Part shown: in pieces, positions 1 to 64,000 of the stretch
Numbering within the stretch: the first letter of the stretch is position 1
Layout: the number at the start of each line of letters is the position of its first letter
DNA from: Cellulosimicrobium sp. Marseille-Q4280
GTDB taxonomy: Bacteria; Actinomycetota; Actinomycetes; Actinomycetales; Cellulomonadaceae
Direction of reading: 5' to 3'
Length of the DNA stretch: 64,000 nucleotides
Assembly: GCF_943181405.1 (NCBI RefSeq)
Contig: NZ_CALPBY010000001.1
Span: 1,013,649-1,077,648, forward strand
Notes under the pieces: generated by a model
The model's input: only the letters and a program-made list of their open reading frames with translations
What the model was told of the DNA's origin: nothing
The model's database searches: none
Translations under genes and position numbers: made by a program

Positions 1-290
1 CGGTCACGTTCCTCATGGTCGTCCCCTACATCGTGGGTGTCTCGGTCGCGCCGTGGGCGCCCGACAACCCGCTCGTCGTCTGGCTGTCGTACGTGCCGCT
101 GTGCTCGCCGCTGCTCATGCCGGTGCGCATCGCGCTCGGCAGCGCGGAGACGTGGGAGGTGCTGCTCGCGCTGGGCCTGTCGCTCGCGCTCATCCCGGTG
201 CTCGTGTGGCTCGCGGCGAAGATCTACTCCAACGCCGTCCTGCGCACGGGCGCCCGCGTGAAGCTCAAGGACGCCCTCCGCACGACGTAG
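1..290 (+). CDS. ABC-2 type transporter permease, C-terminal part
   Basis: The reading frame is already open at base 3, so this is the 3' end of a gene that starts before the window. About 95 residues are visible. They contain hydrophobic segments ending in the helix LALIPVLVWLAAKIYSNAV, followed by a basic tail. A terminal helix ending in a motif like AKIYSNAVLRTG is typical of the long ABC-2/NatB-type permeases that pair with an ATPase encoded just upstream. The substrate cannot be inferred from this fragment. The stop lies inside the first, incomplete unit of the GAGGTAGTACCGC-type repeats that follow, and the hairpin at 322-356 is the likely terminator. Confidence 0.7.
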   Translation, partial: VTFLMVVPYIVGVSVAPWAPDNPLVVWLSYVPLCSPLLMPVRIALGSAETWEVLLALGLSLALIPVLVWLAAKIYSNAVLRTGARVKLKDALRTT

Positions 291-300
291 CACCGCACTC

Positions 301-356
301 CCCCGAGGTCGTACCGCAGTTCCCCGAGGTAGCACCGCAGCGGTACCACCTCGGGG
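301..356 (+). terminator. GAGGTCGTACCGC repeat ending in a hairpin
   Basis: Two repeat units (CCCCGAGGTCGTACCGC and CCCCGAGGTAGCACCGC) are followed by an inverted copy. The arms 322-337 and 341-356 pair at 14 of 16 positions with a very short loop. There is no U-tract. It sits directly after the permease gene, so it probably acts as its terminator. The same motif recurs at 17501-17633. Confidence 0.6.
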
Positions 357-365
357 AGCTGCGCC

Positions 366-380
366 GTCAAGAGTCTTGAC
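366..380. promoter_or_regulatory. Palindromic operator of the MarR gene
   Basis: GTCAAGA-G-TCTTGAC is a perfect 7-bp inverted repeat around one base. It overlaps a -35-like TTGACG (376-381), and a -10-like TACCCT (397-402) lies exactly 6 nt before the MarR start codon. The 15-nt spacer is short. Autorepression by the MarR protein is the simplest reading. Confidence 0.6.
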
Positions 381-408
381 GTCGAGACACGTCGAGTACC
401 CTCGCGTC

Positions 409-945
409 ATGGAGCAGCAGCACGACGCGCGCTCGCCCGGGCAGCAGCACGGCGAGCGCCCGGACGAGGTCGACCGCATCGTCGCGGCCTGGCAGCGCGA
501 GCGGCCCGACCTCGAGCTCGAGCCGCTCACGGTGTTCTCCCGCGTGGACCGCCTGGCCCGACACCTCGACCGCGCGCGCCGGACGGCGTTCGCGCACGCG
601 CACCTCGAGACGTGGGAGTTCGACGTGCTCTCCGCGCTCCGCCGCGCCGGGGACCCGTACCGCCTCTCCCCCGGCGCGCTCGTCACGCAGACCCTGGTGA
701 CGAGCGGGACGATGACGAACCGGATCGACCGGCTCGAGTCGCGCGGGCTCGTGGAGCGCCGACGCTCCCCCGACGACCGCCGCGGCGTCCTCGTCGAGCT
801 CACGCCGGACGGGCTCGACCGGGTCGACACCGCCATGACGGACCTGCTCGCCGTCGAGGCGCGCATCCTCGACACGCTCGCGCCCGCCGAGCGACCCGCG
901 CTCGCCGCTCTCCTGCGTACAGTCGTGGGGCAGTTCGACGACTGA
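409..945 (+). CDS. MarR family transcriptional regulator
   Basis: A 178-residue dimeric winged-helix DNA-binding protein. Residues around 55-120 form the MarR core: a recognition helix near VTSGTMTNRIDRLESRGLV, followed by the wing RRRSPDDRRGVLVELTPDG, which matches the family pattern well. The N-terminal 30 residues are polar and probably disordered. An in-frame TTG at 376 is possible, but ATG 409 is preferred because TACCCT ends 6 nt before it and there is no Shine-Dalgarno, as expected for a leaderless mRNA. It lies 62 bp before the MFS exporter gene on the same strand, so it probably controls that exporter and itself through the palindrome at 366-380. Confidence 0.85.
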   Translation: MEQQHDARSPGQQHGERPDEVDRIVAAWQRERPDLELEPLTVFSRVDRLARHLDRARRTAFAHAHLETWEFDVLSALRRAGDPYRLSPGALVTQTLVTSGTMTNRIDRLESRGLVERRRSPDDRRGVLVELTPDGLDRVDTAMTDLLAVEARILDTLAPAERPALAALLRTVVGQFDD

Positions 946-1007
946 TCCGCGGGCCGGGCGACCCTGACGCGTCCTGGCGCGCAGCCGCCCCAGGACCCGG
1001 AGGACAC

Positions 1008-2333
1008 ATGGCCACGCCCGCTCGCGCGTTCCGCGGCGGGATCGACGGGGTGCTGCTCGTGGCCGTCCTCCTCGTCGCGGTCAACCTGCGGGCCCCGCTC
1101 ACCGCTCTTCCGCCGGTGGTGTCCGACGTCGCGGCCGACCTCCACCTGACGGCAGCCGCCGCGGGGCTGCTCACCGGGATCCCCGTCCTGTGCTTCGCGC
1201 TCGCGACGCCCGCGGTCGCCGGGATCCTCGGCCGCTCCTCGCTGCGCACGGCGATCGCCGTCGCGCTGCTGCTGATCCTCGCGGGGACGCTCCTGCGCTC
1301 GGCCGACCTGTCGGGCGTCGCCGGACCGGTCGCGGCGGGGACGTTCGCGGGGACGGTGCTCCTCGGACTGGGCATCACGACGGCGAACCTGGCCGTCCCG
1401 ATGATCGCCCAGCGCGACTTCCCCGGGCACGTGGGCACCGTGACCGGCCTGTACACCGCGGCGATCAACGTCGGGACCGTCGCCACGACGGCGCTCACCG
1501 CGCCGCTCGCCGGCGCGGTCGGCTGGCGCTGGGCGCTCGCCTCGTGGGGCGTCCTCGCGGTCGTCGCGCTCGTGTGGTGGCTCCGCGCGGTCCCCCGTGA
1601 GGCCACGGGGCGCGCCGCCTGCAGGCGGGGCGGTCCGCCGTCGGGCACGACGACGCCCCACGGGCCGCGTGATCCCGGCACGCCCACGGACGACCAGGCC
1701 CTGGCGACGGCGGCGGCCGAGGGCGTCACGGGGACCGACCCGACGGCCGCCCGAGACCGCCACGTGCTCGCCACGCCGTTCACGTGGTGGCTGTGCGCGA
1801 TGTTCGCGCTGCAGTCGTCGAGCTTCTACGCCCTCACCGCGTGGCTCCCTCTGATCCTCGAGGACCTCGCGGGGATCCCGAGCAGCGCGTCCGGGGGCGC
1901 CGCCTCGCTGTTCCAGGGGTTCGCGATCCTGGGCGGCCTCGCCGTCCCGCTCGCGACGCGCCGCCTGTCGATGCGCACGACGTTCGTGGGGATCGCCGTC
2001 CTGTGGCTCACGCTGCCCGTCGGCCTGCTGGTCGCGCCGGGAGCGTGGGTCGTGTGGGCCTCTGCGGCGGGCGTCGCGCAGGCGGCGAACTTCGTCGTGA
2101 TCTTCACGCTCGTCGCGCAGCGGTTCCCGACGGTCCGGCAGGGCCGCCAGGCGTCGGCGACCGTGCAGTCGGTCGGCTACTGCTTCGCCGCGGCCGCACC
2201 GACGGCTGCCGGCGCCCTGCAGACCGCGACCGGCACGTGGACGACGCCGGTCGCGGTGGTGCTCGGGGGGCTGCTCGTGATGACGGCGATCGGTGCGGTC
2301 CTCACGGGCGTGCCGCGCCCTCGCACGAGCTAG
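1008..2333 (+). CDS. MFS transporter, CynX/NimT family
   Basis: A 441-residue inner-membrane transporter of the major facilitator superfamily. The N-terminus VNLRAPLTALPPVVSDVAADL is characteristic of the CynX/NimT (cyanate/nitroimidazole) branch. Twelve hydrophobic helices can be traced in two halves. They are separated by an unusually long polar central loop of about 60 residues (roughly residues 200-260), which makes this protein longer than the usual 390-410. Start ATG 1008 is supported by GGAGG at 999-1003. It is probably regulated by the MarR gene upstream. The substrate is unknown; efflux of a small organic anion or drug is inference. Confidence 0.85.
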   Translation: MATPARAFRGGIDGVLLVAVLLVAVNLRAPLTALPPVVSDVAADLHLTAAAAGLLTGIPVLCFALATPAVAGILGRSSLRTAIAVALLLILAGTLLRSADLSGVAGPVAAGTFAGTVLLGLGITTANLAVPMIAQRDFPGHVGTVTGLYTAAINVGTVATTALTAPLAGAVGWRWALASWGVLAVVALVWWLRAVPREATGRAACRRGGPPSGTTTPHGPRDPGTPTDDQALATAAAEGVTGTDPTAARDRHVLATPFTWWLCAMFALQSSSFYALTAWLPLILEDLAGIPSSASGGAASLFQGFAILGGLAVPLATRRLSMRTTFVGIAVLWLTLPVGLLVAPGAWVVWASAAGVAQAANFVVIFTLVAQRFPTVRQGRQASATVQSVGYCFAAAAPTAAGALQTATGTWTTPVAVVLGGLLVMTAIGAVLTGVPRPRTS

Positions 2334-2354
2334 CGGCCGATCTCGCCGAACCTG

Positions 2355-2384
2355 TTGACCGCCTCGTCCACTCTTGTTTATGGT
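2355..2384 (+). promoter_or_regulatory. Promoter of the DrrAB-like operon
   Basis: TTGACC (2355-2360), an 18-nt spacer and TATGGT (2379-2384) form the best sigma70-type promoter in the window. It lies about 80 bp before the ATPase gene, and the direct repeats at 2386-2435 begin immediately downstream. Confidence 0.7.
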
Positions 2385-2385
2385 G

Positions 2386-2435
2386 TACACACAGTTTGCC
2401 TCATACACACAGCGTGCGGTCTACACATCGTGTGC
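2386..2435. promoter_or_regulatory. Three 14-bp direct repeats, candidate TetR operator
   Basis: TACACACAGTTTGC (2386-2399), TACACACAGCGTGC (2404-2417) and TACACATCGTGTGC (2422-2435) repeat with an exact 18-bp period. The third also contains CACA-N3-TGTG. They cover the transcription start region of the drrAB-like operon, so a bound repressor would block it. The TetR protein encoded at 4366 is the likely ligand (inference). Confidence 0.6.
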
Positions 2436-2462
2436 GACGCACACCGACGACAGGAGAAGGCG

Positions 2463-3410
2463 ATGGACGAACCGATGATCGCCGTCCAGGGACTCGAGAA
2501 GTCCTACGGCGACCACCGCGTGCTGCGCGGGGTGGACCTCACGGTGCGGCGCGGCGAGATCTACGCGCTGCTCGGGCCCAACGGCGCGGGCAAGACGACG
2601 ACCGTCAACATCCTCACGACGCTCGTCCGGCCGGACGGCGGGACGGCGACGATCGCGGGGGCCGACGTGCTGCGCGATCCGGGCCGCGTGCGCGAGGTCA
2701 TCGCGCTGACCGGCCAGTACGCCTCGGTCGACGAGTTCCAGACCGGGGCGGAGAACCTCGTCATGATGGGGAACCTCGCGCACCTGCCGCCCCGGTCGGT
2801 ACGGCGGCGGGCCGCCGAGCTCCTCGAGCGCTTCGACCTGACCGGCGCCGCGGACCGCCGCGTCGGCACCTACTCCGGCGGCATGCGCCGTCGGCTCGAC
2901 CTCGCGATCAGCCTCGTCGCGGACCCGGCCGTGCTCGTGCTCGACGAGCCGACGACGGGTCTCGACCCGGCGTCGCGCTCCCAGCTCTGGGACGTCGTGC
3001 GCGGGCTCGCCGCCGACGGCACGACCGTCCTGCTCACCACGCAGTACCTCGAGGAGGCGGACCGCCTCGCCGACTCGATCGCCGTCCTGGACGACGGCCG
3101 CGTCGCCGCGCGCGGGACCGCCACCGAGCTCAAGGCGCTCGTCGCGGGCGACCACGTCCGCGTCGCGTTCGAGGACCACGCGAGCCTCGCGGCCGCCGTC
3201 GGGCTCGCTGCGCGGCTCGGGATCACGACCACCGGCACCGACGACAAGGACCTCTCCCTCACGGCCGCGAGCGACGACCCGGTCCGCACGATCCGCGACG
3301 TGCTGGCCGCGGCCGACACGAACGGCCTCGCCGTGAGCGGCGTCAGCGTCGTCAGGCCCACGCTCGACGACGTCTTCCTCGCCCTGACCTCGAAGGAGTC
3401 CGCACGATGA
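2463..3410 (+). CDS. ABC transporter ATP-binding protein, DrrA-like
   Basis: A 315-residue nucleotide-binding subunit of a DrrAB-type exporter (daunorubicin resistance class, lipid or drug efflux). It shows Walker A GPNGAGKTT near residue 40, signature YSGGMRRRLDLA near 139, Walker B VLVLDEPTTGLDP near 158, and the DrrA-type LLTTQYLEEAD motif, in which glutamine replaces the usual switch histidine. A C-terminal DrrA extension ends in RPTLDDVFLALT. ATG 2463 follows AGGAGAAGG and is preferred over upstream in-frame codons, which lie inside the operator. Its stop overlaps the permease start by 4 bp (ATGA), so the two are translationally coupled. Confidence 0.92.
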   Translation: MDEPMIAVQGLEKSYGDHRVLRGVDLTVRRGEIYALLGPNGAGKTTTVNILTTLVRPDGGTATIAGADVLRDPGRVREVIALTGQYASVDEFQTGAENLVMMGNLAHLPPRSVRRRAAELLERFDLTGAADRRVGTYSGGMRRRLDLAISLVADPAVLVLDEPTTGLDPASRSQLWDVVRGLAADGTTVLLTTQYLEEADRLADSIAVLDDGRVAARGTATELKALVAGDHVRVAFEDHASLAAAVGLAARLGITTTGTDDKDLSLTAASDDPVRTIRDVLAAADTNGLAVSGVSVVRPTLDDVFLALTSKESAR

Positions 3411-4231
3411 CCACGACGGCCACCACCACGCTGCCGGCTCGCAGCGTCCGCGGCACCGCTGCCCGCACCCGGCAGTCGCCCGCGACCGCCCTGCGCGACG
3501 TGCGCACGATGGTCGTGCGGGAGACGCGGCGCCAGCTGCGCAGCGTCGACGGCCTCATCACCGCCTTCGCCCTGCCGGTGATGATCATGCTCGTGTTCGT
3601 CGTCATCTTCGGCGGCGCGATCTCGGGCGACGACTACATCGACTACGTCGTCCCGGGCGTGCTCGTCATGTGCCTCGGCTTCGGGTCGGCGACGGCGGCC
3701 GTGGGCGTCGCGCAGGACATGTCGTCGGGCACGATCGACCGGTTCAGGACGATGCCGATCTTCGGCCCGTCGACCCTGTGGGGGCACGTCGTCGCGAGCA
3801 TCGGCCGCAACCTCGCGTCCGCCGTCGTCGTCGTGGCGGTCGCCTACGCGCTGGGCTTCCGGGCGGACGCCGGCCTCGCCGACTGGCTCGGGCTCGTGGC
3901 CTTCGCGGTGCTCTCCGTGCTGACCTTCACCTGGCTCAGCGTGGTCCTCGGCCTCGTGCTGAGCGTCGAGGCGTCGCAGTCGGTGAACTTCATCTTCCTC
4001 TTCGTCCCCTACCTCAGCTCGGGCTTCGTCCCGATCGACACGATGCCGTCGTGGCTCCACGGCTTCGCGGAGCACCAGCCGTTCACACCGATCATCGAGT
4101 CGTTCCGCGGCCTGCTGAGCGGCGCGCCGGACGCGACGACGATCCTCACCGCGGTCGCCTGGCTGGTCGGCTTCCTCGTGGTGAGCTGCGTCGCCGGCGC
4201 GGTGCTCTACCGCCGTCGGACCGCCCGCTGA
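3407..4231 (+). CDS. ABC-2 permease, DrrB-like
   Basis: A 274-residue membrane subunit with about six hydrophobic helices and the DrrB-family N-terminal cytoplasmic segment before the first helix (LITAFALPVMIMLVFVVIFGG). The RFRTMPI segment after the second helix is conserved in drug-export ABC-2 permeases. It starts on the ATG of ATGA, overlapping the ATPase stop. Two copies presumably assemble with two DrrA-like subunits. The substrate is unknown. The hairpin at 4255-4287 follows the stop and ends the operon. Confidence 0.9.
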   Translation: MTTTATTTLPARSVRGTAARTRQSPATALRDVRTMVVRETRRQLRSVDGLITAFALPVMIMLVFVVIFGGAISGDDYIDYVVPGVLVMCLGFGSATAAVGVAQDMSSGTIDRFRTMPIFGPSTLWGHVVASIGRNLASAVVVVAVAYALGFRADAGLADWLGLVAFAVLSVLTFTWLSVVLGLVLSVEASQSVNFIFLFVPYLSSGFVPIDTMPSWLHGFAEHQPFTPIIESFRGLLSGAPDATTILTAVAWLVGFLVVSCVAGAVLYRRRTAR

Positions 4232-4254
4232 CCCGATCTCGCCGACCGTGCGGT

Positions 4255-4287
4255 CGTCGCCCGTCCTGGCACCCGGGACGGGCGACG
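4255..4287 (+). terminator. Hairpin terminator after the DrrB-like gene
   Basis: CGTCGCCCGTCC (4255-4266) pairs perfectly with 4276-4287 around a 9-nt loop. There is no U-tract, as is common in high-GC actinobacteria. Confidence 0.65.
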
Positions 4288-4365
4288 TCGGCATGCCCGG
4301 CGCGGTGACCGGCGCGCGGACGACACGGCGGCCCCGTGGGCGGGATTCTCGGGGAGGATGAGGGC

Positions 4366-5400
4366 ATGACGGACGCACCCGACCTCCCGGCCCGGATCGC
4401 GCTCGCGTGGGGCGTCGCCGAGCGCCCCGAGCGCGCGCCGAAGCGCGAGCTGAGCATCGAGCGCATCGTCGAGGCGGCGATCGAGATCGCGGACGCCGAA
4501 GGCCTCGCCGCCGTCTCCATGGCGAAGGTCGCGCAGAGCCTCGGCTTCACGACCATGTCGCTCTACCGGTACGTGACGAGCAAGGACGACCTGCTCCTCC
4601 TCATGCAGGAGTCGGTCCTCGACGTCGAGTACCCGCCACCGCACGACCCGGCGGACTGGCGCGCCGAGCTGCGCGAGTGGGCCCAGTTCACGACGGCGGT
4701 GTTCCTCTCCCACCCGTGGTTCCTCGACATCCCGATCACCGGAGCGCCCCTCACGCCGAACAACCTGCGCGGCGCCGACGCCGGGCTCCGGGCGCTGCGC
4801 TCGACGCCGCTCGACGAGGAGGAGAGCATGTCGGTCATCCTGCTCCTCAGCGGGTACGCACGGAACGCGGCCCGGCTCGAGTCCGAGCTCGCGCGCGCGG
4901 TCCGCGACGCGGGCGGCGACGGCGTCGACGGGTCGTCCGTCGCCGCAGCGCTGCGGGGCCTGGTCGACGAGGTCCGCTTCCCCTACCTGCGTCCGCTCGT
5001 CCTCTCCGGTGCGTACGGCGCGGAGGGACAGATCGACGACACGTCGTGGGGGCTCGAGCGCATCCTGGACGGCCTCGCGGTCTACGTCGACGCGCGGGCG
5101 GCAGGCGCCCCGGGAGCGGGTCGGGACTTCGGGGGCGCACCCGACGCGACCCCGGGCGAGGCGCACGACACGGACGACGGGCTCCCCGCCCGCGACGGAG
5201 GCGCCTGCTCCGTGCCGGACGAGGTGGCGGTGCACGTCCGCGACCCGAAGGTGAAGAAGGCGGCGCTCAAGCGGCGCGACGCCGAGCGGCGGCTCCGCGA
5301 GGGGCACAAGAAGGTGCGGGAGCTCGAGAAGGCGCTGCGCGAGGCGCAGCGCGCCGAGCGCGACGCCGCGCGGGCGGCCGTGGAGAAGGCCCAGGCGTGA
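4366..5400 (+). CDS. TetR family regulator with C-terminal coiled coil
   Basis: A 344-residue protein. Residues about 22-75 form a TetR helix-turn-helix (SIERIVEAAIEIADAEGL, then SLGFTTMSLYRYVTSKDDLL). The ligand-binding core with a TetR_C_1-like layout runs to about residue 250. A polar linker and a strongly charged heptad-rich tail (residues about 288-344, with KKVRELEKALREAQRAERDA) follow; ordinary TetR proteins stop near 200-250. ATG 4366 has GGGGAGG at suitable spacing and also GAGGAT 6 nt upstream. Its position after drrAB suggests it represses that operon through the triple repeat at 2386-2435. The hairpin at 5405-5434 ends transcription. Confidence 0.85.
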   Translation: MTDAPDLPARIALAWGVAERPERAPKRELSIERIVEAAIEIADAEGLAAVSMAKVAQSLGFTTMSLYRYVTSKDDLLLLMQESVLDVEYPPPHDPADWRAELREWAQFTTAVFLSHPWFLDIPITGAPLTPNNLRGADAGLRALRSTPLDEEESMSVILLLSGYARNAARLESELARAVRDAGGDGVDGSSVAAALRGLVDEVRFPYLRPLVLSGAYGAEGQIDDTSWGLERILDGLAVYVDARAAGAPGAGRDFGGAPDATPGEAHDTDDGLPARDGGACSVPDEVAVHVRDPKVKKAALKRRDAERRLREGHKKVRELEKALREAQRAERDAARAAVEKAQA

Positions 5401-5404
5401 CGCC

Positions 5405-5434
5405 GAAGGGCGCCCACCGACGTGGGCGCCCTTC
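5405..5434. terminator. Bidirectional hairpin terminator
   Basis: GAAGGGCGCCCAC, the loop CGAC and GTGGGCGCCCTTC form a perfect 13-bp stem between the convergent TetR and oxidoreductase genes. Confidence 0.75.
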
Positions 5435-5478
5435 GTGCGGCAGACCGTCGCGCGGCCGGCCGTGCCGACCGCGGGGGA

Positions 5479-6081
5479 TCACTCGGCGAGGGCGAAGCCC
5501 GAGGTCCAGGAGGTCTTCTCGGCGGCGGCGAGCGTGAGCTGCAGGAAGCCCAGGGCCTCGAGCTCGTGCGCCCGCTTCAGGGACCCGGCGTCGACGACGC
5601 GCACGCCCGTGATCGCCGCGGCGAGGGCGGCCTTGGCGTCGGCGTCGTCGCCGGCGACGAGGACCGTCGTCGGGAGCGGGCCGACCTGGCCGGATGCCAG
5701 GGTCGCGGCGAAGGTCGTGTTGAACGCCTTGAGCACGCGGGCACCCGGCACGCGCGCCTGGATCTCGGCGGCGGCGGACGATCCGGCGGGGACGACGAGC
5801 GCGTCGAACGTCGCGAAGTCGAGCGGGTTGGTGAGGTCGACGAGGACCGTGCCGTCGAGCTGGCCGTCGTACGCGTCGAGCACCCCGGCGACGGCCGGGT
5901 ACGGCAGCGCCAGGACGACGACGTCGCCCGTGATGGCGTCGCCGATCGTGCCGGTGGTGGCGCGCGCGTCGACGTCGACGGGCTCGCGGGTCAGGACCTG
6001 CACGGAGCTGCCCGCCGCGAGGGCGAGCGACGCGACGGCCGAGCCCATGTTCCCGGCGCCGACGATCGTGATGCTGCTCAT
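5479..6081 (-). CDS. NAD(P)-binding oxidoreductase, F420-dependent NADP reductase fold
   Basis: A 200-residue protein with an N-terminal Rossmann motif ITIVGAGNMGSAVASL, followed by the layout of the F420-dependent NADP oxidoreductase/ProC-like family, including FNTTFAATLASGQ and a short C-terminal helix region. These small proteins pass hydride between NADPH and F420 or an unknown acceptor; the exact substrate is not visible. ATG 6081 has GAAGGGA at 6088-6094 and is preferred over an upstream codon. It is divergent from a MarR gene across a 127-bp region with a clear palindrome, so it is probably controlled by that MarR protein. Confidence 0.8.
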   Translation of the reverse strand: MSSITIVGAGNMGSAVASLALAAGSSVQVLTREPVDVDARATTGTIGDAITGDVVVLALPYPAVAGVLDAYDGQLDGTVLVDLTNPLDFATFDALVVPAGSSAAAEIQARVPGARVLKAFNTTFAATLASGQVGPLPTTVLVAGDDADAKAALAAAITGVRVVDAGSLKRAHELEALGFLQLTLAAAEKTSWTSGFALAE

Positions 6082-6121
6082 GGTGACTTCCCTTCGCACG
6101 CCGACCGACCGTCGGCATTAG

Positions 6122-6136
6122 TTGTTGCTACAACAA
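6122..6136. promoter_or_regulatory. MarR operator in divergent promoter region
   Basis: TTGTTG-CTA-CAACAA is a perfect 6-bp inverted repeat with a 3-nt spacer, between the divergent oxidoreductase and MarR genes. A related half-site (TTGTAGCGTCAAC) follows at about 6156, next to a -10-like TATGCT (6151-6156). Confidence 0.65.
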
Positions 6137-6208
6137 ACAAGGTAGCCCGGTATGCTTGTAGCGTCAACTGTTTCCGGGTGCGCCCGGTCACACCCGGAGG
6201 AGGACACG

Positions 6209-6691
6209 ATGAGCGAGCCCCGCTGGCTCGACGAGACACAGCTCGACGCGTGGAAGCGCCTCGTCGCCGTCGTCGAGCTGCTGCCCGGAGTCCTCGACGC
6301 GCAGCTCCAGCGCGACGCCGACCTCAGCCACTTCGAGTACTACGTGCTCGCGATGCTCTCCGAGGCGCCGGGCCGCACGCTGCGCATGACGCACCTCGCG
6401 TCCGCGACCAACGCGACCCTCCCCCGCCTCTCGCACGTCGTCGCACGGCTCGAGAGGCGAGGGCTCGTCGAGCGCCTGCCCTGCCCCGAGGACCGTCGCG
6501 CCACCAACGCGCACCTCACCGACGACGGCTGGAAGAAGGTCGTCGCGACCGCCCCCGGGCACGTCGCGACCGTGCGCGACCACGTCGTCGACGCGCTCAC
6601 GGACGAGCAGGTCGCCCAGCTCGACGACATCGCGAGCGCGATCCTCGAACGCGTCGACCCCGACGACCGCATGGGCTTCCGACGCCGCTGA
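6209..6691 (+). CDS. MarR family transcriptional regulator
   Basis: A 160-residue MarR protein. The winged-helix core runs about from residue 40 to 115, with FEYYVLAMLSEAPGRTLRM, the recognition helix region NATLPRLSHVVARLERRGLV and the wing LPCPEDRRATNAHLTDDG. ATG 6209 has a strong GGAGGAGGA Shine-Dalgarno at 6196-6204. It probably represses itself and the divergent oxidoreductase through the TTGTTG-CTA-CAACAA site. The signal it senses is unknown; an oxidant or phenolic ligand would be typical of the family. Confidence 0.88.
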   Translation: MSEPRWLDETQLDAWKRLVAVVELLPGVLDAQLQRDADLSHFEYYVLAMLSEAPGRTLRMTHLASATNATLPRLSHVVARLERRGLVERLPCPEDRRATNAHLTDDGWKKVVATAPGHVATVRDHVVDALTDEQVAQLDDIASAILERVDPDDRMGFRRR

Positions 6692-6745
6692 CGCCTGGCT
6701 GCGCGGGGCGCCCCCCGAGCGCCCGCCGACACCGTCCGGCTCTCG

Positions 6746-8674
6746 TCAGCCGGCGACCTCCGCGGCCTCGAGCCAGGCCGCCTCGAGCTCGTCCTTCTCG
6801 GCGGCGAGGACCCGCAGCTCGGCGTCGAGCCCGGCGACGGCGGCGTAGTCCGTCGCCTGCGCCGCGATCTTGTCGTGCAGCCGCGACTCCAGCTCGGCGA
6901 TCTTGCTCAGCCGGCGCTCGATCCGGTTGATCTCCTTCTTCGCCGCGCGCACGTCGGCGGCGCTCGGGGCCGTGGGACCGGCCGGTACGCCGTCGCCCGA
7001 GGGACCCGACGCTCCGCCCGACGCGCCGCCCGCCCCCGCGGGCGCAGCCGGCGCGCGCAGGGCCGAGCCGGTCTCGCCGCTCGCGATCGCGGCACGGCGC
7101 AGCTCGAGGTACTGCTCGACCCCGCCCGGCAGGTCACGGATCCTCCCGTCGCCGAGCAGCGCGACCTGCCGGTCGGCGACGCGCTCGAGCAGGTAGCGGT
7201 CGTGCGAGACGACGACCAGCGTGCCGGGCCAGCCGTCGAGCAGGTCCTCCAGCGCAGCGAGCGTGTCGGTGTCGAGGTCGTTCGTCGGCTCGTCGAGCAG
7301 GAGCACGTTCGGCTCGGCGACCAGGAGCCGCAGGAGCTGGAGCCGACGCCGCTCGCCACCGGAGAGGTCGCGCACGAGCGTCTGCGAGCGCTCACGCGTG
7401 AAGCCGAGCCGTTCGACGAGCTGGGACGCCGTGAGCTCCTTGCCGTCGACGACGACCGACCGCTTCTCGGACTCGATCACCTGGACCACGCGCAGCCCGG
7501 CGATGTCGTCGAGCTCCTCCACGTCCTGGGTCAGCTCCGCGACGGCCACCGTCTTGCCCCGCTTGACCCGGCCCGCGTCGGGCTCGCGCCGCCCGGCGAG
7601 GAGTGCGAGCAGCGTCGTCTTGCCCGCGCCGTTGACCCCCACGACCCCGTAGCGGTCGCCCGGGCCGAGACGCCACGTGACGTCGTCGAGCAGCACGCGC
7701 CGTCCCGTGTCAGGGTCGGGCGTCACCCCGGCGACCTGTGACCCTGACACGTTCGTGCCGGGGCGGGCCGGGACGCTGACCGTGACGTCCTCGAGGTCGA
7801 GCACGTCCTTCCCGAGCCGCTTCGTCGCGGTGCGCGTGAGCTCCATCGAGTCGCGCGGCGGCGGGACGTCGGCGATGAGCGCTGCTGCGGCGTCGAGCCG
7901 GAACTTGGGCTTGCTCGTGCGCGCGGGCGCCCCGCGGCGCAGCCACGCGAGCTCCTTGCGGAGCAGGTTGTCGCGCTTCTCCGCGGTGACGGCGGCAGTC
8001 CGCTGCCGCTCGGCGCGCGCGAGCACGTACGCGGCGTACCCGCCCTCGTAGCCCTCCACCTCGCCCGAGCCGTCGCCGCGCACCTCCCACATGCGCGAGC
8101 ACACGGCGTCCAGGAACCACCGGTCGTGCGTGACGACCACCAGCGCGCCCCGGGCACCCGGCCGCGCGAACCGGTCGCTCAGGTGCTCCGCGAGCCACGC
8201 CACGCCCTCGACGTCGAGGTGGTTGGTGGGCTCGTCCAGGAACAGGACGTCGTGGTCCGCGACGAGCAGGGCCGCGAGCGCGACGCGCCGCCGCTGCCCG
8301 CCGGACAGGGTGTCCGCGGGCTCGTCGAGGTCGAGGTCGGTGAGGAGGCCGTCGTGCACGCCGCGGACGGCCGCGTCCGACGCCCACGCGTGCGTCGCGG
8401 CGTCGCCGTGCACGAGGTCGCGGATGGTCGCCCCCGTGCCGACGTCGTCGCGCTGGTCGAGGAGACCGACCCGCAGGCCGCCCACCTGGGTGACGCGACC
8501 GCCGTCGGGCCGCTGCGTGCCCGCGAGCAGCCGCAGCAGGGTCGACTTCCCGGCCCCGTTGGGGCCGACGATGCCGACACGGTCGCCGTCGTCGAGGCCG
8601 AGCGAGACGTCGTCGAGGAGGGTGCGGGTGCCGACGGTCAGCGAGATGCCGTCGGCCCCGAGGAGATGAGCCAC
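6746..8674 (-). CDS. ABC-F family ATPase (Uup/EttA type)
   Basis: A 642-residue soluble protein with two ABC cassettes and no membrane helices, as in ABC-F proteins that act on ribosomes. Cassette 1 has GPNGAGKSTLLRLLAGTQ near residue 35, and cassette 2 has GVNGAGKTTLLALLAG near 350. Both have LSGG signatures and DEPTNHLDV/DEPTNDLD Walker B regions. A Uup-like coiled coil (KKEINRIERRLSKIAELE) ends the protein. GTG 8674 is preceded by TACGCT with 6 nt between, and no Shine-Dalgarno, so it is probably leaderless. Residues about 308-323, just before cassette 2, are encoded by a palindromic repeat (7707-7750) also found at 49.3 kb. Confidence 0.93.
   Translation of the reverse strand: MAHLLGADGISLTVGTRTLLDDVSLGLDDGDRVGIVGPNGAGKSTLLRLLAGTQRPDGGRVTQVGGLRVGLLDQRDDVGTGATIRDLVHGDAATHAWASDAAVRGVHDGLLTDLDLDEPADTLSGGQRRRVALAALLVADHDVLFLDEPTNHLDVEGVAWLAEHLSDRFARPGARGALVVVTHDRWFLDAVCSRMWEVRGDGSGEVEGYEGGYAAYVLARAERQRTAAVTAEKRDNLLRKELAWLRRGAPARTSKPKFRLDAAAALIADVPPPRDSMELTRTATKRLGKDVLDLEDVTVSVPARPGTNVSGSQVAGVTPDPDTGRRVLLDDVTWRLGPGDRYGVVGVNGAGKTTLLALLAGRREPDAGRVKRGKTVAVAELTQDVEELDDIAGLRVVQVIESEKRSVVVDGKELTASQLVERLGFTRERSQTLVRDLSGGERRRLQLLRLLVAEPNVLLLDEPTNDLDTDTLAALEDLLDGWPGTLVVVSHDRYLLERVADRQVALLGDGRIRDLPGGVEQYLELRRAAIASGETGSALRAPAAPAGAGGASGGASGPSGDGVPAGPTAPSAADVRAAKKEINRIERRLSKIAELESRLHDKIAAQATDYAAVAGLDAELRVLAAEKDELEAAWLEAAEVAG
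7707..7750. repeat. GTGTCAGGG palindromic repeat inside the ABC-F gene
   Basis: GTGTCAGGGTC (7707-7717) and GACCCTGACAC (7740-7750) are perfect 11-bp inverted arms around a GC-rich centre. The 44-bp unit matches, in inverse orientation, the two intergenic copies at 49249-49292 and 49311-49355. It is in frame and adds about 15 residues to the interdomain linker. Confidence 0.7.
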
Positions 8675-8767
8675 GCACCGAGCGTAGGCGCCGCCCGGTG
8701 GGTCCGGGAAAACCAGGGGCTGTCGAAGCGCTTCGAGATCGCGGGGATCCACGGCTCCGTGGGCCGG

Positions 8768-8779
8768 TAGGGTGCCCGC
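8768..8779 (+). promoter_or_regulatory. Leaderless -10 element
   Basis: TAGGGT (8768-8773) followed by 6 nt and then the ATG of the esterase gene. No Shine-Dalgarno is present. Confidence 0.55.
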
Positions 8780-9796
8780 ATGTCGCTCTTCGACCTGCCG
8801 CTCGCCGAGCTCGAGACCTACGCGCCGACCCTCGACGAGCCCGACGACCTCGACACCTTCTGGACCACGACGCTCGCGGCGTCGCGTGCGGCCGGGGGCG
8901 ACCTCGCCGAGACGGTGCACGTCGAGCGCGTCGAGACCGGGCTCGACCTCGTCACCGTCGACGACGTGACCTTCCCGGGGTTCGGCGGCCACCCGATCAA
9001 GGCCTGGCTGGTCCGGCCCGCGCGTCCGGACGGGCCGCTCCCGGCCGTCGTGGAGTTCATCGGGTACGGCGGCGGTCGAGGCCTCGCGCACGAGCACCTC
9101 GTGTGGGCCGCCGCCGGGTTCGCGCACCTCGTCGTCGACACGCGTGGCCAGGGCAGCCGGTGGGGCACGGGCGGCGGGACGCCGGACCCGGTCGGCTCAG
9201 GCCCTGCGACGCCGGGGTTCCTGACGCGCGGCATCGAGGACCCGCACGACCACTACTACCGGCGCGTCTTCACCGACGGCGTCCGCGCCGTCGACGCGCT
9301 CCGCTCGCTCCCGGGCATCGACCCGGCACGCGTCTCCGTGGCCGGCACGAGCCAGGGCGGCGGCATCTCGATCGCCGTCGCGGGGCTCTCCGAGGGGCTC
9401 GTCGCGGCGATGCCCGACGTCCCGTTCCTCTCCCACTTCCGCCGCGCCGTCGAGATCACCGACCGCGACCCGTACGGCGAGATCCGGCAGTACCTCGCCG
9501 TGCACCGCGACGCGGAGGACACCGTGTTCCGCACGCTGTCCTACCTGGACGTCGCGCTGCTCGCCCGCCGCGCGACGGCGCCCGCGCTGTTCTCCGTCGC
9601 GCTCATGGACGCGACGTGCCCGCCGTCGACCGTCTACGCCGCGTTCAACGGCTGGGGCGCGAAGGCCGTTGCGGCCGCCCAGGCCGGTCCGGTCGAGCGG
9701 CAGATCGACGTCTACCGGTACAACGACCACGAGGGCGGCCAGGGCTACCGGTTCGCGCAGCAGCGCGCCTGGCTGCGCACGCACGCCAGCACCTGA
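8780..9796 (+). CDS. Acetylxylan esterase / cephalosporin-C deacetylase (CE7, AXE1 family)
   Basis: A 338-residue alpha/beta hydrolase that removes acetyl groups from xylo-oligosaccharides. The length and N-terminus (DLPLAELETYAPTLDEPDDLDTFW) match CE7. The nucleophile is in GTSQGGGIS near residue 195. The oxyanion region DTRGQGSRWG and the late histidine in YRYNDHEGGQGY (near residue 316) are present, as are PSTVYAAFNGW and the preceding catalytic-acid region. There is no signal peptide, so it acts in the cytoplasm on imported short xylans, as CE7 enzymes do. It is a single gene, convergent with ispE. The start is supported by the leaderless TAGGGT-N6-ATG arrangement. Confidence 0.92.
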   Translation: MSLFDLPLAELETYAPTLDEPDDLDTFWTTTLAASRAAGGDLAETVHVERVETGLDLVTVDDVTFPGFGGHPIKAWLVRPARPDGPLPAVVEFIGYGGGRGLAHEHLVWAAAGFAHLVVDTRGQGSRWGTGGGTPDPVGSGPATPGFLTRGIEDPHDHYYRRVFTDGVRAVDALRSLPGIDPARVSVAGTSQGGGISIAVAGLSEGLVAAMPDVPFLSHFRRAVEITDRDPYGEIRQYLAVHRDAEDTVFRTLSYLDVALLARRATAPALFSVALMDATCPPSTVYAAFNGWGAKAVAAAQAGPVERQIDVYRYNDHEGGQGYRFAQQRAWLRTHAST

Positions 9797-9872
9797 CGAT
9801 CGGCCCGACGGCGGCGCCTCCTCTGCCCGACGGTCAGCCCGTCGCGGTGGTCCCCGCCCGGCCGCGCCGAGG

Positions 9873-10823
9873 TCAGTGCGCGACGACGCGCGCGCCGCCC
9901 GCGGGCGCCGTCGTGCACCACACGCTGTCGCACGCGTCGGCGGCGGTCCACGTCGCGCCGATCGCGAGCGCGTGCTGGCGGCTGCGGGCGAGCGCCGCGA
10001 CGGTCGGTCCCGACCCGGAGACGATCGCACCGAGCGCGCCCGCCTCGCGCGCGACGGCGAGCGTGCGCTCGAGCTCGGGGCGCAGCGCGAGCGCGGGGCC
10101 CTCGAGGTCGTTGCGCAGCGCCTGCCCGAGTCCCACCGGGTCCCCGGCCCGCAGCGCCTGCATGAGGGTGGTGTCGTCCGCGTGGTCGAGCCCGGCCGGC
10201 CCGCCGACCGTCTCGTCGAACGCGCGGTAGACCTCCGGCGTCGAGAGCCCGTCGGCCTGCACGGCGAACACCCAGTGGAACTCCCCGCGCGTCATCGCCG
10301 GGGTGAGCACGTCCCCGCGGCCGGTCCCGACGGCGGTGTGCCCCACGAGCCCGAACGCGACGTCGGCTCCGAGCCCCGACGCGAGCCGCATCAGCTCGGC
10401 CCGCGACAGCCCCGTCTCCCACAGCGCGTCGCACGCGACGAGCGTCGCGGCGGCGTCCGCGGACCCGCCCGCCATGCCGCCCGCGACCGGCACGCCCTTG
10501 ACGACCTGGAGGCGCACGTCGGGGTCGACCCCGGCGTGCTGCGCGAGCGCCTCGGCCGCCCGCCACGCGAGGTTGGACCCGTCGGTCGGCACGACGTCGG
10601 CCTGCAGGCCCTCGACGGACAGCGAGATCCCGGAGCCGCGCGGGGCCTCGTGCGCGACGACCTCCTCGCTCAGCCCGACCGCCTGGAAGATGGTCACGAG
10701 GGGGTGGTAGCCGTCGTCCTGCAGCGCGCCCACGCGCAGCGACAGGTTGACCTTCCCCGGCGCACGCACCCGGACACGGGGGGGCGGCGCGAGCGCGATG
10801 CTCGTCGGAGGCGGGGGGCTCAC
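9873..10823 (-). CDS. ispE: 4-diphosphocytidyl-2-C-methyl-D-erythritol kinase
   Basis: A 316-residue GHMP kinase of the MEP isoprenoid pathway; it phosphorylates CDP-methylerythritol. Visible motifs are [14 protein letters not shown] at the N-terminus, the ATP-binding loop [18 protein letters not shown] near residue 110, and [14 protein letters not shown] near residue 270. GTG 10823 overlaps the rsmA stop as GTGA, so translation is coupled. The pairing rsmA-ispE downstream of an rpf gene is the standard actinobacterial arrangement. A short proline-rich N-terminal tail precedes the conserved domain. Confidence 0.95.
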
Positions 10824-11737
10824 GCGTCCACTGTGCCAGGTCGCCCGCCGGCCGCGCGCGGCGAGGTGCGACCGCCGGTCACCGTGGGCAGGTGCTCGGC
10901 GATGCGCGCGAACGCGACGACGTCGAGCGTCTCGCCGCGCGCCTGGGGGTCGACCCCGGCCGCCTCGAGCGCGGCCGCCGACGCCGCCGACGAGCCCGCG
11001 ATCCCCGCGAGCGCGGAGCGCAGCATCTTGCGCCGCTGGGCGAACGCGGCGTCGACGACCGCGAAGACCTGCTCGCGGGTCGCGGTCGTCGTGGGGGGCT
11101 CGCGCCGGTCGAGCGCGACGAGCGCGGAGTCGACGTTCGGCACGGGCCAGAAGACGGCGCGACCGACCGTCCCCGCCCGTCGCGCGGACGCGTACCACGC
11201 GGCCTTCACCGACGGCACGCCGTAGGTCCGGCTCCCGGGCGGCGCGGCGAGGCGGTCCGCGACCTCGGCCTGGACCATGACGAGCACGCGCTCGAGCGAG
11301 TCGAAGCGCTCGAGGAACGTCAGGAGCACGGGCACCGCGACGTTGTAGGGCAGGTTGGCGACGAGCGCCGTGGGCGCATCGCCCGGGAGCGACGTCACGT
11401 CGAGCGCGTCCGCGCCCACGACCTCCAGCCGGTCGCCGAGGTCCGGCACGTGCGCCGCGACGGTCGTCGGGAGCTGCCGCGCGAGCACGGGGTCGATCTC
11501 GACGGCGACGACGCTCGCACCCGCCTCGAGCAGGCCGAGCGTCAACGACCCGAGGCCCGGCCCGATCTCGACGACGCGCTCCCCCGCCCGCACGTCGGCC
11601 GCACGCACGATCTTGCGGACCGTGCCGCCGTCGTGCACGAAGTTCTGGCCGAGCGTCTTGGTGGGGCGCACGCCGAGGCGCCCTGCCAGGTCGCGGATCT
11701 CGGCCGGACCCAGCAGGGCGCCTCGGGTGTCGTTCAT
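10820..11737 (-). CDS. rsmA: 16S rRNA (adenine1518-N6/adenine1519-N6)-dimethyltransferase
   Basis: A 305-residue KsgA family enzyme that dimethylates two adenosines in helix 45 of 16S rRNA during 30S maturation. It has [18 protein letters not shown] at the N-terminus, the SAM motif [19 protein letters not shown] near residue 60, and the catalytic [12 protein letters not shown] motif near residue 130. ATG 11737 is chosen over a GTG seven codons upstream; TAGGCT lies 8 nt before it, so a leaderless or very short leader is possible. It is upstream of and coupled to ispE. The rpf gene upstream ends with its own terminator, so rsmA-ispE probably have a separate promoter. Confidence 0.96.
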
Positions 11738-11760
11738 GAGCAGAGAGCCTACCGACACGC

Positions 11761-11794
11761 CGGAGGGCGGGGCGCTCGCGCACCCCGCCCTCCG
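11761..11794 (-). terminator. Terminator of the RpfB-like gene
   Basis: CGGAGGGCGGGG (11761-11772) pairs perfectly with 11783-11794 around a 10-nt loop, just after the rpf stop and before rsmA. Confidence 0.7.
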
Positions 11795-11814
11795 ACGTCG
11801 TCCACCTCAGGCTG

Positions 11815-13230
11815 TCAGCGCAGCCCGAGCTTGCTCGAGCACGCGGGCCACTGGCCCCAGCCCGAACGGGCCTGGAGCGCCTGGGCGCGCTGCGTCTGCT
11901 CGGCGGCCGAGGCCTCCGACGGGAGACCGGAGCCGCCCATCGCCTGCCACGTCGGCAGCGAGAACTGGTAGAGGCCGTAGTAGCCGTTCCCGGTGTTCGT
12001 CGCGGGGTTCCCGCCGGACTCGCACTGGGCCAGCGCGGCCCACACGCCCTCGGGCGCGGAGCCCAGGTCGGCGGCGGGGGCCGGGGCGGCAGCGGGCGCG
12101 GACGCACCCGACGACGCGCTGGACGACGCACGCGGCGTCGGCGCGGGCTCCGGCTCGGGGGCCGGACGCTCCTTCGTGCCCTGCACGAGGATCTTCGCCA
12201 CCGGCGGGGTCGTGACGCCGTCGGAGACCAGCTCGCGCGACTCCTCGGCGCCGTCGACGGTCGTGACGCGGTGGACGGTCGTGTGCACGCCCTCCACGCC
12301 CTCCTGCTTGACGACCGGGTCGAGGTCCTCGTACCGGTTCGGGTCCTCCTCGGTGGTGGTCTCGAACGGCACACCCTTGGTGGTGGGCACCTCCTCGACC
12401 TTCACGCGCTGGACAACGAGGGAGACGGCGGCCTCGTCGGCAGCCTTCTCGTCGGCGGCCTTCTCGTCGGCGGCCTTCTCGTCGGCGGCCTTCTCGTCGG
12501 CGGCCTTCTTCTCGGCGGCCTTCTCGTCGGTCGTCGCCGTGACGGCGTCGGTCTGGGCGACGTGCACGCGGTCGAGCTCACCGAGGACGACGCCCTGCTG
12601 GTCGAGGATCGCGTCGATGCCGATGCTGCCGTCGGGCGCGACCTTGGTCTCGCCGTCGGCCACGACGGCCACGGGGCCGTCCGCGTCGAGGCGGATCGGC
12701 AGGGAGGCGCGCTCGCCGGAGCGGGACGCCACGAGGCGCACGTCGCTGCCGCGCGAGGCAAGGGTCGTCAGGGCCTCGTCCGCGTCGAGCGCGGTCAGCC
12801 AGACGGAAGACTGGGTGCCGTCCACCTGGACGGGGACCTCGCGCCCGTAGCGGACGACGACGTCGCTCCCGCCGCGCAGCGCGGCGTCGACGTCGGGGAC
12901 CACCTGGTCGCGCTCGCCGACGGCGACGCCCTGCTCCTCGAGCAGGCCGTCGACGGAGCCGGCGAAGGTCGTGACCGTGGTGATCTCGCCGTCGACGTCG
13001 AGCTCGACGGTCTTGTGCGCCGTGCCGTACGCGACGGCGCCGGTGGCGAGGAGGACGGTGGCGGTCGCGCCGGCCACGAGGGGCCAGCGGCGACGGCGGC
13101 GGGCCGTCGTGGCCGCGGGGCTCGTGGAGCCCTCGGCGGCGGAGGTGTCGGAGAGGTCGAGGGGCTGGGTGGTGTCGGCGCTCTCGGGCGCGCCGGCCGC
13201 GTCAGCGGTCCGGTGGAAGGGGTTGTTCAC
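11815..13230 (-). CDS. Resuscitation-promoting factor, RpfB-like (DUF348-G5-Rpf)
   Basis: A 471-residue surface muralytic enzyme. A single membrane anchor lies near residues 44-65 (WPLVAGATATVLLATGAVAYG). Three DUF348 ubiquitin-like modules follow to about residue 235, then a low-complexity segment of EKAAD repeats (about 236-265), a G5 domain, a proline-rich linker and a C-terminal Rpf lysozyme-like domain. In the latter, WAALAQCESGGNPATNTGNG carries the catalytic glutamate and GYYGLYQFSLPTWQAMGG is conserved. GTG 13230 starts the gene after a roughly 260-nt leader. It occupies the rpfB position of the metG-tatD-rpfB-rsmA-ispE cluster. Two paralogues with a different catalytic head lie at 15175 and 19724. 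Confidence 0.93.
   Translation of the reverse strand: MNNPFHRTADAAGAPESADTTQPLDLSDTSAAEGSTSPAATTARRRRRWPLVAGATATVLLATGAVAYGTAHKTVELDVDGEITTVTTFAGSVDGLLEEQGVAVGERDQVVPDVDAALRGGSDVVVRYGREVPVQVDGTQSSVWLTALDADEALTTLASRGSDVRLVASRSGERASLPIRLDADGPVAVVADGETKVAPDGSIGIDAILDQQGVVLGELDRVHVAQTDAVTATTDEKAAEKKAADEKAADEKAADEKAADEKAADEAAVSLVVQRVKVEEVPTTKGVPFETTTEEDPNRYEDLDPVVKQEGVEGVHTTVHRVTTVDGAEESRELVSDGVTTPPVAKILVQGTKERPAPEPEPAPTPRASSSASSGASAPAAAPAPAADLGSAPEGVWAALAQCESGGNPATNTGNGYYGLYQFSLPTWQAMGGSGLPSEASAAEQTQRAQALQARSGWGQWPACSSKLGLR
12436..12525. repeat. Six 15-bp tandem repeats within the rpf gene
   Basis: The unit GTCGGCGGCCTTCTC is repeated six times with one or two changes. It encodes the EKAAD repeat that links the DUF348 modules to G5. 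Copy number is likely to vary between strains. Confidence 0.85.
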
Positions 13231-13490
13231 TCGGGTCCAGTCGTCGTGGTTCCCGGGCACGGGAGCTCGACGGCGCGGGTGCACCCCTGCGGACCGCGGA
13301 CGCACGCAGGCGTGCGAACCACGGCGGACGCACCGTGGTGCGACCCGCAGGTCTCGAGCGGCCGATCCGGCTGCCGGCGCCTCCTCGACACCCCTTCCCC
13401 AGGGCCCGACGGCGGCGCACCGCCCGACCGTCCGCGTCCCGGCGACCCGACCCGGGAGGGGCGGACGACGGCACGGCTGACGCACGAGCG
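13231..13490 (-). promoter_or_regulatory. Long structured 5' leader of the RpfB-like gene
   Basis: About 260 untranslated nucleotides separate the promoter from GTG 13230; no ORF of note is present. The end nearest the gene (CCGTGCCCGGGAACC, then GACGACTGGACC) and a CCGGATCGGC block upstream also occur in the leader of the paralogue at 21049. In actinobacteria, rpf genes often carry a c-di-AMP (ydaO) riboswitch; this leader is a candidate, but I cannot fold it reliably by eye. Confidence 0.4.
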
Positions 13491-13497
13491 ACGATCG

Positions 13498-13526
13498 ACC
13501 GTAACCGATCTGTTATCGAACTCCAA
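13498..13526 (-). promoter_or_regulatory. rpf promoter with GTAAC-N6-GTTAT box
   Basis: On the minus strand, TTGGAG (13521-13526), a 17-nt spacer and TACGGT (13498-13503). On the plus strand the spacer reads as two 11-bp direct repeats, GTAACCGATCT and GTTATCGAACT. The same arrangement is found at 21268-21296. The 11-bp period fits an OmpR-type regulator such as MtrA. Confidence 0.6.
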
Positions 13527-13598
13527 GCAGTACCGCGTTAAGATGAGCGGTTCTGTCCGTTTATCACCGTGAATGTCGCCGCGCTCTCCACGCAGTCC

Positions 13599-14594
13599 TC
13601 ACGCGTGGACCCCACCACCCGACGTCCCCTCAGCCGCTCCTCGCCCCGCCGCCCGCACGGCCCGCTCCCCTACCCGGGCCAGCACGCCGCGGAGCTCCGG
13701 CGGTTCCAGCACGGTCAGCTCGACCTCGAGCGACAGCAGCATGCCCACCAGGTTCGCCATCGACGAGCCGCCGGTCTCGAGCACGCACGCGTCGGGGCCG
13801 TCGTCGGACAGCACCCCCGCGGCCGGCGTGAGCCGCTCCGCCATCACCGCCGCGGGAGCGTGCAGGCGCACGCGCGCCGTGTGCGGCCACGCCGTCGCCC
13901 CGACGCCGCGCAGGACGTGGGCGACGGCGTCGCCCCCCGGGACCTCGCGCGGCGCGAAGCGCGCACCGCCGGGCGTGCGCAGCCGGAGCCGGTCCACGCG
14001 GAACGTGCGCCAGTCGTCCCGGTCGGTGTCGAACGCGAGGAGGTACCAGCGCCGGCCGACGTGCACGAGGCGGTGCGGGTCGACGGCGCGCAGGCTCGTC
14101 GACCCGTCATGGCCGCGGTACTCGAGGCGCAGGCCGACCCGGTCGCGCACGGCCGTCGCGACGTCGGCGAGGACCTGCGGGTCGACCGCCGGCCCGCCGG
14201 CCGGGACGCTCACCACCGCGGCCCGCAGCGCGTCCGCGCGGGACCGCAGCCGCGCCGGGAGGACGGCGTCGAGCTTGACCAGCGCGCGCAGCGCCGCCTC
14301 CTCGCTCCCGGCCACCGTCCCGCCCGTCGCCGCGCGCAGCGAGAGCACGACGGCGGTCGCCTCCTCGTCGTCGAGCAGGAGCGGCGGCAGGGCCGAGCCG
14401 GCGCCGAGGCGGTACCCGCCCGCGACGCCCGGCGTCGAGCGGACCTCGTACCCGAGCAGGCGCAGCCGCTCGACGTCGTTGCGCACGGTGCGCGTCGTGA
14501 CGCCGAGCCGCTCCGCGAGCTCCGGACCGGTCCAGGTGGCGTGCGCCGGCAGCAGGGCGAGGAGACGCAGGAGGCGGACGGAGGTGTCGAGCAC
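13599..14594 (-). CDS. WYL-domain transcriptional regulator (HTH_11 type, YafY-like)
   Basis: A 331-residue regulator. An N-terminal winged helix (DTSVRLLRLLALLPAHATW, then LAERLGVTTRTVRNDVERLR) is followed by a WYL ligand-binding domain at about residues 140-215, with RLVHVGRRWYLLAFDTDRDD and FRVDRLR, and a C-terminal WCX-like region. GTG 14594 is chosen because the helix-turn-helix starts immediately after it and GAGACT lies 6 nt upstream; the longer frame runs into the divergent promoter. It is divergent from the VOC gene, with an inverted repeat between them, suggesting it regulates that gene. The gene interrupts the rpf cluster between two rpf paralogues. Confidence 0.88.
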   Translation of the reverse strand: MLDTSVRLLRLLALLPAHATWTGPELAERLGVTTRTVRNDVERLRLLGYEVRSTPGVAGGYRLGAGSALPPLLLDDEEATAVVLSLRAATGGTVAGSEEAALRALVKLDAVLPARLRSRADALRAAVVSVPAGGPAVDPQVLADVATAVRDRVGLRLEYRGHDGSTSLRAVDPHRLVHVGRRWYLLAFDTDRDDWRTFRVDRLRLRTPGGARFAPREVPGGDAVAHVLRGVGATAWPHTARVRLHAPAAVMAERLTPAAGVLSDDGPDACVLETGGSSMANLVGMLLSLEVELTVLEPPELRGVLARVGERAVRAAGRGAAEGTSGGGVHA

Positions 14595-14625
14595 CGTCCC
14601 AGTCTCCCGCGCCCGTGCCGAATGC

Positions 14626-14640
14626 GGAACCGCACGTTCC
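14626..14640. promoter_or_regulatory. Candidate WYL regulator operator
   Basis: GGAAC-N5-GTTCC inverted repeat, overlapped by TGCGG-AA-CCGCA, in the 172-bp region between the divergent WYL regulator and VOC genes. A -10-like TAGCGT (14652-14657) for the VOC gene lies just downstream. Confidence 0.5.
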
Positions 14641-14766
14641 TCGATCGGTCGTAGCGTCGTCCTCGACGGCCCCGACGAGGGCCTCGACGGTCCGATCCGG
14701 GCCCGACACGACGGGACGACGGGCACCCGCCCGACGACCGCCCAGCACATCGAGAGGACGACCACC

Positions 14767-15165
14767 ATGCTGCGAGGGATGGCGACGCTGAACCTGTGGG
14801 CCGACGACCTGGAGGCCGCCTCGGCCTGGTACACCACCGTGCTCGGGATCGAGCCCTACTACGTGGTCCCGGGCGGCTACGTGGAGTTCCGCGTCGGGGA
14901 CCGCGAGGACGAGCTGGGGATCATCGCGCGCTCGTACTCGCCGCGGCCCCAGCCCGAGTCACCGGGCGGCGTGGTCGTGAACTGGCACGTCGACGACGTC
15001 CGGGCGGCCTTCGCGCGGCTCCTCGAGCTCGGCGCGACCGAGTACGAGGGAGTCGTCGAGCGCGGCAACGGCGAGGGGTTCGTGACGGCGTCCGTCGTCG
15101 ACCCGTTCGGCAACGTCCTGGGCATCATGCAGAACCCGCACTACCTGGAGGTGCTCCGGCGGTGA
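14767..15165 (+). CDS. VOC family protein (glyoxalase/bleomycin-resistance fold)
   Basis: A 132-residue protein with the two beta-alpha-beta-beta-beta units of the vicinal oxygen chelate fold: ATLNLWADDLEAASAWYTTV at the N-terminus and VVDPFGNVLGIMQNPH at the C-terminus. The closing E/DPFGN..G motif is typical. Metal ligands cannot be assigned with certainty. Start ATG 14767 follows GAGAGGACGACC. It is divergent from the WYL regulator, and its stop is only 9 bp from the stop of the convergent rpf paralogue. The function could be detoxification or antibiotic binding; the sequence does not decide. Confidence 0.82.
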   Translation: MLRGMATLNLWADDLEAASAWYTTVLGIEPYYVVPGGYVEFRVGDREDELGIIARSYSPRPQPESPGGVVVNWHVDDVRAAFARLLELGATEYEGVVERGNGEGFVTASVVDPFGNVLGIMQNPHYLEVLRR

Positions 15166-15174
15166 TCGGGCCGG

Positions 15175-16341
15175 TCAGTACCAGCCCTTGGCGACCGAGT
15201 GCGACCACGCCGAGCACGGCGTGCCGTACCGGCCCTCGATGTAGCCGAGGCCCCAGGTGATCTGGGTCGCCGGGTTCGTGCGCCAGTCGTCGCCGGCGCT
15301 CGCCATCTTCGAGCCCGGCAGCGCCTGCGGGATGCCGTAGGCCGACGAGCTCGGGTTGTCGGCGTCGACGCGCCAGTTGCTCTCCTTGGTCCACAGCTTG
15401 TCGAGGCACACGAACTGGTCGTCGCCCCAGCCGCGCTGCGCGGCGAGCGAGCGCCCGACCGCGCGCGCCGACCCGGGGTCCACCGAGACGGAGATGTCCA
15501 TGGTCCCGACCTTGATGACCTCGTTGCGGGGCTCGGTCGTCACGTTGCGCGTCAGCACGGTGCGGGCGACCTCCGCGCCGCCGAGCGTCTGCACCGCGTA
15601 CGTCGTGACCGCCTCGCCCACGCGTCCCGACTGGACGACGACCCGGTGGCCCTTCGGCAGGTTGGGGTCCTCGACCTCCTCGGTCGTGAACGGCAGGACC
15701 TCCGTGAGCGTGTCCGACGTCGCCGCCGCCCTGCTGACGAGGACGAGCATCCCGTCCACGGCGGCGGCGTCGAGCGGGACGGACGTGTCGTCCTCCTCGC
15801 CGAGCACGATCCCCGCGGTCTGCAGCACGCCACGGACCGTCGCCTCGGCCGTCGTGATGGGCATGACGGCGCCGTCGACCGCGATGTGCACCGTCTTGAG
15901 CGTCGACACGCGCACCGGCTGGCGGCCGAGCGACGCCGAGCGCGACACGTCGGTCACCGCACCCTCGGCGCGCGGCCCGAGGAACGCGAGCAGCTCGCCC
16001 ACCGTCCGCGCCGTCGTCGCGATCGTCTGCTCCTGGCCGTCGATCTCGACCACGACGTCGTGGCTCGTCCGGACCACGATCGTCCCGCCGTCGGGCGCGG
16101 AGGAGCCCAGCGCGGGCTCGACGAGGTCCTCCGGCGCGACACCGACGTCCTGGTAGTCGAGCACCTCGGCGACCGTGCGCCCGTACGCGGAGACGTCGTA
16201 GAGCGTGCCGTCGACGTCGAGGGTCACGCTCTTGTGCAGCGTCGCGAACGCGCCGGTCACCCCGACGAGCCCGACGACGACCACTCCCCGGGCGACGAAC
16301 CGCTGCACGCGGCGGCGCGTCGTTCCGTCAGGTGCGAGCAC
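15175..16341 (-). CDS. G5-domain wall hydrolase, RpfB/YabE-like (lysozyme-like head)
   Basis: A 388-residue membrane-anchored protein: a basic N-terminus and helix FVARGVVVVGLVGVTGAFA, three DUF348 modules (first at VTLDVDGTLYDVSAYGRTV), a G5 domain ending near residue 285, and a C-terminal domain beginning RSLAAQRGWGDDQF. Its catalytic region WTKESNWRVDADNP and [16 protein letters not shown] is that of a transglycosylase/lysozyme-like fold, not the classical Rpf domain. GTG 16341 starts the gene. A TACGGT -10 element at 16437-16442 is shared with the other two rpf-like promoters, but the upstream GTAAC/GTTAT box is eroded here. It follows tatD in the cluster. Confidence 0.9.
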   Translation of the reverse strand: MLAPDGTTRRRVQRFVARGVVVVGLVGVTGAFATLHKSVTLDVDGTLYDVSAYGRTVAEVLDYQDVGVAPEDLVEPALGSSAPDGGTIVVRTSHDVVVEIDGQEQTIATTARTVGELLAFLGPRAEGAVTDVSRSASLGRQPVRVSTLKTVHIAVDGAVMPITTAEATVRGVLQTAGIVLGEEDDTSVPLDAAAVDGMLVLVSRAAATSDTLTEVLPFTTEEVEDPNLPKGHRVVVQSGRVGEAVTTYAVQTLGGAEVARTVLTRNVTTEPRNEVIKVGTMDISVSVDPGSARAVGRSLAAQRGWGDDQFVCLDKLWTKESNWRVDADNPSSSAYGIPQALPGSKMASAGDDWRTNPATQITWGLGYIEGRYGTPCSAWSHSVAKGWY

Positions 16342-16533
16342 GCGGGCGGTCCCTTCTCGGCGGGCCGGGCGTCCGGCGAGCGCCGGGCGAGAGGTTCGGG
16401 GCGTCGTCGGCAGACCGCGGACGACGCACGGACCCGACCGTAGCCGAGTCGTGGCCCTGGGCGAAACCTCCCGTTCGTGCCGGGCGTCCGACGGTGCGTG
16501 TCAGCGGCCCGTCAGCGGCCCGTCATGGGTGGG

Positions 16534-17466
16534 TCACCACGGCCCGTAGACCTCGACCGACGTCGCCGCGACGCGGGTGCACACCTCGGCGAGCGGTACG
16601 CCGGTCACCTCGGCGACGGTACGGACGGTCGCCGGCAGCACGTACGGGGCGTTGGGGCGACCGCGGTACGGGTGCGGCGTGAGGTACGGCGCGTCCGTCT
16701 CGACGAGGACCTGCCCGAGCGGGACCTCGCGCAGCGCCGCTCTCAGCTCGTCGTTGGCGCGGAAGGTCACGGGCCCGGCGAACGACAGGTACCAGCCCTG
16801 CGCCGCGCAGGACCGGGCCATCTCGGCGTCTCCCGAGTAGCAGTGGAAGACGGTCCGCTCGGGGGCCCCGTCGCGGGAGAGCACGTCGAGCACCTCCGCG
16901 TGCGCGTCGCGGTCGTGGATCTGGAGCGCGAGCCCGAGCTCCTTCGCGAGCGCCACGTGGGCGCGGAACGACTCTCGCTGTACACGCTCGCCCTGCGGAC
17001 CTGTACGGAACAGGTCCATCCCGGTCTCGCCGATCGCGCGGACCCGCTGGTTGTCCCGGGCGATGCGCGCGATCTCGGCGATCGCGTCGTCGAGCGACGT
17101 GGCATGGTGCGGCCGCGGGTCGGGCTCGAGCCCGTCCGGCCCGACCTCCCGGACACCGCCGTGCAGGACCGCCTCGTTCGGGTGGATCGCCACGGCACCC
17201 AGGAGGCTCGCCACCACCCCGCCGGCGCCGTGGTCGCCGCGCAGGAGGGCGTCGGTCCAGCGTGCCGAGGGCAGGTCGCACCCGACCTGCACCAGGCGGT
17301 CGACGCCGACGGCGGCCGCGCGCTCGAGGTGCGCCGCGACGCTCGGGGGCGGGACGTCGTCGGGCAGCACGTGCGCGATCGAGTCCAGGTGCGTGTGGTT
17401 GTCCACCACGGGGACCGGCAGCGGCTCCGGGTCCGGCGGCCATCCCCGCTCACGGCTCTTCGCCAT
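16534..17466 (-). CDS. tatD: TatD family hydrolase (metal-dependent DNase)
   Basis: A 310-residue TIM-barrel metalloenzyme. The first metal ligands are in VVDNHTHLDSI near residue 22. AIHPNEA, AIGETGMDLF, LQIHDRDAHAE, FHCYSGDAEMA and VETDAPYLTPHPYRG follow in the order expected for TatD. TatD enzymes have 3'-5' exonuclease or deoxyribonuclease activity. ATG 17466 is preceded by GAGGAGGATGG. It lies between metG and an rpf gene, exactly as in other actinobacteria, but is separated from metG by 188 bp of tandem repeats. Confidence 0.93.
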   Translation of the reverse strand: MAKSRERGWPPDPEPLPVPVVDNHTHLDSIAHVLPDDVPPPSVAAHLERAAAVGVDRLVQVGCDLPSARWTDALLRGDHGAGGVVASLLGAVAIHPNEAVLHGGVREVGPDGLEPDPRPHHATSLDDAIAEIARIARDNQRVRAIGETGMDLFRTGPQGERVQRESFRAHVALAKELGLALQIHDRDAHAEVLDVLSRDGAPERTVFHCYSGDAEMARSCAAQGWYLSFAGPVTFRANDELRAALREVPLGQVLVETDAPYLTPHPYRGRPNAPYVLPATVRTVAEVTGVPLAEVCTRVAATSVEVYGPW

Positions 17467-17500
17467 CCATCCTCCTCAGCCGAACCAGCGCCGCAGCAGT

Positions 17501-17654
17501 TCCGCGGTCACGCGAAGCAGTACGCGGTCACGCGAAGCAGTACGCGGTCCCGCGAAGCAGTACGCGGTCCCACGAAGTAGTACTGCAGCCTCGCGAAGTA
17601 GTACCGCAGCCGGGACCGCGGTACTACCTCGCGGAACCGGGGTACTACCTCGCG
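17501..17654. repeat. 20-bp tandem repeats ending in a hairpin
   Basis: Four 20-bp units (type TACGCGGTCACGCGAAGCAG) at 17501-17580 are followed by a 21-bp unit and then by inverted copies. The arms CGCGAAGTAGTACCGC (17592-17607) and 17618-17633 pair with one mismatch, and a second inverted half follows at about 17639-17654. The spacer between metG and tatD therefore consists almost wholly of this repeat, which is related to 301-356. Confidence 0.8.
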
Positions 17655-19460
17655 TCAGGCGTCCTCGCGCAGCCGGTCGAGCTCCTCCTCGACGATCGAC
17701 TCGTCGAGCTTGGTGAAGACCGGCGTCGGCTTGCCGACCGGCGTCCCGGGCACGACGGCGCGCGGCTGCCACGAGGGGATGCCCTCGCCACCCTGCCCGC
17801 TCCGGTAGTCCCCGGTGATGACCGGGTAGTGCCGCGAGTCGTCGTCGAGGTCGGTGACCTCCTCGATGCGCGGCTGCGGCGCGAAGGTGCCCGTCCCGCC
17901 GAACGCCTCGTGCACCTGCTGAGCCGAGTGCGGCAGGAACGGCGAGAGGATCGTGTTGAGGTCGCTCACGGCCTGCGTCACCGTGTGCAGCACGGTCCCG
18001 AGGCGCTCAGGGTCCGTCTTGAGCTTCCACGGCTCGGTGTCCGAGACGTACTTGTTGACCTCACCGACCGTCTTCATGGCCTCGGCCACGGCGGCGCGCT
18101 GGCGGTGCGTCGCGATGAGGTCGCCGACCCGACCGAACGCCGTGGTCGTCGTCGCGAGCACGCCCTCGTCGATCGGGTGCCGCTCGCCCGGGGTCGGGAT
18201 CTCGCCGAAGTTCTTGTGCACCATGCTCGCCGTGCGGTTCACGAGGTTGCCCCAGCCCGCGACGAGCTCGTCGTTCGTGCGGCGCTGGAAGTCCGCCCAC
18301 GTGAAGTCGACGTCCTGCGTCTCCGGGCCGGCCGACGCCACGTAGTAGCGGAACGCGTCCGGCTGGTAGCGCGCGAGCATGTCGCGCACGTAGATGACGA
18401 CGCCGCGCGACGACGAGAACTTCTGGCCCTCGACGTTGAGGAACTCGCTCGACACGACCTCGGTCGGCAGCTGCAGGTTGCCGTACGGACCCGGAGCGCC
18501 GCCCTTGTTCCCCCGCCCGTCGTAGGCCAGCAGCTCGGCCGGCCAGATCTGGGAGTGGAACGTGATGTTGTCCTTGCCCATGAAGTAGTACGAGCGCGCG
18601 TCGGGGTCGTTCCAGTACGCGCGCCACGCGTCGGGGTCGCCCGTGCGTCGCGCCCACTCGATCGACGCCGACAGGTACCCGATCACCGCGTCGAACCACA
18701 CGTACAGGCGCTTGCTCGGGTTGTCCTCCCAGCCCTCGAGCGGGACGGGGATGCCCCAGTCGATGTCGCGCGTCATGGCCCGCGGCCGGACGTCGTCGAG
18801 CAGGTTGAGCGAGAACTTCAGGACGTTCGGGCGCCACGCGGTCCGGGTGCGCAGCCAGTCGCCCAGCGCGTCGACGAACGCCGGCAGGTCGAGGAAGAAG
18901 TGGTTCGACTCGACGAACTTCGGCGTCTCCCCGTTGATGCGGCTCTTCGGGTTGATGAGGTCGATCGCGTCGAGCTGGTTGCCGCAGTTGTCGCACTGGT
19001 CGCCGCGAGCGCCGTCGTACCCGCAGATGGGGCACGTGCCCTCGATGTAGCGGTCCGGCAGCGTGCGGCCCGTCGACGGCGAGATCGCGCCCATGGTCTT
19101 CTTCTCGACCATGTAGCCGTTCTTGTGCACCGTGCGGAACATCTCCTGCACGACGGCGTAGTGGTTGCGCGTCGTGGTCCGCGTGAACAGGTCGTAGGAG
19201 AGCCCGAGCTGCTGCAGGTCCTCGACGATCACCCGGTTGTACCGGTCCGCGAGCTCCTGCGCGCTGACACCCTCCTTGTCGGCCTGGACGAGGATCGGCG
19301 TGCCGTGCTCGTCGGTGCCCGACACCATGAGGACGTCGTGACCCGCCATCCGCATGTGCCGGCTGAAGACGTCCGAGGGGACACCGAAACCTGCGACGTG
19401 ACCGATGTGGCGCGGGCCGTTCGCGTACGGCCACGCCACGGCCGAGAGGATGTGGGTCAT
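17655..19460 (-). CDS. metG: Methionyl-tRNA synthetase
   Basis: A 601-residue class I synthetase that charges tRNA-Met. The HIGH motif appears as [11 protein letters not shown] near residue 20, and the KMSKS equivalent is KFSSSRG near residue 347. The zinc-binding knuckle [19 protein letters not shown] is intact, as in the E. coli-type enzyme. The C-terminus ends shortly after the anticodon-binding domain, without a tRNA-binding extension. ATG 19460 is chosen because [15 protein letters not shown] is the family N-terminus; longer in-frame extensions run through a repeat element. TAGGAT lies 8 nt upstream. First gene of the metG-tatD-rpf cluster. Confidence 0.97.
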
Positions 19461-19536
19461 GGGGCCCGATCCTAGTCGGCCGGTCCGCGGCGCCGTGCGG
19501 CGTCTCGGTGGAGGCGCGCCCGTCCCGGTTCCGGGC

Positions 19537-19631
19537 GAGGCGGGGCGGGGTGTCGCGGGTCTACCATCCGCCGCTCGTCCCTCGCGGCTCCCGCCAGGCC
19601 CACCACGACCCGCGACACCCCGCCCCGCCTC
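19537..19631. repeat. Inverted-repeat element with 45-bp conserved core, copy 1
   Basis: Two perfect 25-bp inverted arms (19537-19561 and 19607-19631, beginning GAGGCGGGGCGGGGTG) enclose a 45-bp core starting TACCATCCGCCGCTCGTCCC. The core matches copy 2 at 63796-63840 (opposite strand) at 43 of 45 positions, while the arms differ between copies yet remain self-complementary. The core contains its own stem-loop. It lies between the metG start and the end of the upstream rpf paralogue. No coding potential is evident. Confidence 0.8.
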
Positions 19632-19670
19632 ACCCTCGGTGTGCTGCTCACCCTCCAGCGGGACGGCGAC

Positions 19671-19703
19671 GGGCCCGCGACCTCCGCCAGAGGTCGCGGG
19701 CCC
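19671..19703 (-). terminator. Terminator of the rpf paralogue at 19724
   Basis: GGGCCCGCGACCTC, the loop CGCCA and GAGGTCGCGGGCCC form a perfect 14-bp stem directly downstream of the stop codon. Confidence 0.75.
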
Positions 19704-19723
19704 GCGGCGAGGCGTGCGTCGGC

Positions 19724-21049
19724 TCAGTACCAGTTGACGGACTGCGAATGCGACCAGGCGCCGCACGGGGTGCCGTACGAGCCGGCGATGTAGTCGAGGC
19801 CCCACGCGATCTGCGTCGCGGGGTTGGTGGCCCAGTCGGCGCCCTTGCTCGCCATCTTCGAGCCGGGGAGGGACTGCGGGATGCCGTAGGCGCTCGACGT
19901 CGGGTTGTCCGCCGACGGGTTCCAGTTGGACTCCTTGGTCCACAGCTGCTCGAGGCACTGCCACTGCGAGCCGGTCCAGCCGCGCTCGGCCGCCATCTGC
20001 TGGCCGATGGTGCGCGGGTCCTTCGGGCGCTCCTTGGTGCCCCGGACGACGACCGCCTCGACGGGTGCCGTGGTGACCTCCTCCGACACGGGCTCGCGCA
20101 GCCACTCCTCACCGTCGACGAGCGTGACGTCGGTCACCGTGGTCGTGACACCGTCGCGACCCTCCTGCTCGACGACGACGGGGTCGTCGCTGTAGCGCGC
20201 GGCGTCGGTCTTCTCGACGGTCTCGTGCGCGACGGGCGTGGTCTTCTCCTGGCGCTCGACGACGACGCGCTGCACGACGAGCGAGACCGCCGGCGTCTCG
20301 GCGGCGGCCGCACGCGTCGCCGCGGCGTCGGTGGCGTCCGCGCTCTCCGCAGCAGGGGCCACGCGCTGCACGCTCACGCGGTCGAGCTCTCCGAGCTCGA
20401 TGTCCCGGTCGGCGAGGAGGGCGTCGACGCCGACGCCGCCGTCGGGCGCGACCGTGGTCTTCCCGTCGGCGACGACGTTCACCGGTCCGTCGGTGTCGAG
20501 GTCGAGGTCGAGGGCGGCACGGTCGCCCGAGCGGGACGCGACGAGCCGGACGTCGCCGCCGCGCGCTGCGAGGGTCTCGAGCGCCTCGTCGGCGTCGAGC
20601 GCGGTGAGCCAGACGTCGGACTCCTCGCCGTCGGTCTGGACGGTCACCTGCTTGCCGAGGCGGACGACCACCTCGGCGCCGTCCTCGAGGGACGCGTCGG
20701 CATCGGGGGCGACGAGGTCGCGGGAGCCGACGTCGACGCCGGCAGCGTCGAGCGCTCCCTGCACGGACCCGGCGACGGTCGTGACCGTCCGGGTCTCGCC
20801 GTCGACGTCGAGCGTCACGGTCTTCTGGGCCTCGCCGTAGGCGACGGCGCCAGACCCGACGAGGGTCACGGCGGTGACGGCGGAGATCGTCGCCCAGCGG
20901 CGGCGGCGCGTCACGCGCAGCGTGCGGGCCGTGCGCAGCGCCGTGCGCGAGCTCTGCGCGCTCTCGTGCGAGGGCGGGGTGCTCGGTGTCTCGGTCGGGT
21001 CGGTCGGGTTCGCGGGCGCGCTCGTGCGCAGGCGGAAGAGGTTGTGCAC
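19724..21049 (-). CDS. G5-domain wall hydrolase, RpfB/YabE-like (lysozyme-like head)
   Basis: A 441-residue paralogue of the two rpf genes. It has a cytoplasmic basic region, one membrane helix ([20 protein letters not shown], about residues 52-71), three DUF348 modules, an alanine-rich linker, a G5 domain (to about residue 350) and a C-terminal lysozyme-like domain with [14 protein letters not shown] and [16 protein letters not shown]. The anchor and DUF348 part closely resembles the true Rpf at 11815, whereas the catalytic head resembles the one at 15175, so it looks like a recombinant of both. GTG 21049 follows a roughly 210-nt leader that shares motifs with the 13230 leader. Confidence 0.9.
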
Positions 21050-21260
21050 TGAAGGTCCAGTCGTCAGGGGTCCCGGGCACGGGCGGTCGACGGAGCGCTG
21101 GCTGCGCGTTCTCGGGCACCGGCGTGCCGTGGCACGGGCGTCACCGAGGTCGACCCGCCGATCCGGCGGTCCTCCGGCGTCGTCGCTCGCGGACAGGGCG
21201 AGGGACGGCCGCGTCCCGGTCTGGCCGCATACACCCAGGAGGGGTCGACCGCACGACGGG
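21050..21260 (-). promoter_or_regulatory. Structured 5' leader of the rpf paralogue
   Basis: About 210 non-coding nucleotides. CCGTGCCCGGGACCC followed by GACGACTGGACC just before the start, and CCGGATCGGC further upstream, are shared with the leader of the gene at 13230 although the rest differs. A cis-acting RNA such as a c-di-AMP riboswitch is possible. Confidence 0.4.
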
Positions 21261-21267
21261 ACACTCG

Positions 21268-21296
21268 ACCGTAACCGATTCGTTATCGAAGACCAA
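21268..21296 (-). promoter_or_regulatory. rpf promoter with GTAAC-N6-GTTAT box
   Basis: Minus strand TTGGTC (21291-21296), a 17-nt spacer and TACGGT (21268-21273). The plus strand of the spacer reads GTAACCGATTC then GTTATCGAAGA, two 11-bp direct repeats nearly identical to those at 13501-13522. Confidence 0.6.
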
Positions 21297-21351
21297 ACCG
21301 GCAGGCCACCGCGCCGCCGTCACCGGACCGCGAAGCGCGGGTCGATCTCGC

Positions 21352-22611
21352 TCACCCCACCGGCGAGATGCGCACGCGGAGCAGGCGATCGTCGCCGTCG
21401 CGCGGCTCGCCCCGCCCGTCCGTGTTGTTCGTCAGCACGTAGAGCACCGCGCTGCCGTCGTCCCCCTGCGGGGTGGCGGGGTCCACGACCACCGTCCGCA
21501 GCCGACCGAGGTCGGTGAGCACGGCCTGGGGCGCGCCGAACGCGTCGGGCGACGCCCCGCCGTCGGGCGACGCGAACGGGACGCGCCACAGCATCTCGCC
21601 CCGCAGCCCGGCGAGGTACGCGCCCTCGCGCGTGGCCGCGAGACCGCTCGGCGACGCGTCGTCGGTCGCCCACGTCGTCACCGGGTCGACGAACCCGGCC
21701 CCGGCACCGCCCGCCCCCTCGACGTCCGGCCAGCCGTAGTTCGCGCCCGGCTCGACGACGTTGAGCTCGTCGAACGTGTCCTGACCGAACTCGCTCGCGA
21801 GCATCCGTCCCGTCGCGTCCCACGCCAGGCCCTGCACGTTGCGGTGACCCAGGCTCCAGACGGGCGACGCCGGGTCGGGGTTGCCGGGAGCAGGAGCGCC
21901 GTCCCCGGTCACGCGCAGGATCTTGCCCGCGAGCGACGCCGGGTCCTGGGACGTGCCGCGCTGCTGGGCGTCCCCCGTCGCGACGTAGAGGTACCCGTCC
22001 GGACCGAACGCGAGCCGACCGCCGTCGTGCGTGCTCGCGGCGGGGATCCCCTGCACGACCGGGGTCAGCGCCGACAGCTCGCCGCCCGTGAGCGTCCCGC
22101 GCAGCACCTCGTTGCCGCCCTGGGCCGTCCGGTGGACGAACACCTCGCCCGGCGCGTCGCCGTCGGCCGGCCCGACGGCGACGCCGAGCAGCCCTGCCTC
22201 TCCCCCGGTCACCGTGCCGTCCCGCAGCTCGTCCGCCCCGGGTCCACCGACGGGTGCGACGGCACCGGTCGACGGGTCCACGACGACGAGCGCACGCTCG
22301 TCGCGCAGCGACACGAGCAGCGTCCCGTCCGGCAGCGGCGCGAGACCCCACGGCGCGTCCAGCCCGGTCGCGACCTCGGCGACCTCGACCCGGACCTCGG
22401 GCACGACGACGAGCCCGGGCTCCGCGGACGCCGTGGGGGTCTCGGGGGGCTCCGGCGGCGTCGACGTCTCGGCCCGGGTCTCCGTCGCGCTGCCCGACGG
22501 CGTCGGCGTGTCCCCACCCGTCCCGTCGCCCGTGCACGCCGCGAGGAGGGCGACGAGGACCGCGCCGGCCACGCCGAGGCGTGCGTGCGTCGTCCCGGGT
22601 CGAGGTGGCAT
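21352..22611 (-). CDS. PQQ-dependent sugar dehydrogenase-like lipoprotein (GSDH/Yli family)
   Basis: A 419-residue lipoprotein (lipobox LLAAC, Cys26) followed by a Ser/Thr/Pro-rich linker and a six-bladed beta-propeller of the soluble glucose/aldose sugar dehydrogenase family. Family blocks visible are GLDAPWGLAPLPDGTLLVS near residue 80, GGEAGLLGVAVGP, STHDGGRLAFGPDGYLYVATGDA near 190, and GHRNVQGLAWD near 250. PQQ-binding residues are partly recognisable, but whether this protein holds PQQ is uncertain. It probably oxidises sugars at the cell surface. ATG 22611 has CACGAT 6 nt upstream and no Shine-Dalgarno. It is a single gene divergent from the holin-like gene. Confidence 0.87.
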   Translation of the reverse strand: MPPRPGTTHARLGVAGAVLVALLAACTGDGTGGDTPTPSGSATETRAETSTPPEPPETPTASAEPGLVVVPEVRVEVAEVATGLDAPWGLAPLPDGTLLVSLRDERALVVVDPSTGAVAPVGGPGADELRDGTVTGGEAGLLGVAVGPADGDAPGEVFVHRTAQGGNEVLRGTLTGGELSALTPVVQGIPAASTHDGGRLAFGPDGYLYVATGDAQQRGTSQDPASLAGKILRVTGDGAPAPGNPDPASPVWSLGHRNVQGLAWDATGRMLASEFGQDTFDELNVVEPGANYGWPDVEGAGGAGAGFVDPVTTWATDDASPSGLAATREGAYLAGLRGEMLWRVPFASPDGGASPDAFGAPQAVLTDLGRLRTVVVDPATPQGDDGSAVLYVLTNNTDGRGEPRDGDDRLLRVRISPVG

Positions 22612-22731
22612 GGCTCCATCGTGACCCCGGCGCCGCGGAGCCGCACACGCTCGTCGCGCGGATCACGTGATGCGCGTCACACTGGAACCACAGGGGTGTG
22701 ATCCGCACGCCCGGGCCCGAAGGAGGCCGCC

Positions 22732-23169
22732 ATGCACCCGAAGGTGCTCAGCTTCGTCGTCGCCGCGATCGCCTACGGCATCACCCTCGTCGTCGCGAAC
22801 CTCGTGCTCGGCGGCATGCACATGAGCTGGCTGTGGGGGATCGTCGCCGTCGCGCTCTTCACCGTGACCATCGCCCTGCTCCGCCCGCTCGTGGTCCGGC
22901 TCCTCGGCAAGCACGTGCACGGCTGGACCTGGACGCTCGGCCTCGTGACCGTGCTCGGGTCGTTGATCGTCACGACCCTGCTCTCGCCGTCGAGCGGGTT
23001 CGACATCGACGGGATCTGGACGTGGGTGTGGGCGACGCTCATCGTGTGGGTCGGGACCGTCGTGTACGACCTCGTCGACGACCGGGCCGTCGCCGCCGCG
23101 GGTCGCCGCGTGGAGCGGCACCGGCAGGGACGCCGCGGGCAGACGCCGCCGACGGCCGCGACCGCCTGA
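22732..23169 (+). CDS. Four-helix membrane protein, phage-holin superfamily IV-like
   Basis: A 145-residue integral membrane protein with four hydrophobic helices: SFVVAAIAYGITLVVANLVL, WLWGIVAVALFTVTIALL, WTLGLVTVLGSLIVTTLL and WTWVWATLIVWVGTVVYDLV. A basic C-terminal tail follows. This pattern fits the small actinobacterial family annotated as mycobacterial 4-TMS phage holin (PF04020), which is chromosomal and not a sign of prophage. Start ATG 22732 has AAGGAGGCCGCC. The function is unknown. Confidence 0.75.
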   Translation: MHPKVLSFVVAAIAYGITLVVANLVLGGMHMSWLWGIVAVALFTVTIALLRPLVVRLLGKHVHGWTWTLGLVTVLGSLIVTTLLSPSSGFDIDGIWTWVWATLIVWVGTVVYDLVDDRAVAAAGRRVERHRQGRRGQTPPTAATA

Positions 23170-23209
23170 GCGTCGCGCCGCAGGTGGACGTCCTGGGCGC
23201 GGGTGCGGG

Positions 23210-24394
23210 CTACTGGAGGCGGGTTAGGCCGCGCTTGAGGCCGCGGACGGCCTGGCCGATGCGGTGCTCGTTCTCGATGAGGGCGAACCGGACGAACTCG
23301 TCGCCGCCCGGGCCGAAGCCGACGCCCGGGGAGACGGCGACGTCGCACTCCTCGACGAGGTGGGTCGCGAACTCGATCGAGCCCATGTCGCGGTAGGGCT
23401 CGGGGATGCGTGCCCACGCGAACATCGTGCCGCCGGGCTTGTGGATGTCCCAGCCGATGCGCTGCAGGCCGTCGTAGAGGGCGTCGCGGCGCGACTCGTA
23501 GACGGACGAGATCTCCTGCGGGTGCTCGCTCGCCTCGTTGAGCGTGACCGTCGCGGCGATCTGGATCGGCTGGAACGTGCCGTAGTCGAGGTAGCTCTTG
23601 AGCTTCGCGAGCGCGCCGACGACGTCGCGGCGACCCACGAGGAACGCGACGCGCCAGCCCGCCATGGAGAAGGACTTGGTCATCGAGTAGAGCTCGACGG
23701 CGACCTCGCGCGCACCGTCGCACTCCATGATCGACGGCGGGCGGAACCCGTCGAACGTCATGTCGGCGTAGGCGAGGTCGTGGACGAGCACGACGTCCTT
23801 GTCGCGCGCCCAGTCGACGAGGCGCTGCAGGTCCTCCTTGGTCGCGACGGTCGTCGTGGGGTTGTGCGGGAACGACAGCACGACGACGCGCGGCTTGGGC
23901 CAGCCCAGCTCCCACGCCTCGATGATGCGGTCGATGTACCCCGCGGCGTCGGTCCCGTCGCCGATGGGGACCTGCCGCGCGTCGGCGCCCGCGAAGTACG
24001 GGCCCCAGATGTGGATGGGGTAGCTCGGCGTGGGGACGAGCGCGACGTCGCCGGGCTGCAGCAGCACCCACATGAGGTGGCTGAAGCCCTCCTTGGCGCC
24101 GATCGTCGAGATGATCTCGGTGTCCGGGTCGAGGCTCACCCCGAACCGGCGCTGGTAGAGCCCCGCCACGGCCTCGCGCAGCTTGGGGATGCCGCGCGAC
24201 GCGGAGTAGCGGTGGTTGCGGGAGTTCTGCGCCGCCTCGGCGAGCTTGTCGACCGCGATCTGCGGGCTGGGCAGGTCCGGGTTGCCGAAACCGAGGTCCA
24301 CGACGTCGCGACCTGCTCGGCGTGCCTCGATCTTGAGCCCGTCGATGATCGTGAAGACGTAGGGCGGCAGACCGGGGATCCGGCGGAACTCCAT
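23210..24394 (-). CDS. alaC: Glutamate-pyruvate aminotransferase AlaC
   Basis: A 394-residue fold-type I PLP enzyme, close to E. coli AlaC in order and motif: LPPYVFTIIDGLKIEARR at the start, DLGFGNPDLPSPQ, HRYSASRGIPKLREAVAGLY, VPTPSYPIHIWGPYFAGAD and FPHNPTTTVATKEDLQ. The PLP lysine is in SMTKSFSMAGWRVAF near residue 240, and SPGVGFGPGGDEFVRFALIEN lies near the C-terminus. It interconverts alanine/2-oxoglutarate and pyruvate/glutamate. ATG 24394 has CAGGAG at proper spacing. Monocistronic. Confidence 0.92.
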   Translation of the reverse strand: MEFRRIPGLPPYVFTIIDGLKIEARRAGRDVVDLGFGNPDLPSPQIAVDKLAEAAQNSRNHRYSASRGIPKLREAVAGLYQRRFGVSLDPDTEIISTIGAKEGFSHLMWVLLQPGDVALVPTPSYPIHIWGPYFAGADARQVPIGDGTDAAGYIDRIIEAWELGWPKPRVVVLSFPHNPTTTVATKEDLQRLVDWARDKDVVLVHDLAYADMTFDGFRPPSIMECDGAREVAVELYSMTKSFSMAGWRVAFLVGRRDVVGALAKLKSYLDYGTFQPIQIAATVTLNEASEHPQEISSVYESRRDALYDGLQRIGWDIHKPGGTMFAWARIPEPYRDMGSIEFATHLVEECDVAVSPGVGFGPGGDEFVRFALIENEHRIGQAVRGLKRGLTRLQ

Positions 24395-24629
24395 CGCAGT
24401 GCTCCTGCTCGTCGGGGTGCCCGCGGTGCGCGGGACTCGGGTCCCGGCAGCGTACGCCCGCGAGCCGTGGTCCGGTCGCGGCGTCCACGACGCCCGCCCC
24501 TGCCTGTCCCCGTCCGCCGTGCTGCCCGCACAGCCCTGTCGCCCCCGTCGCGCGCCCCCTACGGTGAGAGGCAGCCGAGACCGCGACGTCGCCGAGGACG
24601 CCGGGCTCGCACCCGACCGAGGAGCTCCC

Positions 24630-25007
24630 ATGCTGGTCCCCTACCTGACCGTGCACGACGCCGCCGCCGCGATCGACTTCTACGCCCGCGCGTTCGGGGC
24701 CCGGGAGACGGGCGAGCGCTGGGTCGAGGACGACGGCCGCGTCGGCTTCGCCGCGCTCGAGGTCGGCGACGACACGTTCTTCGTCTCCGACGAGTACCGC
24801 GAGGTGGGCGCGTACGCCCCCGCGACGGTCGGGCACTCGACCGTCGCCGTCGTCCTCGGGGTCGACGACGTCGACGCCACGTACGCGGCCGCCCTCGCCG
24901 CCGGCGCGACACCCGACCGCGCGCCGAGCGACCAGGGCGCGGAGCGGCGCGGCTGGCTCGTCGACCCGTTCGGCCACCGGTGGGCGCTCGAGTCGCCGGC
25001 CGGCTGA
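24630..25007 (+). CDS. VOC family protein, PhnB-like
   Basis: A 125-residue single-domain VOC protein. The N-terminus MLVPYLTVHDAAAAIDFYARAFG and the C-terminal closing motif LVDPFGHRWALESP are typical of PhnB/YerK-type glyoxalase-fold proteins of unknown substrate. ATG 24630 follows CGAGGAGCTCCC. It lies divergent from alaC and convergent with a MarR-like gene. No catalytic assignment is possible from sequence alone. Confidence 0.83.
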   Translation: MLVPYLTVHDAAAAIDFYARAFGARETGERWVEDDGRVGFAALEVGDDTFFVSDEYREVGAYAPATVGHSTVAVVLGVDDVDATYAAALAAGATPDRAPSDQGAERRGWLVDPFGHRWALESPAG

Positions 25008-25055
25008 CCCGGACCGCCCGGCTCCCGCCGGGCGGAGCCGCGCCCGGCGGCCACG

Positions 25056-25490
25056 TCACCCGCCGGACGACCACCCGAGGTTGCGCGCCATCTGCTGGAG
25101 GGTCGCCACCGTCGTCGCGTACCGCTCCGGCGACACGCCCTCGGCGACGCGCTCGCGCGACCGCGACACCGCGTCGAGCAGGTCGTGGTACGCGTGGTTC
25201 CCGGCGAGCGTGACCGACAGGCCGGCGTCGGACCGCGCCACCCACCCCCGGCGCACGAGGTCCTCGACCTCCGCGCTGACCGACGCCGCGTGGCCGCCCC
25301 CCGCCGCGCCCGTGAAGGGTGACAGCACGCCGTCGACGGCGGTCTCCTCGCTCACGCCGTCACGGATCGTGTTGAGCACCTGCCAGTGCCGGCGCGTGAG
25401 ACCCGTGTGCTGGAACACCTCGTCGAAGCTCTCGTCGATGAGCCGGTCCACGAGCTTGAGCCAGTAGCCGATCGGACGGTCGGTCGTCAT
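25056..25490 (-). CDS. MarR-like winged-helix regulator
   Basis: A 144-residue protein. PIGYWLKLVDRLIDESFDEV, LTRRHWQVLNTIRDG and VEDLVRRGWVARSDAGLSVT give the helix-turn-helix and wing of a MarR-type protein, with a glycine-rich insertion near residues 72-80. The C-terminal helix probably dimerises. ATG 25490 has GGAGGACCC directly upstream. It is divergent from the nicotinamidase gene over about 100 bp; control of that gene is possible, but I see no clear operator. Confidence 0.78.
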   Translation of the reverse strand: MTTDRPIGYWLKLVDRLIDESFDEVFQHTGLTRRHWQVLNTIRDGVSEETAVDGVLSPFTGAAGGGHAASVSAEVEDLVRRGWVARSDAGLSVTLAGNHAYHDLLDAVSRSRERVAEGVSPERYATTVATLQQMARNLGWSSGG

Positions 25491-25591
25491 GGGTCCTCCA
25501 CGCGGTGCTCGGGCGTCCCCCCACTGTGGCACCACCCGCGAGGGCGCGCCCGGCGTCCCGTACGCCGGTGGACGGTGGCAGAGTGGACGTC

Positions 25592-26185
25592 ATGAGCGAG
25601 AGCACGCGGGCGCCGCGCCGCGCCCTGATCGTCGTCGACGTCCAGCCCACGTTCTGCGAGGGCGGCGAGCTGGGGGTCGAGGGCGGGAACGCCGTCGCGC
25701 AGCGCATCGCCGCCCACGCGCGCGACCACCGCGACCGGTACGACCTCGTCGTCACCACCCAGGACTGGCACGTCGACCCGGGCGAGCACTGGAGCCCGGC
25801 GCCGGACTTCGTCGACACGTGGCCGCCGCACGGCATCGCGGGCTCCGCGAACGCCGAGCTCCACCCGGCGCTCGCGGACCTCGCGCCGGACGTGTCCGTG
25901 AAGAAGGGCGAGTACCAGGCCGCCTACTCGGGCTTCGAGGGGGTCGACGTCGCAGGCCACGCGCTCGCGGACCTCCTGCGCGAGGCCGGCGTCGAGTCGG
26001 TCGACGTCGTCGGCATCGCCGAGTCCCACTGCGTCCGCGCGACGGCGCTCGACGCCCACGCGCTCGGCCTCGACACCCGGGTGCTCACCAACCTCACCGT
26101 GCCCGTGACGCCCGAGCTCGGCGCGGCGGCGCGCGAGGAGCTCGCGGCGGCCGGCGTCACGCTGGAGGCGAGCGAGGCCGCCTGA
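25592..26185 (+). CDS. pncA: Nicotinamidase (isochorismatase family)
   Basis: A 197-residue cysteine hydrolase that converts nicotinamide to nicotinate for NAD salvage. The catalytic triad positions are visible: Asp in LIVVDVQPTFCEGG, Lys in VSVKKGEYQAAYSGFEG near residue 98, and Cys in IAESHCVRATALDA near residue 147. The metal-binding histidines are in TTQDWHVDPGEHW. These features favour PncA over other isochorismatase-fold enzymes. No strong Shine-Dalgarno is visible before ATG 25592. Single gene. Confidence 0.88.
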   Translation: MSESTRAPRRALIVVDVQPTFCEGGELGVEGGNAVAQRIAAHARDHRDRYDLVVTTQDWHVDPGEHWSPAPDFVDTWPPHGIAGSANAELHPALADLAPDVSVKKGEYQAAYSGFEGVDVAGHALADLLREAGVESVDVVGIAESHCVRATALDAHALGLDTRVLTNLTVPVTPELGAAAREELAAAGVTLEASEAA

Positions 26186-26312
26186 GCGCACCCGCCCGGG
26201 AGGCGCCCCGGGTGGCATCGCAATGCCCTCCCGGCACGTGGGTGCGTGCCACTACTCTTCGGCGTGCTGCCGTCCGCACCGTGCCGACGGCCACGACACA
26301 CGGAGCGACCTC

Positions 26313-26825
26313 ATGCCGCGCTTTGCCCTGCGCACCCCTGCCGCCCTCCTCCTCGGTCTCGCCGTGCTCGGCACGAGCGCGTGCGGACTCCTCCCGGGCT
26401 CGGAGCCGGTGCGCGACGAGTCCGGCGCCATCACCGAGGCGGACACCGACGCGGACGTCTTCAGCCTCGCCGTCGGCGACTGCACCAACGACGGGGACGA
26501 GGCGGAGAGCACGGAGGCCGCGGAGATCGCGACCGTGTCCGTGGTGCCGTGCGACGAGCCGCACGACAACGAGATCTACTCCTCCCACCTCCTCCCGGGC
26601 GACGACTACCCCGGGGAGGAGACCGTCCTGCAGACCGCCGACGAGGTCTGCCACGAGGCGTTCGCCGGGTTCGTCGGCCTGGCCTACGAGGACTCGGTCT
26701 ACGACTTCTGGCCCATGTACCCCACCGAGGCGAGCTGGGCGCAGGACGACCGCGAGGTGCTGTGCCTCGTCTACCACGGCGACCTCGAGCCGGTCACCGG
26801 CACCCTCGAGGGCATCGCCGGCTGA
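26313..26825 (+). CDS. Septum-formation-like lipoprotein
   Basis: A 170-residue lipoprotein with lipobox VLGTSAC (Cys24). The mature part has the two-cysteine pattern VGDCTND...VVPCDEPHDNEIY seen in the actinobacterial septum-formation domain family (PF13845), followed by further cysteines in DEVCHEAF and REVLCLVYHGD, so two disulfides are likely outside the membrane. No catalytic motif is present. ATG 26313 has a weak CGGAG upstream. The role in septation is known only from the family name and is uncertain. Confidence 0.75.
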   Translation: MPRFALRTPAALLLGLAVLGTSACGLLPGSEPVRDESGAITEADTDADVFSLAVGDCTNDGDEAESTEAAEIATVSVVPCDEPHDNEIYSSHLLPGDDYPGEETVLQTADEVCHEAFAGFVGLAYEDSVYDFWPMYPTEASWAQDDREVLCLVYHGDLEPVTGTLEGIAG

Positions 26826-26860
26826 TCACGCCGATCACCCGCTGACCGACGCCGCGGCGC

Positions 26861-27745
26861 TCACCCCTTGCGGGCCTCGAGCGCCGCGGCGTAGAGGTCG
26901 CGCTTGTGCACCCCTGCGCCCGTCGCGACGTCCGCGACGACGTCCTTGAGCCGCTCCCCGCCGTCGACGCGCGCGAGCACCGCCGGCACGAGCTCGACGA
27001 CCGGGACGGGGCCGCGCGCGGGCGCACCGCCGACGACGACGCAGATCTCCCCGCGCAGCTGCTCGGCCGCGGCTCGCTCCGCGAGCTCGGCGAGCGTCCC
27101 GCGCAGCACCTCCTCGTACGTCTTGGTCAGCTCGCGCGCGACGGCGGCCGGCCGGTCCGCGCCGAACGCGTCGGCCATCGCCGCGAGCGCCTCCGCGACG
27201 CGGTGCGGCGCCTCGAAGAACACGAGCGTGCGCGGCTCGTCGACGAGCGCCGCGAGGGTCCTCGACCGGTCCCCGGCCTTGCGCGGCAGGAAGCCCTCGA
27301 AGCAGAAGCGGTCGGTCGGCAGGCCCGAGAGCGCTAGGGCGGTGAGCACGGCGCTCGGACCGGGCGCTGTGGTCACCGGGACGCCCCGCTCGACCGCGCG
27401 CGCCACGACGCGGAACCCCGGGTCGGACACGCTCGGCATCCCGGCGTCGGACACGACGAGCACGGTCCCCCCGCCCTCGACCACGTCGAGCAGGTCGTCG
27501 GCGCGCTCGGACTCGTTGTGCTCGTGGAAGCTCGTGACCCGCCCGCCGACCTGGATGCCGAGCCGGCCCGCGAGCCCGTGCAGCCGTCGCGTGTCCTCGG
27601 CCGCGACGACGTCGGCCTCGGCGAGCAGACGACGCAGGCGCGGGCTCGCGTCCTCGGCGTTGCCGATCGGCGTGCCCGCGAGCACGAGGTGACCCGCCTC
27701 GCGGGGTGTCGCTGCGGCGTCGGGCAGGTCGGTCGCGGGGCTCAT
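26861..27745 (-). CDS. rsmI: 16S rRNA (cytidine1402-2'-O)-methyltransferase
   Basis: A 294-residue SAM-dependent methyltransferase of the tetrapyrrole-methylase fold. GHLVLAGTPIGNAEDASPR, AAEDTRR near residue 50, SFHEHNE, VLVVSDAGMPSVSDPGFRVV near residue 95, APGPSAVLTALALSGLP and FFEAPHR are all family blocks. It 2'-O-methylates C1402 in 16S rRNA. ATG 27745 is used. It is divergent from pmt across 43 bp, the same arrangement as in Mycobacterium and Corynebacterium, so the two genes share a short regulatory region. Confidence 0.95.
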   Translation of the reverse strand: MSPATDLPDAAATPREAGHLVLAGTPIGNAEDASPRLRRLLAEADVVAAEDTRRLHGLAGRLGIQVGGRVTSFHEHNESERADDLLDVVEGGGTVLVVSDAGMPSVSDPGFRVVARAVERGVPVTTAPGPSAVLTALALSGLPTDRFCFEGFLPRKAGDRSRTLAALVDEPRTLVFFEAPHRVAEALAAMADAFGADRPAAVARELTKTYEEVLRGTLAELAERAAAEQLRGEICVVVGGAPARGPVPVVELVPAVLARVDGGERLKDVVADVATGAGVHKRDLYAAALEARKG

Positions 27746-27775
27746 GGTGCCCAGGGTTCCACACGGGCGACCCCC

Positions 27776-27788
27776 TACGATGGCCTGC
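27776..27788 (+). promoter_or_regulatory. Leaderless -10 element of pmt
   Basis: TACGAT (27776-27781) lies 7 nt before GTG 27789. The alternative ATG at 27780 overlaps this hexamer and would not be in the transcript. Confidence 0.5.
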
Positions 27789-29537
27789 GTGTCCCAGCCG
27801 CCCGCCGACGCGCACCCCGGGTCGACGCCCCTCGCGCCCCTGCCCGACGACGTCCCGGGACGCAGCGACGACGCCTCGCCCGGCACCTCGTCGCCCGCCG
27901 GGTCCGCGCCGGGCGACTCCTCGCCGGTCCCCGCCGACGAGGCCCCGGACCTGAGCCACCGGGACCGTCTCCTGCTCGCGCTCCTCGGTCCGCGTCGCCT
28001 GGCGCTCGGAGCGACGGCGCACGACCGTCTGTGGGGCTGGCTCGGCGTCGCGATCGTGGCGGCCGTGGCCGCGGTGCTGCGGCTGTGGAACCTGGGCCGT
28101 CCCGGCACGCTGATCTTCGACGAGACGTACTACGTCAAGCAGGCGTACACGCTGCTGCGGGTCGGGTTCGAGGCGGACTGGCCGGACGAGCCGAACCCGG
28201 CGTTCGAGGCCGGCGACGTCGACACGTACCTCCCGACCGCCGACTACGTCGTCCACCCGCCGCTCGGCAAGTGGATGATCGCGCTCGGGATGAGGGCGTT
28301 CGGCGGCGCGGAGAACCCGTGGTCGTGGCGTATCGCGTCGGCGGTGGTGGGCGTGATCGCGGTGGTGCTCGTGGCGCGCATCGCGCGCCGCCTCTTCGCG
28401 TCGACGGCGATGGGGATCGTCGCGGGCTCGCTGATGGCCGTCGACGGCGCGGCGATCGTCCACGCCCGGACGGGCCTGCTCGACAACATGCTCATGCTCT
28501 GGGTGCTCGTCGCGTTCGGGTGCCTGCTCCTCGACCGCGAGCAGGCCCGGCGGCGGCTCGCCGAGCGGTGCGGTGCGGTCCTCGACGCCGGGGGAAGGAT
28601 CGGCAAGTACGGACCAGGGGGGATCAGCGGCCTCGGCTGGCGCTGGTGGCGGTTCGCCGCCGCCGTGTCGCTCGGTCTCGCGTGCGGCGTCAAGTGGTCG
28701 GGCCTGTACTTCCTCGCGGTGTTCGCCGTGCTCTCCGTGCTGTGGGACGCGACGGCGCGCCGCACGGTCGGCATCAGGCGCTGGTGGGAGGACGCGCTCC
28801 TCGTCGACGCGATCCCCGCTGCGCTCGTGATGCTGCCGACGGCAGCTCTCGCCTACCTCGCGACGTGGACGTCGTGGTTCCGCACGCCCGCGTCGTACAT
28901 GCGGCAGTGGGCGCTGGAGAACCCCGGTGAGGGCGTGCCGTGGCTCCCGCCCGCGCTGCGCTCGCTGTGGGAGTACCACCTGAAGATGTGGGACTTCCAC
29001 ACCGGCCTCTCGTCCGAGCACCCGTACGAGGCCCACCCGCTCGGCTGGATCGTGCAGTGGCGCCCCACGTCGTTCTACTGGCGGTCCCAGGACGCGGGCG
29101 AGGCGGGCTGCGAGGTCGAGCGCTGCGCGCGGGCGATCACGTCGCTCGGCAACCCGGTGCTGTGGTGGACGGCGGCGCTCGCCGTGGTCGTCGCCGTCGT
29201 CCTGCTGCTGCGGCTCAAGGACTGGCGCGCGCTCGCGGTCCTCAGCGGGCTCGTCGCGGGCTGGGTGCCGTGGTTCGCCTACCCGGAGCGGACGATCTTC
29301 ACGTTCTACTCGATCGCCTTCACGCCGTGGGTCGTGCTGACGCTCGTGTACGTGCTGACCGTCGCGCTCGAACGGACGGAGCACTCGCGCGTCGGCCGCT
29401 CCCGCGTCCGCGTCGGCATCACGGTGCTGCTCACGACGATCGCCGCCGTGAGCGTGTTCTTCTACCCGGTCTGGACCGGGATGCAGGTGCCGTACTGGTT
29501 CTGGCACCTGCACATGTGGCTGCCGAGCTGGATCTGA
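27789..29537 (+). CDS. pmt: Dolichyl-phosphate-mannose-protein mannosyltransferase (PMT family)
   Basis: A 582-residue multi-pass GT39/GT-C enzyme that transfers mannose from polyprenyl-phosphate-mannose to Ser/Thr of secreted proteins. A polar N-terminal region of about 80 residues precedes the membrane domain. The catalytic acidic pair is in FDETYYVKQAY near residue 110, and VVHPPLGKWMIALGM near residue 156 is the conserved loop. The segment WFRTPASYMRQWALENPGEG and the C-terminal FYFYPVWTG-like end match bacterial PMTs. GTG 27789 is preferred on the leaderless TACGAT-N7-GTG arrangement. Divergent partner of rsmI. Confidence 0.93.
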   Translation: MSQPPADAHPGSTPLAPLPDDVPGRSDDASPGTSSPAGSAPGDSSPVPADEAPDLSHRDRLLLALLGPRRLALGATAHDRLWGWLGVAIVAAVAAVLRLWNLGRPGTLIFDETYYVKQAYTLLRVGFEADWPDEPNPAFEAGDVDTYLPTADYVVHPPLGKWMIALGMRAFGGAENPWSWRIASAVVGVIAVVLVARIARRLFASTAMGIVAGSLMAVDGAAIVHARTGLLDNMLMLWVLVAFGCLLLDREQARRRLAERCGAVLDAGGRIGKYGPGGISGLGWRWWRFAAAVSLGLACGVKWSGLYFLAVFAVLSVLWDATARRTVGIRRWWEDALLVDAIPAALVMLPTAALAYLATWTSWFRTPASYMRQWALENPGEGVPWLPPALRSLWEYHLKMWDFHTGLSSEHPYEAHPLGWIVQWRPTSFYWRSQDAGEAGCEVERCARAITSLGNPVLWWTAALAVVVAVVLLLRLKDWRALAVLSGLVAGWVPWFAYPERTIFTFYSIAFTPWVVLTLVYVLTVALERTEHSRVGRSRVRVGITVLLTTIAAVSVFFYPVWTGMQVPYWFWHLHMWLPSWI

Positions 29538-31253
29538 TCACTGGTAGCTGACGAAATCCGGCGTCGGCCGGACCGCCCACGTCTGCTCGGGCGTCAGCAT
29601 CGGCGCGTCCTCGTCGTAGAAGTTCTTCCACCCCCAGAACACCCCGGCCGGCGCGTCCCGGTGCAGGTTCGCCCACGTCGCGGCCTTCGCCTCCTGACCG
29701 CCCTGGCCGTCGGCGTGGATCACGGTCGCGAGCTCGGGATGGGTGGTGTCGAGCCGTTCGCGCTCGCTGATCATCGAGAGCCGGAACTGGTGCAGCAGGA
29801 AGATCTTCTGCGGCAGGTCGCGCTCGCGGACCAGGGAGGCGAGGTAGTCGCCCACGGCGTTCACCTCGTCGACTCCCACCGAGCCGATCTGCGCGAGGTG
29901 CACCTGGTCCGGGCCGAGCCGCCACTCCGGGTCGAGCGCGACGCCGACGTGCGGCTCGACGACCAGGTCCTCGTACGCCCGGACCTGCGTGAGGAAGTCG
30001 GTGCGGCCGGGCTGGAAGTCCAGCACGACGTAGACGCCCGCGTCGCGCGCCGCCTCGACGTAGGGCCGGGCGAGGTCGGCCGACCGCTCGTTCGAGTAGT
30101 TGCCGTCGCTCCCCGCCGAGCCGGACGCGACGGTCGTGATGATCTCGAGCGTCGGCACGACGGGCTCGCCCGTCAGCGCCTCGTACTGCGCCGCGTGCTC
30201 CTGCGCGCGGGCGATCGTGGCGGGCACGTCCTGCTCGCCGAGCACGCCGAGCACGGGAGCGCCGGGCGACCCGTACAGCGCGACGTAGCGCTTGCCGGGC
30301 AGCGCGATCTGTCCGCCACCGGGCAGCTCGACGCCCGTCGCAGCCGTCTCGACGCGCCACGTGAGGTCCTCGGCGGTGCCGAACGACGGGCCGAGCCCCA
30401 CGGTGCCCGACGTCGCACCGTCGGCCTGGGCGTCGTGCACGCCCTCGACCGTAGCGGACGTCGCGCGCGGGTCCCCGCCCGGCACGTCGAGAACCGTGGC
30501 GCCCGACGCGCGGGCGGTCGCCCCGGCCACGGCGCTCGCCGGGGTCGTGGTCCGGTCGGTCAGCGCGAGGGTGCCCGCCGACGTCTCGGGCTCGCCCGTC
30601 GCGGGCAGGTCGGCCAGCGCCGCGTCGAGCGCCGCAGCGTCCGGCTCGCCGTCGGGCGCGACGGCCGCGGGGTCGACCGTCACCGTCACGACGTCGTCGA
30701 GACCCGGGACGGCGCGCGTTCCGGCGTCCGACGGCGTGGCGTCCGGTGCGTCCGCCCCGCCCGTCTCCGTGCCGGGGGCCGGTCCGGCCTCGACGAGCGC
30801 CAACCCCTCGACGCCCAGGCGTCGCAGCTCCTCCGAGACATCCTCCCCACCGTCGCCGTCGCTCACGACGAGCACCGGGCCCGCGACGGACTCCGCCGCG
30901 GCGCCGGCCACGGCGAGCGTCGCCGCGTCGGCGGCCGACGCGGTCGGCACGAGCACGGCGAGCGGCGCGGCCTCGAAGAACGTGCGGCTCGCCGAGAGCG
31001 TCAGCCCGGCCGGGTCCTGCTCCGGCAGCGTCGCCACCCCCTCGACCGTCGCGGCCCGCGCCGACGGTGCCGTCGGCTCCTCCGTCGTCATGCCGCTGCC
31101 GTTCGGGGTCGGGTCGGAGGGCGAGCCGCCCGTGCAGGCCGCGAGCCCCGTCCCCACGGCGAGGACGGCCGCGAGGGCGAGCACGCGCCGTCGGGCACGG
31201 GTGCGGGCGGACCCGGCAGGGTCCCGGACGGGGTGGGTGCGGGGAACGGTCAT
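29538..31253 (-). CDS. Lipoprotein of unknown function, paralogue A
   Basis: A 571-residue lipoprotein (lipobox GLAAC, Cys40). After a low-complexity stretch comes an Ala/Val-rich region resembling a cell-wall-binding repeat 2 fold (SASRTFFEAAPLAVLVPTAS, then GPVLVVSDGDG), then a middle domain and a C-terminal part with beta-strand/acid patterns suggestive of a TIM barrel: YVVLDFQPGRTDF and VGVALDPEWRLGPDQVH. No known family is recognised with confidence. A second copy of the same architecture (536 residues) lies at 32936, and a GH20 gene lies between them. A role at the cell envelope in glycan binding or processing is inference. Confidence 0.7.
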   Translation of the reverse strand: MTVPRTHPVRDPAGSARTRARRRVLALAAVLAVGTGLAACTGGSPSDPTPNGSGMTTEEPTAPSARAATVEGVATLPEQDPAGLTLSASRTFFEAAPLAVLVPTASAADAATLAVAGAAAESVAGPVLVVSDGDGGEDVSEELRRLGVEGLALVEAGPAPGTETGGADAPDATPSDAGTRAVPGLDDVVTVTVDPAAVAPDGEPDAAALDAALADLPATGEPETSAGTLALTDRTTTPASAVAGATARASGATVLDVPGGDPRATSATVEGVHDAQADGATSGTVGLGPSFGTAEDLTWRVETAATGVELPGGGQIALPGKRYVALYGSPGAPVLGVLGEQDVPATIARAQEHAAQYEALTGEPVVPTLEIITTVASGSAGSDGNYSNERSADLARPYVEAARDAGVYVVLDFQPGRTDFLTQVRAYEDLVVEPHVGVALDPEWRLGPDQVHLAQIGSVGVDEVNAVGDYLASLVRERDLPQKIFLLHQFRLSMISERERLDTTHPELATVIHADGQGGQEAKAATWANLHRDAPAGVFWGWKNFYDEDAPMLTPEQTWAVRPTPDFVSYQ

Positions 31254-31338
31254 CCGATCGATCGTCGCAACGTGCCGCGCGCCGCGCGACCTCAGCGAGC
31301 GATCTCGGCGGTGTCGTCGGTCACCCCGCGAGGCAGCC

Positions 31339-32820
31339 TCACCAGTCGACCTGCGGCGTGGGGTGGAACGCGCGGCCGTCGCGTCGCCACGCGGCCGCCT
31401 CGACCGCGACGCGACGGCGGAAGTCCTCCCAGTCCTTGCGCTCGGGCGTCGTCCACGCGACCTCGGCCACCGCGGACAGGCGCGGCAGGAGCATCGTGAA
31501 CAGGTCGTCGGTCGTGACGATCCGTTCCGTCCACACGGCGCCCTCGACGCCCTCGATCGACGACGGCGGCAGGCCCTCGACGACGCCCTCGGGCTCCCAG
31601 TCGTAGGAGTCGCGCAGCTCGACGAGCCCGGCCCACTCCTGGCCGAGCGGGAAGTCCGCGGTGTACTTCATGTCGAGGTAGACCTTGTTCGCCGGGGACA
31701 GCAGGACGCGCGCGCCGGCCCGTGCGGCGTCGGCCAGGTAGGTCAGGTCGGCCTTGTGGGTGTCCCAGTACTGGACGATCGTCCCGGGCCGCAGCGGGGC
31801 CTTCGCCGCCTCCTGCCACGCGACCGGTGTCTTGCCGGCCTCGCGGATGATCCGCTCGCACAGCTCGACGAACCGCGCGTACTCGTCGGGCTCCATCGTC
31901 AGCACCTCGTCGCCGCCGAAGTGCACGTGCTCGCCGTCGGTCACGTGCGCCAGGTCGGTGAAGACGTCGCGCAGGAAGGGCTCGGTCGCCGGGAGGTCGA
32001 ACGTGAGCCGCGAGAAGCCGACCTCGATGCCGGTGTACGCGTCGGTGGGCACGCCGTCGGGCCGCAGGTCCCCATACACGTGCGTCGCGGCGTTGATGTG
32101 CCCGGGCACGTCGATCTCGGGCACGACGCGCACGAAGCGCTCCGCCGCGTAGTCCTGCAGCGCCCGGAAGTCGGCGAGCGACAGGTGACCGCCCTTCCCG
32201 CCCGAGCAGTCGCCGTCGGACGAGAGCTTCGCGAGCTCGGGGCGCGACGGCGACTCGATCCGCCAGCCCTGGTCGTCGGTGAGGTGCAGGTGCAGCACGT
32301 TGAGCTTGTACGCGCTCAGCACGTCGACGACGGCGCGCAGCGCCTCCGGGCCGGAGAAGTGGCGCGCGACGTCCACCGACAGCCCGCGCCACGGGTAGCG
32401 GGGCGCGTCGACCACGACGACGAACGGCAGCCGCGCCGTCGGCTCACCACCGCCGGACGCCGGGACGGGCTCGACGAGCTGGCGCAGGGTCTGCGCGGCG
32501 TGCAGCAGCCCGGCGGCGTCCGGGGCGGAGAGCGTCGCACCGTCGGCGTCGACGACGAGCGAGTAGCGCTCGTCGCTCGTGGACCCGTCGGGTCCCGCCG
32601 AGGGGTCGACGCGCAGCTGGACGGGCAGGTCGGCGGGCGGGCCGACGTCCGGCTTCCCGGCGCCCGCGGGAAGGGTCGCCTCCAGGAGCCGGGTGACGAG
32701 GTCCTCGAGCCTCGCAGCCGCGTGCTCGTCGAGGCCGTGCGCTCGCACGGTGACGCCGGTCAGGGACACATGACCGCCGGCGTGGCGGACGTCCAGGGGC
32801 TGCGGGATGAGCGAGACCAT
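31339..32820 (-). CDS. Beta-N-acetylhexosaminidase, GH20
   Basis: A 493-residue GH20 enzyme that removes terminal GlcNAc or GalNAc. It has an N-terminal GH20b-like domain, then the barrel with YPWRGLSVDVARHF, LNVLHLHLTDDQGWRIES and the catalytic Asp-Glu pair in HFGGDEVLTME near residue 304. VQYWDTHKADL and the C-terminal AEVAWTTPERKDW follow. There is no signal peptide, so it is probably cytoplasmic and works on imported chito-oligosaccharides or glycan fragments. ATG 32820 has CGAGGTTCCG upstream. A perfect 12-bp palindrome (32862-32873) in its promoter region is a likely operator. Confidence 0.93.
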   Translation of the reverse strand: MVSLIPQPLDVRHAGGHVSLTGVTVRAHGLDEHAAARLEDLVTRLLEATLPAGAGKPDVGPPADLPVQLRVDPSAGPDGSTSDERYSLVVDADGATLSAPDAAGLLHAAQTLRQLVEPVPASGGGEPTARLPFVVVVDAPRYPWRGLSVDVARHFSGPEALRAVVDVLSAYKLNVLHLHLTDDQGWRIESPSRPELAKLSSDGDCSGGKGGHLSLADFRALQDYAAERFVRVVPEIDVPGHINAATHVYGDLRPDGVPTDAYTGIEVGFSRLTFDLPATEPFLRDVFTDLAHVTDGEHVHFGGDEVLTMEPDEYARFVELCERIIREAGKTPVAWQEAAKAPLRPGTIVQYWDTHKADLTYLADAARAGARVLLSPANKVYLDMKYTADFPLGQEWAGLVELRDSYDWEPEGVVEGLPPSSIEGVEGAVWTERIVTTDDLFTMLLPRLSAVAEVAWTTPERKDWEDFRRRVAVEAAAWRRDGRAFHPTPQVDW

Positions 32821-32861
32821 CGGAACCTCGTTGTCGTGGGCTTGGTCGTACGGCGGCCGAT

Positions 32862-32873
32862 CGAATCGATTCG
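32862..32873. promoter_or_regulatory. Palindromic operator of the GH20 gene
   Basis: CGAATCGATTCG is a perfect 12-bp palindrome 41 bp before the start codon. The size and central CG fit LacI/ROK-type sugar repressors, none of which is encoded in this window. Confidence 0.5.
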
Positions 32874-32935
32874 GCATTTGTGAGGAGCACACCGTAACCC
32901 GCGTCCGGCCACCGGGCCAAGAGCCCTTGCCCGGC

Positions 32936-34546
32936 CTACGGAGCCGCGGCCACGTACCGCGGGGCGGGCTCGAGCGCCAGCACGCCCGCGACGTCGAGGG
33001 CCGGGTCGGACGAGCCCGTCGTCCACCCGGGGACCGCGTCCGTCGGCGATCCCGACACCACGCCGTCCCACGCGTCGACCCGTCGCTCGTAGCCGCCCGA
33101 GGCGATCGACTGCACGACGACCGCGAGCTCGCCTGCCCCGGCGTCGAGGTCCGCGAGGCCGCGGACCGCGTCGGCGGCCGGCGTCTGCACCACGAGCAGC
33201 TTCTGCGGGAGCGCGCCGGAGCGCACCGTCTCGCCCAGCAGGACCGCGACCGCCTCGACCTCGGCCGCGTCGACGGTGCCGGACCGGACCGCACCCCTGC
33301 GCGCGGACACGTCGAGAGCGACCCCGACCCCGGGGAGCGCGAGCAGACCGGCGTACTCCGCGACCTGCTCGTCGAAGGTCGCGCGCCCCGGCTCGAAGGA
33401 GAGGACGACGTGCACGCCGGCGGCGGCGGCCGCGTCGACGAACGGCCGGAGCTCGTCCGCCGGCACCTCGGTCGAGTAGTCGCCGTCCGTCCCGGCGCTC
33501 GACGACGACCGGGTCGCCCGGACCTCGACGACGGGGACCGCGGGGCCGCCGCTCTCCGCCGCGAAGGCGTCCGCCGCAGTGCGTGCGTCCGCGAGCGCCT
33601 CGGCGGCGTCCTCGGCGTCGACCGCCTCGAGCCGCGAGGTGACCGCGTCCGCCCCGACCGCCACGTACCGCGCGTCCCCGGCGAGCACGAGCTGCGTCCC
33701 GGACGGCAGCAGGACCCCGGACTCCGCTGCCCGCACGCGCCAGCCCAGCTCCTGCGACGTGCCGAACTCCGCACCGATCCCGACGACGGCGAGCGCCTTC
33801 GCCTGGGAGATCGTCTCCACGACCGAGGCATCGGCGCGCGGGTCACCACCGGCGACCTCCACGGGGAGCGCTCCCGCTGCGCGAGCCGTGGCGACGGCCG
33901 CGACCTGCGCCTCGCCGGGCTGCGAGAGGACCAGCACCTCCGTGAGCACGTCGGCCTCGCCCCGGGCAGGCAGCGCGTCCTGCAGGTCCTCGAGGTCCCG
34001 TGGGTCGATCTCCCCCTCGGGCGTCAGGGCGTCGACGTCGAGGCGCACGCTCGTCACGTCGTCGAGACCTTCCAGGGCCTCGGAGCCGTCGTCGCTCGCG
34101 TCCGCCCCGCCGCTCTGCGCACCGCCCGGCGGGACCGGGTCCTCGGCGACCTCGACGACCGCGACGGCGCCGAGGCGGTCGAGCTCGGTCCGCACGCCGC
34201 CGTCCGAGATCCCGCCGCCCACGAGGAGGACCGGTGCCGTGAGCGGTGCGGCGACGGCCGCTGCGGTCGCCTGGGCAGCGACGTCGCCCGCGGCCGCGAG
34301 CACGACGACCGGCGCGGCGTCGAAGAAGGTCTGGCTGGCCGTGAGGGCGAGCTCCGCCGGGTCTGCGGAGCCCAGCACGAGCACGCTGTCCGCCGGCTCC
34401 GCCGCGCGGGCGACCTGCGTCGGCGCGGGCGAGGCACCCTCGGCACCTGCAGGCTCCGCGGCGCACCCGGACAGCGCCGGGACGACCGCCACCGAGAACG
34501 TGGCAGACGCGGCGAGCGTGACGAATCGGACCTTCCGTGGGTTCAC
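32936..34546 (-). CDS. Lipoprotein of unknown function, paralogue B
   Basis: A 536-residue lipoprotein (lipobox ALSGC, Cys28), homologous along its length to the 571-residue protein at 29538. Shared landmarks are TASQTFFDAAPVVVLAAAGD, FGTSQELGWRVRAAESGV, VPVVEVRATRSSSSAGTDGD and VHVVLSFEPGRATFDEQV. The block LDPEWRLG of paralogue A, a probable active-site strand end, is replaced here by LDVSARRG, and the C-terminus is shorter, so any catalytic function may have been lost. GTG 34546 has GATGAT 6 nt upstream, pointing to a leaderless mRNA. Function unknown. Confidence 0.7.
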   Translation of the reverse strand: MNPRKVRFVTLAASATFSVAVVPALSGCAAEPAGAEGASPAPTQVARAAEPADSVLVLGSADPAELALTASQTFFDAAPVVVLAAAGDVAAQATAAAVAAPLTAPVLLVGGGISDGGVRTELDRLGAVAVVEVAEDPVPPGGAQSGGADASDDGSEALEGLDDVTSVRLDVDALTPEGEIDPRDLEDLQDALPARGEADVLTEVLVLSQPGEAQVAAVATARAAGALPVEVAGGDPRADASVVETISQAKALAVVGIGAEFGTSQELGWRVRAAESGVLLPSGTQLVLAGDARYVAVGADAVTSRLEAVDAEDAAEALADARTAADAFAAESGGPAVPVVEVRATRSSSSAGTDGDYSTEVPADELRPFVDAAAAAGVHVVLSFEPGRATFDEQVAEYAGLLALPGVGVALDVSARRGAVRSGTVDAAEVEAVAVLLGETVRSGALPQKLLVVQTPAADAVRGLADLDAGAGELAVVVQSIASGGYERRVDAWDGVVSGSPTDAVPGWTTGSSDPALDVAGVLALEPAPRYVAAAP

Positions 34547-34701
34547 GTCCCCATCATCGCGTACGCCCGGGAGCCGATCGACCCGGCACGTGACGAAGTG
34601 GTGAAGAGCGGACCGTGACACACCTGGCCAGGACCTGGCGGCGGCGTGTCGTACCAGGGCATACTGGCCGCGCCGTGCCCACGAACCGAGGAGCGACTTC
34701 C

Positions 34702-35205
34702 ATGTCCACCCCCGACCAGCCCCAGCAGCCGCAGGAGCCGAACCCGTCCGGACCGCCGTCCTTCGGCGGACCGCAGCAGGGCGGCTCCCCGCAGTACGGG
34801 GCGTCGACGCCGCAGGGCGGAGCTCCGCAGTACGGGGCACCCCAGGCGCCCCAGTACGGCGCACCCCAGGCCCCGCAGTACGGCGAGTCGACGCCGGGCT
34901 ACTCCGCTCCCGCGCAGAACCCGGGCAAGACGCTCGGGATCGTCGGCTTCGTCCTGTCGTTCCTCGGCTGCCTGTCGATCGTCGGCATCATCCTGAGCAT
35001 CGTCGCGCTGAACAAGTCCAAGAAGGCCGGCTACGGCAACGGCCTGGCGATCGCCGGCATCATCATCGGTGTCCTGGTGCTCATCGGCACGATCATCGGT
35101 GGTTGGGTCTTCTGGCAGGGTGTCCAGATCCTCAACGAGGCCTGCGTCGGCGTCCCGTCCGGCGAGACGGTGGTCTACGAGGGTGTCAACGTCACCTGCC
35201 CGTGA
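34702..35205 (+). CDS. DUF4190-like membrane protein with QYGAPQAP repeats
   Basis: A 167-residue protein. The first 75 residues are rich in Pro, Gln and Gly, with near-identical repeats of the type PQYGAPQA. Two membrane helices follow (TLGIVGFVLSFLGCLSIVGI, then GLAIAGIIIGVLVLIGTIIG) joined by ALNKSKKAGYGN, the DUF4190 pattern. A short extracellular C-terminus contains two cysteines (EACVGVP and VTCP). ATG 34702 has CGAGGAGCGAC. Such proline-rich DUF4190 proteins are common in actinobacteria and have no settled function. A strong terminator follows. Confidence 0.82.
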   Translation: MSTPDQPQQPQEPNPSGPPSFGGPQQGGSPQYGASTPQGGAPQYGAPQAPQYGAPQAPQYGESTPGYSAPAQNPGKTLGIVGFVLSFLGCLSIVGIILSIVALNKSKKAGYGNGLAIAGIIIGVLVLIGTIIGGWVFWQGVQILNEACVGVPSGETVVYEGVNVTCP

Positions 35206-35219
35206 CACCGACCTTCCCG

Positions 35220-35267
35220 GAGCCCGGGGTCGCGACCACCACGGTGGTCGCGGCCCCGGGCTCTTTC
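35220..35267 (+). terminator. Strong intrinsic terminator
   Basis: A 21-pair stem with one mismatch (35220-35240 against 35243-35263; arms start GAGCCCGGGG and CGCGACCACC) with a 2-nt loop, followed by TTTC. Confidence 0.85.
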
Positions 35268-35337
35268 GTCCGACGACGAGAGGCGCCGCCGCTCACCGCC
35301 CGCGACCTGCCCGACCGCCTCTTCCGAGACCCCTCCC

Positions 35338-35466
35338 CTGGACGAGTCGTTCGAGTCCGGCGTAGCCGACACGCTCGCCCTGGTCGCCACCGAGGAGGTC
35401 GCCGACCCGTGGTGTCGGCGCCTGATCGTCGACACCACCGTTCTCATCGGCATCGAGCGCGGCCAC
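35338..35466 (+). pseudogene. Possible VapBC remnant (PIN-domain start)
   Basis: In the 480-bp gap before tRNA-Ala one frame reads LDESFESGVADTLALV..., then RRLIVDTTVLIGIERG, which looks like the end of a VapB antitoxin and the first strand of a VapC PIN toxin with its first acidic residue. After ERG the similarity stops at once and no start codon or full domain is present. If real, it is a decayed toxin-antitoxin fragment beside a tRNA gene. The similarity is short, so this is a weak call. The rest of the gap holds two terminators and nothing else I can identify. Confidence 0.35.
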
Positions 35467-35650
35467 GGCTGCGATGCGGCGAGCGTCGCTCCCGCCGCCA
35501 AGACCGGACTCCTGATCCGACCCGCGACAGCAGGGCCCGCTTCGACGCCCCGCCCGGTGTCCGACTCGCCTGACCTGCCCGCGCTGCGCACCACGCCGCC
35601 CTCCGTCGAGCACCGGCAGGTCGTGCACAGGGATGTCCAGCGACAACGAC

Positions 35651-35681
35651 GAAGGCCGGAACCGTTGCGGTTCCGGCCTTC
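35651..35681 (-). terminator. Terminator of tRNA-Ala
   Basis: GAAGGCCGGAACC, the loop GTTGC and GGTTCCGGCCTTC form a perfect 13-bp stem just downstream of the tRNA. Confidence 0.8.
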
Positions 35682-35686
35682 TGCGG

Positions 35687-35759
35687 TGGAGCTAGGGGGA
35701 TTCGAACCCCCGACCTTCTCATTGCGAACGAGACGCGCTACCAACTGCGCCATAGCCCC
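35687..35759 (-). tRNA. tRNA-Ala(CGC)
   Basis: A 73-nt cloverleaf on the minus strand: acceptor GGGGCTA with TAGCTCC, including the G3-U70 wobble that identifies alanine tRNAs; D-arm GCGC/GCGC; anticodon loop TTCGCAA (anticodon CGC, codon GCG); T-arm GGGGG-TTCGAAT-CCCCC. CCA is not encoded. Confidence 0.95.
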
Positions 35760-35856
35760 TCGAGCGGTGTACAGACTAACACCTGGGGGCCGTGGTCCTG
35801 CAAACCGGTGCCGACACGAAGCGCCCCCCACGGACAGGTGCCGGCCACCTGTCGGG

Positions 35857-37161
35857 CTACTGCCCCGCCGCGCGCCGGCGCGCGAGGATCTCGTCCAGGG
35901 CCAGCCCCAGCGTCTCGGTGCTCGGCTTCTGCGCGTCGCCCTCGGCACGCTCCGGGGCGGCGGTCCGCTCGGGCATCGGCACGGCGGCGGCGGTCCCCGC
36001 CGCAGCCGGACGGACCGCTGCGGGCGACGTCTCGTCCTCGGCCAGCGGAGCCGGCTCCCGCCGGGGCGCGGTGGGCTTCATCGTGTACGTCGGCCGTGGC
36101 ACGGGGACCGGGTCCCAGGCACGCCCCGAGGGGACGCGGTCCTCGGTCTGCTCGGTCGTCTCGGCCGTCCCAGCAACGACGGTGGTCGGCACCTCGTCGC
36201 GCTTCTCCGGGCGCGCCGAGGAACCCTCCGCGGGGTCGTCGTCGGTGCGTGGGGTGCTCGAGCCGGCGCGCGACGTCCCGCGCCCCGAGCCGCCCGGGGT
36301 CGCGACGGTGGCCGCGGCGCTGTCCGCAGCGGCGGTCGCGCCGGCCCGCGCGAGGTCCTTCGCGGTGACGCGCGGGATCATCTGCGTGCTGAGCTGCGAG
36401 CCGTGCACGGCCCGTCCCGTCACTCGCGGACGGACGTTGCGGGGGGCGGCGGGGCTGCCGGCGACCGTGCCGCGCGCGGCACGGGCCTCCGCCCGTCGCT
36501 CGGCGAGCCACGCGGCGTCGGCCCGCTGCGCGGACAGCACGGCGCGCCGGCCGAGGACGAGGACCAGGGCCAGCAGCGCCGTCGGGACGACACCCGCCCA
36601 CCACGCCACGAGGCCCAGGCCGACGACGACCCAGACGGCGACGCTGGCGAGCAGCAGGACGACGGTGAGCGCGAGCCGTCGACGCGCGGCGGCCGCGCGG
36701 CGTTCGAGGAGGGCGAGGCGGGACGTCGACGGACGCCCGACGTCCGGGACCGCACCCCGTGGGGATGACGCGCTGCCGCTGATCTCCATGGCGTCCTCCA
36801 CCTCGTCGTGCGTCCGACCGTCCGACCGGTCCGATCGTGCCGTGCTCGTCGTGCTCGTCGTGCCCGCCGTGCCTTCGGTACCCGTCGTCCTCTGCGTGGC
36901 ACCCGGTGCGGAGCCGAGCAGTGCCCGACCCCCGCCCGTCGGCGCCGCCGCGACGGCGAGCGTCCCGTCGAGCGTCGGCACCAGCCGCTCGGGAGTGCCG
37001 AGGCCCCGCCCGGCGACGGACAGGACACGCAGCGCGCCCGAGAACCGGTCCTCCGTGCGCGCCTCCAGCAGCTGCTGGCGGTGCTGCACGCGGTGGGGTA
37101 CGTAGTACCCCAGCCACAGCAGGACCACCGCGAGCGCGACGATCCCCGAGGCCGATTCCAC
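35857..37161 (-). CDS. SepX/GlpR-type actinobacterial membrane protein
   Basis: A 434-residue protein. Residues 5-22 form an N-terminal helix (GIVALAVVLLWLGYYVPH) followed by HRQQLLEARTEDRFSGALRVL, the hallmark of the family named SepX in Streptomyces and GlpR (receptor for the gephyrin-like Glp) in Corynebacterium. A helix pair lies at about residues 160-210 (LALTVVLLLASVAVWVVVGL), and the rest is long, acidic and disordered. These proteins act at the division septum. GTG 37161 has TACCGT 6 nt upstream (leaderless). It is adjacent to rimJ as in mycobacteria (Rv0995-Rv0996), but moeA and galU, its usual neighbours, are absent here. Confidence 0.75.
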   Translation of the reverse strand: MESASGIVALAVVLLWLGYYVPHRVQHRQQLLEARTEDRFSGALRVLSVAGRGLGTPERLVPTLDGTLAVAAAPTGGGRALLGSAPGATQRTTGTEGTAGTTSTTSTARSDRSDGRTHDEVEDAMEISGSASSPRGAVPDVGRPSTSRLALLERRAAAARRRLALTVVLLLASVAVWVVVGLGLVAWWAGVVPTALLALVLVLGRRAVLSAQRADAAWLAERRAEARAARGTVAGSPAAPRNVRPRVTGRAVHGSQLSTQMIPRVTAKDLARAGATAAADSAAATVATPGGSGRGTSRAGSSTPRTDDDPAEGSSARPEKRDEVPTTVVAGTAETTEQTEDRVPSGRAWDPVPVPRPTYTMKPTAPRREPAPLAEDETSPAAVRPAAAGTAAAVPMPERTAAPERAEGDAQKPSTETLGLALDEILARRRAAGQ

Positions 37162-37278
37162 GTTCCGACGGTAGGCGAGGGCCTCGCACGCGTCCTGGAC
37201 GCGCCCCGGCGTGTCGGGCGCCCGGCATCCGCGGCACGCCCGACGCCGTGTGTCCGACGCCGTGTGCCCGACGCCGCG

Positions 37279-37926
37279 TCAGCCGCCGGCGCGGCGCGTC
37301 GCCTGCCAGCGCGCCAGGAGTCCGTCCGGGACCTCCTCGGTCGTGATCGCGAACGTGCGGTGGTCGCGCCAGGCGCCCTGGATGTGGAGGAACCGCTCGC
37401 GCAGCCCCTCGTCGCGCAGCCCGAGCTTCTCGACGACGCGCAGGCTCGGCCCGTTCTCCGGGCGGATGTTGATCTCGATCCGGTGCAGGCCGAGCACGGC
37501 GAAGCAGTAGTCGACCGACATGGCGACGGCGGTCGGGATGATCCCCCGGCCGGCGACGTGCTCGCTCACCCAGTAGCCCACGCTCGCCCCGCACAGGGAG
37601 CCGTAGGTGATCGAAGAGACCGTGAGCTGGCCGACGAGCTCGCCGTCGAACTCGACCGCGAAGGGCAACGACGAGCCGTTGCGTGCCTGCGAGGTGAGCG
37701 CACGGACGTACTCGCCGAACGTCGGCGGACCGCCGGGTCCGGGGCGTGGAGAGGTCGCCTCCCACTGCTCGAGCCACCCGGCGTTGCGGGCCCGCAGAGT
37801 CATCCAGTCGTGGGCATCACGCCGGCGCAGCGGGCGCAGCACCACGGACCCGTCGAGCGTGTCCTCGCGCAGCGTGACCGGCCAGGGCCTGGTGAGGGTC
37901 CACGCGCGCGCCGTCCTCCCGGTCAT
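37279..37926 (-). CDS. rimJ: GNAT N-acetyltransferase, RimJ-like
   Basis: A 215-residue GNAT enzyme of the RimJ/RimL branch that acetylates protein N-termini (ribosomal S5 in the best-known case). Visible are VVLRPLRRRDAHDWMTLRAR at the start, the acetyl-CoA-binding strand and loop YWVSEHVAGRGIIPTAVAM near residue 125, and LGLHRIEINIRPENGPSLRVVEKLG near residue 150, the classical RimJ pattern. ATG 37926 is used; no strong Shine-Dalgarno is evident. It lies just upstream of sepX/glpR in transcription, as in other actinobacteria. Confidence 0.87.
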   Translation of the reverse strand: MTGRTARAWTLTRPWPVTLREDTLDGSVVLRPLRRRDAHDWMTLRARNAGWLEQWEATSPRPGPGGPPTFGEYVRALTSQARNGSSLPFAVEFDGELVGQLTVSSITYGSLCGASVGYWVSEHVAGRGIIPTAVAMSVDYCFAVLGLHRIEINIRPENGPSLRVVEKLGLRDEGLRERFLHIQGAWRDHRTFAITTEEVPDGLLARWQATRRAGG

Positions 37927-38011
37927 CGTGGCGTCCTTCGTGCGGCGTCCATCCTCGGCCTTCCTCGCGCGTGCCGAAGCACGGACGACCCGGCCTCGCT
38001 GACAGGGTGTA

Positions 38012-38048
38012 CCACGGTCGCGGCCGACGCCACCAGCCGCGACCGTGG
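38012..38048 (-). terminator. Terminator of the GH94 gene
   Basis: CCACGGTCGCGGC (38012-38024) pairs perfectly with 38036-38048 around an 11-nt loop, directly after the GH94 stop codon. Confidence 0.75.
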
Positions 38049-38053
38049 CGCGG

Positions 38054-40522
38054 TCAACCGAGCGTGACGACGACGCGAACCTCGCTGCCCACCGGCTGCA
38101 CGGGGATCGGGAGCGCCGGGTCGTGGTCGACGCCGTCGACGGTCACGGCCCGCACGCCCTTGGAGACGTGGTCGGGGTTGCGCACCTCGATCTCGTAGAC
38201 GGCACCGCGCCACTCGCGCCGCACCTCGAACCCGTCCCAGTCGCGCGGGACCGACGGGTCGACGACGAGGCCGTCGAGCGCGAGCCGCACGCCGAGCACA
38301 TACTTGGTCACGGCGGTGTACATCCAGCCGGCCGTGCCGGTCAGCCAGGGGTTCTGCGCCGTGCCGAACCACTCGTGGTCGCGGCCGTAGAGGAACTGCA
38401 CGTAGGCGTACGGCTCGGCCCCGCGGACCTCGATGTTGTCGTTCTGGTGGTACGGCAGGATCGCGTCGTAGAGCTGCACGGCCTCGTCGCCGCGGCCCAG
38501 CAGCGCCTCGGCGATGATCGGCCACGCGTTGGGGTGGGAGAAGATCGCGGCGTTCTCCTTGATGCCCGGGTACACGCGCGTGACGAACCCGACGGTGTCG
38601 TCGACCTGCGTGAACGCCGGCCAGTTGAGGTGGCTGCCGTACTCGGAGCCGAGCAGCTCGCGCACGGCGTCCATCGACGTCTCGCCGCGCTCCTGCGTCG
38701 TGATGCCGGCGATGACGGGCCACGCCTGGTGCTCGAGGAAGATCTTGCCCTCGGCGTTCTCGGCCGAGCCGATCTTCACGCCGTCGCGCGTGTAGCCGCG
38801 GATCCACCAGCGGCCGTCCCAGAGCTGGGCGTCGGCGACCTTCGCGATCCGCTCGCGCTCGGCGGTGAACCGCACGACGTCGGCCTCCGCGCGCTCGTCG
38901 CCGGCCGCGGCCAGCGGCTCCGCGATCTCGAGGAACGCGCCGATCGCCCACGCGTGCAGGAACGTCACGAGCGACGTCTCGCCCCCGCCGAGGTTGAGGC
39001 AGTCGTTCCAGTCCGCGCGCAGGCCGAGCGCGACGCCGTTCTGACCCACCTGCTCGGCGGAGAACTCGAGCGCCTTGACCAGGTGGTCGTAGACGGTCGC
39101 GGGCGTGCCCTCGGCGAACGGGATCTCGAGGTCGAGGAACCCGCGGTCCCCCGTCTCCTTGACGAACTCCACGACGGACGGGACCAGCCACAGGTGGTCG
39201 TCGGAGCACGTGTCCTCCAGTCCGTGGATCAGGTCCTTCGGGTCCACGGTCGGCACGATCGTCGGCGACGGGACGTCGGGGAGCTTCTCCGCGTCGGGGT
39301 CGAACGCCCTCGGGTCGAACAGGTGCAGCCCGTACCCCGCCTCGGTCTGGGCGCGCAGGAGCTCGACGATCCGCTGCCTCGTCTTCGTCGGGTTCGAGTG
39401 GATGACGCTCAGGACGTCCTGGGCCGTGTCGCGGTAGCCGAGCCCCGCACGCCCCCCGACCTCGACGAACGACGCGAACCGAGACCACTGCACGCACGTC
39501 TCGGCCTGGAGCAGCGTCCACGTGTTGATCATCGTGTTCATGCCCTCGTGGGGCGTCCGGATGCGGAGCGCGTCCTGCTTGGCCCTCCAGTACGCGGCGA
39601 GGCGTGCGCGCTCGGCGTCGACGGCCGGGACGTCGGCGTGCAGGTCCGCGTACTTCGCCTGCATCGCCCGGCCCGCCGCGTCGCGCGAGCCGTAGCCCAG
39701 CAGGTAGACGAGGCGCTTGGTCTCTCCGGGCTGCAGCACGATCTCGTGCTGGAGCGCCCCGCAGTGGTTCTGCGTCGTCGCGCTCGTGTCGGAGCCGTGG
39801 CCGCGCTCGATCGCGATCGGGTTCGACTCGGTGCGGTACGGGCCGATGAAGCTGTCGCGCAGCGAGTCGTACGACGACGGCGTCTCGCTCGACGCGAAAT
39901 AGTGGAACGTCCACGGCTCGTAGTAGAAGTCGTACTCGACGATCCCGTCCTCGTACGAGGACCCGGACGCGTACAGCGACATCTGCAGGTTCTGGTTGTC
40001 GATGGTGATCGTGTGGAAGCTGAACTCCACGTAGCCGGAGACCGTGAGGCGCCGCTCCCGGTCCGTCGTGTTCGTCAGGCGCACGTCCCACACCTCGACG
40101 TCGTCGTCGACCGGGATGAAGACGGTCTGCTCGGCGTCGACGCCCTTGTACTCGGCCCGGAAGGTCGAGTAGCCGAGCCCGTGCCGCGTGGTCCACCGGC
40201 CGGCCCCGCCCGCGGCGTCGACCTCCTCGTCCGGCCCGACGAACGGCTTGCCCACCGGCTGCCACGACACCGACCAGTAGTCGCCGTCGTCGGCGTCGCG
40301 CACGTACACGTAGTGGCCGGGGCGGTCGAGCGGCACACCGTTGGGACGGAAACGCGTGATGCGGCCCTGCTGCGAGCTCTTGTAGTACGAGTACCCGCCC
40401 CCGGTGTGGGACAGGACCGTGCACAGGTCCTTCGTGCCGAGGTAGTTCGTCCACGAGACGGGGACGTCGGGGCGCTCGACGACGTACTCGTCGCGCGCGG
40501 TGTCGAAGCGGCCGTAGCGCAT
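38054..40522 (-). CDS. GH94 disaccharide phosphorylase, chitobiose-phosphorylase-like
   Basis: An 822-residue cytoplasmic enzyme that splits a beta-1,4 disaccharide with phosphate. MRYGRFDTARDEYVVERPDV starts the N-terminal beta-sandwich, and the catalytic Asp is in GLRADWNDCLNLGGGE near residue 500. Blocks such as DNQNLQMSLY, NHCGALQHEIVLQPGE, EDTCSDDHLWLVPS and NPDHVSKGV agree better, as I remember them, with the Vibrio N,N'-diacetylchitobiose phosphorylase than with Cellulomonas cellobiose phosphorylase. The product would be GlcNAc-1-phosphate plus GlcNAc. The phosphohexomutase fusion lies 101 bp upstream on the same strand. Substrate assignment remains inference; cellobiose is the alternative. 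Confidence 0.85.
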   Translation of the reverse strand: MRYGRFDTARDEYVVERPDVPVSWTNYLGTKDLCTVLSHTGGGYSYYKSSQQGRITRFRPNGVPLDRPGHYVYVRDADDGDYWSVSWQPVGKPFVGPDEEVDAAGGAGRWTTRHGLGYSTFRAEYKGVDAEQTVFIPVDDDVEVWDVRLTNTTDRERRLTVSGYVEFSFHTITIDNQNLQMSLYASGSSYEDGIVEYDFYYEPWTFHYFASSETPSSYDSLRDSFIGPYRTESNPIAIERGHGSDTSATTQNHCGALQHEIVLQPGETKRLVYLLGYGSRDAAGRAMQAKYADLHADVPAVDAERARLAAYWRAKQDALRIRTPHEGMNTMINTWTLLQAETCVQWSRFASFVEVGGRAGLGYRDTAQDVLSVIHSNPTKTRQRIVELLRAQTEAGYGLHLFDPRAFDPDAEKLPDVPSPTIVPTVDPKDLIHGLEDTCSDDHLWLVPSVVEFVKETGDRGFLDLEIPFAEGTPATVYDHLVKALEFSAEQVGQNGVALGLRADWNDCLNLGGGETSLVTFLHAWAIGAFLEIAEPLAAAGDERAEADVVRFTAERERIAKVADAQLWDGRWWIRGYTRDGVKIGSAENAEGKIFLEHQAWPVIAGITTQERGETSMDAVRELLGSEYGSHLNWPAFTQVDDTVGFVTRVYPGIKENAAIFSHPNAWPIIAEALLGRGDEAVQLYDAILPYHQNDNIEVRGAEPYAYVQFLYGRDHEWFGTAQNPWLTGTAGWMYTAVTKYVLGVRLALDGLVVDPSVPRDWDGFEVRREWRGAVYEIEVRNPDHVSKGVRAVTVDGVDHDPALPIPVQPVGSEVRVVVTLG

Positions 40523-40623
40523 CGTTGCTGGGGTTCCTCTCCGGGGGGCTGCTCGGGTGGTCGTACGTGCCCGACGGCGCGTGGTCGCCGGGGTGGGTGC
40601 GTCCGGCTCGTGCCGGGTGCGGC

Positions 40624-42924
40624 TCAGACGCCGGCGGTGACGAAGCCGCGGAGCCAGTCGAGCAGCTCGCCGGCCTTCTCAGGGCTGTCCGCCTCGACGA
40701 ACATGCGCAGCACGGGCTCGGTGCCGGAGAAGCGCAGGAGCGCCCAGTTGTCGTCCTCGAGGAGGATCTTCGTGCCGTCCAGGTGGGAGACGGACACGAC
40801 CGGGTAGGGACCGACGTGCGTGAGCGGCTCGGCGGCGAGCCGACGCGGGACCTCGACGCGCATCTCCGGCGTCGCAGGCACCCCCGCCTCGAGCGTGTAC
40901 AGGCGGCCGGTGATCTCGTAGACCGTCGCGCGCAGCTCGGAGATCCGCTTGCCGGTGCGGGCCAGCATCTCCGCGACGAGCGCGCACGCGAAGATCCCGT
41001 CCTTGCCGAGGATCCAGCCCCGGATCGTCAGGCCGCCCGACGACTCTCCGCCGAGCACCGCGCCGATCTCCTCCATCCCCGCCGTGACGTGCTTGAACCC
41101 GACCTTGACCTCGCGCGACTCCTCGCCGAAGTGCGCCGCGAGGCGGTCGAGCAGGTGCGTCGTCGCGAGGTTGCGCACCACGCCGCCCGTCTCGCCGCGC
41201 ACCTCGTGCAGGTACCAGTACAGGAGGAGCAGGAGGTCGTTGGTCGAGATGTACTCGCCGGTCTCGTCGACGATGCCGATGCGGTCGGAGTCGCCGTCGG
41301 TCGCCATGCCGAGGTCGTAGCGCCCGCCGCCCTGCCGGATCATCGACACGAGCGTGCTGAGGCGCTGCAGGTCGGGCGCCGGCGCGACGCCGCCGAACAG
41401 CGGGTTGTGCGCCGCGTGGATGAACTCCGAGCGCACGCGCATGTCGGACAGGATCGTGCCGAGCGTGAGCTGGCTCGTCCCGTACATCGGGTCGACCACC
41501 ACCTGCAGGTCCGAGCCGCGCACCGCGTCGACGTCGATGATCCGCTCGATCGCGTCGACGTACGGGTCGGTGAGCGCCCGGTCCACGACGACGCCCGTGC
41601 GGCGCGCGACGTCGATGTCGAGCGTGATGACGTCGTCCACGGAGAGCGCGTTGGCCTCGTCCTGGTACCGGTCCGTCTCGTCGTCCAGCGGCAGCGACCC
41701 GTCCTGGCGGAACACCTTCATGCCGTTCCACTCGGGCGGGTTGTGGCTCGACGTGACGATGATCCCGTACGCCGCGCCGAGATACGGGGCGGCGAACGTC
41801 ACGAGAGGCGTGGGGACGTCGTCGGGCAGGAGCGTGACCGCGATGTTGTTGCCCGCGAAGACCTCCGCGGCGGCGATCGCTGACTCGCGCGACAGGAAGC
41901 GGCGGTCCCCGCCGATGACGACGCCCTTGCCGTCGAGCCCCTGGCGCACGGTCTCGTTCGCGATGGCCTGGCACAGCCGGCGGACGTTCGCGAGCGTGTA
42001 GCCCTCGCCGATCACCGCACGCCAGCCCCCGGTGCCGAACACGATCTTCGTGTCCGTGTTCTTCGTCGGGACGAACAGTCGCTTGAGGACGACGTCCGCG
42101 GCCTCCTGCAGCTCGTCGGGCGTGTTGATGCCGCGCACCTCGTCGGTGTCGTAGATCCGGTACGAGGAGATCCGCCGACCGGCCCCGATGACGCGGCGCG
42201 CGAGCTCGGTGAGCCGGTGCTCGCCGCCCGCCGCCATGGCCTCGAGCTCGCGGAAGAGCAGAGCCGGCGAGGCGACGTAGGCGCCCACGTTGACCTCGGG
42301 TCGCTCCCCCACCGGTGCGCCCGCGCGGTCCTCCGGCTCGAGGATCGCGCTGATCTCGCCGTCGGCACGCACGACGAGGCCCGAGCTCGGCTGCGGCTCG
42401 TCGACGACGGCCGACAGCAATGACAGGTCGGCCCCGGTCAGCGTGTGGCGCGTGAGCACGCCGAGGAGCGACTCGGGACGCAGCAGCGGCGTGTCCGCAT
42501 AGGCGACGAGGACAGGACCGTCCGCGCCCACGCCGAGGACGGACGCGACCGCCTCACGGGCCGCGAGGACCGCGTCACCCGTCCCCCGCGGCTCGGGCTG
42601 CTCGACGTAGACGACGTCCTCGCCGAGCAGCTCGCGCACCGTCGGGTCGTCGGGCGAGACCACGACGACGACGCGGCGCGGGTCGACGACCTTGCGCACC
42701 GTCGCGACGGCCAGCTCGACGACGGTCGCGTCCCCGAGCGGCCGGGTGAGCAGGTCGCGCGACGCGGCGTCGTGACCGGCGGCGAGGACCACCGCGGCAC
42801 GGGTGGCCCGGAGCGGCGACGCGGTGGCCGAAGCGCCGGACGGACGGGGCGCCGGCGCCGTGGACGGACGGCGCGTCGGTTCGGTGGACGGAGCGGTCGT
42901 CAGGGCGGTCGTCGGCGCGGTCAT
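40624..42924 (-). CDS. Nucleotidyltransferase-phosphohexomutase fusion
   Basis: A 766-residue two-domain protein. Residues about 38-270 form a GlmU-like nucleotidyltransferase fold: RGTGDAVLAA, LVAYADTPLL and VNVGAYVASPALLF correspond to GlmU blocks, but the signature loop is LAAGHDAASRDLLTRPLG instead of LAAGxGTRMxxxxPK, so catalysis may be lost. Residues about 275-766 are a complete phosphoglucomutase/phosphomannomutase: FGTGGWRAVIGEGYT, phosphoserine loop VTSSHNPPEWNG near 393, metal loop DGDSDRIG, GGESSGGLTIRG and RFSGTEPVLRM. ATG 42924 has GAGG. It is upstream of GH94, whose sugar-1-phosphate it could isomerise. The N-terminal 35 residues are a low-complexity Thr/Pro tail. Confidence 0.85.
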   Translation of the reverse strand: MTAPTTALTTAPSTEPTRRPSTAPAPRPSGASATASPLRATRAAVVLAAGHDAASRDLLTRPLGDATVVELAVATVRKVVDPRRVVVVVSPDDPTVRELLGEDVVYVEQPEPRGTGDAVLAAREAVASVLGVGADGPVLVAYADTPLLRPESLLGVLTRHTLTGADLSLLSAVVDEPQPSSGLVVRADGEISAILEPEDRAGAPVGERPEVNVGAYVASPALLFRELEAMAAGGEHRLTELARRVIGAGRRISSYRIYDTDEVRGINTPDELQEAADVVLKRLFVPTKNTDTKIVFGTGGWRAVIGEGYTLANVRRLCQAIANETVRQGLDGKGVVIGGDRRFLSRESAIAAAEVFAGNNIAVTLLPDDVPTPLVTFAAPYLGAAYGIIVTSSHNPPEWNGMKVFRQDGSLPLDDETDRYQDEANALSVDDVITLDIDVARRTGVVVDRALTDPYVDAIERIIDVDAVRGSDLQVVVDPMYGTSQLTLGTILSDMRVRSEFIHAAHNPLFGGVAPAPDLQRLSTLVSMIRQGGGRYDLGMATDGDSDRIGIVDETGEYISTNDLLLLLYWYLHEVRGETGGVVRNLATTHLLDRLAAHFGEESREVKVGFKHVTAGMEEIGAVLGGESSGGLTIRGWILGKDGIFACALVAEMLARTGKRISELRATVYEITGRLYTLEAGVPATPEMRVEVPRRLAAEPLTHVGPYPVVSVSHLDGTKILLEDDNWALLRFSGTEPVLRMFVEADSPEKAGELLDWLRGFVTAGV

Positions 42925-42967
42925 GGCGTCCTCACTGGTCGGCGCAGGCCGGCCCTGACACGAGCGG

Positions 42968-43000
42968 CAAACGCTTTTGTCAGGAGTCCGTACTAGTACG
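42968..43000. promoter_or_regulatory. Two candidate operators upstream of the mutase-GH94 operon
   Basis: CAAACGCTTTTG (42968-42979) is a near-palindrome like LacI-family sites, and CGTACTAGTACG (42989-43000) is a perfect 12-bp palindrome. Both lie 44-76 bp before the mutase start, where its promoter must be. Confidence 0.5.
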
Positions 43001-43115
43001 ATCCCGATCATAGGTCCGTCCGGAGCGTCCAGGGAACCCCGTACCCGTGCACGACGGGCGAGACATCCCCCGCGCGGCGGACGGCCCATCGCGGCGCCCG
43101 GGTGACAATAGGGAC

Positions 43116-43748
43116 ATGAGTGGCCCGGACCAGCCCTACCCCCTGCACGGAAGCATCGAGGTCGAGGACGCGAAGGAGATCCTCCGCAAGGCCATCCGGA
43201 CGAACCGACAGTCCCGCTCGGAACGGCTCCGCAAGGAAGCGGCCGTCGCCATCGCGGACGTGATCGAGACGATCCCCGAGGTCGCGGCGGCGACGTGCGT
43301 CGCGACCTACGCCGCCCGCCCCACCGAACCCGGCACCGCCGAGATGCTCGAACGGCTCGCCGCGCGCGGCGTGCGCGTGCTGCTGCCCGTGCTCGGCGCC
43401 GGGCTGCAGCGCGACTGGGCCGAGTACGCCGGCCCGGCGGACCTGCAGGTCCGCGCGCCCGGCCGCCCGCCCGAACCCGGCACCGCACCCCTCGGGCCCG
43501 AAGCCCTCGCGCTCGCCGACGTCGTCGTCGCGCCCGCGCTCGCCGTCGACTCGCGCGGCGTACGGCTCGGCCAGGGCGGCGGCTGGTACGACCGCGCCCT
43601 CGAGCACACCCGGCCCGGCGCCAGGGTCGTCGCAGTCGTCTTCCCCGAGGAGGTCTACGACGCCGACGACCGCCCCCTCCCCCTCGAACGGCACGACAAG
43701 ACCGTCGACGCCGTCGCCACCCCCCTCGGCTGGCGCTGGCTCCCCTGA
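43116..43748 (+). CDS. 5-formyltetrahydrofolate cyclo-ligase
   Basis: A 210-residue enzyme that converts 5-formyl-THF to 5,10-methenyl-THF with ATP. The N-terminal KEILRKAIRTNRQSRSERL gives the usual basic helix. The C-terminal active site has VVVAPALAVDSRGVRLGQGGGWYDRAL, the family motif GxGxGxYDR in the form GQGGGWYDR. ATG 43116 is used: GACAAT lies 6 nt upstream, there is no Shine-Dalgarno, and the upstream extension is not conserved-looking. It is divergent from the mutase operon. The M. tuberculosis counterpart (Rv0992c) neighbours the ruc homologue, as here at 47 kb. Confidence 0.92.
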   Translation: MSGPDQPYPLHGSIEVEDAKEILRKAIRTNRQSRSERLRKEAAVAIADVIETIPEVAAATCVATYAARPTEPGTAEMLERLAARGVRVLLPVLGAGLQRDWAEYAGPADLQVRAPGRPPEPGTAPLGPEALALADVVVAPALAVDSRGVRLGQGGGWYDRALEHTRPGARVVAVVFPEEVYDADDRPLPLERHDKTVDAVATPLGWRWLP

Positions 43749-44261
43749 GCCTCTCGTCGTTGATGCGCGCTGGCCGTCAGTGCGTGCCTGTGGCTGGGCT
43801 GGGTGGCCGGACCGGGTCACGCGCTCGGGCTGCCGCGCCGTCACCTCCGGTCCGTCGTCCTCGCTTCACGCGCGCGGCTCTACGCCCTTCGCACGTCACC
43901 CGCCCCGACCCTCGTCGTCTCACCCCAGTCGTCCCGCACCAGGCCGTGACGAGCACGACGCGCCCGGTCCGTCGGCCGGCGGCAACGCGCACCACCAGCC
44001 CGCGTCACGCCATCGCGCGCCGACAGGCACGACCGACCCGCACCGTCGGGCGGTGACGGGCAGGACGAGCGGCGGGGTCGAGGTGTGTGCGAAGGGCGTA
44101 GAAGCGCGCGCGAGAAGGCGACCCGACAGGAGGTGGCGACGGCGCGCCAGCCCGAGCACACACGTCGACCCCGCCGCGGACGCGACCACGAGCGCGCCAG
44201 CCCAAGCACACACCTCGACCCCGCCGCGGTCACGACCACAGGCGCGCGACCCGAAACCCGG
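43749..44261. repeat. Non-coding fold-back region with direct and inverted repeats
   Basis: No convincing gene in 513 bp. A 31-nt inverted repeat (43864-43894 and 44087-44117, 28 of 31 matching, including CTACGCCCTTCGCAC) spans 192 bp. A tandem 50-bp direct repeat (44141-44190 and 44191-44240, 44 of 50 matching) follows, and a perfect 22-nt inverted copy of part of it (44069-44090 against 44206-44227) is also present. The whole can fold into nested cruciforms. It separates convergent genes. Confidence 0.7.
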
Positions 44262-46898
44262 CTACGGGACGAGCGTCAGCTCGTCCGTCCCCGCGTCGGC
44301 GACGGCCTCGACGGTGAAGGGCCAGGCGAAGGTCTCGCCGCTCGCCCAGGTGCCGAGCTGGTCGTCGTAGTGCTTCGACGCCGGGTGGCCGGACGCGCCC
44401 GTCACGGTGACCCACGTGGAGCGGTCGAGATCGGCGAGGTCGACGACCATGCGCATGGACGGTCCGGCGGTCACCTCGAAGGAGCCCGACGCCGCGTCCC
44501 AGGCCGTCGCGTTGACGATGGACGACCCACCGGGCATGCCCACGGGGTCGGGGTTGACGTAGTCGCGCACGGGCGCCGGGATCGACGACCCGCCCAGGAC
44601 GGGGTGCTCGAGCGCGAGCTGGTGCAGCTTGCCCCACGCCCAGTCGCTGGGCTGCTTGCTCTGCTCGACGGTGAGGTCGAGCCGGGCGGAGATCAGGGCC
44701 TGCGTCAGCACCTCGTCACGGGTCTCGACGACGCTCACGGTCTGCCGGTCGTCCCAGAACGCGTCCGTGGGGTTCTCGACGAGCCGCTGCACGACGGCGA
44801 GCCACCGGCTGCCGCCGCTCGGCCGCGCGGACTCCGGCAGCTCGTCCCAGAACGTCAGCTCGAGCAGGTTGCGCCACACGGCGGCGAAGTACGCCGCGGC
44901 GGCGGAGTCGGTGTCCGTCCGGTAGTCCCAGTCGGCGAGGAGCTCCTGGCCCTGGGCGGCGAAGTCGTCGTCGATGTCCTGGTCGAGCAGGATCGGGACG
45001 AGCGCCTCGGCGTAGGGGCTGCGGTCGTCGACCTGGATCTCGTTCATGGTGTCGACGTCGACCGCCCGCCCGGCTGCGATCTCCTCCTCGAGGAGCTGGC
45101 GGATGCGCTGGGAGCGGTATCCGTAGTCCCAGTCCGTCGTGAGGAACGGTTCGAGGCCGGCGGGCAGCACGGCCTGGTTGGCAGCCACGACGAAACCCTC
45201 GGCGGGGTCGACGACGCGCGGCATCTGGTCGCTCGGGACGTAGCCCTGCCAGTCGTAGCGTGGGTCGGACCCGTCGCGGGGCCACGTGCCGTCGGACGGC
45301 ACGGCGGCGTCGGGCACCGCCTGGCGGACCGGGATCTTCCCGGGGGCCTGGTAGCCGATGTGGCCGTCCGCGGTGGCGAAGACGATGTTCTGCGCGGGCA
45401 CCTCGAACAGGGCCGCGGCGGCCTGCATGTCCTCGGCGTTCGCGGCGAGGTTGAAGGCGAAGACCGCGTCGGCGGTGCGGCCGGGCTCGAGCGCGGTCCA
45501 CTGGAGCGAGACGGCGTACTCGCCCAGGCGTGTGTCCGGAGCGGGGGTGTCCTCGGCGGAGGCCGTCGCGGGGACGACGGTCGAGACGATCGGGCCGTGG
45601 ACCGTCGAGCGGATCTCGAGCTCGACGTCGTCCCCACCCGCGACCTCGAGGGTCTCGGTGCGGACGTCGAGCGGCTCCCACGTGTCGCCGCGCAGGTACG
45701 TGTCGTCGCGCACGCGCTCGACGAAGAAGTCCGTGACGTCGGCGCCCATGTTGGTCAGCCCCCACGCGAGCTGGGCGTTGTGCCCGATGACCACGCCCGG
45801 GAACCCGGCGAAGGAGAAGCCCGCGACGTCGAAGGCGCAGTCGGGGCCGACGGTCGTGCAGTGCAGTCCCACCTGGGCCCAGATGCCGGGAGCGGAGAGG
45901 CCGAGGTGCGGGTCGTTCGCGAGGATCGGCTGCCCGCTCGCCGTGTGCTCGCCGGAGACGACCCACGAGTTCGAGCCCGTCCCCTCGCCGCGCCCGATGA
46001 GGACGGGGACGGCGGCGAGCGCGCGGTCCGCCGACGCGACGGCGGCCTGCAGGCCCTCGGACGAGTACGTCTGCGCGGCCTCCGGCGAGAGCTCGGCGGA
46101 GACCCGCTGCGGGTTCTCGAGCTCGCCCGGCTGGAGGATCGGCGCGTTGACGTCCGAGGGGTATGCCGGGAAGAGCTCGGCGACGCGCGCGGGGTCCTGG
46201 AGGGTGCCGTACGCGAGCGCCCGGTCGAGCTCGTCGTCGTAGTTGCCGCGCAGGTCCCACGCCATGGCCTTGAGCCACGCGAGCGAGTCGATGGGGTCCC
46301 ACGGCTCGGGCTCCGCGACGTCGACCTGGAGGCCGAGCACCGTGTACTCGAGCGCGACCTCGCCCGGGCTGCGGTTCTCGAGGTAGGCGTTGACGCCCTC
46401 GGCGTAGGCCTGGAGGTACGCCTTCGTCTCCGGGGCGACGATGTCCCACTCCTGCTCGGCGACCTCGCGCCACCCGAACGTGCGCGTGACCTTGTCGGCC
46501 GCGATCGCGTCCGGGTTGTCGCCCACCAGCTCGGTGAGCCGTCCGGACGTGACGTGCCGGCGGTAGTCCATCTCGAAGAAGCGGTCCTGCGCCTGGACGA
46601 AGCCCTGGGCGCGGAAGAGGTCCTCTGGGGTGTCGGCGTAGATCTGGGGGACGCCCTGCGCGTCGCGGAGCACCGTGACCTCGGCGTCGAGCCCGGTGAG
46701 CGTGATCTCGCCGCCCGTCTGCGGCAGCGGCCGGCGGACCGTCGTGACGACGAGCACGGTCACCGCCACGAGCACGACGACGAGCAGGGCAGCGACGGCG
46801 ACGAGCACGCGCCGGCCGGTGCGCCGCGCCGGGCGCGTGCCGGTCACGGTCTCAGGGTCGTCACCGGCAGGCTTCTCGACGGGTTCGTGCGCAGACAC
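44262..46898 (-). CDS. Penicillin acylase family protein (Ntn hydrolase)
   Basis: An 878-residue precursor. One membrane helix near residues 29-52 (RVLVAVAALLVVVLVAVTVL) anchors it outside the cell. DAQGVPQIYADTPEDLFRAQGFVQAQDRFFEMD is the family's alpha-chain start. The catalytic N-terminal Ser of the beta chain is in GTGSNSWVVSG near residue 307, exposed by autoprocessing. ANDPHLGLSAPGIW and AWGLTNMGADVTDFF follow. The family cleaves amide bonds of beta-lactams, acyl-homoserine lactones or related compounds; the substrate is not predictable. GTG 46898 has TAGTCT 6 nt upstream (leaderless). It is divergent from the CIRCE-controlled gene. Confidence 0.92.
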   Translation of the reverse strand: MSAHEPVEKPAGDDPETVTGTRPARRTGRRVLVAVAALLVVVLVAVTVLVVTTVRRPLPQTGGEITLTGLDAEVTVLRDAQGVPQIYADTPEDLFRAQGFVQAQDRFFEMDYRRHVTSGRLTELVGDNPDAIAADKVTRTFGWREVAEQEWDIVAPETKAYLQAYAEGVNAYLENRSPGEVALEYTVLGLQVDVAEPEPWDPIDSLAWLKAMAWDLRGNYDDELDRALAYGTLQDPARVAELFPAYPSDVNAPILQPGELENPQRVSAELSPEAAQTYSSEGLQAAVASADRALAAVPVLIGRGEGTGSNSWVVSGEHTASGQPILANDPHLGLSAPGIWAQVGLHCTTVGPDCAFDVAGFSFAGFPGVVIGHNAQLAWGLTNMGADVTDFFVERVRDDTYLRGDTWEPLDVRTETLEVAGGDDVELEIRSTVHGPIVSTVVPATASAEDTPAPDTRLGEYAVSLQWTALEPGRTADAVFAFNLAANAEDMQAAAALFEVPAQNIVFATADGHIGYQAPGKIPVRQAVPDAAVPSDGTWPRDGSDPRYDWQGYVPSDQMPRVVDPAEGFVVAANQAVLPAGLEPFLTTDWDYGYRSQRIRQLLEEEIAAGRAVDVDTMNEIQVDDRSPYAEALVPILLDQDIDDDFAAQGQELLADWDYRTDTDSAAAAYFAAVWRNLLELTFWDELPESARPSGGSRWLAVVQRLVENPTDAFWDDRQTVSVVETRDEVLTQALISARLDLTVEQSKQPSDWAWGKLHQLALEHPVLGGSSIPAPVRDYVNPDPVGMPGGSSIVNATAWDAASGSFEVTAGPSMRMVVDLADLDRSTWVTVTGASGHPASKHYDDQLGTWASGETFAWPFTVEAVADAGTDELTLVP

Positions 46899-46943
46899 GG
46901 TGCGAGACTACCCCGGCCGGGGTCCACGCCCGCCCGCGTATGA

Positions 46944-46970
46944 TTGGCACTCGGAAGATTCGAGTGCCAG
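46944..46970. promoter_or_regulatory. CIRCE element (HrcA operator)
   Basis: TTGGCACTC-N9-GAGTGCCAG matches the CIRCE consensus with the actinobacterial C/G ends; the arms pair at 8 of 9 positions and the spacer is exactly 9 nt. A -10-like TATGAT (46939-46944) touches it, so HrcA would block transcription of the downstream zinc-ribbon gene. Confidence 0.9.
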
Positions 46971-47037
46971 CGAGTGTTGACCTGGCGGCAGAGGCCCGGC
47001 CCCCGTCGAGTCGCCGTCACGTGAACGAGGAGAACCC

Positions 47038-47367
47038 GTGCCCACCTACGCGTACACCTGCACCGCCTGCGGTCACGCCTTCGACATCCACCAGTCCTTC
47101 GCGGACGACGCCCTCACGGTCTGCCCGGAGTGCTCCGGGCGCCTGCGCAAGGTGTTCTCGTCGGTCGGCGTGACCTTCAAGGGTTCCGGCTTCTACCGGA
47201 CCGACTCGCGCTCCGGCGGGAAGTCCGGGTCGGCGTCCACGAGCGCGAAGAGCTCGTCGAACGGCAGCGCGAGCAGCCCGAGCACGTCGTCCGGGTCCTC
47301 CTCGGACGGCACCTCCTCGAGCTCGTCCTCGTCGACGAGCTCGACGGCGAGCACGCCCGCCTCCTGA
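47038..47367 (+). CDS. ruc: FmdB-type zinc-ribbon protein, Ruc (redox-regulated chaperone) homologue
   Basis: A 109-residue protein. The N-terminus MPTYAYTCTACGHAFDIHQS and TVCPECSGRLRKVFSSVG give four cysteines in two CxxC knuckles (zinc ribbon of the FmdB family). The rest is almost only Ser, Gly and Thr and must be disordered. The same layout and HrcA/CIRCE control are known for M. tuberculosis Rv0991c (Ruc), a chaperone switched on by oxidation of its zinc cysteines. GTG 47038 has CGAGGAGAACCC. It lies downstream of a perfect-spacing CIRCE element and is followed by a SAF gene, so heat-shock regulation is strongly expected. Confidence 0.85.
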   Translation: MPTYAYTCTACGHAFDIHQSFADDALTVCPECSGRLRKVFSSVGVTFKGSGFYRTDSRSGGKSGSASTSAKSSSNGSASSPSTSSGSSSDGTSSSSSSSTSSTASTPAS

Positions 47368-47383
47368 CCGGTACCGGTCAGCC

Positions 47384-47402
47384 GCGCGGCAATCTGCCGC
47401 GC
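47384..47402 (+). terminator. Short GC hairpin after ruc
   Basis: GCGCGGCA, the loop ATC and TGCCGCGC form an 8-bp stem 17 nt after the ruc stop codon. It may end or attenuate the transcript. Confidence 0.45.
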
Positions 47403-47518
47403 ACGGTCGACCACAGGCCCGCGTCGTCGGCATCGCCGCTGCCGTGGCGGGCGTCACCACCGCCGTCGTCCCCAGGGACGGCGGCGGTCCTGCGCCGCTC
47501 CCCGCTACGGTCGCGGCC

Positions 47519-48244
47519 ATGGTCTCGACCCCTCGACCCGGCGGCTCCCTGCCCGACGACGCCCGTGCGCGTGCCCGCTCGGTGCGCCGTCGTGCCGGGG
47601 TGCTGTGGTGGCGCCTGCGGTTCGCCGTCGCCGCGCTGTGCTGCGGCGTCGCCGCGGCCACGGCCGTCTCGGCACTGAGTCCTGATCCTCCGCCCACCGT
47701 CTCCGTCGTCGTGACCGCGCGCGAGGTCTCCGCCGGTGCCGAGCTCGCCGCGGCGGACGTCCGGGTCGTCGACGTCCCCGCTGACCTCGCGCCCGAGGCG
47801 CTGCGGTCGCCGGACGACGCCGTCGGACGGTCCGCCTCCGTCCGTATCGCGCCGGGGACCGCGCTGCAGGAGTCGCTCGTCGCTGCGGGCGACCTCGTCT
47901 CCGCGGCGCCGCCCGGCACGGTCGTGGCTCCTGTGCGCCTCGACCCCGGGATCAGCGGGCTCCTCGCCGCCGGCGACCGGGTGGACCTGCTCGTCGCGTC
48001 CGCCGCCACGGGCCTGACCGGCGTCGCCGGCGAGCCCGCACCGGCCGACGGTGCGAGCCCCTACCTCGCGCGGGGCGCCGTCGTCGTGCCCGGTCGGCCG
48101 GGCGAGTCGGCCTCGGGTGGGTTGCTCGGCTCGCCGACCGTGACCGGTGAGCAGGTCACGCTCGTCGCGGTGCTCCCCGAGGAGGCGGAGCGGCTCGCGG
48201 CCGTCGCGGGCTGGGGCCAGGTGACGGCAGTCCTCGTCCCCTGA
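47519..48244 (+). CDS. SAF-domain membrane protein (CpaB/RcpC-like)
   Basis: A 241-residue protein with a single N-terminal membrane helix (LRFAVAALCCGVAAATAVSAL, about residues 38-58), then a SAF domain (VVVTAREVSAGAELAAADVR, VPADLAPEAL, GRSASVRIAPGTALQESLV) as in Flp pilus assembly protein CpaB. The C-terminal part resembles RcpC (VAPVRLDPGISGLLAAGDRVDLLV). There are no other pilus genes here, so a pilus role is not supported. ATG 47519 is preceded by TACGGT with 7 nt between, suggesting its own leaderless promoter. It lies between ruc and mscL. Confidence 0.83.
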   Translation: MVSTPRPGGSLPDDARARARSVRRRAGVLWWRLRFAVAALCCGVAAATAVSALSPDPPPTVSVVVTAREVSAGAELAAADVRVVDVPADLAPEALRSPDDAVGRSASVRIAPGTALQESLVAAGDLVSAAPPGTVVAPVRLDPGISGLLAAGDRVDLLVASAATGLTGVAGEPAPADGASPYLARGAVVVPGRPGESASGGLLGSPTVTGEQVTLVAVLPEEAERLAAVAGWGQVTAVLVP

Positions 48245-48381
48245 AGCCACGGCCTCGGGCTGTCGGACGACGACCGCGCCCGAGCTCTCTGTTGCCTCAC
48301 GTCCGAGGGGTTGGAAGGATCCTCCGTGCACTGACGTGGCGCCGCTGCCACGCGGCCCACCGACGTGAAGGGATCTACCGG

Positions 48382-48858
48382 ATGAGTGTGCTCAGCGGGT
48401 TCAAGGAGTTCGTGCTGCGTGGGAACGCGATCGACCTGGCGGTCGGCGTGGTCATCGGCGCGGCGTTCACCTCGATCGTCACCGCGATCGTCAACGGGCT
48501 GATCAGCCCACTCATCGCGATGATCTTCGGCAAGCCGGACATCTCGAACATGTGGAAGATCGGCCCGATCAACGAGGCGACGATCAACATGGGCCTGATC
48601 CTCAACGCGCTCCTGCAGTTCCTGCTCGTCGCGGTCGCGATCTACTTCGTCATCGTGCTGCCGATGAACCACCTCGCCGCGCGACGCAAGAAGGACGTCG
48701 AGCCCGAGCCGGAGGCCCCGGCCGAGGACGTCCGCGTCCTCCAGGAGATCCGCGACCTGCTCGCCGCGCAGGCCGGCGCACCGGGTCAGGGCGGACCGGG
48801 GGCGCCCGGTGCAGGACCCACGGGCGGTCCGCTCGGTGGTCACCCCGACCGGTTCTGA
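48382..48858 (+). CDS. mscL: Large-conductance mechanosensitive channel
   Basis: A 158-residue pentameric osmotic safety valve. Helix 1 (GFKEFVLRGNAIDLAVGVVIGAAF) carries the conserved FxxFxxRGNxxDLAVGVxIG motif. Helix 2 (LQFLLVAVAIYFVIVLPMN) is followed by a charged coiled-coil-like bundle and a Gly/Pro-rich tail. ATG 48382 has GAAGGGATCTACCG. The length matches actinobacterial MscL. Rv0985c is the syntenic M. tuberculosis gene. A hairpin at 48888-48918 terminates it. Confidence 0.96.
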   Translation: MSVLSGFKEFVLRGNAIDLAVGVVIGAAFTSIVTAIVNGLISPLIAMIFGKPDISNMWKIGPINEATINMGLILNALLQFLLVAVAIYFVIVLPMNHLAARRKKDVEPEPEAPAEDVRVLQEIRDLLAAQAGAPGQGGPGAPGAGPTGGPLGGHPDRF

Positions 48859-48887
48859 CCGGCTCCGACCGGAGCTCTCGGCGGAAC

Positions 48888-48918
48888 GAGGCCCTCGGCG
48901 CACCGCGTCGAGGGCCTC
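48888..48918 (+). terminator. Terminator after mscL
   Basis: GAGGCCCTCG (48888-48897) and CGAGGGCCTC (48909-48918) form a perfect 10-bp stem with an 11-nt loop. Confidence 0.65.
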
Positions 48919-48976
48919 GTCGTGCCTGCCCCGCCGCGGTTCGTGCCCACGGCGCGGCCGCCCCGGGTCGTGCGTG

Positions 48977-49210
48977 TCAGTGCTTCCCGTAGTGCGGGGG
49001 CACGTCCTGCAGCAGTCGGTCGTCGTTCTGTCCGCTGCCCGCGCCGTCGGTCGTCGCCGGGTCCCCCCAGCCGCCCGGGCGCTCGTCGTCGCTCACCCCG
49101 GCAAACGCCGTCGTCTCCGTGCCGCGACGTACCGCGCGGCGAGGCCGCCGGGCGCCGGGACGTCCCGGCGTCGGCTCCTGGGAGGTGTCGTCGTGCGGGG
49201 CAGAGGTCAC
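48977..49210 (-). CDS. Small conserved actinobacterial protein
   Basis: A 77-residue hydrophilic protein. The tail FAGVSDDERPGGWGDPATTD...NDDRLLQDVPPHYGKH has the sequence character of small actinobacterial proteins ending in a D.RLL.D.PPH.. motif; I recall similar hypothetical proteins but no function. GTG 49210 has GACGAT 6 nt upstream, as expected for a leaderless gene, and this decides the start against a longer frame. No known domain, no membrane segment, no cysteines. Confidence 0.6.
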   Translation of the reverse strand: MTSAPHDDTSQEPTPGRPGARRPRRAVRRGTETTAFAGVSDDERPGGWGDPATTDGAGSGQNDDRLLQDVPPHYGKH

Positions 49211-49248
49211 GGGACCATCGTCGCACCGTGCAGGCACGCGCCACCAAC

Positions 49249-49355
49249 CTGTCAGGCCCACGGATCACCCCGGTGACCCCCCGCCCTGACACCCTCGCGG
49301 AGCCACCTCCGTGTCAGGGGCCACAGATCACCCTCGTGACCCCTCGCCCTGACAC
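49249..49355. repeat. Two copies of the GTGTCAGGG palindromic repeat
   Basis: Copies at 49249-49292 and 49311-49355 (period 62 bp) share GTCAGG...CCAC.GATCACCC..GTGACCCC.CGCCCTGACAC. Each has outer arms GTCAGGG/CCCTGAC and an inner arm GATCACC/GGTGA. They lie just downstream of the helicase-like gene. A third copy is inside the ABC-F gene at 7707-7750. Confidence 0.75.
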
Positions 49356-49367
49356 GGGCGCGGGCCG

Positions 49368-52300
49368 TCAGAGGTCGTCGACGCCGTGGTCCGCGTCGTC
49401 GTCGAGCACCGGCACGACGACGATCCGGTCGCCACCACCGGTCTGGGCCACGCCCCCGGTCTCCGGCAGGCGTGCGTCGCGCACGTCCTGCACGACGCGC
49501 CGGATGCGCTCGGCCTCCTTCGCGGGATCGAGGAACGCGGCGGCCGACCACACCTGCGCGACGGTCCAGCCGATCCGTTCGAGCCGCTCGGCGGTCTGGC
49601 GGTCGCGCACGCGGACGCTGCGCTCGGCGACGTACGCGGTGTCGTCGGTGAGGACGGCGACGAGCAGCTCTCCGGGCAGGTCGGGGTGCCCGACGACCAG
49701 CGGGATGCGGTCGCCGTCGCCGACGCCGTAGTCGGTCTCGACCACGAGCCCGGCGCGCCACAGGCGCTCCGCGAGGTCGAGCACGAGCCGGTCGGGGGTG
49801 CCGCCCACGTCGACGCCGTTGCCGAGCGTGACCTGGTCGGCCACGCCGTTGCGCTGCTCGGCCAGGTCGAGCACCTCGGCGAGCAGCTTCGCGCCGCCGC
49901 CGCGCAGGCGCTCGGGGTCGAGGTCGACCGCGGCGAAGCAGGACACCACGTGCAGGCGCCTGCGCGTCGCGCCGACGGTGTCGAGCAGCATCGCCTCGCT
50001 GCCCGAGGTGTTGAGGATGCCGAAGCGGTGCAGGACGCGGCCGTGCGGCGTCCGCCCGAAGCCCACGGACAGCACGATCGTGTCGCGCACGAGGCCGGCG
50101 ACGCCCGAGACGTCGGCGACGACGACCGGTTCGGGCCGCGACGCGGAGAAGAAGCCGGCGAGCGCCGGGTTCTGCCGCACCTCGACGAGCAGCGCCTCGC
50201 GGATGCGGTCGGCGTGCAGCTGCGTGACGGTGACGATCGCGAGCGACTCGTCGGGCCGGGTCAGCGCGTGCTCGATCGCGACCTCGACGACGCGGTCCAC
50301 CTCGACCTGCGTGCTCTCGACCGCCCCGGACGTCGGGTCGGGCATCCCGGCGCCGTCGACGACGTCGAGCCGGACGAGGGCCTCGGCCCGGGGCAGGGGC
50401 GCGGGCCGCAGGACGCCGGCGTAGCCGTGCTCGGCGAGGAAGGTCGTGACGTACGGGTCCCGCTGCGAACCGTCCGCGAGGAGGGTGACGGTCGGGAGCA
50501 GGTCGGCCAGGTCGTGCACCGTCGACGCCGAGGACGCCCGCGGGTCGCCGACGGCGACGACCTGGCGCCCGCGCGCGAGCGCCGAGAGGACGAGCTCGAC
50601 GGGAGCGTGCTCGATCGCGTCGAGCACGACGAGGTCGACGGTGCGGGTGGGCGGCAGCAGGTGCGGCACGAGCGTGGGCGTCGCGACGACGACGGGCCGC
50701 AGGCGCCGCAGCACGTCCGGGTGCTTCTCCGACGTCTCGCGGAGGCTGACGAGCCGCCCTTCGAGCAGCTCGGTGAACAGGTCCTCGGCCTCGTCGCGGT
50801 GCTCGCGCATCGCCGTGGCGAGGTGCTCACGCACCGCGACGCGCACGGGGGAGGCGAGCGACGCGACGTGTGCGCGGTCGAGCTCCCGGAAGCGCCGCGC
50901 GAGCGCGTCGAGCCCGGCGCCGTCCTGCCCGGCGAGCGCGTGGTCCTGCGCGAGGACCTGCTCGAACACCGAGCTCCACCACGCGAGCTCGAGCTCCGGA
51001 CCGACGAGGTCGGTCTCGACGCGCCGCTCGGTGAGGTCGGCGAGCAGGTCGTCGAGCCCGGCGGCGGAGAGCCGGCGCAGCACCGCCGTGCGGGCGGGGA
51101 GGCGGTCGAGCGACTCCGTGTCCTCGGCGAGCGTGTCGAGGCGCGCGGCGAGGTCGACGAGCGGGAGGTCGAGCAGCCCGGCGCCCTGGGGCGTGCCCGC
51201 GAGGACCGGTTCGATCTCCTCGACGTCGATGCGGACGGCCTCGTGCGTGTCCTCGATCGCCGCGAGGCCCTCGGGGAGGCGCGGCCAGCCGCCACCCGGT
51301 GCCTGCCTCTGCCAGACCGCCCGCTGGGCCTGGACCTCGACGAGGGCGGCGTGCAGGTCCGGGACCCGGACGCCGGGGCGGACCATGTCCCGCGCCTGGC
51401 GGCGCAGGCGGCGGCGCGCGAACCATCCCATGTCGACGCCGTGCGCCTCGCGCCACTGGCGGGTGGCGGTCGCCTCGACCATGTCCTGAGCGGTGCGCTC
51501 GAAGATCATCGGCTGGAACACGTCGAGCGTGCCGCGCATGCCGCCGAGCATGCGGAGCTGGTCGCCCCACTGCCGCAGCGTCGTGGCAGGCGTGAGGCCG
51601 GTGACCTCGGCGACCCGCTCGACCTCTGACCGCAGCTGCGGGAGCGTGTGCGTGCGCACACGCTCGACGCGCACCAGCACGTCCTGCGCCTCCTGCCGGG
51701 TCGTGAGGTTCGCCCCGTACCAAGGGGTCGACGTCGCGCGCGTCGTGAACGCCCCCAGCTCGGCGGCGTCCCGCAGGTCGTCGGCGAGCTGGTCGCGCTG
51801 CTGCCCGACGGCGAGCACCACCTCCGGGGCCAGGCGCACCGTGGTGTCGGGGGCGGGCCGCTCGGCGACGATGCGCGCGAGGGCCTGCAGCGCGTCGTAG
51901 GCCGAGACGTTCCACGGCTCGCGGACCAGGTGCAGCGCCTCGATGTACCCGGCGAGCCGGGCCCGGGAGCCGAGCAGGGCGTCGCGCGTGCGCTCGACCG
52001 CGTCGTCGTCCGCGGGTTCCGGCTCGGTCGCCATCGCGGACAGCAGGCGGTGCGAGACCGTGGCGCGCCACGTGGGGTCGGGGGCGACGTCGAGCACGAG
52101 GCCGCCGAGCCCGAGGCTCTCCAGACGCGCGACCAGCGCGTCCGCCGCGCGCCGGTGCCCGGGGACGTAGAGGACCTGGCGGCCGCTCGCCGCGGCCTCG
52201 GCGACGACGGCGGCGAGCGTCCCCGCGACGTCGGACCCCGCCGGCGCGTCGACGAACAGGTGGGAGCCGCTCGCGAGCGCGTCGACGACGTGGCGCTGGG

Positions 52301-53537
52301 ACGGGTCGAGGTCGCCGACCCCGCGCTCGAGCTCGGGGTCGGCGTCGCCGACGCGTGGGCCGGGCAGCTCGCGCCGCACGGTCGCCGCGACGTCCTCGTC
52401 CCCCGCGAGCGCGGCGACGATCTCGTGCCGCTCGAGGCCGGCCACGAGCTCGTCGAGGTCGTCGACGAGGACCTGGCCGGGGTGCACGAACGTGCCGGCG
52501 AGCACGCGGTGCGTGAGGCCGAAGTCGTCCAGGACGGCGCGCCCGAGCGCCGCGATGCGGTCCGTCGCGTCACCCGGGTCGAACCCGGCACCGGTGAAGG
52601 TGCTGCGTGCGAGCGTCACCGGGTCGAGCAGCGCTCCGTGGGCACGCAGCGTCCGGGCGAGGAGCGGGTTGATCTCGGCGGTCGGCTCGAGCGTGAGCTC
52701 GTAGTCCGTCTCGCCGTCGCCGCGCGGCGTGATCGTCAGCGGTCGCAGGAGCACGGGGGCCCGGACGGTGCGCACACCGGCGTCGGCGGGCTCCTCGGCG
52801 GGGGCGTCCGAGCCCGGCTCCCCGTCCGCGGCCTGCGCGCCCGGGTCCTCGCCCTGCGCCGGCAGGGCCGCGGGGCGCGCGTCGTCGGACGCTGCGGCGG
52901 GCACCGCGCCGGAGTCGGAGCCGGACACGTCGGCGGAGCTCGTCACGTCGTCGGGCCCGCCGTCGGTCACGTCCGCCGGGGGCGCTGAGACCTCGATCGT
53001 CGCCGTGCCGGGCCGCGACGCGCGGCCGGCGACGCGCGCGAGCGCGCCGACGTCGTCCGCCGGCCGGGAGGGCGACGGCTCGCTCTCGGTCCAGGTCGCG
53101 ACGCCGATCGCGAGGTACGTGGGCGCGACACCGTAGCGCTGCGCGTGCTCGGCGGCGCGGACCACGACGGCGCGTGCCCGACGCCGCGCCGCCGGGAGCG
53201 AGCCGCCCTCCCGGAACAGGTTGGACAGCCGGGTGGGTCGGCCGGCGAAGAGCTGCGCGACACCGGACGGGTGGGCGGCCGTGAGATCGACGACGGCGTC
53301 TCCGAGGAGCGAGATGTCGGCGAGCGAGGACCCGCCGGCGAGCTCGACGAGCCCGGCGCGCCACCGCGCGACGGCCTCCTCGACGAGGTCGGCGGTGGTG
53401 GGCGGGCGCACGAGGACCGGGCGCTGCGGCACCGCCTCGTCGTCGACGTCCGGGGGCGTCCCGGCGGGGTCGGTGGGCAGCCGAGCAGGATCGGCCACGT
53501 TCCGGGCGGCTGAGCTGGTGCGGGCTGCGGCGTTCAC
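49368..53537 (-). CDS. Large helicase-like protein with eroded ATPase motifs and C-terminal nuclease-like domain
   Basis: A 1389-residue protein laid out like the DUF4011/AAA-type SF1 helicases fused to a REase_MTES_1575-like (PD-D/ExK) C-terminus. The expected Walker A (GPPGTGKS) is DAPAGSDVAGT near residue 432, without the Lys. The Walker B/DEAxQ region reads VVLDAIEHAPVEL near residue 970. In the C-terminal domain the usual GIExDG strand is LLVAVLTDDTAY, so a catalytic Glu is also missing, although RDRQTAERLERIGWTVAQVWS is kept. It is probably a structural or regulatory pseudo-enzyme, or an active enzyme with unusual residues. GTG 53537 has TAGCGT 6 nt upstream (leaderless). Confidence 0.75.
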   Translation of the reverse strand: MNAAARTSSAARNVADPARLPTDPAGTPPDVDDEAVPQRPVLVRPPTTADLVEEAVARWRAGLVELAGGSSLADISLLGDAVVDLTAAHPSGVAQLFAGRPTRLSNLFREGGSLPAARRRARAVVVRAAEHAQRYGVAPTYLAIGVATWTESEPSPSRPADDVGALARVAGRASRPGTATIEVSAPPADVTDGGPDDVTSSADVSGSDSGAVPAAASDDARPAALPAQGEDPGAQAADGEPGSDAPAEEPADAGVRTVRAPVLLRPLTITPRGDGETDYELTLEPTAEINPLLARTLRAHGALLDPVTLARSTFTGAGFDPGDATDRIAALGRAVLDDFGLTHRVLAGTFVHPGQVLVDDLDELVAGLERHEIVAALAGDEDVAATVRRELPGPRVGDADPELERGVGDLDPSQRHVVDALASGSHLFVDAPAGSDVAGTLAAVVAEAAASGRQVLYVPGHRRAADALVARLESLGLGGLVLDVAPDPTWRATVSHRLLSAMATEPEPADDDAVERTRDALLGSRARLAGYIEALHLVREPWNVSAYDALQALARIVAERPAPDTTVRLAPEVVLAVGQQRDQLADDLRDAAELGAFTTRATSTPWYGANLTTRQEAQDVLVRVERVRTHTLPQLRSEVERVAEVTGLTPATTLRQWGDQLRMLGGMRGTLDVFQPMIFERTAQDMVEATATRQWREAHGVDMGWFARRRLRRQARDMVRPGVRVPDLHAALVEVQAQRAVWQRQAPGGGWPRLPEGLAAIEDTHEAVRIDVEEIEPVLAGTPQGAGLLDLPLVDLAARLDTLAEDTESLDRLPARTAVLRRLSAAGLDDLLADLTERRVETDLVGPELELAWWSSVFEQVLAQDHALAGQDGAGLDALARRFRELDRAHVASLASPVRVAVREHLATAMREHRDEAEDLFTELLEGRLVSLRETSEKHPDVLRRLRPVVVATPTLVPHLLPPTRTVDLVVLDAIEHAPVELVLSALARGRQVVAVGDPRASSASTVHDLADLLPTVTLLADGSQRDPYVTTFLAEHGYAGVLRPAPLPRAEALVRLDVVDGAGMPDPTSGAVESTQVEVDRVVEVAIEHALTRPDESLAIVTVTQLHADRIREALLVEVRQNPALAGFFSASRPEPVVVADVSGVAGLVRDTIVLSVGFGRTPHGRVLHRFGILNTSGSEAMLLDTVGATRRRLHVVSCFAAVDLDPERLRGGGAKLLAEVLDLAEQRNGVADQVTLGNGVDVGGTPDRLVLDLAERLWRAGLVVETDYGVGDGDRIPLVVGHPDLPGELLVAVLTDDTAYVAERSVRVRDRQTAERLERIGWTVAQVWSAAAFLDPAKEAERIRRVVQDVRDARLPETGGVAQTGGGDRIVVVPVLDDDADHGVDDL

Positions 53538-53740
53538 CCTCTGACGCTAACCGTGCCGGTGCGGCGCCCGGTCGAGGCACGCCGGGGAAGGTTCCCCGAG
53601 CACGCGACCGCCGAGCGCATCACCGTGGCGGTCCGGCGCCGCGACGAGCACGAATCGCCCGCCGTGCGGACCAGGACGGTCGTCCGGGCGGTTTCCTGGA
53701 GAAGTCCTGGGAAATGGCGACGTCGGCGTTCTCCCGGGAA

Positions 53741-53846
53741 ATGCAAAGCGCCCCGGACCAGCGGTCCGGGGCACTGCCCTCCGGCTCTGGGCCGGGACGT
53801 AGAAACGGAGCGCACCGCGCAGGGGGCAGGCGATGCGCTCCGTCGG
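53741..53846 (-). ncRNA. Candidate small RNA, possibly 6C-like
   Basis: On the minus strand a promoter TTGACG (53875-53880), exact 17-nt spacer and CAAACT (53852-53857) is followed by a perfect 10-bp hairpin (ACGGAGCGCA, 53805-53814, with 53834-53843) whose loop contains CCCCC, then a small CCGGC/GCCGG hairpin, and a terminator stem GCCCCGGACC/GGTCCGGGGC (53750-53772) ending in GCTTTGCATTT. No ORF is present. The predicted length is about 105 nt. The C-rich loop recalls the actinobacterial 6C RNA family, but only one such loop is seen. The remainder of the gap 53538-53979 holds nothing else recognisable. Confidence 0.6.
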
Positions 53847-53979
53847 GCACTAGTTTGCACGCTTCACGGGGGCGCGTCAACTCGCCTCCGGGTGAAGCCT
53901 CGCGACGTGGCGCGATGCGTCCTGTGCGGCACGGAAGACATCTGGACGACCGTCCATGTCCGGCGCCCGAATGGGTCGT

Positions 53980-55020
53980 TCAGAACCGCACGACGGCGCG
54001 TCCGCGCAGCGTTCCGTCCCACAGCCTGCCGTACGCCGCAGGGGCGTCGTCGACGTCGAACACCTCCGTGTGGACGGTGAGTCGTCCCTGCTGGGCGAGC
54101 TGCAGGACCTCGAACAGCTCCTGCCGATATCCCCAGTACGGCACGAGGAACGACGCCTCGTACGGGGACTGGAAGAAACCGACCTTTGCGGACGGCATGC
54201 CGTGCCCGATACCGACGAGCGTGAAGTCCCCGCCGACTCCGACCAGCTGCTGCCCGAGGTCGATCGTCGGCTGGACACCGGCGAAGTCGACCACGAGGTC
54301 GGCACCGCGCCCGCCCGTGAGGTCCTTGACCGCCTCGACGGCGGACGAGTCCGACATCAGGGCGTGGTCGGCGCCCACCTCGCGCGCGAGGGCCAGCTTC
54401 TCCTCGGTCACGTCGAGCCCGACGACCTGGGCCCCGCTCAGGGCCTTGAGGATCTGCACCCCCACGTGGCCGAGGCCGCCGACGCCGAGCACGACCGCCG
54501 TCGTGCCGGCCGTGAGCTTCGGCAGCGACCGCTTGATCGCGTGGTACGGCGTGAGACCGGCGTCCGTGAGCGGCGCGGCCTGGACGGGGTCGAGGTCGCC
54601 GATGGGCACGAGGTGGCGGGGCGAGTCGACGATCATGTACTCGGCCATCGCGCCGGGTGCACCGAGCCCGGGAGGGGCGATGCCGAGCTCGGCGGCGCGC
54701 AGGCAGTAGTTCTCCTGGCCGGCGGCGCACCGCTGGCAGACGCCGCAGCCCCACGGCCCGTAGACCGCGGCCGCGGTGCCGACCAGGCTCTGGTCGACGC
54801 CGGCGCCGACCGCCTCGACGACACCGACGCCTTCGTGGCCGAGGGTGAGCGGCAGCCCGTAGGCGTACTCGTCCGCGGGCTGCTCCATGACGAAGACGTC
54901 GGAGTGGCACAGGCCCGCGGCGGAGACCTTGAGCAGCACCTCCCCCGGCTTCGGCTCTGGGGTCTCGATCTCCACGACCTCGGGTCGTGCGCCGATCTCT
55001 CGGTACTGGACGGCCTTCAT
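53980..55020 (-). CDS. Zinc-dependent alcohol dehydrogenase
   Basis: A 346-residue medium-chain dehydrogenase. Catalytic zinc ligands are Cys in GLCHSD near residue 38 and GHE near 62. The structural zinc site is CGVCQRCAAGQENYC near residue 92. The Rossmann motif is AVVLGVGGLGHVGVQ near 170, and the Asp in VVGLDVTEEKLA points to NAD(H). It oxidises alcohols to aldehydes or the reverse; substrate unknown. ATG 55020 has AGGAG at the right distance, while an in-frame GTG two codons earlier is too close. A perfect 12-bp hairpin (55053-55094) sits in the 5' leader. Confidence 0.92.
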   Translation of the reverse strand: MKAVQYREIGARPEVVEIETPEPKPGEVLLKVSAAGLCHSDVFVMEQPADEYAYGLPLTLGHEGVGVVEAVGAGVDQSLVGTAAAVYGPWGCGVCQRCAAGQENYCLRAAELGIAPPGLGAPGAMAEYMIVDSPRHLVPIGDLDPVQAAPLTDAGLTPYHAIKRSLPKLTAGTTAVVLGVGGLGHVGVQILKALSGAQVVGLDVTEEKLALAREVGADHALMSDSSAVEAVKDLTGGRGADLVVDFAGVQPTIDLGQQLVGVGGDFTLVGIGHGMPSAKVGFFQSPYEASFLVPYWGYRQELFEVLQLAQQGRLTVHTEVFDVDDAPAAYGRLWDGTLRGRAVVRF

Positions 55021-55052
55021 GGCCACTCCTCTCGCCTGGCTGTGCTGCTGAC

Positions 55053-55106
55053 GCCGGGCGGTCCACCGAGGGGACGGTTCGGGGACCGCCCGGCTCTTCC
55101 ACCATA
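55053..55106 (-). promoter_or_regulatory. adh promoter -10 and leader hairpin
   Basis: TATGGT (minus strand, 55101-55106) is followed at the transcript start by GCCGGGCGGTCC/GGACCGCCCGGC (55083-55094 and 55053-55064), a perfect 12-bp stem with an 18-nt loop. No good -35 is seen. The stem may stabilise or regulate the adh mRNA. The rest of the 322-bp gap up to 55342 holds only a TACGCT-like -10 for the downstream gene. Confidence 0.45.
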
Positions 55107-55342
55107 AACCTCCACACGCGTCTAGGTTCTGGGACGTTGGTCACTCCTCGGGCGCCGACACACGATCTCCTCCTTCCGTCACGTCCCGGTCACCTGCGCC
55201 CGCGGGCGCGCCCACACCCCGTGGCTACGCTGGAAGGACGCCCGCCCCGACGCCGGACCGCGGAGCGCCCGGCGCAGGCGCCGGCCGGAGGAGAGCGGGC
55301 GCGACCAGCCACCCGACTCGAAAGACGCGGACCACAGACGAC

Positions 55343-56422
55343 GTGACGACCTCCCCCAGCACCCGCCCGTTCCCGGGCGCGCCCACCGACGCGCCCGAGG
55401 CGCCCGACGAGAAGGCCCCCGAGGCGCCGAAGCTCTCGCTCACGCAGATGATCGCGAGCGCCCTCGCCGCCGTGAGCACGACGGTGCTGCTCTCGTACTT
55501 CGGCATCGCCGGGACGATCATCGGGGCCGGTGCGGCGAGCGTCATCACCGTCGTCGCGAACTACGCGTACACGCGGTCGATCCAGAAGACCCACGAGCAG
55601 CTCAAGCCCGTCGTCAGCCACCTCGCGCCCCGCCCCCGCGGCGGGACGGCGAAGCTGCCCGCGGTCCCTCGCGGCGACGACACGCAGCCGCTCCCCCGAC
55701 CGCGTTCCGCTGCGCCGGACGACGCGGCGGTCGTCTCGCGTGGCAGCGTCGCGGCCGAGGACGGCGGACGCGGACCCGTCACCGCGACCGTCGGCACGCC
55801 TGTTCCTGCCGACGACGACGCGCCGGCGCCCGACGACGCGCGCCCCGGTCCGTGGTTCCGCCTCATCGACCGCTACGGGACGGGCAAGGTGCTCGCCGTC
55901 TCCGCCGCGGCGCTCTTCGTCGTCGTCATGGGTGTCGTGCTCGTCGCCGAGCTCGTGATCGGCAAGCCGATCTCCGACGCCGTGCGCGGGCAGGAGGGGT
56001 CAGGGACGTCGATCAGCCGCACGACGACGACCGACGACGGCGGCAGCGAGCCCGGGACGGGGACCGTGACGCCTCCGCAGGAGCTGCCCGACGGCGGTAC
56101 CACGACACCCTCCCCCGACCCGTCCGCACCCTCCGACGACGCCACGGACGTGCCGACGGACGAGCCCTCGGACGCGCCGACCGAGGTCCCGACCGACGAG
56201 CCCACCGATCCGGCCACGCCGACGCCGGAGCCCACGGAGCCCGCGACCCCCGGCACCGGTGAGACCGGCGGCACCGGCACGCCCGGTGGCGGGACGGAGA
56301 CAGGCGGGACGGACACGGGAGTCGGTGGCGGTTCGGGATCCGGCGGGACGACGGGCGGCTCGGCCGAGCCGGCCCCGTCGCCGTCGACGTCGACGTCGAC
56401 GTCGGGAGCTGACGGCACGTAG
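55343..56422 (+). CDS. Two-helix membrane protein with long Thr/Pro/Asp-rich extracellular tail
   Basis: A 359-residue protein. Helix pair 1 lies at about residues 33-73 (LTQMIASALAAVSTTVLLSY, IAGTIIGAGAASVITVVA); a cytoplasmic linker ends in GPWFRLIDRYGTGK, and helix 3 (VLAVSAAALFVVVMGVVLVAEL) lies at about 190-212. The last 140 residues are low complexity (DEPTD/DAPTE, TPTPEP and GGTGT repeats), likely extended in the wall and a plausible O-mannosylation target. No known domain is recognised. GTG 55343 is the only reasonable start; a leader of about 100 nt follows a TACGCT element near 55226. Confidence 0.7.
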   Translation: MTTSPSTRPFPGAPTDAPEAPDEKAPEAPKLSLTQMIASALAAVSTTVLLSYFGIAGTIIGAGAASVITVVANYAYTRSIQKTHEQLKPVVSHLAPRPRGGTAKLPAVPRGDDTQPLPRPRSAAPDDAAVVSRGSVAAEDGGRGPVTATVGTPVPADDDAPAPDDARPGPWFRLIDRYGTGKVLAVSAAALFVVVMGVVLVAELVIGKPISDAVRGQEGSGTSISRTTTTDDGGSEPGTGTVTPPQELPDGGTTTPSPDPSAPSDDATDVPTDEPSDAPTEVPTDEPTDPATPTPEPTEPATPGTGETGGTGTPGGGTETGGTDTGVGGGSGSGGTTGGSAEPAPSPSTSTSTSGADGT

Positions 56423-56461
56423 CCCTTCCGCGAACCTTCCGCGTCGAGGAGCATGGTCCTC

Positions 56462-56827
56462 ATGGCCCGACGACGCGTCTCCGGACGGTCCGTCCCCACT
56501 GCCTCGGCGGCACCCGCGCTCGTCGCGCTGGCGATGCTCCTGTCCGCCTGCGGCGGTGGAGCCGGCGGCGTCCCCGACCGGGAGCCGGACGTGACGGGCG
56601 TCGTCGAGCGCACCGGGACCGGTGCCCTCCTGACGGAGCCGTCGGACGACTACTTCGACGGCATGAGCCTGATGGTGACGGAGACGCCGTTCGTGGGGGC
56701 GGACGGCGAACCGATCGAGTCCGCCGGTCTCGCGACGGGGGACGAGGTCGAGGTGTGGCTCACCGGCTCGTGCGCCGAGTCGCACCCCGTGCAGTGCGAG
56801 CTGGTCGCGGTGCGGGTCGTGGGCTGA
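56462..56827 (+). CDS. Small lipoprotein of unknown function
   Basis: A 121-residue lipoprotein with lipobox LLSAC (Cys30). The mature domain PDVTGVVERTG...GDEVEVWLTGSCAESHPVQCELVAVRVV looks like a small beta-barrel (OB-like) with one predicted disulfide between the two late cysteines. ATG 56462 is preferred to 56453 because GAGGAG is only 3 nt from the earlier codon. It follows the membrane protein gene on the same strand and is convergent with the DinB gene. Confidence 0.7.
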   Translation: MARRRVSGRSVPTASAAPALVALAMLLSACGGGAGGVPDREPDVTGVVERTGTGALLTEPSDDYFDGMSLMVTETPFVGADGEPIESAGLATGDEVEVWLTGSCAESHPVQCELVAVRVVG

Positions 56828-56843
56828 CGCCGACCGCTCCCGC

Positions 56844-57416
56844 TCATGCCACCGGGGCGTCGGGCGGGAGCATCGGCCAGTCGGTCGGCGGGTCCTCGCC
56901 GACCCGCCCGTCGATCGCCTCGCGGAGCAGGTCCATGTGACCGGTGTGCCGCCCGTACTCCTCGATCATGTCGTGCAGGTGGCGCCTCACCGTGGGACGG
57001 GTGTCGCCGAACTCGAGGTGTCCGGGCTGGTCCAGCCCGCCGTCGGCCACGAGCTCGCGCAGCCGGACGCGCGAGCGCCCGACGGCAGCTTCCCACAGCC
57101 CGTACACCTGATCGGCCGTCTCGTCGGGGTCGACGGTGAACTGCCAGCGTGCGACGTCCTCCTCGGGCACCGAGAGGAACGTGACGGGCGGCCGCCCCGC
57201 CATGCGCCAGCAGAACACGTCGTCCTCGCAGACGGCGAGGTGCTTGAGCAGGCCGCCGACCGTCAGCTCGGACGTCGGGACCGCCCGGGTACGGAGCTGC
57301 TCCACGTCGAGGCCGTCGGCCTTCCAGCGGAACGTGGCACGGAGCCGCTCGAGCGTGCCGACGAGGTGCTCGACGTCGGTGCCGGCGAGCGGGGGCTCCC
57401 AGGGCGGATCGGTCAT
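56844..57416 (-). CDS. DinB family protein (DUF664)
   Basis: A 190-residue four-helix-bundle protein of the DinB/YfiT superfamily. The metal-binding histidines are in LTVGGLLKHLAVCEDDVFC near residue 60 and DMIEEYGRHTGHMDLLREAI near residue 158, the typical HX3H-like arrangement of DUF664. In actinobacteria such proteins often use mycothiol as co-substrate in transfer or detoxification reactions; which one is not known here. ATG 57416 is used. Single gene. Confidence 0.87.
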   Translation of the reverse strand: MTDPPWEPPLAGTDVEHLVGTLERLRATFRWKADGLDVEQLRTRAVPTSELTVGGLLKHLAVCEDDVFCWRMAGRPPVTFLSVPEEDVARWQFTVDPDETADQVYGLWEAAVGRSRVRLRELVADGGLDQPGHLEFGDTRPTVRRHLHDMIEEYGRHTGHMDLLREAIDGRVGEDPPTDWPMLPPDAPVA

Positions 57417-57461
57417 GGTGCGGCCTCTCGTCTCGGCGACGTGACGTGCCTCACGCTATGC

Positions 57462-57488
57462 GCGGCCACCGACAGGGTCGGTGGCCGC
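57462..57488 (-). terminator. Hairpin terminator after the small 57561 gene
   Basis: GCGGCCACCGA, the loop CAGGG and TCGGTGGCCGC form a perfect 11-bp stem. Confidence 0.7.
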
Positions 57489-57560
57489 CAGCGAGCGCCG
57501 CCGACGAGCGCCGACGAGCGCCCTACGAGCGTGCCGGGCCGCCGTCCACGCGGTCGGCGT

Positions 57561-57722
57561 TCAGGACCGTCCGGACGGCCCGGTGGAGCCTCCCCGCCGG
57601 GTGATCTTGCCCAGCAGCTCCTTGGCCTTGCGCTGGTTCTCCGGCTTCGACATCTCCCGCTGGGCGACGCGAGCCGCCTTGACCGCGATCCCGCTCTTCG
57701 TGATCTTTCCCAGGAATCCCAT
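57561..57722 (-). CDS. Small basic conserved protein
   Basis: A 53-residue basic protein, MGFLGKITKSGIAVKAARV..., predicted to be one long amphipathic helix followed by a Ser/Gly tail. No domain is recognised. It is supported by the clear Shine-Dalgarno GAGAGAGG before ATG 57722, by a downstream terminator and by its isolation between other genes. Similar short proteins occur in Micrococcales genomes as hypothetical proteins (from memory). Function unknown. Confidence 0.6.
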   Translation of the reverse strand: MGFLGKITKSGIAVKAARVAQREMSKPENQRKAKELLGKITRRGGSTGPSGRS

Positions 57723-57879
57723 GGCACACCTCTCTCTCGCCGTCGTCGTGCGAGCGTAGGGCAGGGTCTGCGGACACGCGCGAGGGCGACGCCACCCGCC
57801 GATCGGTCTCCCCCGGTGGCGCTCGAGGTCTGCCCGTCTGCCCACCATCGGACCGAAGGGTCTAGCGTGGGTTGGCACC

Positions 57880-59505
57880 ATGGACGGCACGGACGACCTC
57901 GCCGCAGGGCGTGCGGCGTATGCCCGGGGCGACTGGCAGGTCGCCTACGGCGCGTTGTCGCGGGCTCGCGAGGTGGCGGGGCTCGAGGCACGAGACCTGG
58001 CACGGCTCGGCGGCGCCGCGTGGTGGGTCGGCAGCGCGCAGGAGTCGCTCGAGATCACCGAGCTCGCGTTCCGCCTCCTCGAGGACGAGGGCGACGCCGA
58101 CGGCGCAGCTCGCCGAGCGCTCGACCTGACGGTCCTCTGGGGCGGCCGGGGCGACCTCGTCGTGGCGTCCGGCTGGCTGAACCGTGCCCGCCGCCTGCTC
58201 GCCGACCTCCCGGAGAGCGCGACGCACGGCTACCTGTTCTACGGGACCGGCGCGCTCGCGCTCGCCCGCGGCGACCACGAAGGACTCCAGCAGGCCGCCG
58301 ACGGCACCGCGCGGGTCGCGCGACGCACCGGCGACCTGGCTGTCACGTCCCTGGCCCTCGTGCTGGCCGGGCTGAGCGACCTGCAGCGCGGCCGCGTCGC
58401 GACAGGTTTCGGCCAGCTCGACGAGGCGATGCTGCCCGTGCTCGCCGGGCGGCTCGCCCCGGAGTGGGCCGGCGAGGTGTACTGCACGGTCATCCACGCG
58501 TGCCACCAGCTCGCGGACCTCGACCGGATGCGGGCCTGGACGCAGGCGACCGAGCAGTGGTGCGAGCAGTTCCAGGGCGAGGGCATCTACTCGGGGATCT
58601 GCCGGGTCCACCGGCTCCAGCTGCTGTGCACGCAGGGCGGGGGCGCGGCGGTCGAGGAACAGGTCGAGCGCAGCGGGGTCGAGCTCGAGGGCCGCAGCAA
58701 CTGGGTGGCCGCCGAGGCGTTCTACCAGCTCGGCGAGATCAGGCGGCTCCGCGGTGACCACGACGGCGCCCGCGCGGCGTACGACCGGGCGCGAGGGCTC
58801 GGCACGGAGCCGCAGCCCGGCGAGTCCCTCCTCCTGCTCGCGGCCGGCGACGGCGGCGCCGGCTGGTCGAGGCTGTCCCTCGCGCTCGCGGGCAGGGACC
58901 CTCTCTCGTCCGCAGCCCTGCTCGCCCCGGGCGTGCGGATGGCCCTCGAGCTCGGCCTGGTGGACGAGGCGGAGGCCTGGTGCGCGCGCCTCGAGGAGAC
59001 GGCAGCACTGTTCGACACCCCGGGCCTGCGCGCCTGGGCGGCGCACGCCCGGGGTGCGGTGCAGGTGGCCCGGGCACACCCCGCTGATGCCGTGCGCACG
59101 CTCGAGGCGGCGGCGCGCAAGTACCGCGGCCTGCAGTGCCGCTACGAGACCGCGCAGGTCTACGAGCTGCTCGCGCACGCACACCGCGCCACGGGCGAGC
59201 CGGGGGTCGCGGACGCCGACCGCGCGACGGCCCTGGCGATCTACCGCGAGCTCGGGGCCCTCCCGGACGTGCGGCGCCTCGACCGGGGTGCGCTCCCCGG
59301 CGGGCTGACCGACCGCGAGTGCGAGGTGCTCTCCAGCGTCGCCTCGGGTCTGACGAACCGGCAGGTAGCCGGTGAGCTGTTCATCAGCGAGAAGACGGTG
59401 AGCCGGCACCTGGCGAACATCTTCACGAAGATCGGCGTCTCGTCGCGCACCGCGGCGGCCGCGTGGGCGCACGAGAACGGGGTCCCTCGGCGACCCGCCA
59501 CCTGA
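57880..59505 (+). CDS. LuxR-type regulator with TPR-like sensor region
   Basis: A 541-residue regulator. Residues about 1-460 are helical repeats of TPR character (GAAWWVGSAQESLEITELAF, ARRALDLTVLWGGRGDLVVAS and others) with no P-loop, so it is not a MalT/LAL ATPase. Residues about 475-535 form the LuxR helix-turn-helix: LTDRECEVLSSVASGLTNRQ, VAGELFISEKTVSRHLANIF and TKIGVSSRTAAAAWA. ATG 57880 has TAGCGT (57863-57868) 11 nt upstream, leaving a 4-5 nt leader. Target genes are unknown. The neighbouring PQ-loop gene is a candidate. Confidence 0.87.
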   Translation: MDGTDDLAAGRAAYARGDWQVAYGALSRAREVAGLEARDLARLGGAAWWVGSAQESLEITELAFRLLEDEGDADGAARRALDLTVLWGGRGDLVVASGWLNRARRLLADLPESATHGYLFYGTGALALARGDHEGLQQAADGTARVARRTGDLAVTSLALVLAGLSDLQRGRVATGFGQLDEAMLPVLAGRLAPEWAGEVYCTVIHACHQLADLDRMRAWTQATEQWCEQFQGEGIYSGICRVHRLQLLCTQGGGAAVEEQVERSGVELEGRSNWVAAEAFYQLGEIRRLRGDHDGARAAYDRARGLGTEPQPGESLLLLAAGDGGAGWSRLSLALAGRDPLSSAALLAPGVRMALELGLVDEAEAWCARLEETAALFDTPGLRAWAAHARGAVQVARAHPADAVRTLEAAARKYRGLQCRYETAQVYELLAHAHRATGEPGVADADRATALAIYRELGALPDVRRLDRGALPGGLTDRECEVLSSVASGLTNRQVAGELFISEKTVSRHLANIFTKIGVSSRTAAAAWAHENGVPRRPAT

Positions 59506-59666
59506 GGTACGACGACCGCCCGGGCGCCGCACCGCCGTCGGGCACCTGCACCGTTCTGCCCACCCACGGGTGGCCGGGATGCGCCGAACACCCGACGCGC
59601 CGTCCCTCCCCGCGCGCCTAGCGTCAGATCACGCGAGGTGATCGAGGCGGAAGGAGGCCCGCGGAC

Positions 59667-59984
59667 ATGGTGGTCGACGTGGCGCTCGCCGCCGGCGGCG
59701 TCTCGACGGTGGTCTTCGCGAGCAGCATGCTCCCGATGGTCGTCAAGGCCGTCCGCACGCGGGACCTCGAGTCGTACAGCCTGCCGAGCCTGCTGATGAC
59801 CAACCTCGGCAACGCCGTCTACTCGCTGTACGTCTTCGACCTGCCGGCGGGACCGATCTGGGTGCTGCACACGTTCTACCTCGTGACCAGCGCGCTCATG
59901 CTCGCGCTGCTCCTGCGCCACCGGTCCGGTCCCGCGGCCGCGCCGCGACCGCCCGTGCGCCGGCCCGCGCCGGCGGTCCCGCGG
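59667..59984 (+). CDS. PQ-loop/SemiSWEET-like membrane protein, 3' end ill-defined
   Basis: About 90 residues match a three-helix SemiSWEET half-transporter: VVDVALAAGGVSTVVFASSM, MLPMVVKAVRTRDLESYSLP (PQ-loop equivalent), SLLMTNLGNAVYSLYVFD and PIWVLHTFYLVTSALMLALL. ATG 59667 has GAAGGAGGCCCGC. After about residue 95 the family similarity ends, but there is no stop codon: the frame stays open for 2.5 kb, antisense to the SNF2 helicase gene. The true end is therefore unknown and is given here only up to the helicase stop. The natural 3' end may have been replaced at a junction near 59.95 kb. Confidence 0.6.
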
Positions 59985-62192
59985 TCAGCCCAGACGCTCG
60001 GCGGCCAGCGCGTCGGTGAGCAGCGCCACCAGGGCGTCGAGCTGCACGTCCTTCGACGACGCGCCGTCGTCGTCCGACGCCCCGTCCAGCGCGCGGGCAG
60101 CCAGACCGGACTTGCTGTCGATGAGCTCGGCGATCGTGGCGTCGATGGTCTGGGCGGCGATGATCCGCCAGGCGGTGACGGGCTCGTCCTGCCCGATCCG
60201 GTGGACGCGGTCGATGGCCTGGGTCTGCTCGGCGTCGGTCCAGGACAGCTCGGCCAGCACCAGGTTGGAGGCGACCTGGAGGTTCAGCCCCACCCCCGCG
60301 GCCGTCAGGGAGCACACCACGATCGACACGTCGGGATCGTTCACGAACGCGTCGATGTTCTTCTCGCGCACCTTCGGCGTCTGGTCGCCGCGGATCGAGG
60401 CGTAGCGGATGCCGCGCTGGGCGAAGGTCTGCTCGGCCTCGTCCATCACGTCGACGTGCTTGGCGAAGAACACGACCTTGCCGACGTTGCGCGCGAGCTG
60501 CGCCGCGTAGTCGGCGGCCGGCCCGGCCTTGGCCTGGCCGATCCGGCGGACCATCGTGAACACGTTCTCGCCACCGGTCTTCGAGCTCGAGTCCTTGAGC
60601 TCCGCGGCCGCCACCCGGCGCGCGAGGTCGAGGTCGACCTCGCCGCCCACCGTGTCGGCGGCGTCGGCGCCGGCGCGCGCCGCCTCGGCGGAGCGATAGC
60701 GGTCGGCCAGACGGCGCGCGAGCGCGGTCTCGGCGGCACGGATCGAGCGGCCGGCAGCGCCGTCGAGCTCGACCGGCAAATCCGCCACCCGGCGGGCGGG
60801 GATGTCGGCGACGACGTCGGCCTTGCGGCGGCGCACGATGCCCATGTCGATCACGGCGGCCCGGGCGGCGGCGTAGAAGCCCCGGTCCGCCGGGGTGAGA
60901 CCGGTGTCCTCCAGGGCGGTCATGAGCCTGCCGAGCGGCTTGGTGTCGTCGATCCAGCCGAGGAACTGCCAGATCGCCCGGAAGTCCTCGATGTCGTTGA
61001 TGAGCGGGGTGCCTGTGAGGGCCATGAGCAACGGCCGCGCGGTGCGGGTCCGGATCCGCTCGGAGAGCGCGAGGACGTGCTGGGAGCGCTGGGATCCCTT
61101 GTTCTTGATGAAGTGCGCCTCGTCGACGACCATGCCGCGGAAGCCGAGGTCGCCGAGCCAGCCGACGTGCCTGTCGAGCAGCTCGTAGTTCACGATGACG
61201 ACGTCGGCGAACGCGTCGACCTTGTCGCCGTCGCCGTGGACGACCGTGGCGCGCCGCAGCGGCGTCCACATCCCGACCTCGTGCGCCCAGTTCGTCTTGA
61301 CGACGTTGGGCACCACGACGAGCAGCGGGAAGGCGTCGGCCGCCTGGGCCGCGAGCAGCGCCTGGGCGGTCTTGCCGAGCCCGGGCTCGTCGGCGAGGAG
61401 GAAGGTGCGGTGGCCGCGGGCGGTCGCCGCGACGACCTGGGCCTGGTGCGGCATGAGCTCACGGCCGAAGGACGCGGACAGCGAGCGGGCCTCGGGCAGC
61501 GGCATGCACGCCGGTGCGCCGGGGCCGGCCTGCTCGAAGGACCGGAAGAGCGGTTCAAGCAGCTCCCAGCCGGCCAGCCGGCGTGCACGCGCAGCCGTCC
61601 GCTCGGCCGCGGCCTCGAAGTCCGGCGCGAGGAAGGGGTTGGCCAGCTGGCGCGAGATCACCGACCGGGGCACGACCCGCTTCTCGGCGGGGATCGCAGC
61701 CGGAGAGGTCGGCTGGGCCGACGAGGGCGACGAGGCCGACGGCGTCGGCGCGGCGGGCGCGGGCGGCGCAGTCTCCTCGGGCGGCTCCAGCCCGCCGGCG
61801 CGCATCACGGTCGCCTTGTAGTCGCGCGCCGCGTCGGAGACCCGGGCGTCCTCGGCGAGCAGCGTAAGGAGCGTGGTGTCCCGGACGGCGATCTTGGCCA
61901 GCAGCGTCGCGACGCCGTCGAGCCGCTTGAGCTCCTGGTCGCGCTTGCCCGCGGTCAGGGAGGCGTCGGCCATCACCCGGGCCCGCTCCTCCCGGACGAG
62001 GAGCGCGGCGACCTGGAACTGCGTGCGCACGGCGGGACGCGTCGGCGGTCGGCGGACCGCGCCGTCGAGCTCGCGGGCGATCCCCGCGAGCACCGGGATG
62101 ATCCCCTTCTCGGAGGGTCGTGGTGCGCGACGGCGCTGGGCGCCGGGGTCAGGGCGCGCGCGACCGGTCCGCCGCTGGCCTGCTCGAGCCAC
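59985..62192 (-). CDS. SNF2-family DEAD/H ATPase
   Basis: A 735-residue Swi2/Snf2 translocase. The N-terminal 170 residues are helical, followed by a Pro/Ser-rich linker (PAPAAPTPSASSPSS). The first RecA domain has LMPHQAQVV, Walker A ADEPGLGKTAQALLAA near residue 270, DEAHFIKNKGSQRS near 357 and LTGTPLINDIEDF. The second has VVFFAKHVDVMDEAE, SLTAAGVGLNLQVASNLVLAELSW and motif VI DRVHRIGQDEPV near 662. There is no nuclease domain. GTG 62192 has a strong AAGGAGGAG. Roles range from DNA repair to phage defence; context does not decide. The tRNA-Arg gene lies 345 bp upstream. Confidence 0.9.
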   Translation of the reverse strand: MARAGQRRTGRARPDPGAQRRRAPRPSEKGIIPVLAGIARELDGAVRRPPTRPAVRTQFQVAALLVREERARVMADASLTAGKRDQELKRLDGVATLLAKIAVRDTTLLTLLAEDARVSDAARDYKATVMRAGGLEPPEETAPPAPAAPTPSASSPSSAQPTSPAAIPAEKRVVPRSVISRQLANPFLAPDFEAAAERTAARARRLAGWELLEPLFRSFEQAGPGAPACMPLPEARSLSASFGRELMPHQAQVVAATARGHRTFLLADEPGLGKTAQALLAAQAADAFPLLVVVPNVVKTNWAHEVGMWTPLRRATVVHGDGDKVDAFADVVIVNYELLDRHVGWLGDLGFRGMVVDEAHFIKNKGSQRSQHVLALSERIRTRTARPLLMALTGTPLINDIEDFRAIWQFLGWIDDTKPLGRLMTALEDTGLTPADRGFYAAARAAVIDMGIVRRRKADVVADIPARRVADLPVELDGAAGRSIRAAETALARRLADRYRSAEAARAGADAADTVGGEVDLDLARRVAAAELKDSSSKTGGENVFTMVRRIGQAKAGPAADYAAQLARNVGKVVFFAKHVDVMDEAEQTFAQRGIRYASIRGDQTPKVREKNIDAFVNDPDVSIVVCSLTAAGVGLNLQVASNLVLAELSWTDAEQTQAIDRVHRIGQDEPVTAWRIIAAQTIDATIAELIDSKSGLAARALDGASDDDGASSKDVQLDALVALLTDALAAERLG

Positions 62193-62537
62193 GTCTCCTC
62201 CTTCGTTCCATTCTCACACCGACCGCGGCGCAGCACGCCGGGTCACGACCTGCCCGGCGGACAGGTCGGCGCCGTGTCGAAGGGCGCAGCCTCTCCGCAC
62301 GACCGCCGCCTCCGGGCCCCCACGAGCGAGCGAGCATGCGCGCTCGTGGCGAGGGACACCGCTCGACCAGCCGTGACGGGCGGGCTCCCCCGCACTCTCA
62401 CGTCGCGCGACGGACGAGCCGCAGCGCGAGACGGCCTGCCGACCGCACGCTCAGCAGGAGGACGACGCCTTCACGCCTCCTGCGCCCCGTCACCGAGGAG
62501 CCTCGGGACGAGCACTACCGTGGACACAGCCACGCTG
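62193..62537. other. Gap between SNF2 gene and tRNA-Arg
   Basis: No gene is seen in 345 bp. It contains one inverted repeat, CCACGAGCG (62320-62328) with CGCTCGTGG (62341-62349), and on the minus strand a -10-like GAGAAT just before the SNF2 Shine-Dalgarno. Confidence 0.5.
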
Positions 62538-62610
62538 TGCGCCTGGGCAGATTCGAACTGCCGACACCCGCTTTAGGAGAGCGGTGCTCTATCCCCTGAG
62601 CTACAGGCGC
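62538..62610 (-). tRNA. tRNA-Arg(CCT)
   Basis: A 73-nt cloverleaf on the minus strand: acceptor GCGCCTG with CAGGCGC; D-arm GCTC/GAGC; anticodon stem CCGCT/AGCGG with loop CTCCTAA (anticodon CCT, codon AGG); T-arm GGCAG-TTCGAAT-CTGCC. CCA is not encoded. Confidence 0.96.
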
Positions 62611-62725
62611 GTGGCCCTGGGGCAGGGCCGCAGCACAGCCTAGCCGCCACTGGCCGTCGGACGCGAAGCGCGCCCCGCGTCGTCGGGCACGTGCCGGGCG
62701 TGCCGCACCGCGCGAGGATGGGCTC

Positions 62726-63685
62726 GTGACCCCCGAGCCCACGCACCCGCGGAAGATCGTCCTCGACTGCGACCCGGGCCACGACGACGCCGTGGCGATG
62801 CTCCTCGCGCACGGCTCCCCCGCGATCGACCTCGTCGCCGTGACGACCGTCGCGGGCAACCAGACGCTCGAGAAGGTCACGCGCAACGCCCTGTCCGTCG
62901 CGGAGGTCGCGGGGATCCACGTGCCGGTCGCGGCGGGCTGCGACCGCCCGCTCGTCCGGCCGCGGATCGTCGCCCCCGACATCCACGGCGACTCGGGGAT
63001 GGACGGTCCCGTCCTGCCTGCCCCGCGCCGCGCCGTCGACCCGCGGCACGCCGTCGATCTCATCGTCGAGACGGTCCTCGCGGCGGAGCCCGGCGAGATC
63101 ACGCTCGTGCCCGTCGGTCCGCTGACCAACATCGCGACGGCGGCGCGCAAGGAGCCACGCATCGTGCCGCGCGTGCGCGAGGTCGTGATGATGGGCGGAG
63201 CGTTCCACGGCGGCAACCGCACGCCCACGGCCGAGTTCAACGTGCTCGCCGACCCGGAGGCCGCGCACGTCGTCCTGAACGAGGCGTGGCCGGTCACGAT
63301 GGTCGGTCTCGACCTCACGCACCAGGCCGTCGCCACCCCCGACGTGCGCGACCGGCTCGCCGCCCTCGGCACCGGACCGGCGCGCTTCGTCGGCGAGCTG
63401 CTCGACTTCTACGGCGGCACGTACAGCGCCACCCAGGCCTTCCCGCACCCGCCGGTCCACGACCCGTGCGCCGTCGCGTACGTGGCGGACCCCGACGTCA
63501 TGACGACGCGCCGCGCGCCGGTCGACGTCGAGCTCACCGGCGCCCTCACGACCGGCATGACCGTCGTCGACCTGCGCGGCGACGAGCCGGCCGAGTGCCG
63601 CACCCAGGTCGGCGTCACGCTCGACCACGACCGCTTCTGGACCCAGGTCGTCGACGCCCTCCGCCGCATCGGTGACCCGTCGTAG
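62726..63685 (+). CDS. Nucleoside hydrolase (IunH/RihA family)
   Basis: A 319-residue enzyme that cleaves the N-glycosidic bond of nucleosides. The calcium-binding DCDPGHDDAVAML motif near residue 14, TVAGNQTLEKVTRNAL, ITLVPVGPLTNIATA near 130, VVMMGGAFHGGNRTPTAEFNVLADPEAAHVV, and the late VHDPCAVAYVADP near 245 give all ligands of the family. Pyrimidine or purine preference cannot be told. GTG 62726 has GAGGAT 6 nt upstream and no Shine-Dalgarno (leaderless). Convergent with the ABC ATPase fragment. Confidence 0.94.
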   Translation: MTPEPTHPRKIVLDCDPGHDDAVAMLLAHGSPAIDLVAVTTVAGNQTLEKVTRNALSVAEVAGIHVPVAAGCDRPLVRPRIVAPDIHGDSGMDGPVLPAPRRAVDPRHAVDLIVETVLAAEPGEITLVPVGPLTNIATAARKEPRIVPRVREVVMMGGAFHGGNRTPTAEFNVLADPEAAHVVLNEAWPVTMVGLDLTHQAVATPDVRDRLAALGTGPARFVGELLDFYGGTYSATQAFPHPPVHDPCAVAYVADPDVMTTRRAPVDVELTGALTTGMTVVDLRGDEPAECRTQVGVTLDHDRFWTQVVDALRRIGDPS

Positions 63686-63691
63686 CGACCG

Positions 63692-64000
63692 CTAGCAGGC
63701 CGCCGCGGCGCGTCCTGTCGATCGGACGAGCGGCGACGACCTGCTGGAGGCGGCGCACCGAGCGGCTGGCGGTGGAGCGAGGGGTGGGGCGGGTCGTGGT
63801 GGGTCTGGCGGGAGCCGCCAGGGACGAGCGGCGGATGGTAGACCCGCCCCGCCCCTCGCGGAACCGTCCGCCGCGGACCCGTGCACGGGCGGACGACAGC
63901 CGAGGGCGGCCTTGAGGAACTCCTGCGTGCGCTCGTGGGTCGGGTTGGTGAACATCGTCTCGGGGTGAGCCTCCTCGATTAAGTGCCCCTGGGCGAACAT
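63692..64000 (-). CDS. Amino-acid ABC transporter ATPase, C-terminal part with odd tail
   Basis: The frame is open at the window edge. The visible start GHLIEEAHPETMFTNPTHERTQEFLKAAL is the normal C-terminal end of GlnQ-type ATPases (polar amino acid uptake). Such proteins usually stop here, but this frame continues for about 70 more residues (LGCRPPVHGSAADG and on) straight through the inverted-repeat element at 63777-63859 and ends at 63692. The extra tail is Pro/Arg-rich and has no family similarity, so the original stop has probably been lost. Confidence 0.7.
   Translation of the reverse strand: MFAQGHLIEEAHPETMFTNPTHERTQEFLKAALGCRPPVHGSAADGSARGGAGLPSAARPWRLPPDPPRPAPPLAPPPAARCAASSRSSPLVRSTGRAAAAC
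63777..63859. repeat. Inverted-repeat element with 45-bp conserved core, copy 2
   Basis: Arms 63777-63795 and 63841-63859 (GCGAGGGGTGGGGCGGGTC type, one mismatch) enclose a core at 63796-63840 that matches the reverse complement of the core at 19562-19606 in 43 of 45 positions. The core contains CTGGCGG-GAG-CCGCCAG, a perfect 7-bp stem-loop. It lies inside the tail of the ABC ATPase reading frame. Confidence 0.8.

Follow-up and report, generated by a model that had tools for sequence, protein, structure and literature searches.

Introduction

REP sequences are short palindromes that occur in many copies per genome; PMC6006769 describes them as proposed to move as single-stranded hairpins, with some of them lying in-frame, and insertion sequences (ISs) have been reported to insert into REPs (PMC1525189). 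Rickettsia palindromic elements are described in PMC10969869 as palindromic sequences that sit in-frame within unrelated genes. Intrinsic terminators are a third point of reference: according to PMC5381666 they show compensatory evolution, and those of Bacillus cereus contain 4.02% G-U pairs.

The element reported here resembles the REP/BIME sequences in being a short dispersed palindrome of high copy number and mainly intergenic position, whereas it differs from REP in that its stem changes freely while its apex is fixed, and in its length of about 90 nt (21–65 nt in REP). With the Rickettsia palindromic elements, compared by description, it shares in-frame insertion in coding genes, which concerns a minority of its copies, but it lies mostly outside genes (21 of 185 copies are inside) and belongs to a different phylum. 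Like the intrinsic terminators it is a strong hairpin behind genes that undergoes compensatory change; unlike them it has a 45-nt structured apex, rarer wobble pairs, and copies within genes. Its conserved loops on covarying helices also recall the structured RNAs of Rfam. Nothing exceeded the gathering score, however, when the window and 14 loci were searched, and a relaxed search of five loci returned weak hits only; a known Rfam family was thus rejected as an explanation. A literature search, made without most subscription papers and without bioRxiv preprints, found no description of the element, and the preliminary description, too, could put no name to an actinobacterial element of this layout.

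In its behaviour the element follows the REP sequences, yet two features that define them are missing, namely the GT[AG]G foot and the Y1 transposase, and we regard it as a new, REP-like form of the dispersed palindromic element. Genomes of several actinobacterial families carry dozens of these strongly structured copies behind and inside housekeeping genes. If the element is maintained as DNA, it points to an undescribed hairpin-reading mobiliser and offers a natural record of palindrome arms that change yet stay complementary; if it is maintained as RNA, it represents an unrecognised class of transcript-end elements.

Two Copies in the Window

The window, by which we mean the whole 64-kb stretch of DNA that was analysed, contains two copies. 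The strand given is that on which the C-rich strand of the copy lies, and both copies were read directly.

19537..19631, + strand: copy 1, whole element
19537..19561, + strand: copy 1, 5' outer arm of 25 bp, which varies among copies and ends in GTC
19562..19570, + strand: copy 1, unpaired conserved TACCATCCG
19571..19574, + strand: copy 1, 5' side of the inner stem (CCGC), covarying in other copies
19575..19583, + strand: copy 1, conserved 9-nt loop TCGTYCCTC
19584..19587, + strand: copy 1, 3' side of the inner stem (GCGG)
19588..19606, + strand: copy 1, unpaired conserved CTCCCGCCAGRCCCRCCAC
19607..19631, + strand: copy 1, outer 3' arm, starting with GAC
63777..63859, - strand: copy 2, whole element
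63796..63840, - strand: copy 2, core, the same as copy 1 at 43 of 45 positions
63777..63795 and 63841..63859: copy 2, arms, 19 bp with one mismatch

This is the layout of the preliminary description, and it stands as given: perfect 25-bp arms enclose the 45-nt core of copy 1 (19562–19606), arms of 19 bp with one mismatch enclose that of copy 2, and the cores differ at two of 45 positions. That the arms differ between the copies while each pairs with its own partner can be read directly in the window. A 22-nt piece of the core has two exact matches in the window and none in 100 shuffles, even with up to three mismatches allowed. Perfect inverted repeats with a stem of at least 15 and a loop of 3–70 number two in the 64 kb, namely copy 1 and a hairpin at 19670–19704, while five first-order resamplings of the 64 kb gave 0, 0, 0, 2, and 0. 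On either strand, and as DNA or RNA, the folding z-scores are -8.1 to -9.7 for copy 1 and -5.5 to -6.5 for copy 2, and in every case 0 of 200 shuffles folded as well.

Copy 1 is flanked by metG and a gene for a G5-domain protein, both on the - strand. The hairpin at 19670–19704, which adjoins copy 1 and lies 20 nt behind the G5-domain gene, is a plain one (15 bp, 5-nt loop) and is a candidate ordinary terminator. Copy 2 lies behind a nucleoside hydrolase gene and also behind an ABC-type frame of the opposite strand. It should be mentioned that this - strand frame (63692–64000) extends into copy 2, and that the contig ends where the window ends; a second genomic copy of the 3' end of the frame (L005) has a stop codon that precedes the element.

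Anatomy and Covariation

Read on the C-rich strand, the element consists of a variable outer arm, a closing GTC, TACCATCCG, an inner stem of 4–6 bp, the loop TCGTYCCTC, the other side of the inner stem, CTCCCGCCAGRCCCRCCAC, a closing GAC, and the second outer arm. The apex, that is, the core, is near-fixed, while the outer arms vary between copies yet remain complementary. The closing pairs covary in other genera (for example, GTC/GAC becomes GGC/GCC). Arms are common to some unrelated sites. In the genome from which the window comes the flanks outside the arms are only weakly conserved, and the idea of broad conserved flanks was rejected.

Alignment A1 leaves out L005 and L035, whose arms pair poorly, and alignment A2 holds 16 copies only, all with a 5-bp inner stem. 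Among 16 copies, 92.5% of cells pair, both sides have changed in 22 of 26 pairs, and the covariation score is 0.673, against 0.145 for shuffles and at most 0.151 for slid controls. In a cross-genus alignment of 42 copies, which was fitted to the structure, 94.6% of cells pair, double changes occur in 26 of 26 pairs, the score is 0.871 against 0.182, and G-U accounts for 8 of 1073 cells. Orthologous sites repeat the pattern. A helicase-like gene carries the element in six species, among which several arm sequences occur, all of them self-complementary in full or nearly so; the element behaves likewise in an NHL/thioredoxin-like gene of two genera and between infB and rbfA in six species. Because the loop is near-fixed while the long stem changes on both sides together, something maintains the fold. 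The preliminary description had proposed selection on a folded DNA or RNA, and had pointed to a stem-loop within the core. The latter is real, since it covaries in other copies, and the arms covary in alignments of many copies; with the further copies described below, both of the outcomes that the preliminary description named as refuting it are contradicted. Between DNA and RNA, the evidence of the wobble pairs discussed below leans to DNA, without proof.

The same pairing might arise without selection on the stem, if template switching (quasipalindrome correction) copied one arm onto the other, so that pairing would be a product of mutation and only the core would be kept. Such mutation is documented at imperfect inverted repeats (PMC7202029), and single-sided intermediates are nearly absent among our copies. 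Against this, about a quarter of the copies have a 3x3 mismatch after about 19 pairs, beyond which the stem resumes, and this mismatch persists uncorrected between paired stretches; the inner stem of 4–6 bp covaries among copies as well; and the fixed apex and the dispersal are left unexplained. We consider template switching unlikely as the whole explanation, though as a means of upkeep of the arms it is still a serious rival.

Copy Number and Taxonomic Range

The source genome (4.86 Mb in 12 contigs) contains the element at no fewer than 40 separate places found by BLAST, plus four partial or arm-only pieces, with 40 of the 104 first-look candidates scored; one of the 40 places is truncated where its contig stops, and two others that lie at contig ends are apparently a single copy. 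A covariance model built from 16 copies (R1) gives 47 matches in this genome, a few of which may be the opposite strand of a copy already counted (two such were seen). R1 matches occur in all 17 genomes of the genus, at 12–83 per genome, counts that opposite-strand matches may inflate and scoring limits may lower. The preliminary description had taken the two copies for a dispersed element; searches of the full genome and of related genera have turned up many more. In the source genome several contigs (C1, C3, C5, and C8) break off in or close to a copy of the element, and the repeat or its fold probably disrupts the assembly there.

Among the matches listed, the element occurs in records titled Cellulosimicrobium, Luteimicrobium, and, in the case of one strain, Sphaerisporangium. 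In the family, stricter filters with at most 19 candidates scored per genome gave a match in 58 of the 221 genomes, spread over 12 of the 25 genera, and copy number was uneven even within one genus, with 15 matches in one genome (G037) and none in another (G036). Across the order, matches come from 22 of the 396 genomes, which represent 13 of the 110 genera, and in the class 13 of the 394 genomes gave a match with a broader model (R2); by eye, most of the weaker R2 matches retain a long paired stem together with the TCGTTCCTC loop or a GCCAG motif. A third model (R3), based on six copies that belong to a single distant type, found matches in 17 of the 22 genomes from the family of that type, and as many as 79 in one genome. 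Related elements are therefore found in several families of the Micrococcales, and weaker ones elsewhere in the class. Searches of viral contigs, plasmids, and phages, one of which was a scan with an exact pattern, found no element, and carriage by a plasmid, phage, or virus was rejected because no carrier was found.

Placement Relative to Genes

With a simple gene finder written for the purpose, and viewed from the C-rich strand, 185 non-identical copies are distributed as follows: 60 copies in convergent gaps, five in divergent gaps, 47 in tandem gaps with the C-rich strand as the sense strand, 31 in tandem gaps with the G-rich strand as the sense strand, 21 in predicted frames, and 21 at locus edges, counts that include some orthologues more than once. 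Gaps of at least 100 nt that contain the element comprise 43 tandem, 35 convergent, and four divergent ones, compared with 136, 20, and 97 among gaps without it; the contrast was assessed with Fisher tests, and the convergent excess is inflated because the element lengthens its own gap. Of 34 C-rich-sense copies, 28 begin no more than 53 nt after the stop codon, and 22 G-rich-sense copies lie at 45–400 nt from it, orthologues again counting more than once.

Copies within genes are in-frame, use several frames on both strands, and fall within linkers or tails: one, for instance, separates the phosphoesterase domain of LigD from its ligase domain, and another follows a RodA domain; the pattern behind this list was loose and gave spurious matches, so only entries with core peptides were used. 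Selection on an encoded peptide was rejected, because several frames on both strands are used. The element also stands behind dnaA, ackA, infB, and nrdE in more than one family or genus, and behind dnaA and ackA in both orientations (one member of each of the four was named by Pfam and the rest by eye).

The tight spacing behind stop codons in the C-rich sense is the pattern expected of a 3'-end signal, and the element could accordingly act as RNA at the 3' ends of transcripts, either as a terminator, working both ways where genes converge, or as an mRNA-stabilising hairpin with an apex-binding protein. The enrichment of convergent and depletion of divergent gaps fits such a role, as does the presence of the element at the 3' ends of dnaA, ackA, infB, and nrdE in different families. 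At one convergent site, moreover, a hairpin of about 23 bp (by eye), unrelated to the element, is present in a species that lacks it, and compensatory change is, as noted above, known from terminators. Against this, a T-tract (TTTT in the 25 nt that follow the first 18 arm pairs) occurs in one of 130 copies on one strand and in none of 130 on the other. Copies lie inside genes, both orientations occur behind the same genes, and between infB and rbfA the element stands beside a separate ordinary hairpin. A terminator scan of the window, which sees loops only up to 8 nt, found none.

Wobble Pairs and the Choice between DNA and RNA

Wobble pairs were tallied in 120 distinct copies, after ten of 130 with poorly pairing arms had been left out; the counts include related copies and hence are not independent events. 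On the C-rich strand the outer 18 pairs comprise 2101 Watson-Crick, eight G-T, 31 A-C, and 20 other pairs, and the inner stem of the same 120 copies comprises 556, four, seven, and 14, respectively. By comparison, 14 tRNAs in the same loci have 30 G-U pairs among 308, so wobble is much rarer in the element. Since an A-C pair read on the C-rich strand corresponds to G-T on its complement, the little wobble that exists leans to the G-rich strand. The ratio of G-T to A-C is 1:11 for copies with the C-rich strand as sense, 3:6 for those with the G-rich strand as sense, 5:8 in convergent gaps, and 3:11 in coding copies. The wobble strand thus tracks the element and not the transcript, and the G-rich lean holds even where the C-rich strand is transcribed, which counts against an element acting as RNA.

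The scarcity of wobble and its strand point, without proof, toward a fold of DNA rather than RNA. Mutation bias could mimic the strand lean, and two-way transcription or template-switch correction could equally deplete wobble; two-way use as a terminator, in particular, would by itself exclude G-U pairs. With the evidence of placement and pairing taken together, we regard an RNA element of transcript ends as a doubtful explanation that nevertheless keeps an appreciable probability.

Differences between Species and a Uniform Subfamily

The presence of the element differs between species, and its loss removes the whole stem. The helicase gene of one genome (G005) lacks a 102-nt stretch that takes in the two arms and is bounded by a GCA repeat, and another genome (G006) shows a partial loss; the 102-nt difference is more likely a loss than an insertion. 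Between infB and rbfA the element is present in six of 15 readable species, and an ordinary hairpin directly behind infB is kept in 14 of the 15. The element in the linker of ligD has one orientation in two relatives and the opposite one in four; one of these four (L102) has a copy followed by a half-remnant in the other orientation, which we read as a new copy next to what is left of the old one. Among the sites compared, no clean new insertion with a target duplication was found.

These sites bear on two ways in which the element might have been assembled. If the core alone were mobile and had inserted into the loops of pre-existing hairpins such as terminators, the arms would belong to the site; this would suit arms that are unrelated between sites, the orthologous site that has a hairpin without the core, and genes that carry either orientation. 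However, the ordinary hairpin behind infB adjoins the element in the six species that have it, the nine species without it show no emptied copy of the arms, the loss in G005 takes the arms too, and some unrelated sites have arms in common. Insertion of the core by itself is very improbable.

The other is the MITE of the classical kind, whose conserved terminal inverted repeats would be acted on by a transposase in trans; the preliminary description had raised it as an element mobilised through its ends. The element is dispersed and palindromic, and one of its subfamilies is part of a longer repeat of 225–280 bp. The ends, however, are its variable part and the apex is conserved, the reverse of what a transposase reading terminal inverted repeats would leave, and conserved terminal inverted repeats are absent. 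Neighbouring genes have no family in common, no target duplication was seen among the sites compared, and the sole precise difference, which is bordered by GCA on either side, resembles a loss. A MITE is accordingly hardly to be believed.

The subfamily just mentioned shows how uniform the element can be. Copies with at most six differences from the commonest subtype number 47, of which 43 are identical across 87 bp; 20 of the 47 were fetched owing to equal scores, and among the remaining 27, 23 are identical. The columns adjacent to the 87 bp are only about 50–90% conserved, and the 225–280 bp repeat in which the subtype lies has about 85–94% identity.

A Possible DNA Hairpin Family

Taken together, the copy number and range, the covariation of the stem, the conserved apex, the scarcity of wobble and its strand, the in-frame copies, the two orientations in ligD, and the identity of the 87-bp subfamily with differing flanks lead us to prefer a REP-like dispersed palindromic element of actinobacteria that is kept as a DNA hairpin and would be moved by a putative trans-acting protein, a reading to which we give about even weight for and against. 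Copies at the same sites across genera are fitted as well by a host function, which tells against a mobile element.

I speculate that such a DNA hairpin might work as follows. When the strands part, during replication or under supercoiling, the palindrome would fold as a DNA hairpin, and a putative trans-acting protein would read the single-stranded parts of the apex, more likely those of the G-rich strand. Recognition of the apex would copy or convert the element and so hold the apex fixed, while the arms would be required merely to pair. Their pairing would be sustained by the need to fold, template-switch correction probably helping, and hosts may put up with copies that lie downstream of stop codons or within the linkers of proteins, much as they do with REP and Rickettsia palindromic elements. 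A bolder form of the DNA hairpin reading, possible but tentative and sooner doubted than accepted, is an old, class-wide, mobile family spread and homogenised by a candidate apex-reading enzyme not of the Y1 (REP/IS200) type, in which the arms would be a folding device and palindrome-centred conversion would keep the 87-bp subfamily identical.

Several candidate movers were tried. The preliminary description had suggested looking for a transposase or a REP-associated protein with the same ends; the Y1_Tnp domain of the TnpA-REP/RAYT type was found in none of the 17 genomes of the genus, while a control found it in five of 14 known genomes, and a mover of the RAYT/IS200 type was rejected. The GT[AG]G foot of REP, set for this purpose at the end of the perfect arm, occurs in two of 130 copies on one strand and in none of the 130 on the opposite strand. 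That a gene family might accompany the element was likewise rejected, because 546 neighbouring proteins fell into orthologue-like groups and one general ABC-type group, as judged by eye from the 25 largest clusters.

Companion Repeats and Nearby IS Elements

A companion repeat of about 17–20 bp, GAGGTAGWRCCGYGGTC, often in tandem, accompanies one subfamily and lies in the flanks of many copies (for example, L009, L016, L062–L081, and L184). Short tandem repeats also lie near two inverted copies that are about 470 bp apart (L018/L020, G000:C7:260306-260857), and at another locus (L002/L041, G000:C7:78024-78244) about 65 bp from the right half of a copy recur twice more in tandem behind it. In one genome (G008), five copies of an IS110-family IS were found (L307–L311), each near a copy of the element and each sitting inside a short companion repeat, GAGGTAGAGCYGTGGTC; L312, in another genome (G007), is a counterpart without the IS. 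The position of this IS beside five copies of the element parallels the insertion of IS elements in REP sequences.

What the first reader, a model, noticed from the sequence alone, without database searches (positions are those of the whole stretch)
19537..19631. Dispersed inverted-repeat element: conserved 45-bp core, arms that differ but stay self-complementary
The cores at 19562-19606 and 63796-63840 (opposite strands) are identical at 43 of 45 positions. The flanking arms (25 bp perfect in copy 1, 19 bp with one mismatch in copy 2) have different sequences between the copies, but each pairs with its own partner. Sequence change with kept pairing argues for selection on a folded DNA or RNA, or for a MITE-like element mobilised through its ends. 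The core has an internal stem-loop. I know of no named actinobacterial element with this layout.
Basis: seen in the sequence. Interest (0 to 1): 0.8.

Follow-up and report, generated by a model that had tools for sequence, protein, structure and literature searches.

The report
Dispersed hairpin repeat, variable arms
An actinobacterium carries dozens of copies of a mobile-looking DNA hairpin whose tip is nearly constant while its long arms change freely but stay paired; copies sit just after genes and even inside proteins, and what moves them is unknown.

Summary
The two copies belong to a family of about 45 copies in this genome (a Cellulosimicrobium, judged from relatives), found in all 17 genomes searched of the genus and sporadically elsewhere in the class. 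Copies share one layout: a long arm pair (P1) of free sequence, a conserved asymmetric loop, a second covarying stem (P2) and a conserved cap. In sets of 16 and 62 copies, 22 and 23 of 24 pairs change on both sides. Mispairs inside helices are G·T rather than A·C (46 to 7) on one strand, whatever the direction of neighbouring genes, so one strand is selected to fold. Copies lie just 3' of genes (1 of 113 in a divergent gap) or in frame between protein domains (NHL-thioredoxin, LigD, UvrD). Orthologous sites show presence, absence and in-place compensatory change. No Y1 (IS200/RAYT) transposase in 22 genomes, reverse transcriptase in only 2 of 22, no Rfam match. Best reading: a REP/RPE-like, non-autonomous palindrome built inside-out (constant tip, free ends). 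The MITE-through-its-ends reading is not supported. Whether RNA or single-stranded DNA is the selected form, and what moves it, is unresolved.

The parts
19537..19631 (-). copy 1 of the element (the strand inferred to fold reads GTGG... on the minus strand)
19537..19561 (-). copy 1, P1 arm (3' arm on the folding strand), 25 bp perfect
19607..19631 (-). copy 1, P1 arm (5' arm on the folding strand)
19562..19569 (-). copy 1, conserved unpaired strand GGATGGTA (3' side of the apical loop)
19570..19574 (-). copy 1, P2 stem, 3' side on the folding strand
   Evidence: covarying stem
19575..19583 (-). copy 1, cap GAGGGACGA (fits G·A, A·G, G-C and a GNA triloop)
   Evidence: pairing inside the cap is inferred
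19584..19588 (-). copy 1, P2 stem, 5' side on the folding strand
19589..19606 (-). copy 1, conserved unpaired strand GTGGTGGGCCTGGCGGGA (5' side of the apical loop)
63777..63859 (+). copy 2 of the element (folding strand = plus strand)
63777..63795 (+). copy 2, P1 5' arm, 19 bp with one mispair (G·T on this strand)
63796..63840 (+). copy 2, core with P2 at 63814-63818 / 63828-63832; its cap reads CAGGGACGA, so the outer G·A pair of the inferred cap is not kept here
63841..63859 (+). copy 2, P1 3' arm
63762..63773 (+). copy 2, possible outer stem P0, separated from P1 by GGA (partner 63863-63874, 10 of 12 pairs counted by eye)
   Evidence: sequence; a GGA/GGA loop after P1 was found in 12 of 126 copies
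17655..19460 (-). metG (methionyl-tRNA synthetase), gene downstream of copy 1
   Evidence: Pfam PF09334
19724..21049 (-). gene for a DUF348/G5-domain protein, upstream of copy 1
62726..63685 (+). nucleoside hydrolase gene ending 91 bases before copy 2

Best explanation
It is a family of dispersed, non-autonomous palindromic elements that behave like REP/RPE elements but are built inside-out: the recognition part is the tip, and the arms only have to pair. On one strand (the 'GTGG' strand) the sequence forms a rod: P1, about 18-30 bp of free sequence; a conserved asymmetric loop (mostly C-GTGGYGGGNCTGGCGGGA on one side, GGATGGTA-G on the other); P2, 4-7 bp of free sequence; and a cap that fits tandem G·A pairs and a GNA triloop. 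Shown: the fold and its covariation, dispersal, presence/absence at orthologous sites, placement after genes and in frame between protein domains, and a one-strand wobble bias. Inferred: an unidentified trans-acting factor recognises the single-stranded tip and lets the element be copied elsewhere, and copies survive where they do little harm. I think RNA slightly likelier than single-stranded DNA as the selected molecule (about 55:45).
For: Covariation: 22 of 24 pairs two-sided in 16 copies, 95.8% of cells paired, 0 of 500 shuffles; 23 of 24 in 62 distinct rows, 98.0% paired (an alignment fitted to the structure). In-place compensation at orthologous sites: 4 pairs two-sided in 6 sequences at the NHL-thioredoxin site, with T-A, T·G and C-G at one pair (19 of 500 shuffles reach 4 pairs, none reaches the 8 cells), 3 pairs in 5 distinct sequences at the transporter site (15 of 500 reach 3). 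Strand: G·T 46 against A·C 7 in 89 elements, while mispairs outside the helix run the other way, 41 to 166. By neighbours: ++ 8:0, -- 14:2, +- 8:1, antisense to a predicted frame 15:3, sense to one 1:1. Other caps keep the G·A frame: GACGAAGGA, GAGCTTGCGA and GAGCGAAGCGA. Mobility: element in the metG upstream gap of 6 of 17 genus genomes, patchy on the metG tree; in the NHL-thioredoxin gene intact in 4 of 16, a truncated relic in 1, absent in 11. Recent amplification: many copies per genome with one and the same score, 23 read copies identical over 83 bases (found by that string). Placement: 1 divergent of 113 gaps against 99 of 402 background gaps.
Against: No mobilising enzyme found: Y1_Tnp 0 of 22 genomes, reverse transcriptase 2 of 22. 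Some sites look old for a purely selfish element: diverged copies, well paired by eye, persist between infB and rbfA or nrdE and nrdF in genera with one or few copies. No promoter scan or transcript evidence. Target-site duplications could not be read because the compared flanks have diverged.
Confidence: 0.62

Rival explanations
1. Host-useful hairpin: a terminator or mRNA-stabilising 3' structure in the mRNA of the gene it follows.
For: Of 88 copies with a gene ending on the right, 49 have its predicted end 36-73 bases from the core, a terminator-like spacing; sites between infB and rbfA, nrdE and nrdF, and a binding protein and permease; predicted energies of -58 to -78 kcal/mol.
Against: The mRNA of those genes carries the CTACC strand, yet wobble is tolerated on the other strand (-- class 14:2, frame-antisense class 15:3); a terminator does not need a conserved tip; copies sit inside reading frames; before metG in this genome a separate terminator-like hairpin lies between the upstream gene and copy 1 (seen).
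Confidence: 0.15
2. A family of small RNA genes (trans-acting sRNA or protein-binding RNA) that has multiplied.
For: One-strand fold and conserved unpaired bases.
Against: Little conserved sequence outside the arms in 65 aligned copies (no promoter scan was run); no common neighbours among the loci read; in-frame copies in coding regions; no Rfam match.
Confidence: 0.13
3. Arms are kept complementary by template-switch repair of palindromes, without selection on the fold.
For: Arms of free sequence stay paired over 20-30 bp with few mispairs in many copies.
Against: Such a process should be strand-symmetric and predicts equal G·T and A·C; observed 46:7. The tip is conserved between families.
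Confidence: 0.05
4. A classical MITE moved by a transposase that recognises its terminal inverted repeats.
For: Inverted repeats, intergenic dispersal, presence/absence.
Against: The ends have no common sequence. Y1_Tnp absent; other transposase families were not searched.
Confidence: 0.05

Closest known systems
Rickettsia palindromic elements (RPE)
   Same: Palindromes of about 150 bp, dispersed, inserted in frame inside protein-coding genes (passages of PMC10969869, and PMC3733652).
   Different: No sequence comparison was made; R. conorii RPEs are said to end in a CGTC tag (PMC3733652 passage); here the ends are unconserved and the tip is conserved.
REP elements of the GTAG/CGTC super-families, and REPINs
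   Same: Placement after coding regions in tandem and convergent gaps, intragenic copies in replication and repair genes, GT pairs in stems (PMC3733652 passages); REPINs have a hairpin-forming spacer with compensatory changes (PMC3116915 passage).
   Different: REPs are 20-40 bp (abstract start) with a tag at one end, and REPINs have conserved ends around a less conserved middle; here a conserved middle sits inside variable ends, and no Y1 transposase was found.
Enterobacterial repeat units RU-1 (127 bp; ERIC, equation recalled)
   Same: Small mobile sequences in intergenic regions that can also be fused into reading frames (abstract of PMC2759123).
   Different: Other host group; conserved along their length (recalled).
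Bacterial MITEs
   Same: Small, non-autonomous, inverted repeats.
   Different: Defined by terminal inverted repeats (recalled) and typically AT-rich (PMC10969869 passage); here GC-rich with free ends.

Membership tests
REP (GTAG/CGTC super-families) | GTAG or CGTC tetranucleotide at one end of a 20-40 bp palindrome | tested here: not met
   GTAG occurs inside the apical loop, 3' of P2, and not in all copies (GGATGGTAG 57 and GGAGGGTAG 2 of 89; GGATGGAAG 10, GGATGGCAG 6); P1 plus tip is at least about 85 bases.
REP (GTAG/CGTC super-families) | downstream of genes, tandem and convergent gaps preferred | tested here: met
   71 tandem, 41 convergent, 1 divergent of 113 copies with both neighbours
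REP/RAYT system | associated Y1 (IS200/IS605-type) transposase in the genome | tested here: not met
   PF01797 in 0 of 22 genomes, 12 of them copy-rich; the control rang in 5 of 14 known genomes
REPIN | two inverted conserved REPs at the ends, less conserved spacer | tested here: not met
   ends variable, middle conserved and asymmetric
Rickettsia palindromic element | in-frame insertion in protein-coding genes | tested here: met
   NHL-thioredoxin, 7 of 14 chosen proteins; in 8 of 9 further frames scanned the element lies between Pfam domains; 20 elements overlapped a predicted frame, 3 of which have weak coding support on one side
Rickettsia palindromic element | sequence kinship with RPE families | not tested
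   no RPE sequence was fetched or compared
MITE | conserved terminal inverted repeats and target-site duplication | tested here: inconclusive
   conserved terminal repeats not met; duplications not readable at diverged sites
Known Rfam RNA families | match at the gathering score | tested here: not met
   window and 17 related loci gave tRNAs only; the sub-threshold hits lie far below their gathering scores

The most novel reading that the evidence does not exclude
A selfish element propagated through the single-stranded fold of its tip rather than through its ends: any pair of complementary arms will do, so the ends drift freely while the tip is recognised by an unknown RNA- or ssDNA-dependent copying machinery that is neither a Y1 transposase nor a consistently present reverse transcriptase.
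Probability: 0.25. Interest if true: 0.85.

Novelty: new variant of a known kind. Interest (0 to 1): 0.6.

Why it matters
Small palindromic repeats are common in bacteria, but how those without a dedicated transposase spread is open. Here the conserved and the free parts are swapped relative to REPs, REPINs and MITEs, orthologous and polymorphic sites exist in many related genomes, and the strand that matters can be read from the mispairs. It also adds an actinobacterial case to the palindromes known to become parts of proteins, here in DNA-repair genes such as LigD and UvrD.

Tried and rejected
Rfam assignment: only tRNAs at gathering score; low-score hits are far below their gathering scores. 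Actinomyces-1 motif (recalled as a candidate): seven Actinomyces loci matched no Rfam family but a tRNA at gathering score. Y1 transposase and reverse transcriptase as movers. Common regulon: the neighbours read differ. Phage carriage: the exact pattern has no match in viral contigs; the phage and plasmid record collections were not searched. Replication-strand bias as a test of ssDNA: no bias if the origin is at coordinate 1 (G098 15:19, G049 9:13, G010 6:7), but a dnaA motif was not found in the first 4 kb and sampled GC skew was flat in G098 and G088, so inconclusive. Conserved flanks beyond the arms: little, except in a subfamily. A regular GGA/GGA loop followed by an outer stem: only 12 of 126 copies; their outer stems pair 6.75 of 8 against 5.0 with swapped partners.

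Caveats on counts: copies and orthologs are not independent, so the binomial value (2e-8) is only indicative. The pattern required the cap frame, so its cap tally shows the middle base only; caps outside that frame exist (GAGGACCGA, CAGGGACGA, GGGGGACGA, GAGGGACGG among the rows). The gene finder behind searches is a home-made codon-score caller trained on 23 window frames. Fixed patterns drop diverged copies (parsed 34 copies; 8 loci gave none that was new); copies near a locus end were dropped. The 14 proteins were chosen by me from 120 listed of 7999. The tool scored a capped number of candidates per genome (150 of 13753; 30, 15 and 11), so those copy numbers are lower bounds, and the weakest hits were not all inspected.

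Full report
Observation. The 25-bp arms and 45-base core of copy 1 are exactly where stated (19537-19631), and six Markov surrogates of the window gave at most a 12-bp perfect arm at such loop sizes. Copy 2 shares 43 of 45 core bases on the opposite strand. Both strands of both copies fold better than all 200 shuffles.

A family in the genome. A DNA search of the window's own genome (4.86 Mb, 12 contigs) listed 44 matches: 40 over most of the query at E <= 3.4e-9, two partial ones, two at E about 1. A covariance model built from 16 copies listed 50, 46 at E <= 2e-4; those 16 match by construction. Two copies at contig starts may be one locus. Reading the copies showed one layout on what I call the GTGG strand: arm P1, CGTGGYGGGYCTGGCGGGA, stem P2, GAGGRACGA, P2', GGATGGTAG, P1'. 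P2 differs between copies and is perfect in 27 of the 34 copies parsed.

Covariation. On 16 copies with a 6-bp P2, 22 of 24 pairs have changes on both sides and 95.8% of cells pair; no shuffle of 500 and no slid register comes near. On 62 distinct rows, including other genera, the figures are 23 of 24 and 98.0% (that alignment was fitted to the structure and holds one reversed row, removed before the second model).

Which strand folds. Inside the helices of 89 elements G·T outnumbers A·C 46 to 7 on the GTGG strand, while outside the helices A·C prevails (166 to 41); a first count on 65 elements gave 22 to 2. The bias is present whether the neighbours run with the element, against it or converge on it, and where it is antisense to a predicted frame (15:3); the four elements sense to a frame give 1:1. 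So the GTGG strand appears selected to fold irrespective of local transcription. The cap agrees: in most copies it reads GAGGNACGA, which fits G·A, A·G, a G-C pair and a GNA triloop; in one genus it reads GACGAAGGA, with the inner pair flipped, and elsewhere GAGCTTGCGA or GAGCGAAGCGA. The cap pairing is my inference, and exceptions exist, copy 2 of the window (CAGGGACGA) among them. Such motifs are stable in RNA and DNA (recalled), so they do not decide between the two.

Distribution. At E <= 0.01 the element was found in 54 of 150 family genomes and 12 of 25 genera, including all 17 members of the window's genus; at E <= 0.001 in 23 of 297 genomes of the order; at E <= 1e-4 in 6 of 394 of the class, three of them outside the order. 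Counts at E <= 1e-5 in four genomes are 22, 34, 58 and 13. Viral contigs: none. The genus name for the window rests on contigs of its genus mates that recur by length and on the protein names.

Presence, absence and age. In the metG upstream gap, 6 of 17 genus genomes have the element, 9 with the same upstream gene end do not, and 2 have another upstream sequence without it in the 300 bases read; the pattern is patchy on a metG tree. In the gene for an NHL-domain thioredoxin it is an in-frame insertion: 7 of 14 proteins that I chose have it and 7 lack it; at DNA level 4 of 16 genomes have it intact, one has a truncated relic and 11 lack it. At that site six sequences show T-A, T·G and C-G at the same pair, so compensation happens in place; a transporter site shows the same more weakly. 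Other shared or recurring sites are infB-rbfA and nrdE-nrdF. Further frames carrying the element between Pfam domains are LigD (four records, both orientations), UvrD/PcrA, biotin carboxylase, an RNase H-like/AAA protein and a GntR-aminotransferase regulator, 8 of 9 scanned; an ABC protein was undecided.

Placement. Of 142 elements, 27 overlap a predicted frame and 2 lack a neighbour; of the remaining 113, 47 are tandem with the GTGG strand antisense, 24 tandem sense, 41 convergent and 1 divergent, against 237 tandem, 66 convergent and 99 divergent background gaps. The gene ending on the right lies 36-73 bases from the core in 49 of 88 cases.

Mover. No Y1 transposase in 22 genomes; reverse transcriptases in 2 of 22. 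Many copies with one and the same score point to recent amplification; one such subfamily has 21-base tandem repeats, in mirror orientation on the two sides where both are present.

Comparison. A published survey (PMC3733652; passages read) describes REPs as lying downstream of genes, in tandem and convergent gaps, sometimes inside repair genes, and with GT pairs in their stems, and RPEs as in-frame insertions. The element works like these. It is not a REP member by the tests made: no terminal tag, no Y1 transposase, and the conserved part is the tip, not the ends. REPINs show compensatory changes in a spacer between conserved ends (PMC3116915 passage), the reverse layout.

Verdict. A real family of dispersed palindromes under strand-specific selection for its fold, for which the searches named above found no description; a new variant of the REP/RPE kind. 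The mechanism of spread and the molecule selected remain open.

Noticed in passing
window 17615-17652: Two units of a 21-base tandem repeat (ACCGCGGTACTACCTCG...) that elsewhere in the genus accompanies a subfamily of the hairpins, in mirror orientation on the two sides.
   Followed up: partly
L101-L116 (several genus genomes): An identical 83-base core plus P1 occurs at several loci per genome, with diverged flanks and variable numbers of 21-base repeats.
   Followed up: partly
   Followed up: partly
L189, L196 (Actinomyces oris records): The element lies directly downstream of a dnaA-like gene and upstream of a dnaN-like gene (names from reading the translations).
   Followed up: no
L178-L235 (Actinomyces records): A variant with a GAA/GA-type internal loop a few pairs below the tip, read by eye; similar copies occur in the window's genome (L026, L032).
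   Followed up: partly
window 19670-19704: A separate GC-rich, terminator-like hairpin follows the G5-domain gene, just upstream of copy 1.
   Followed up: no
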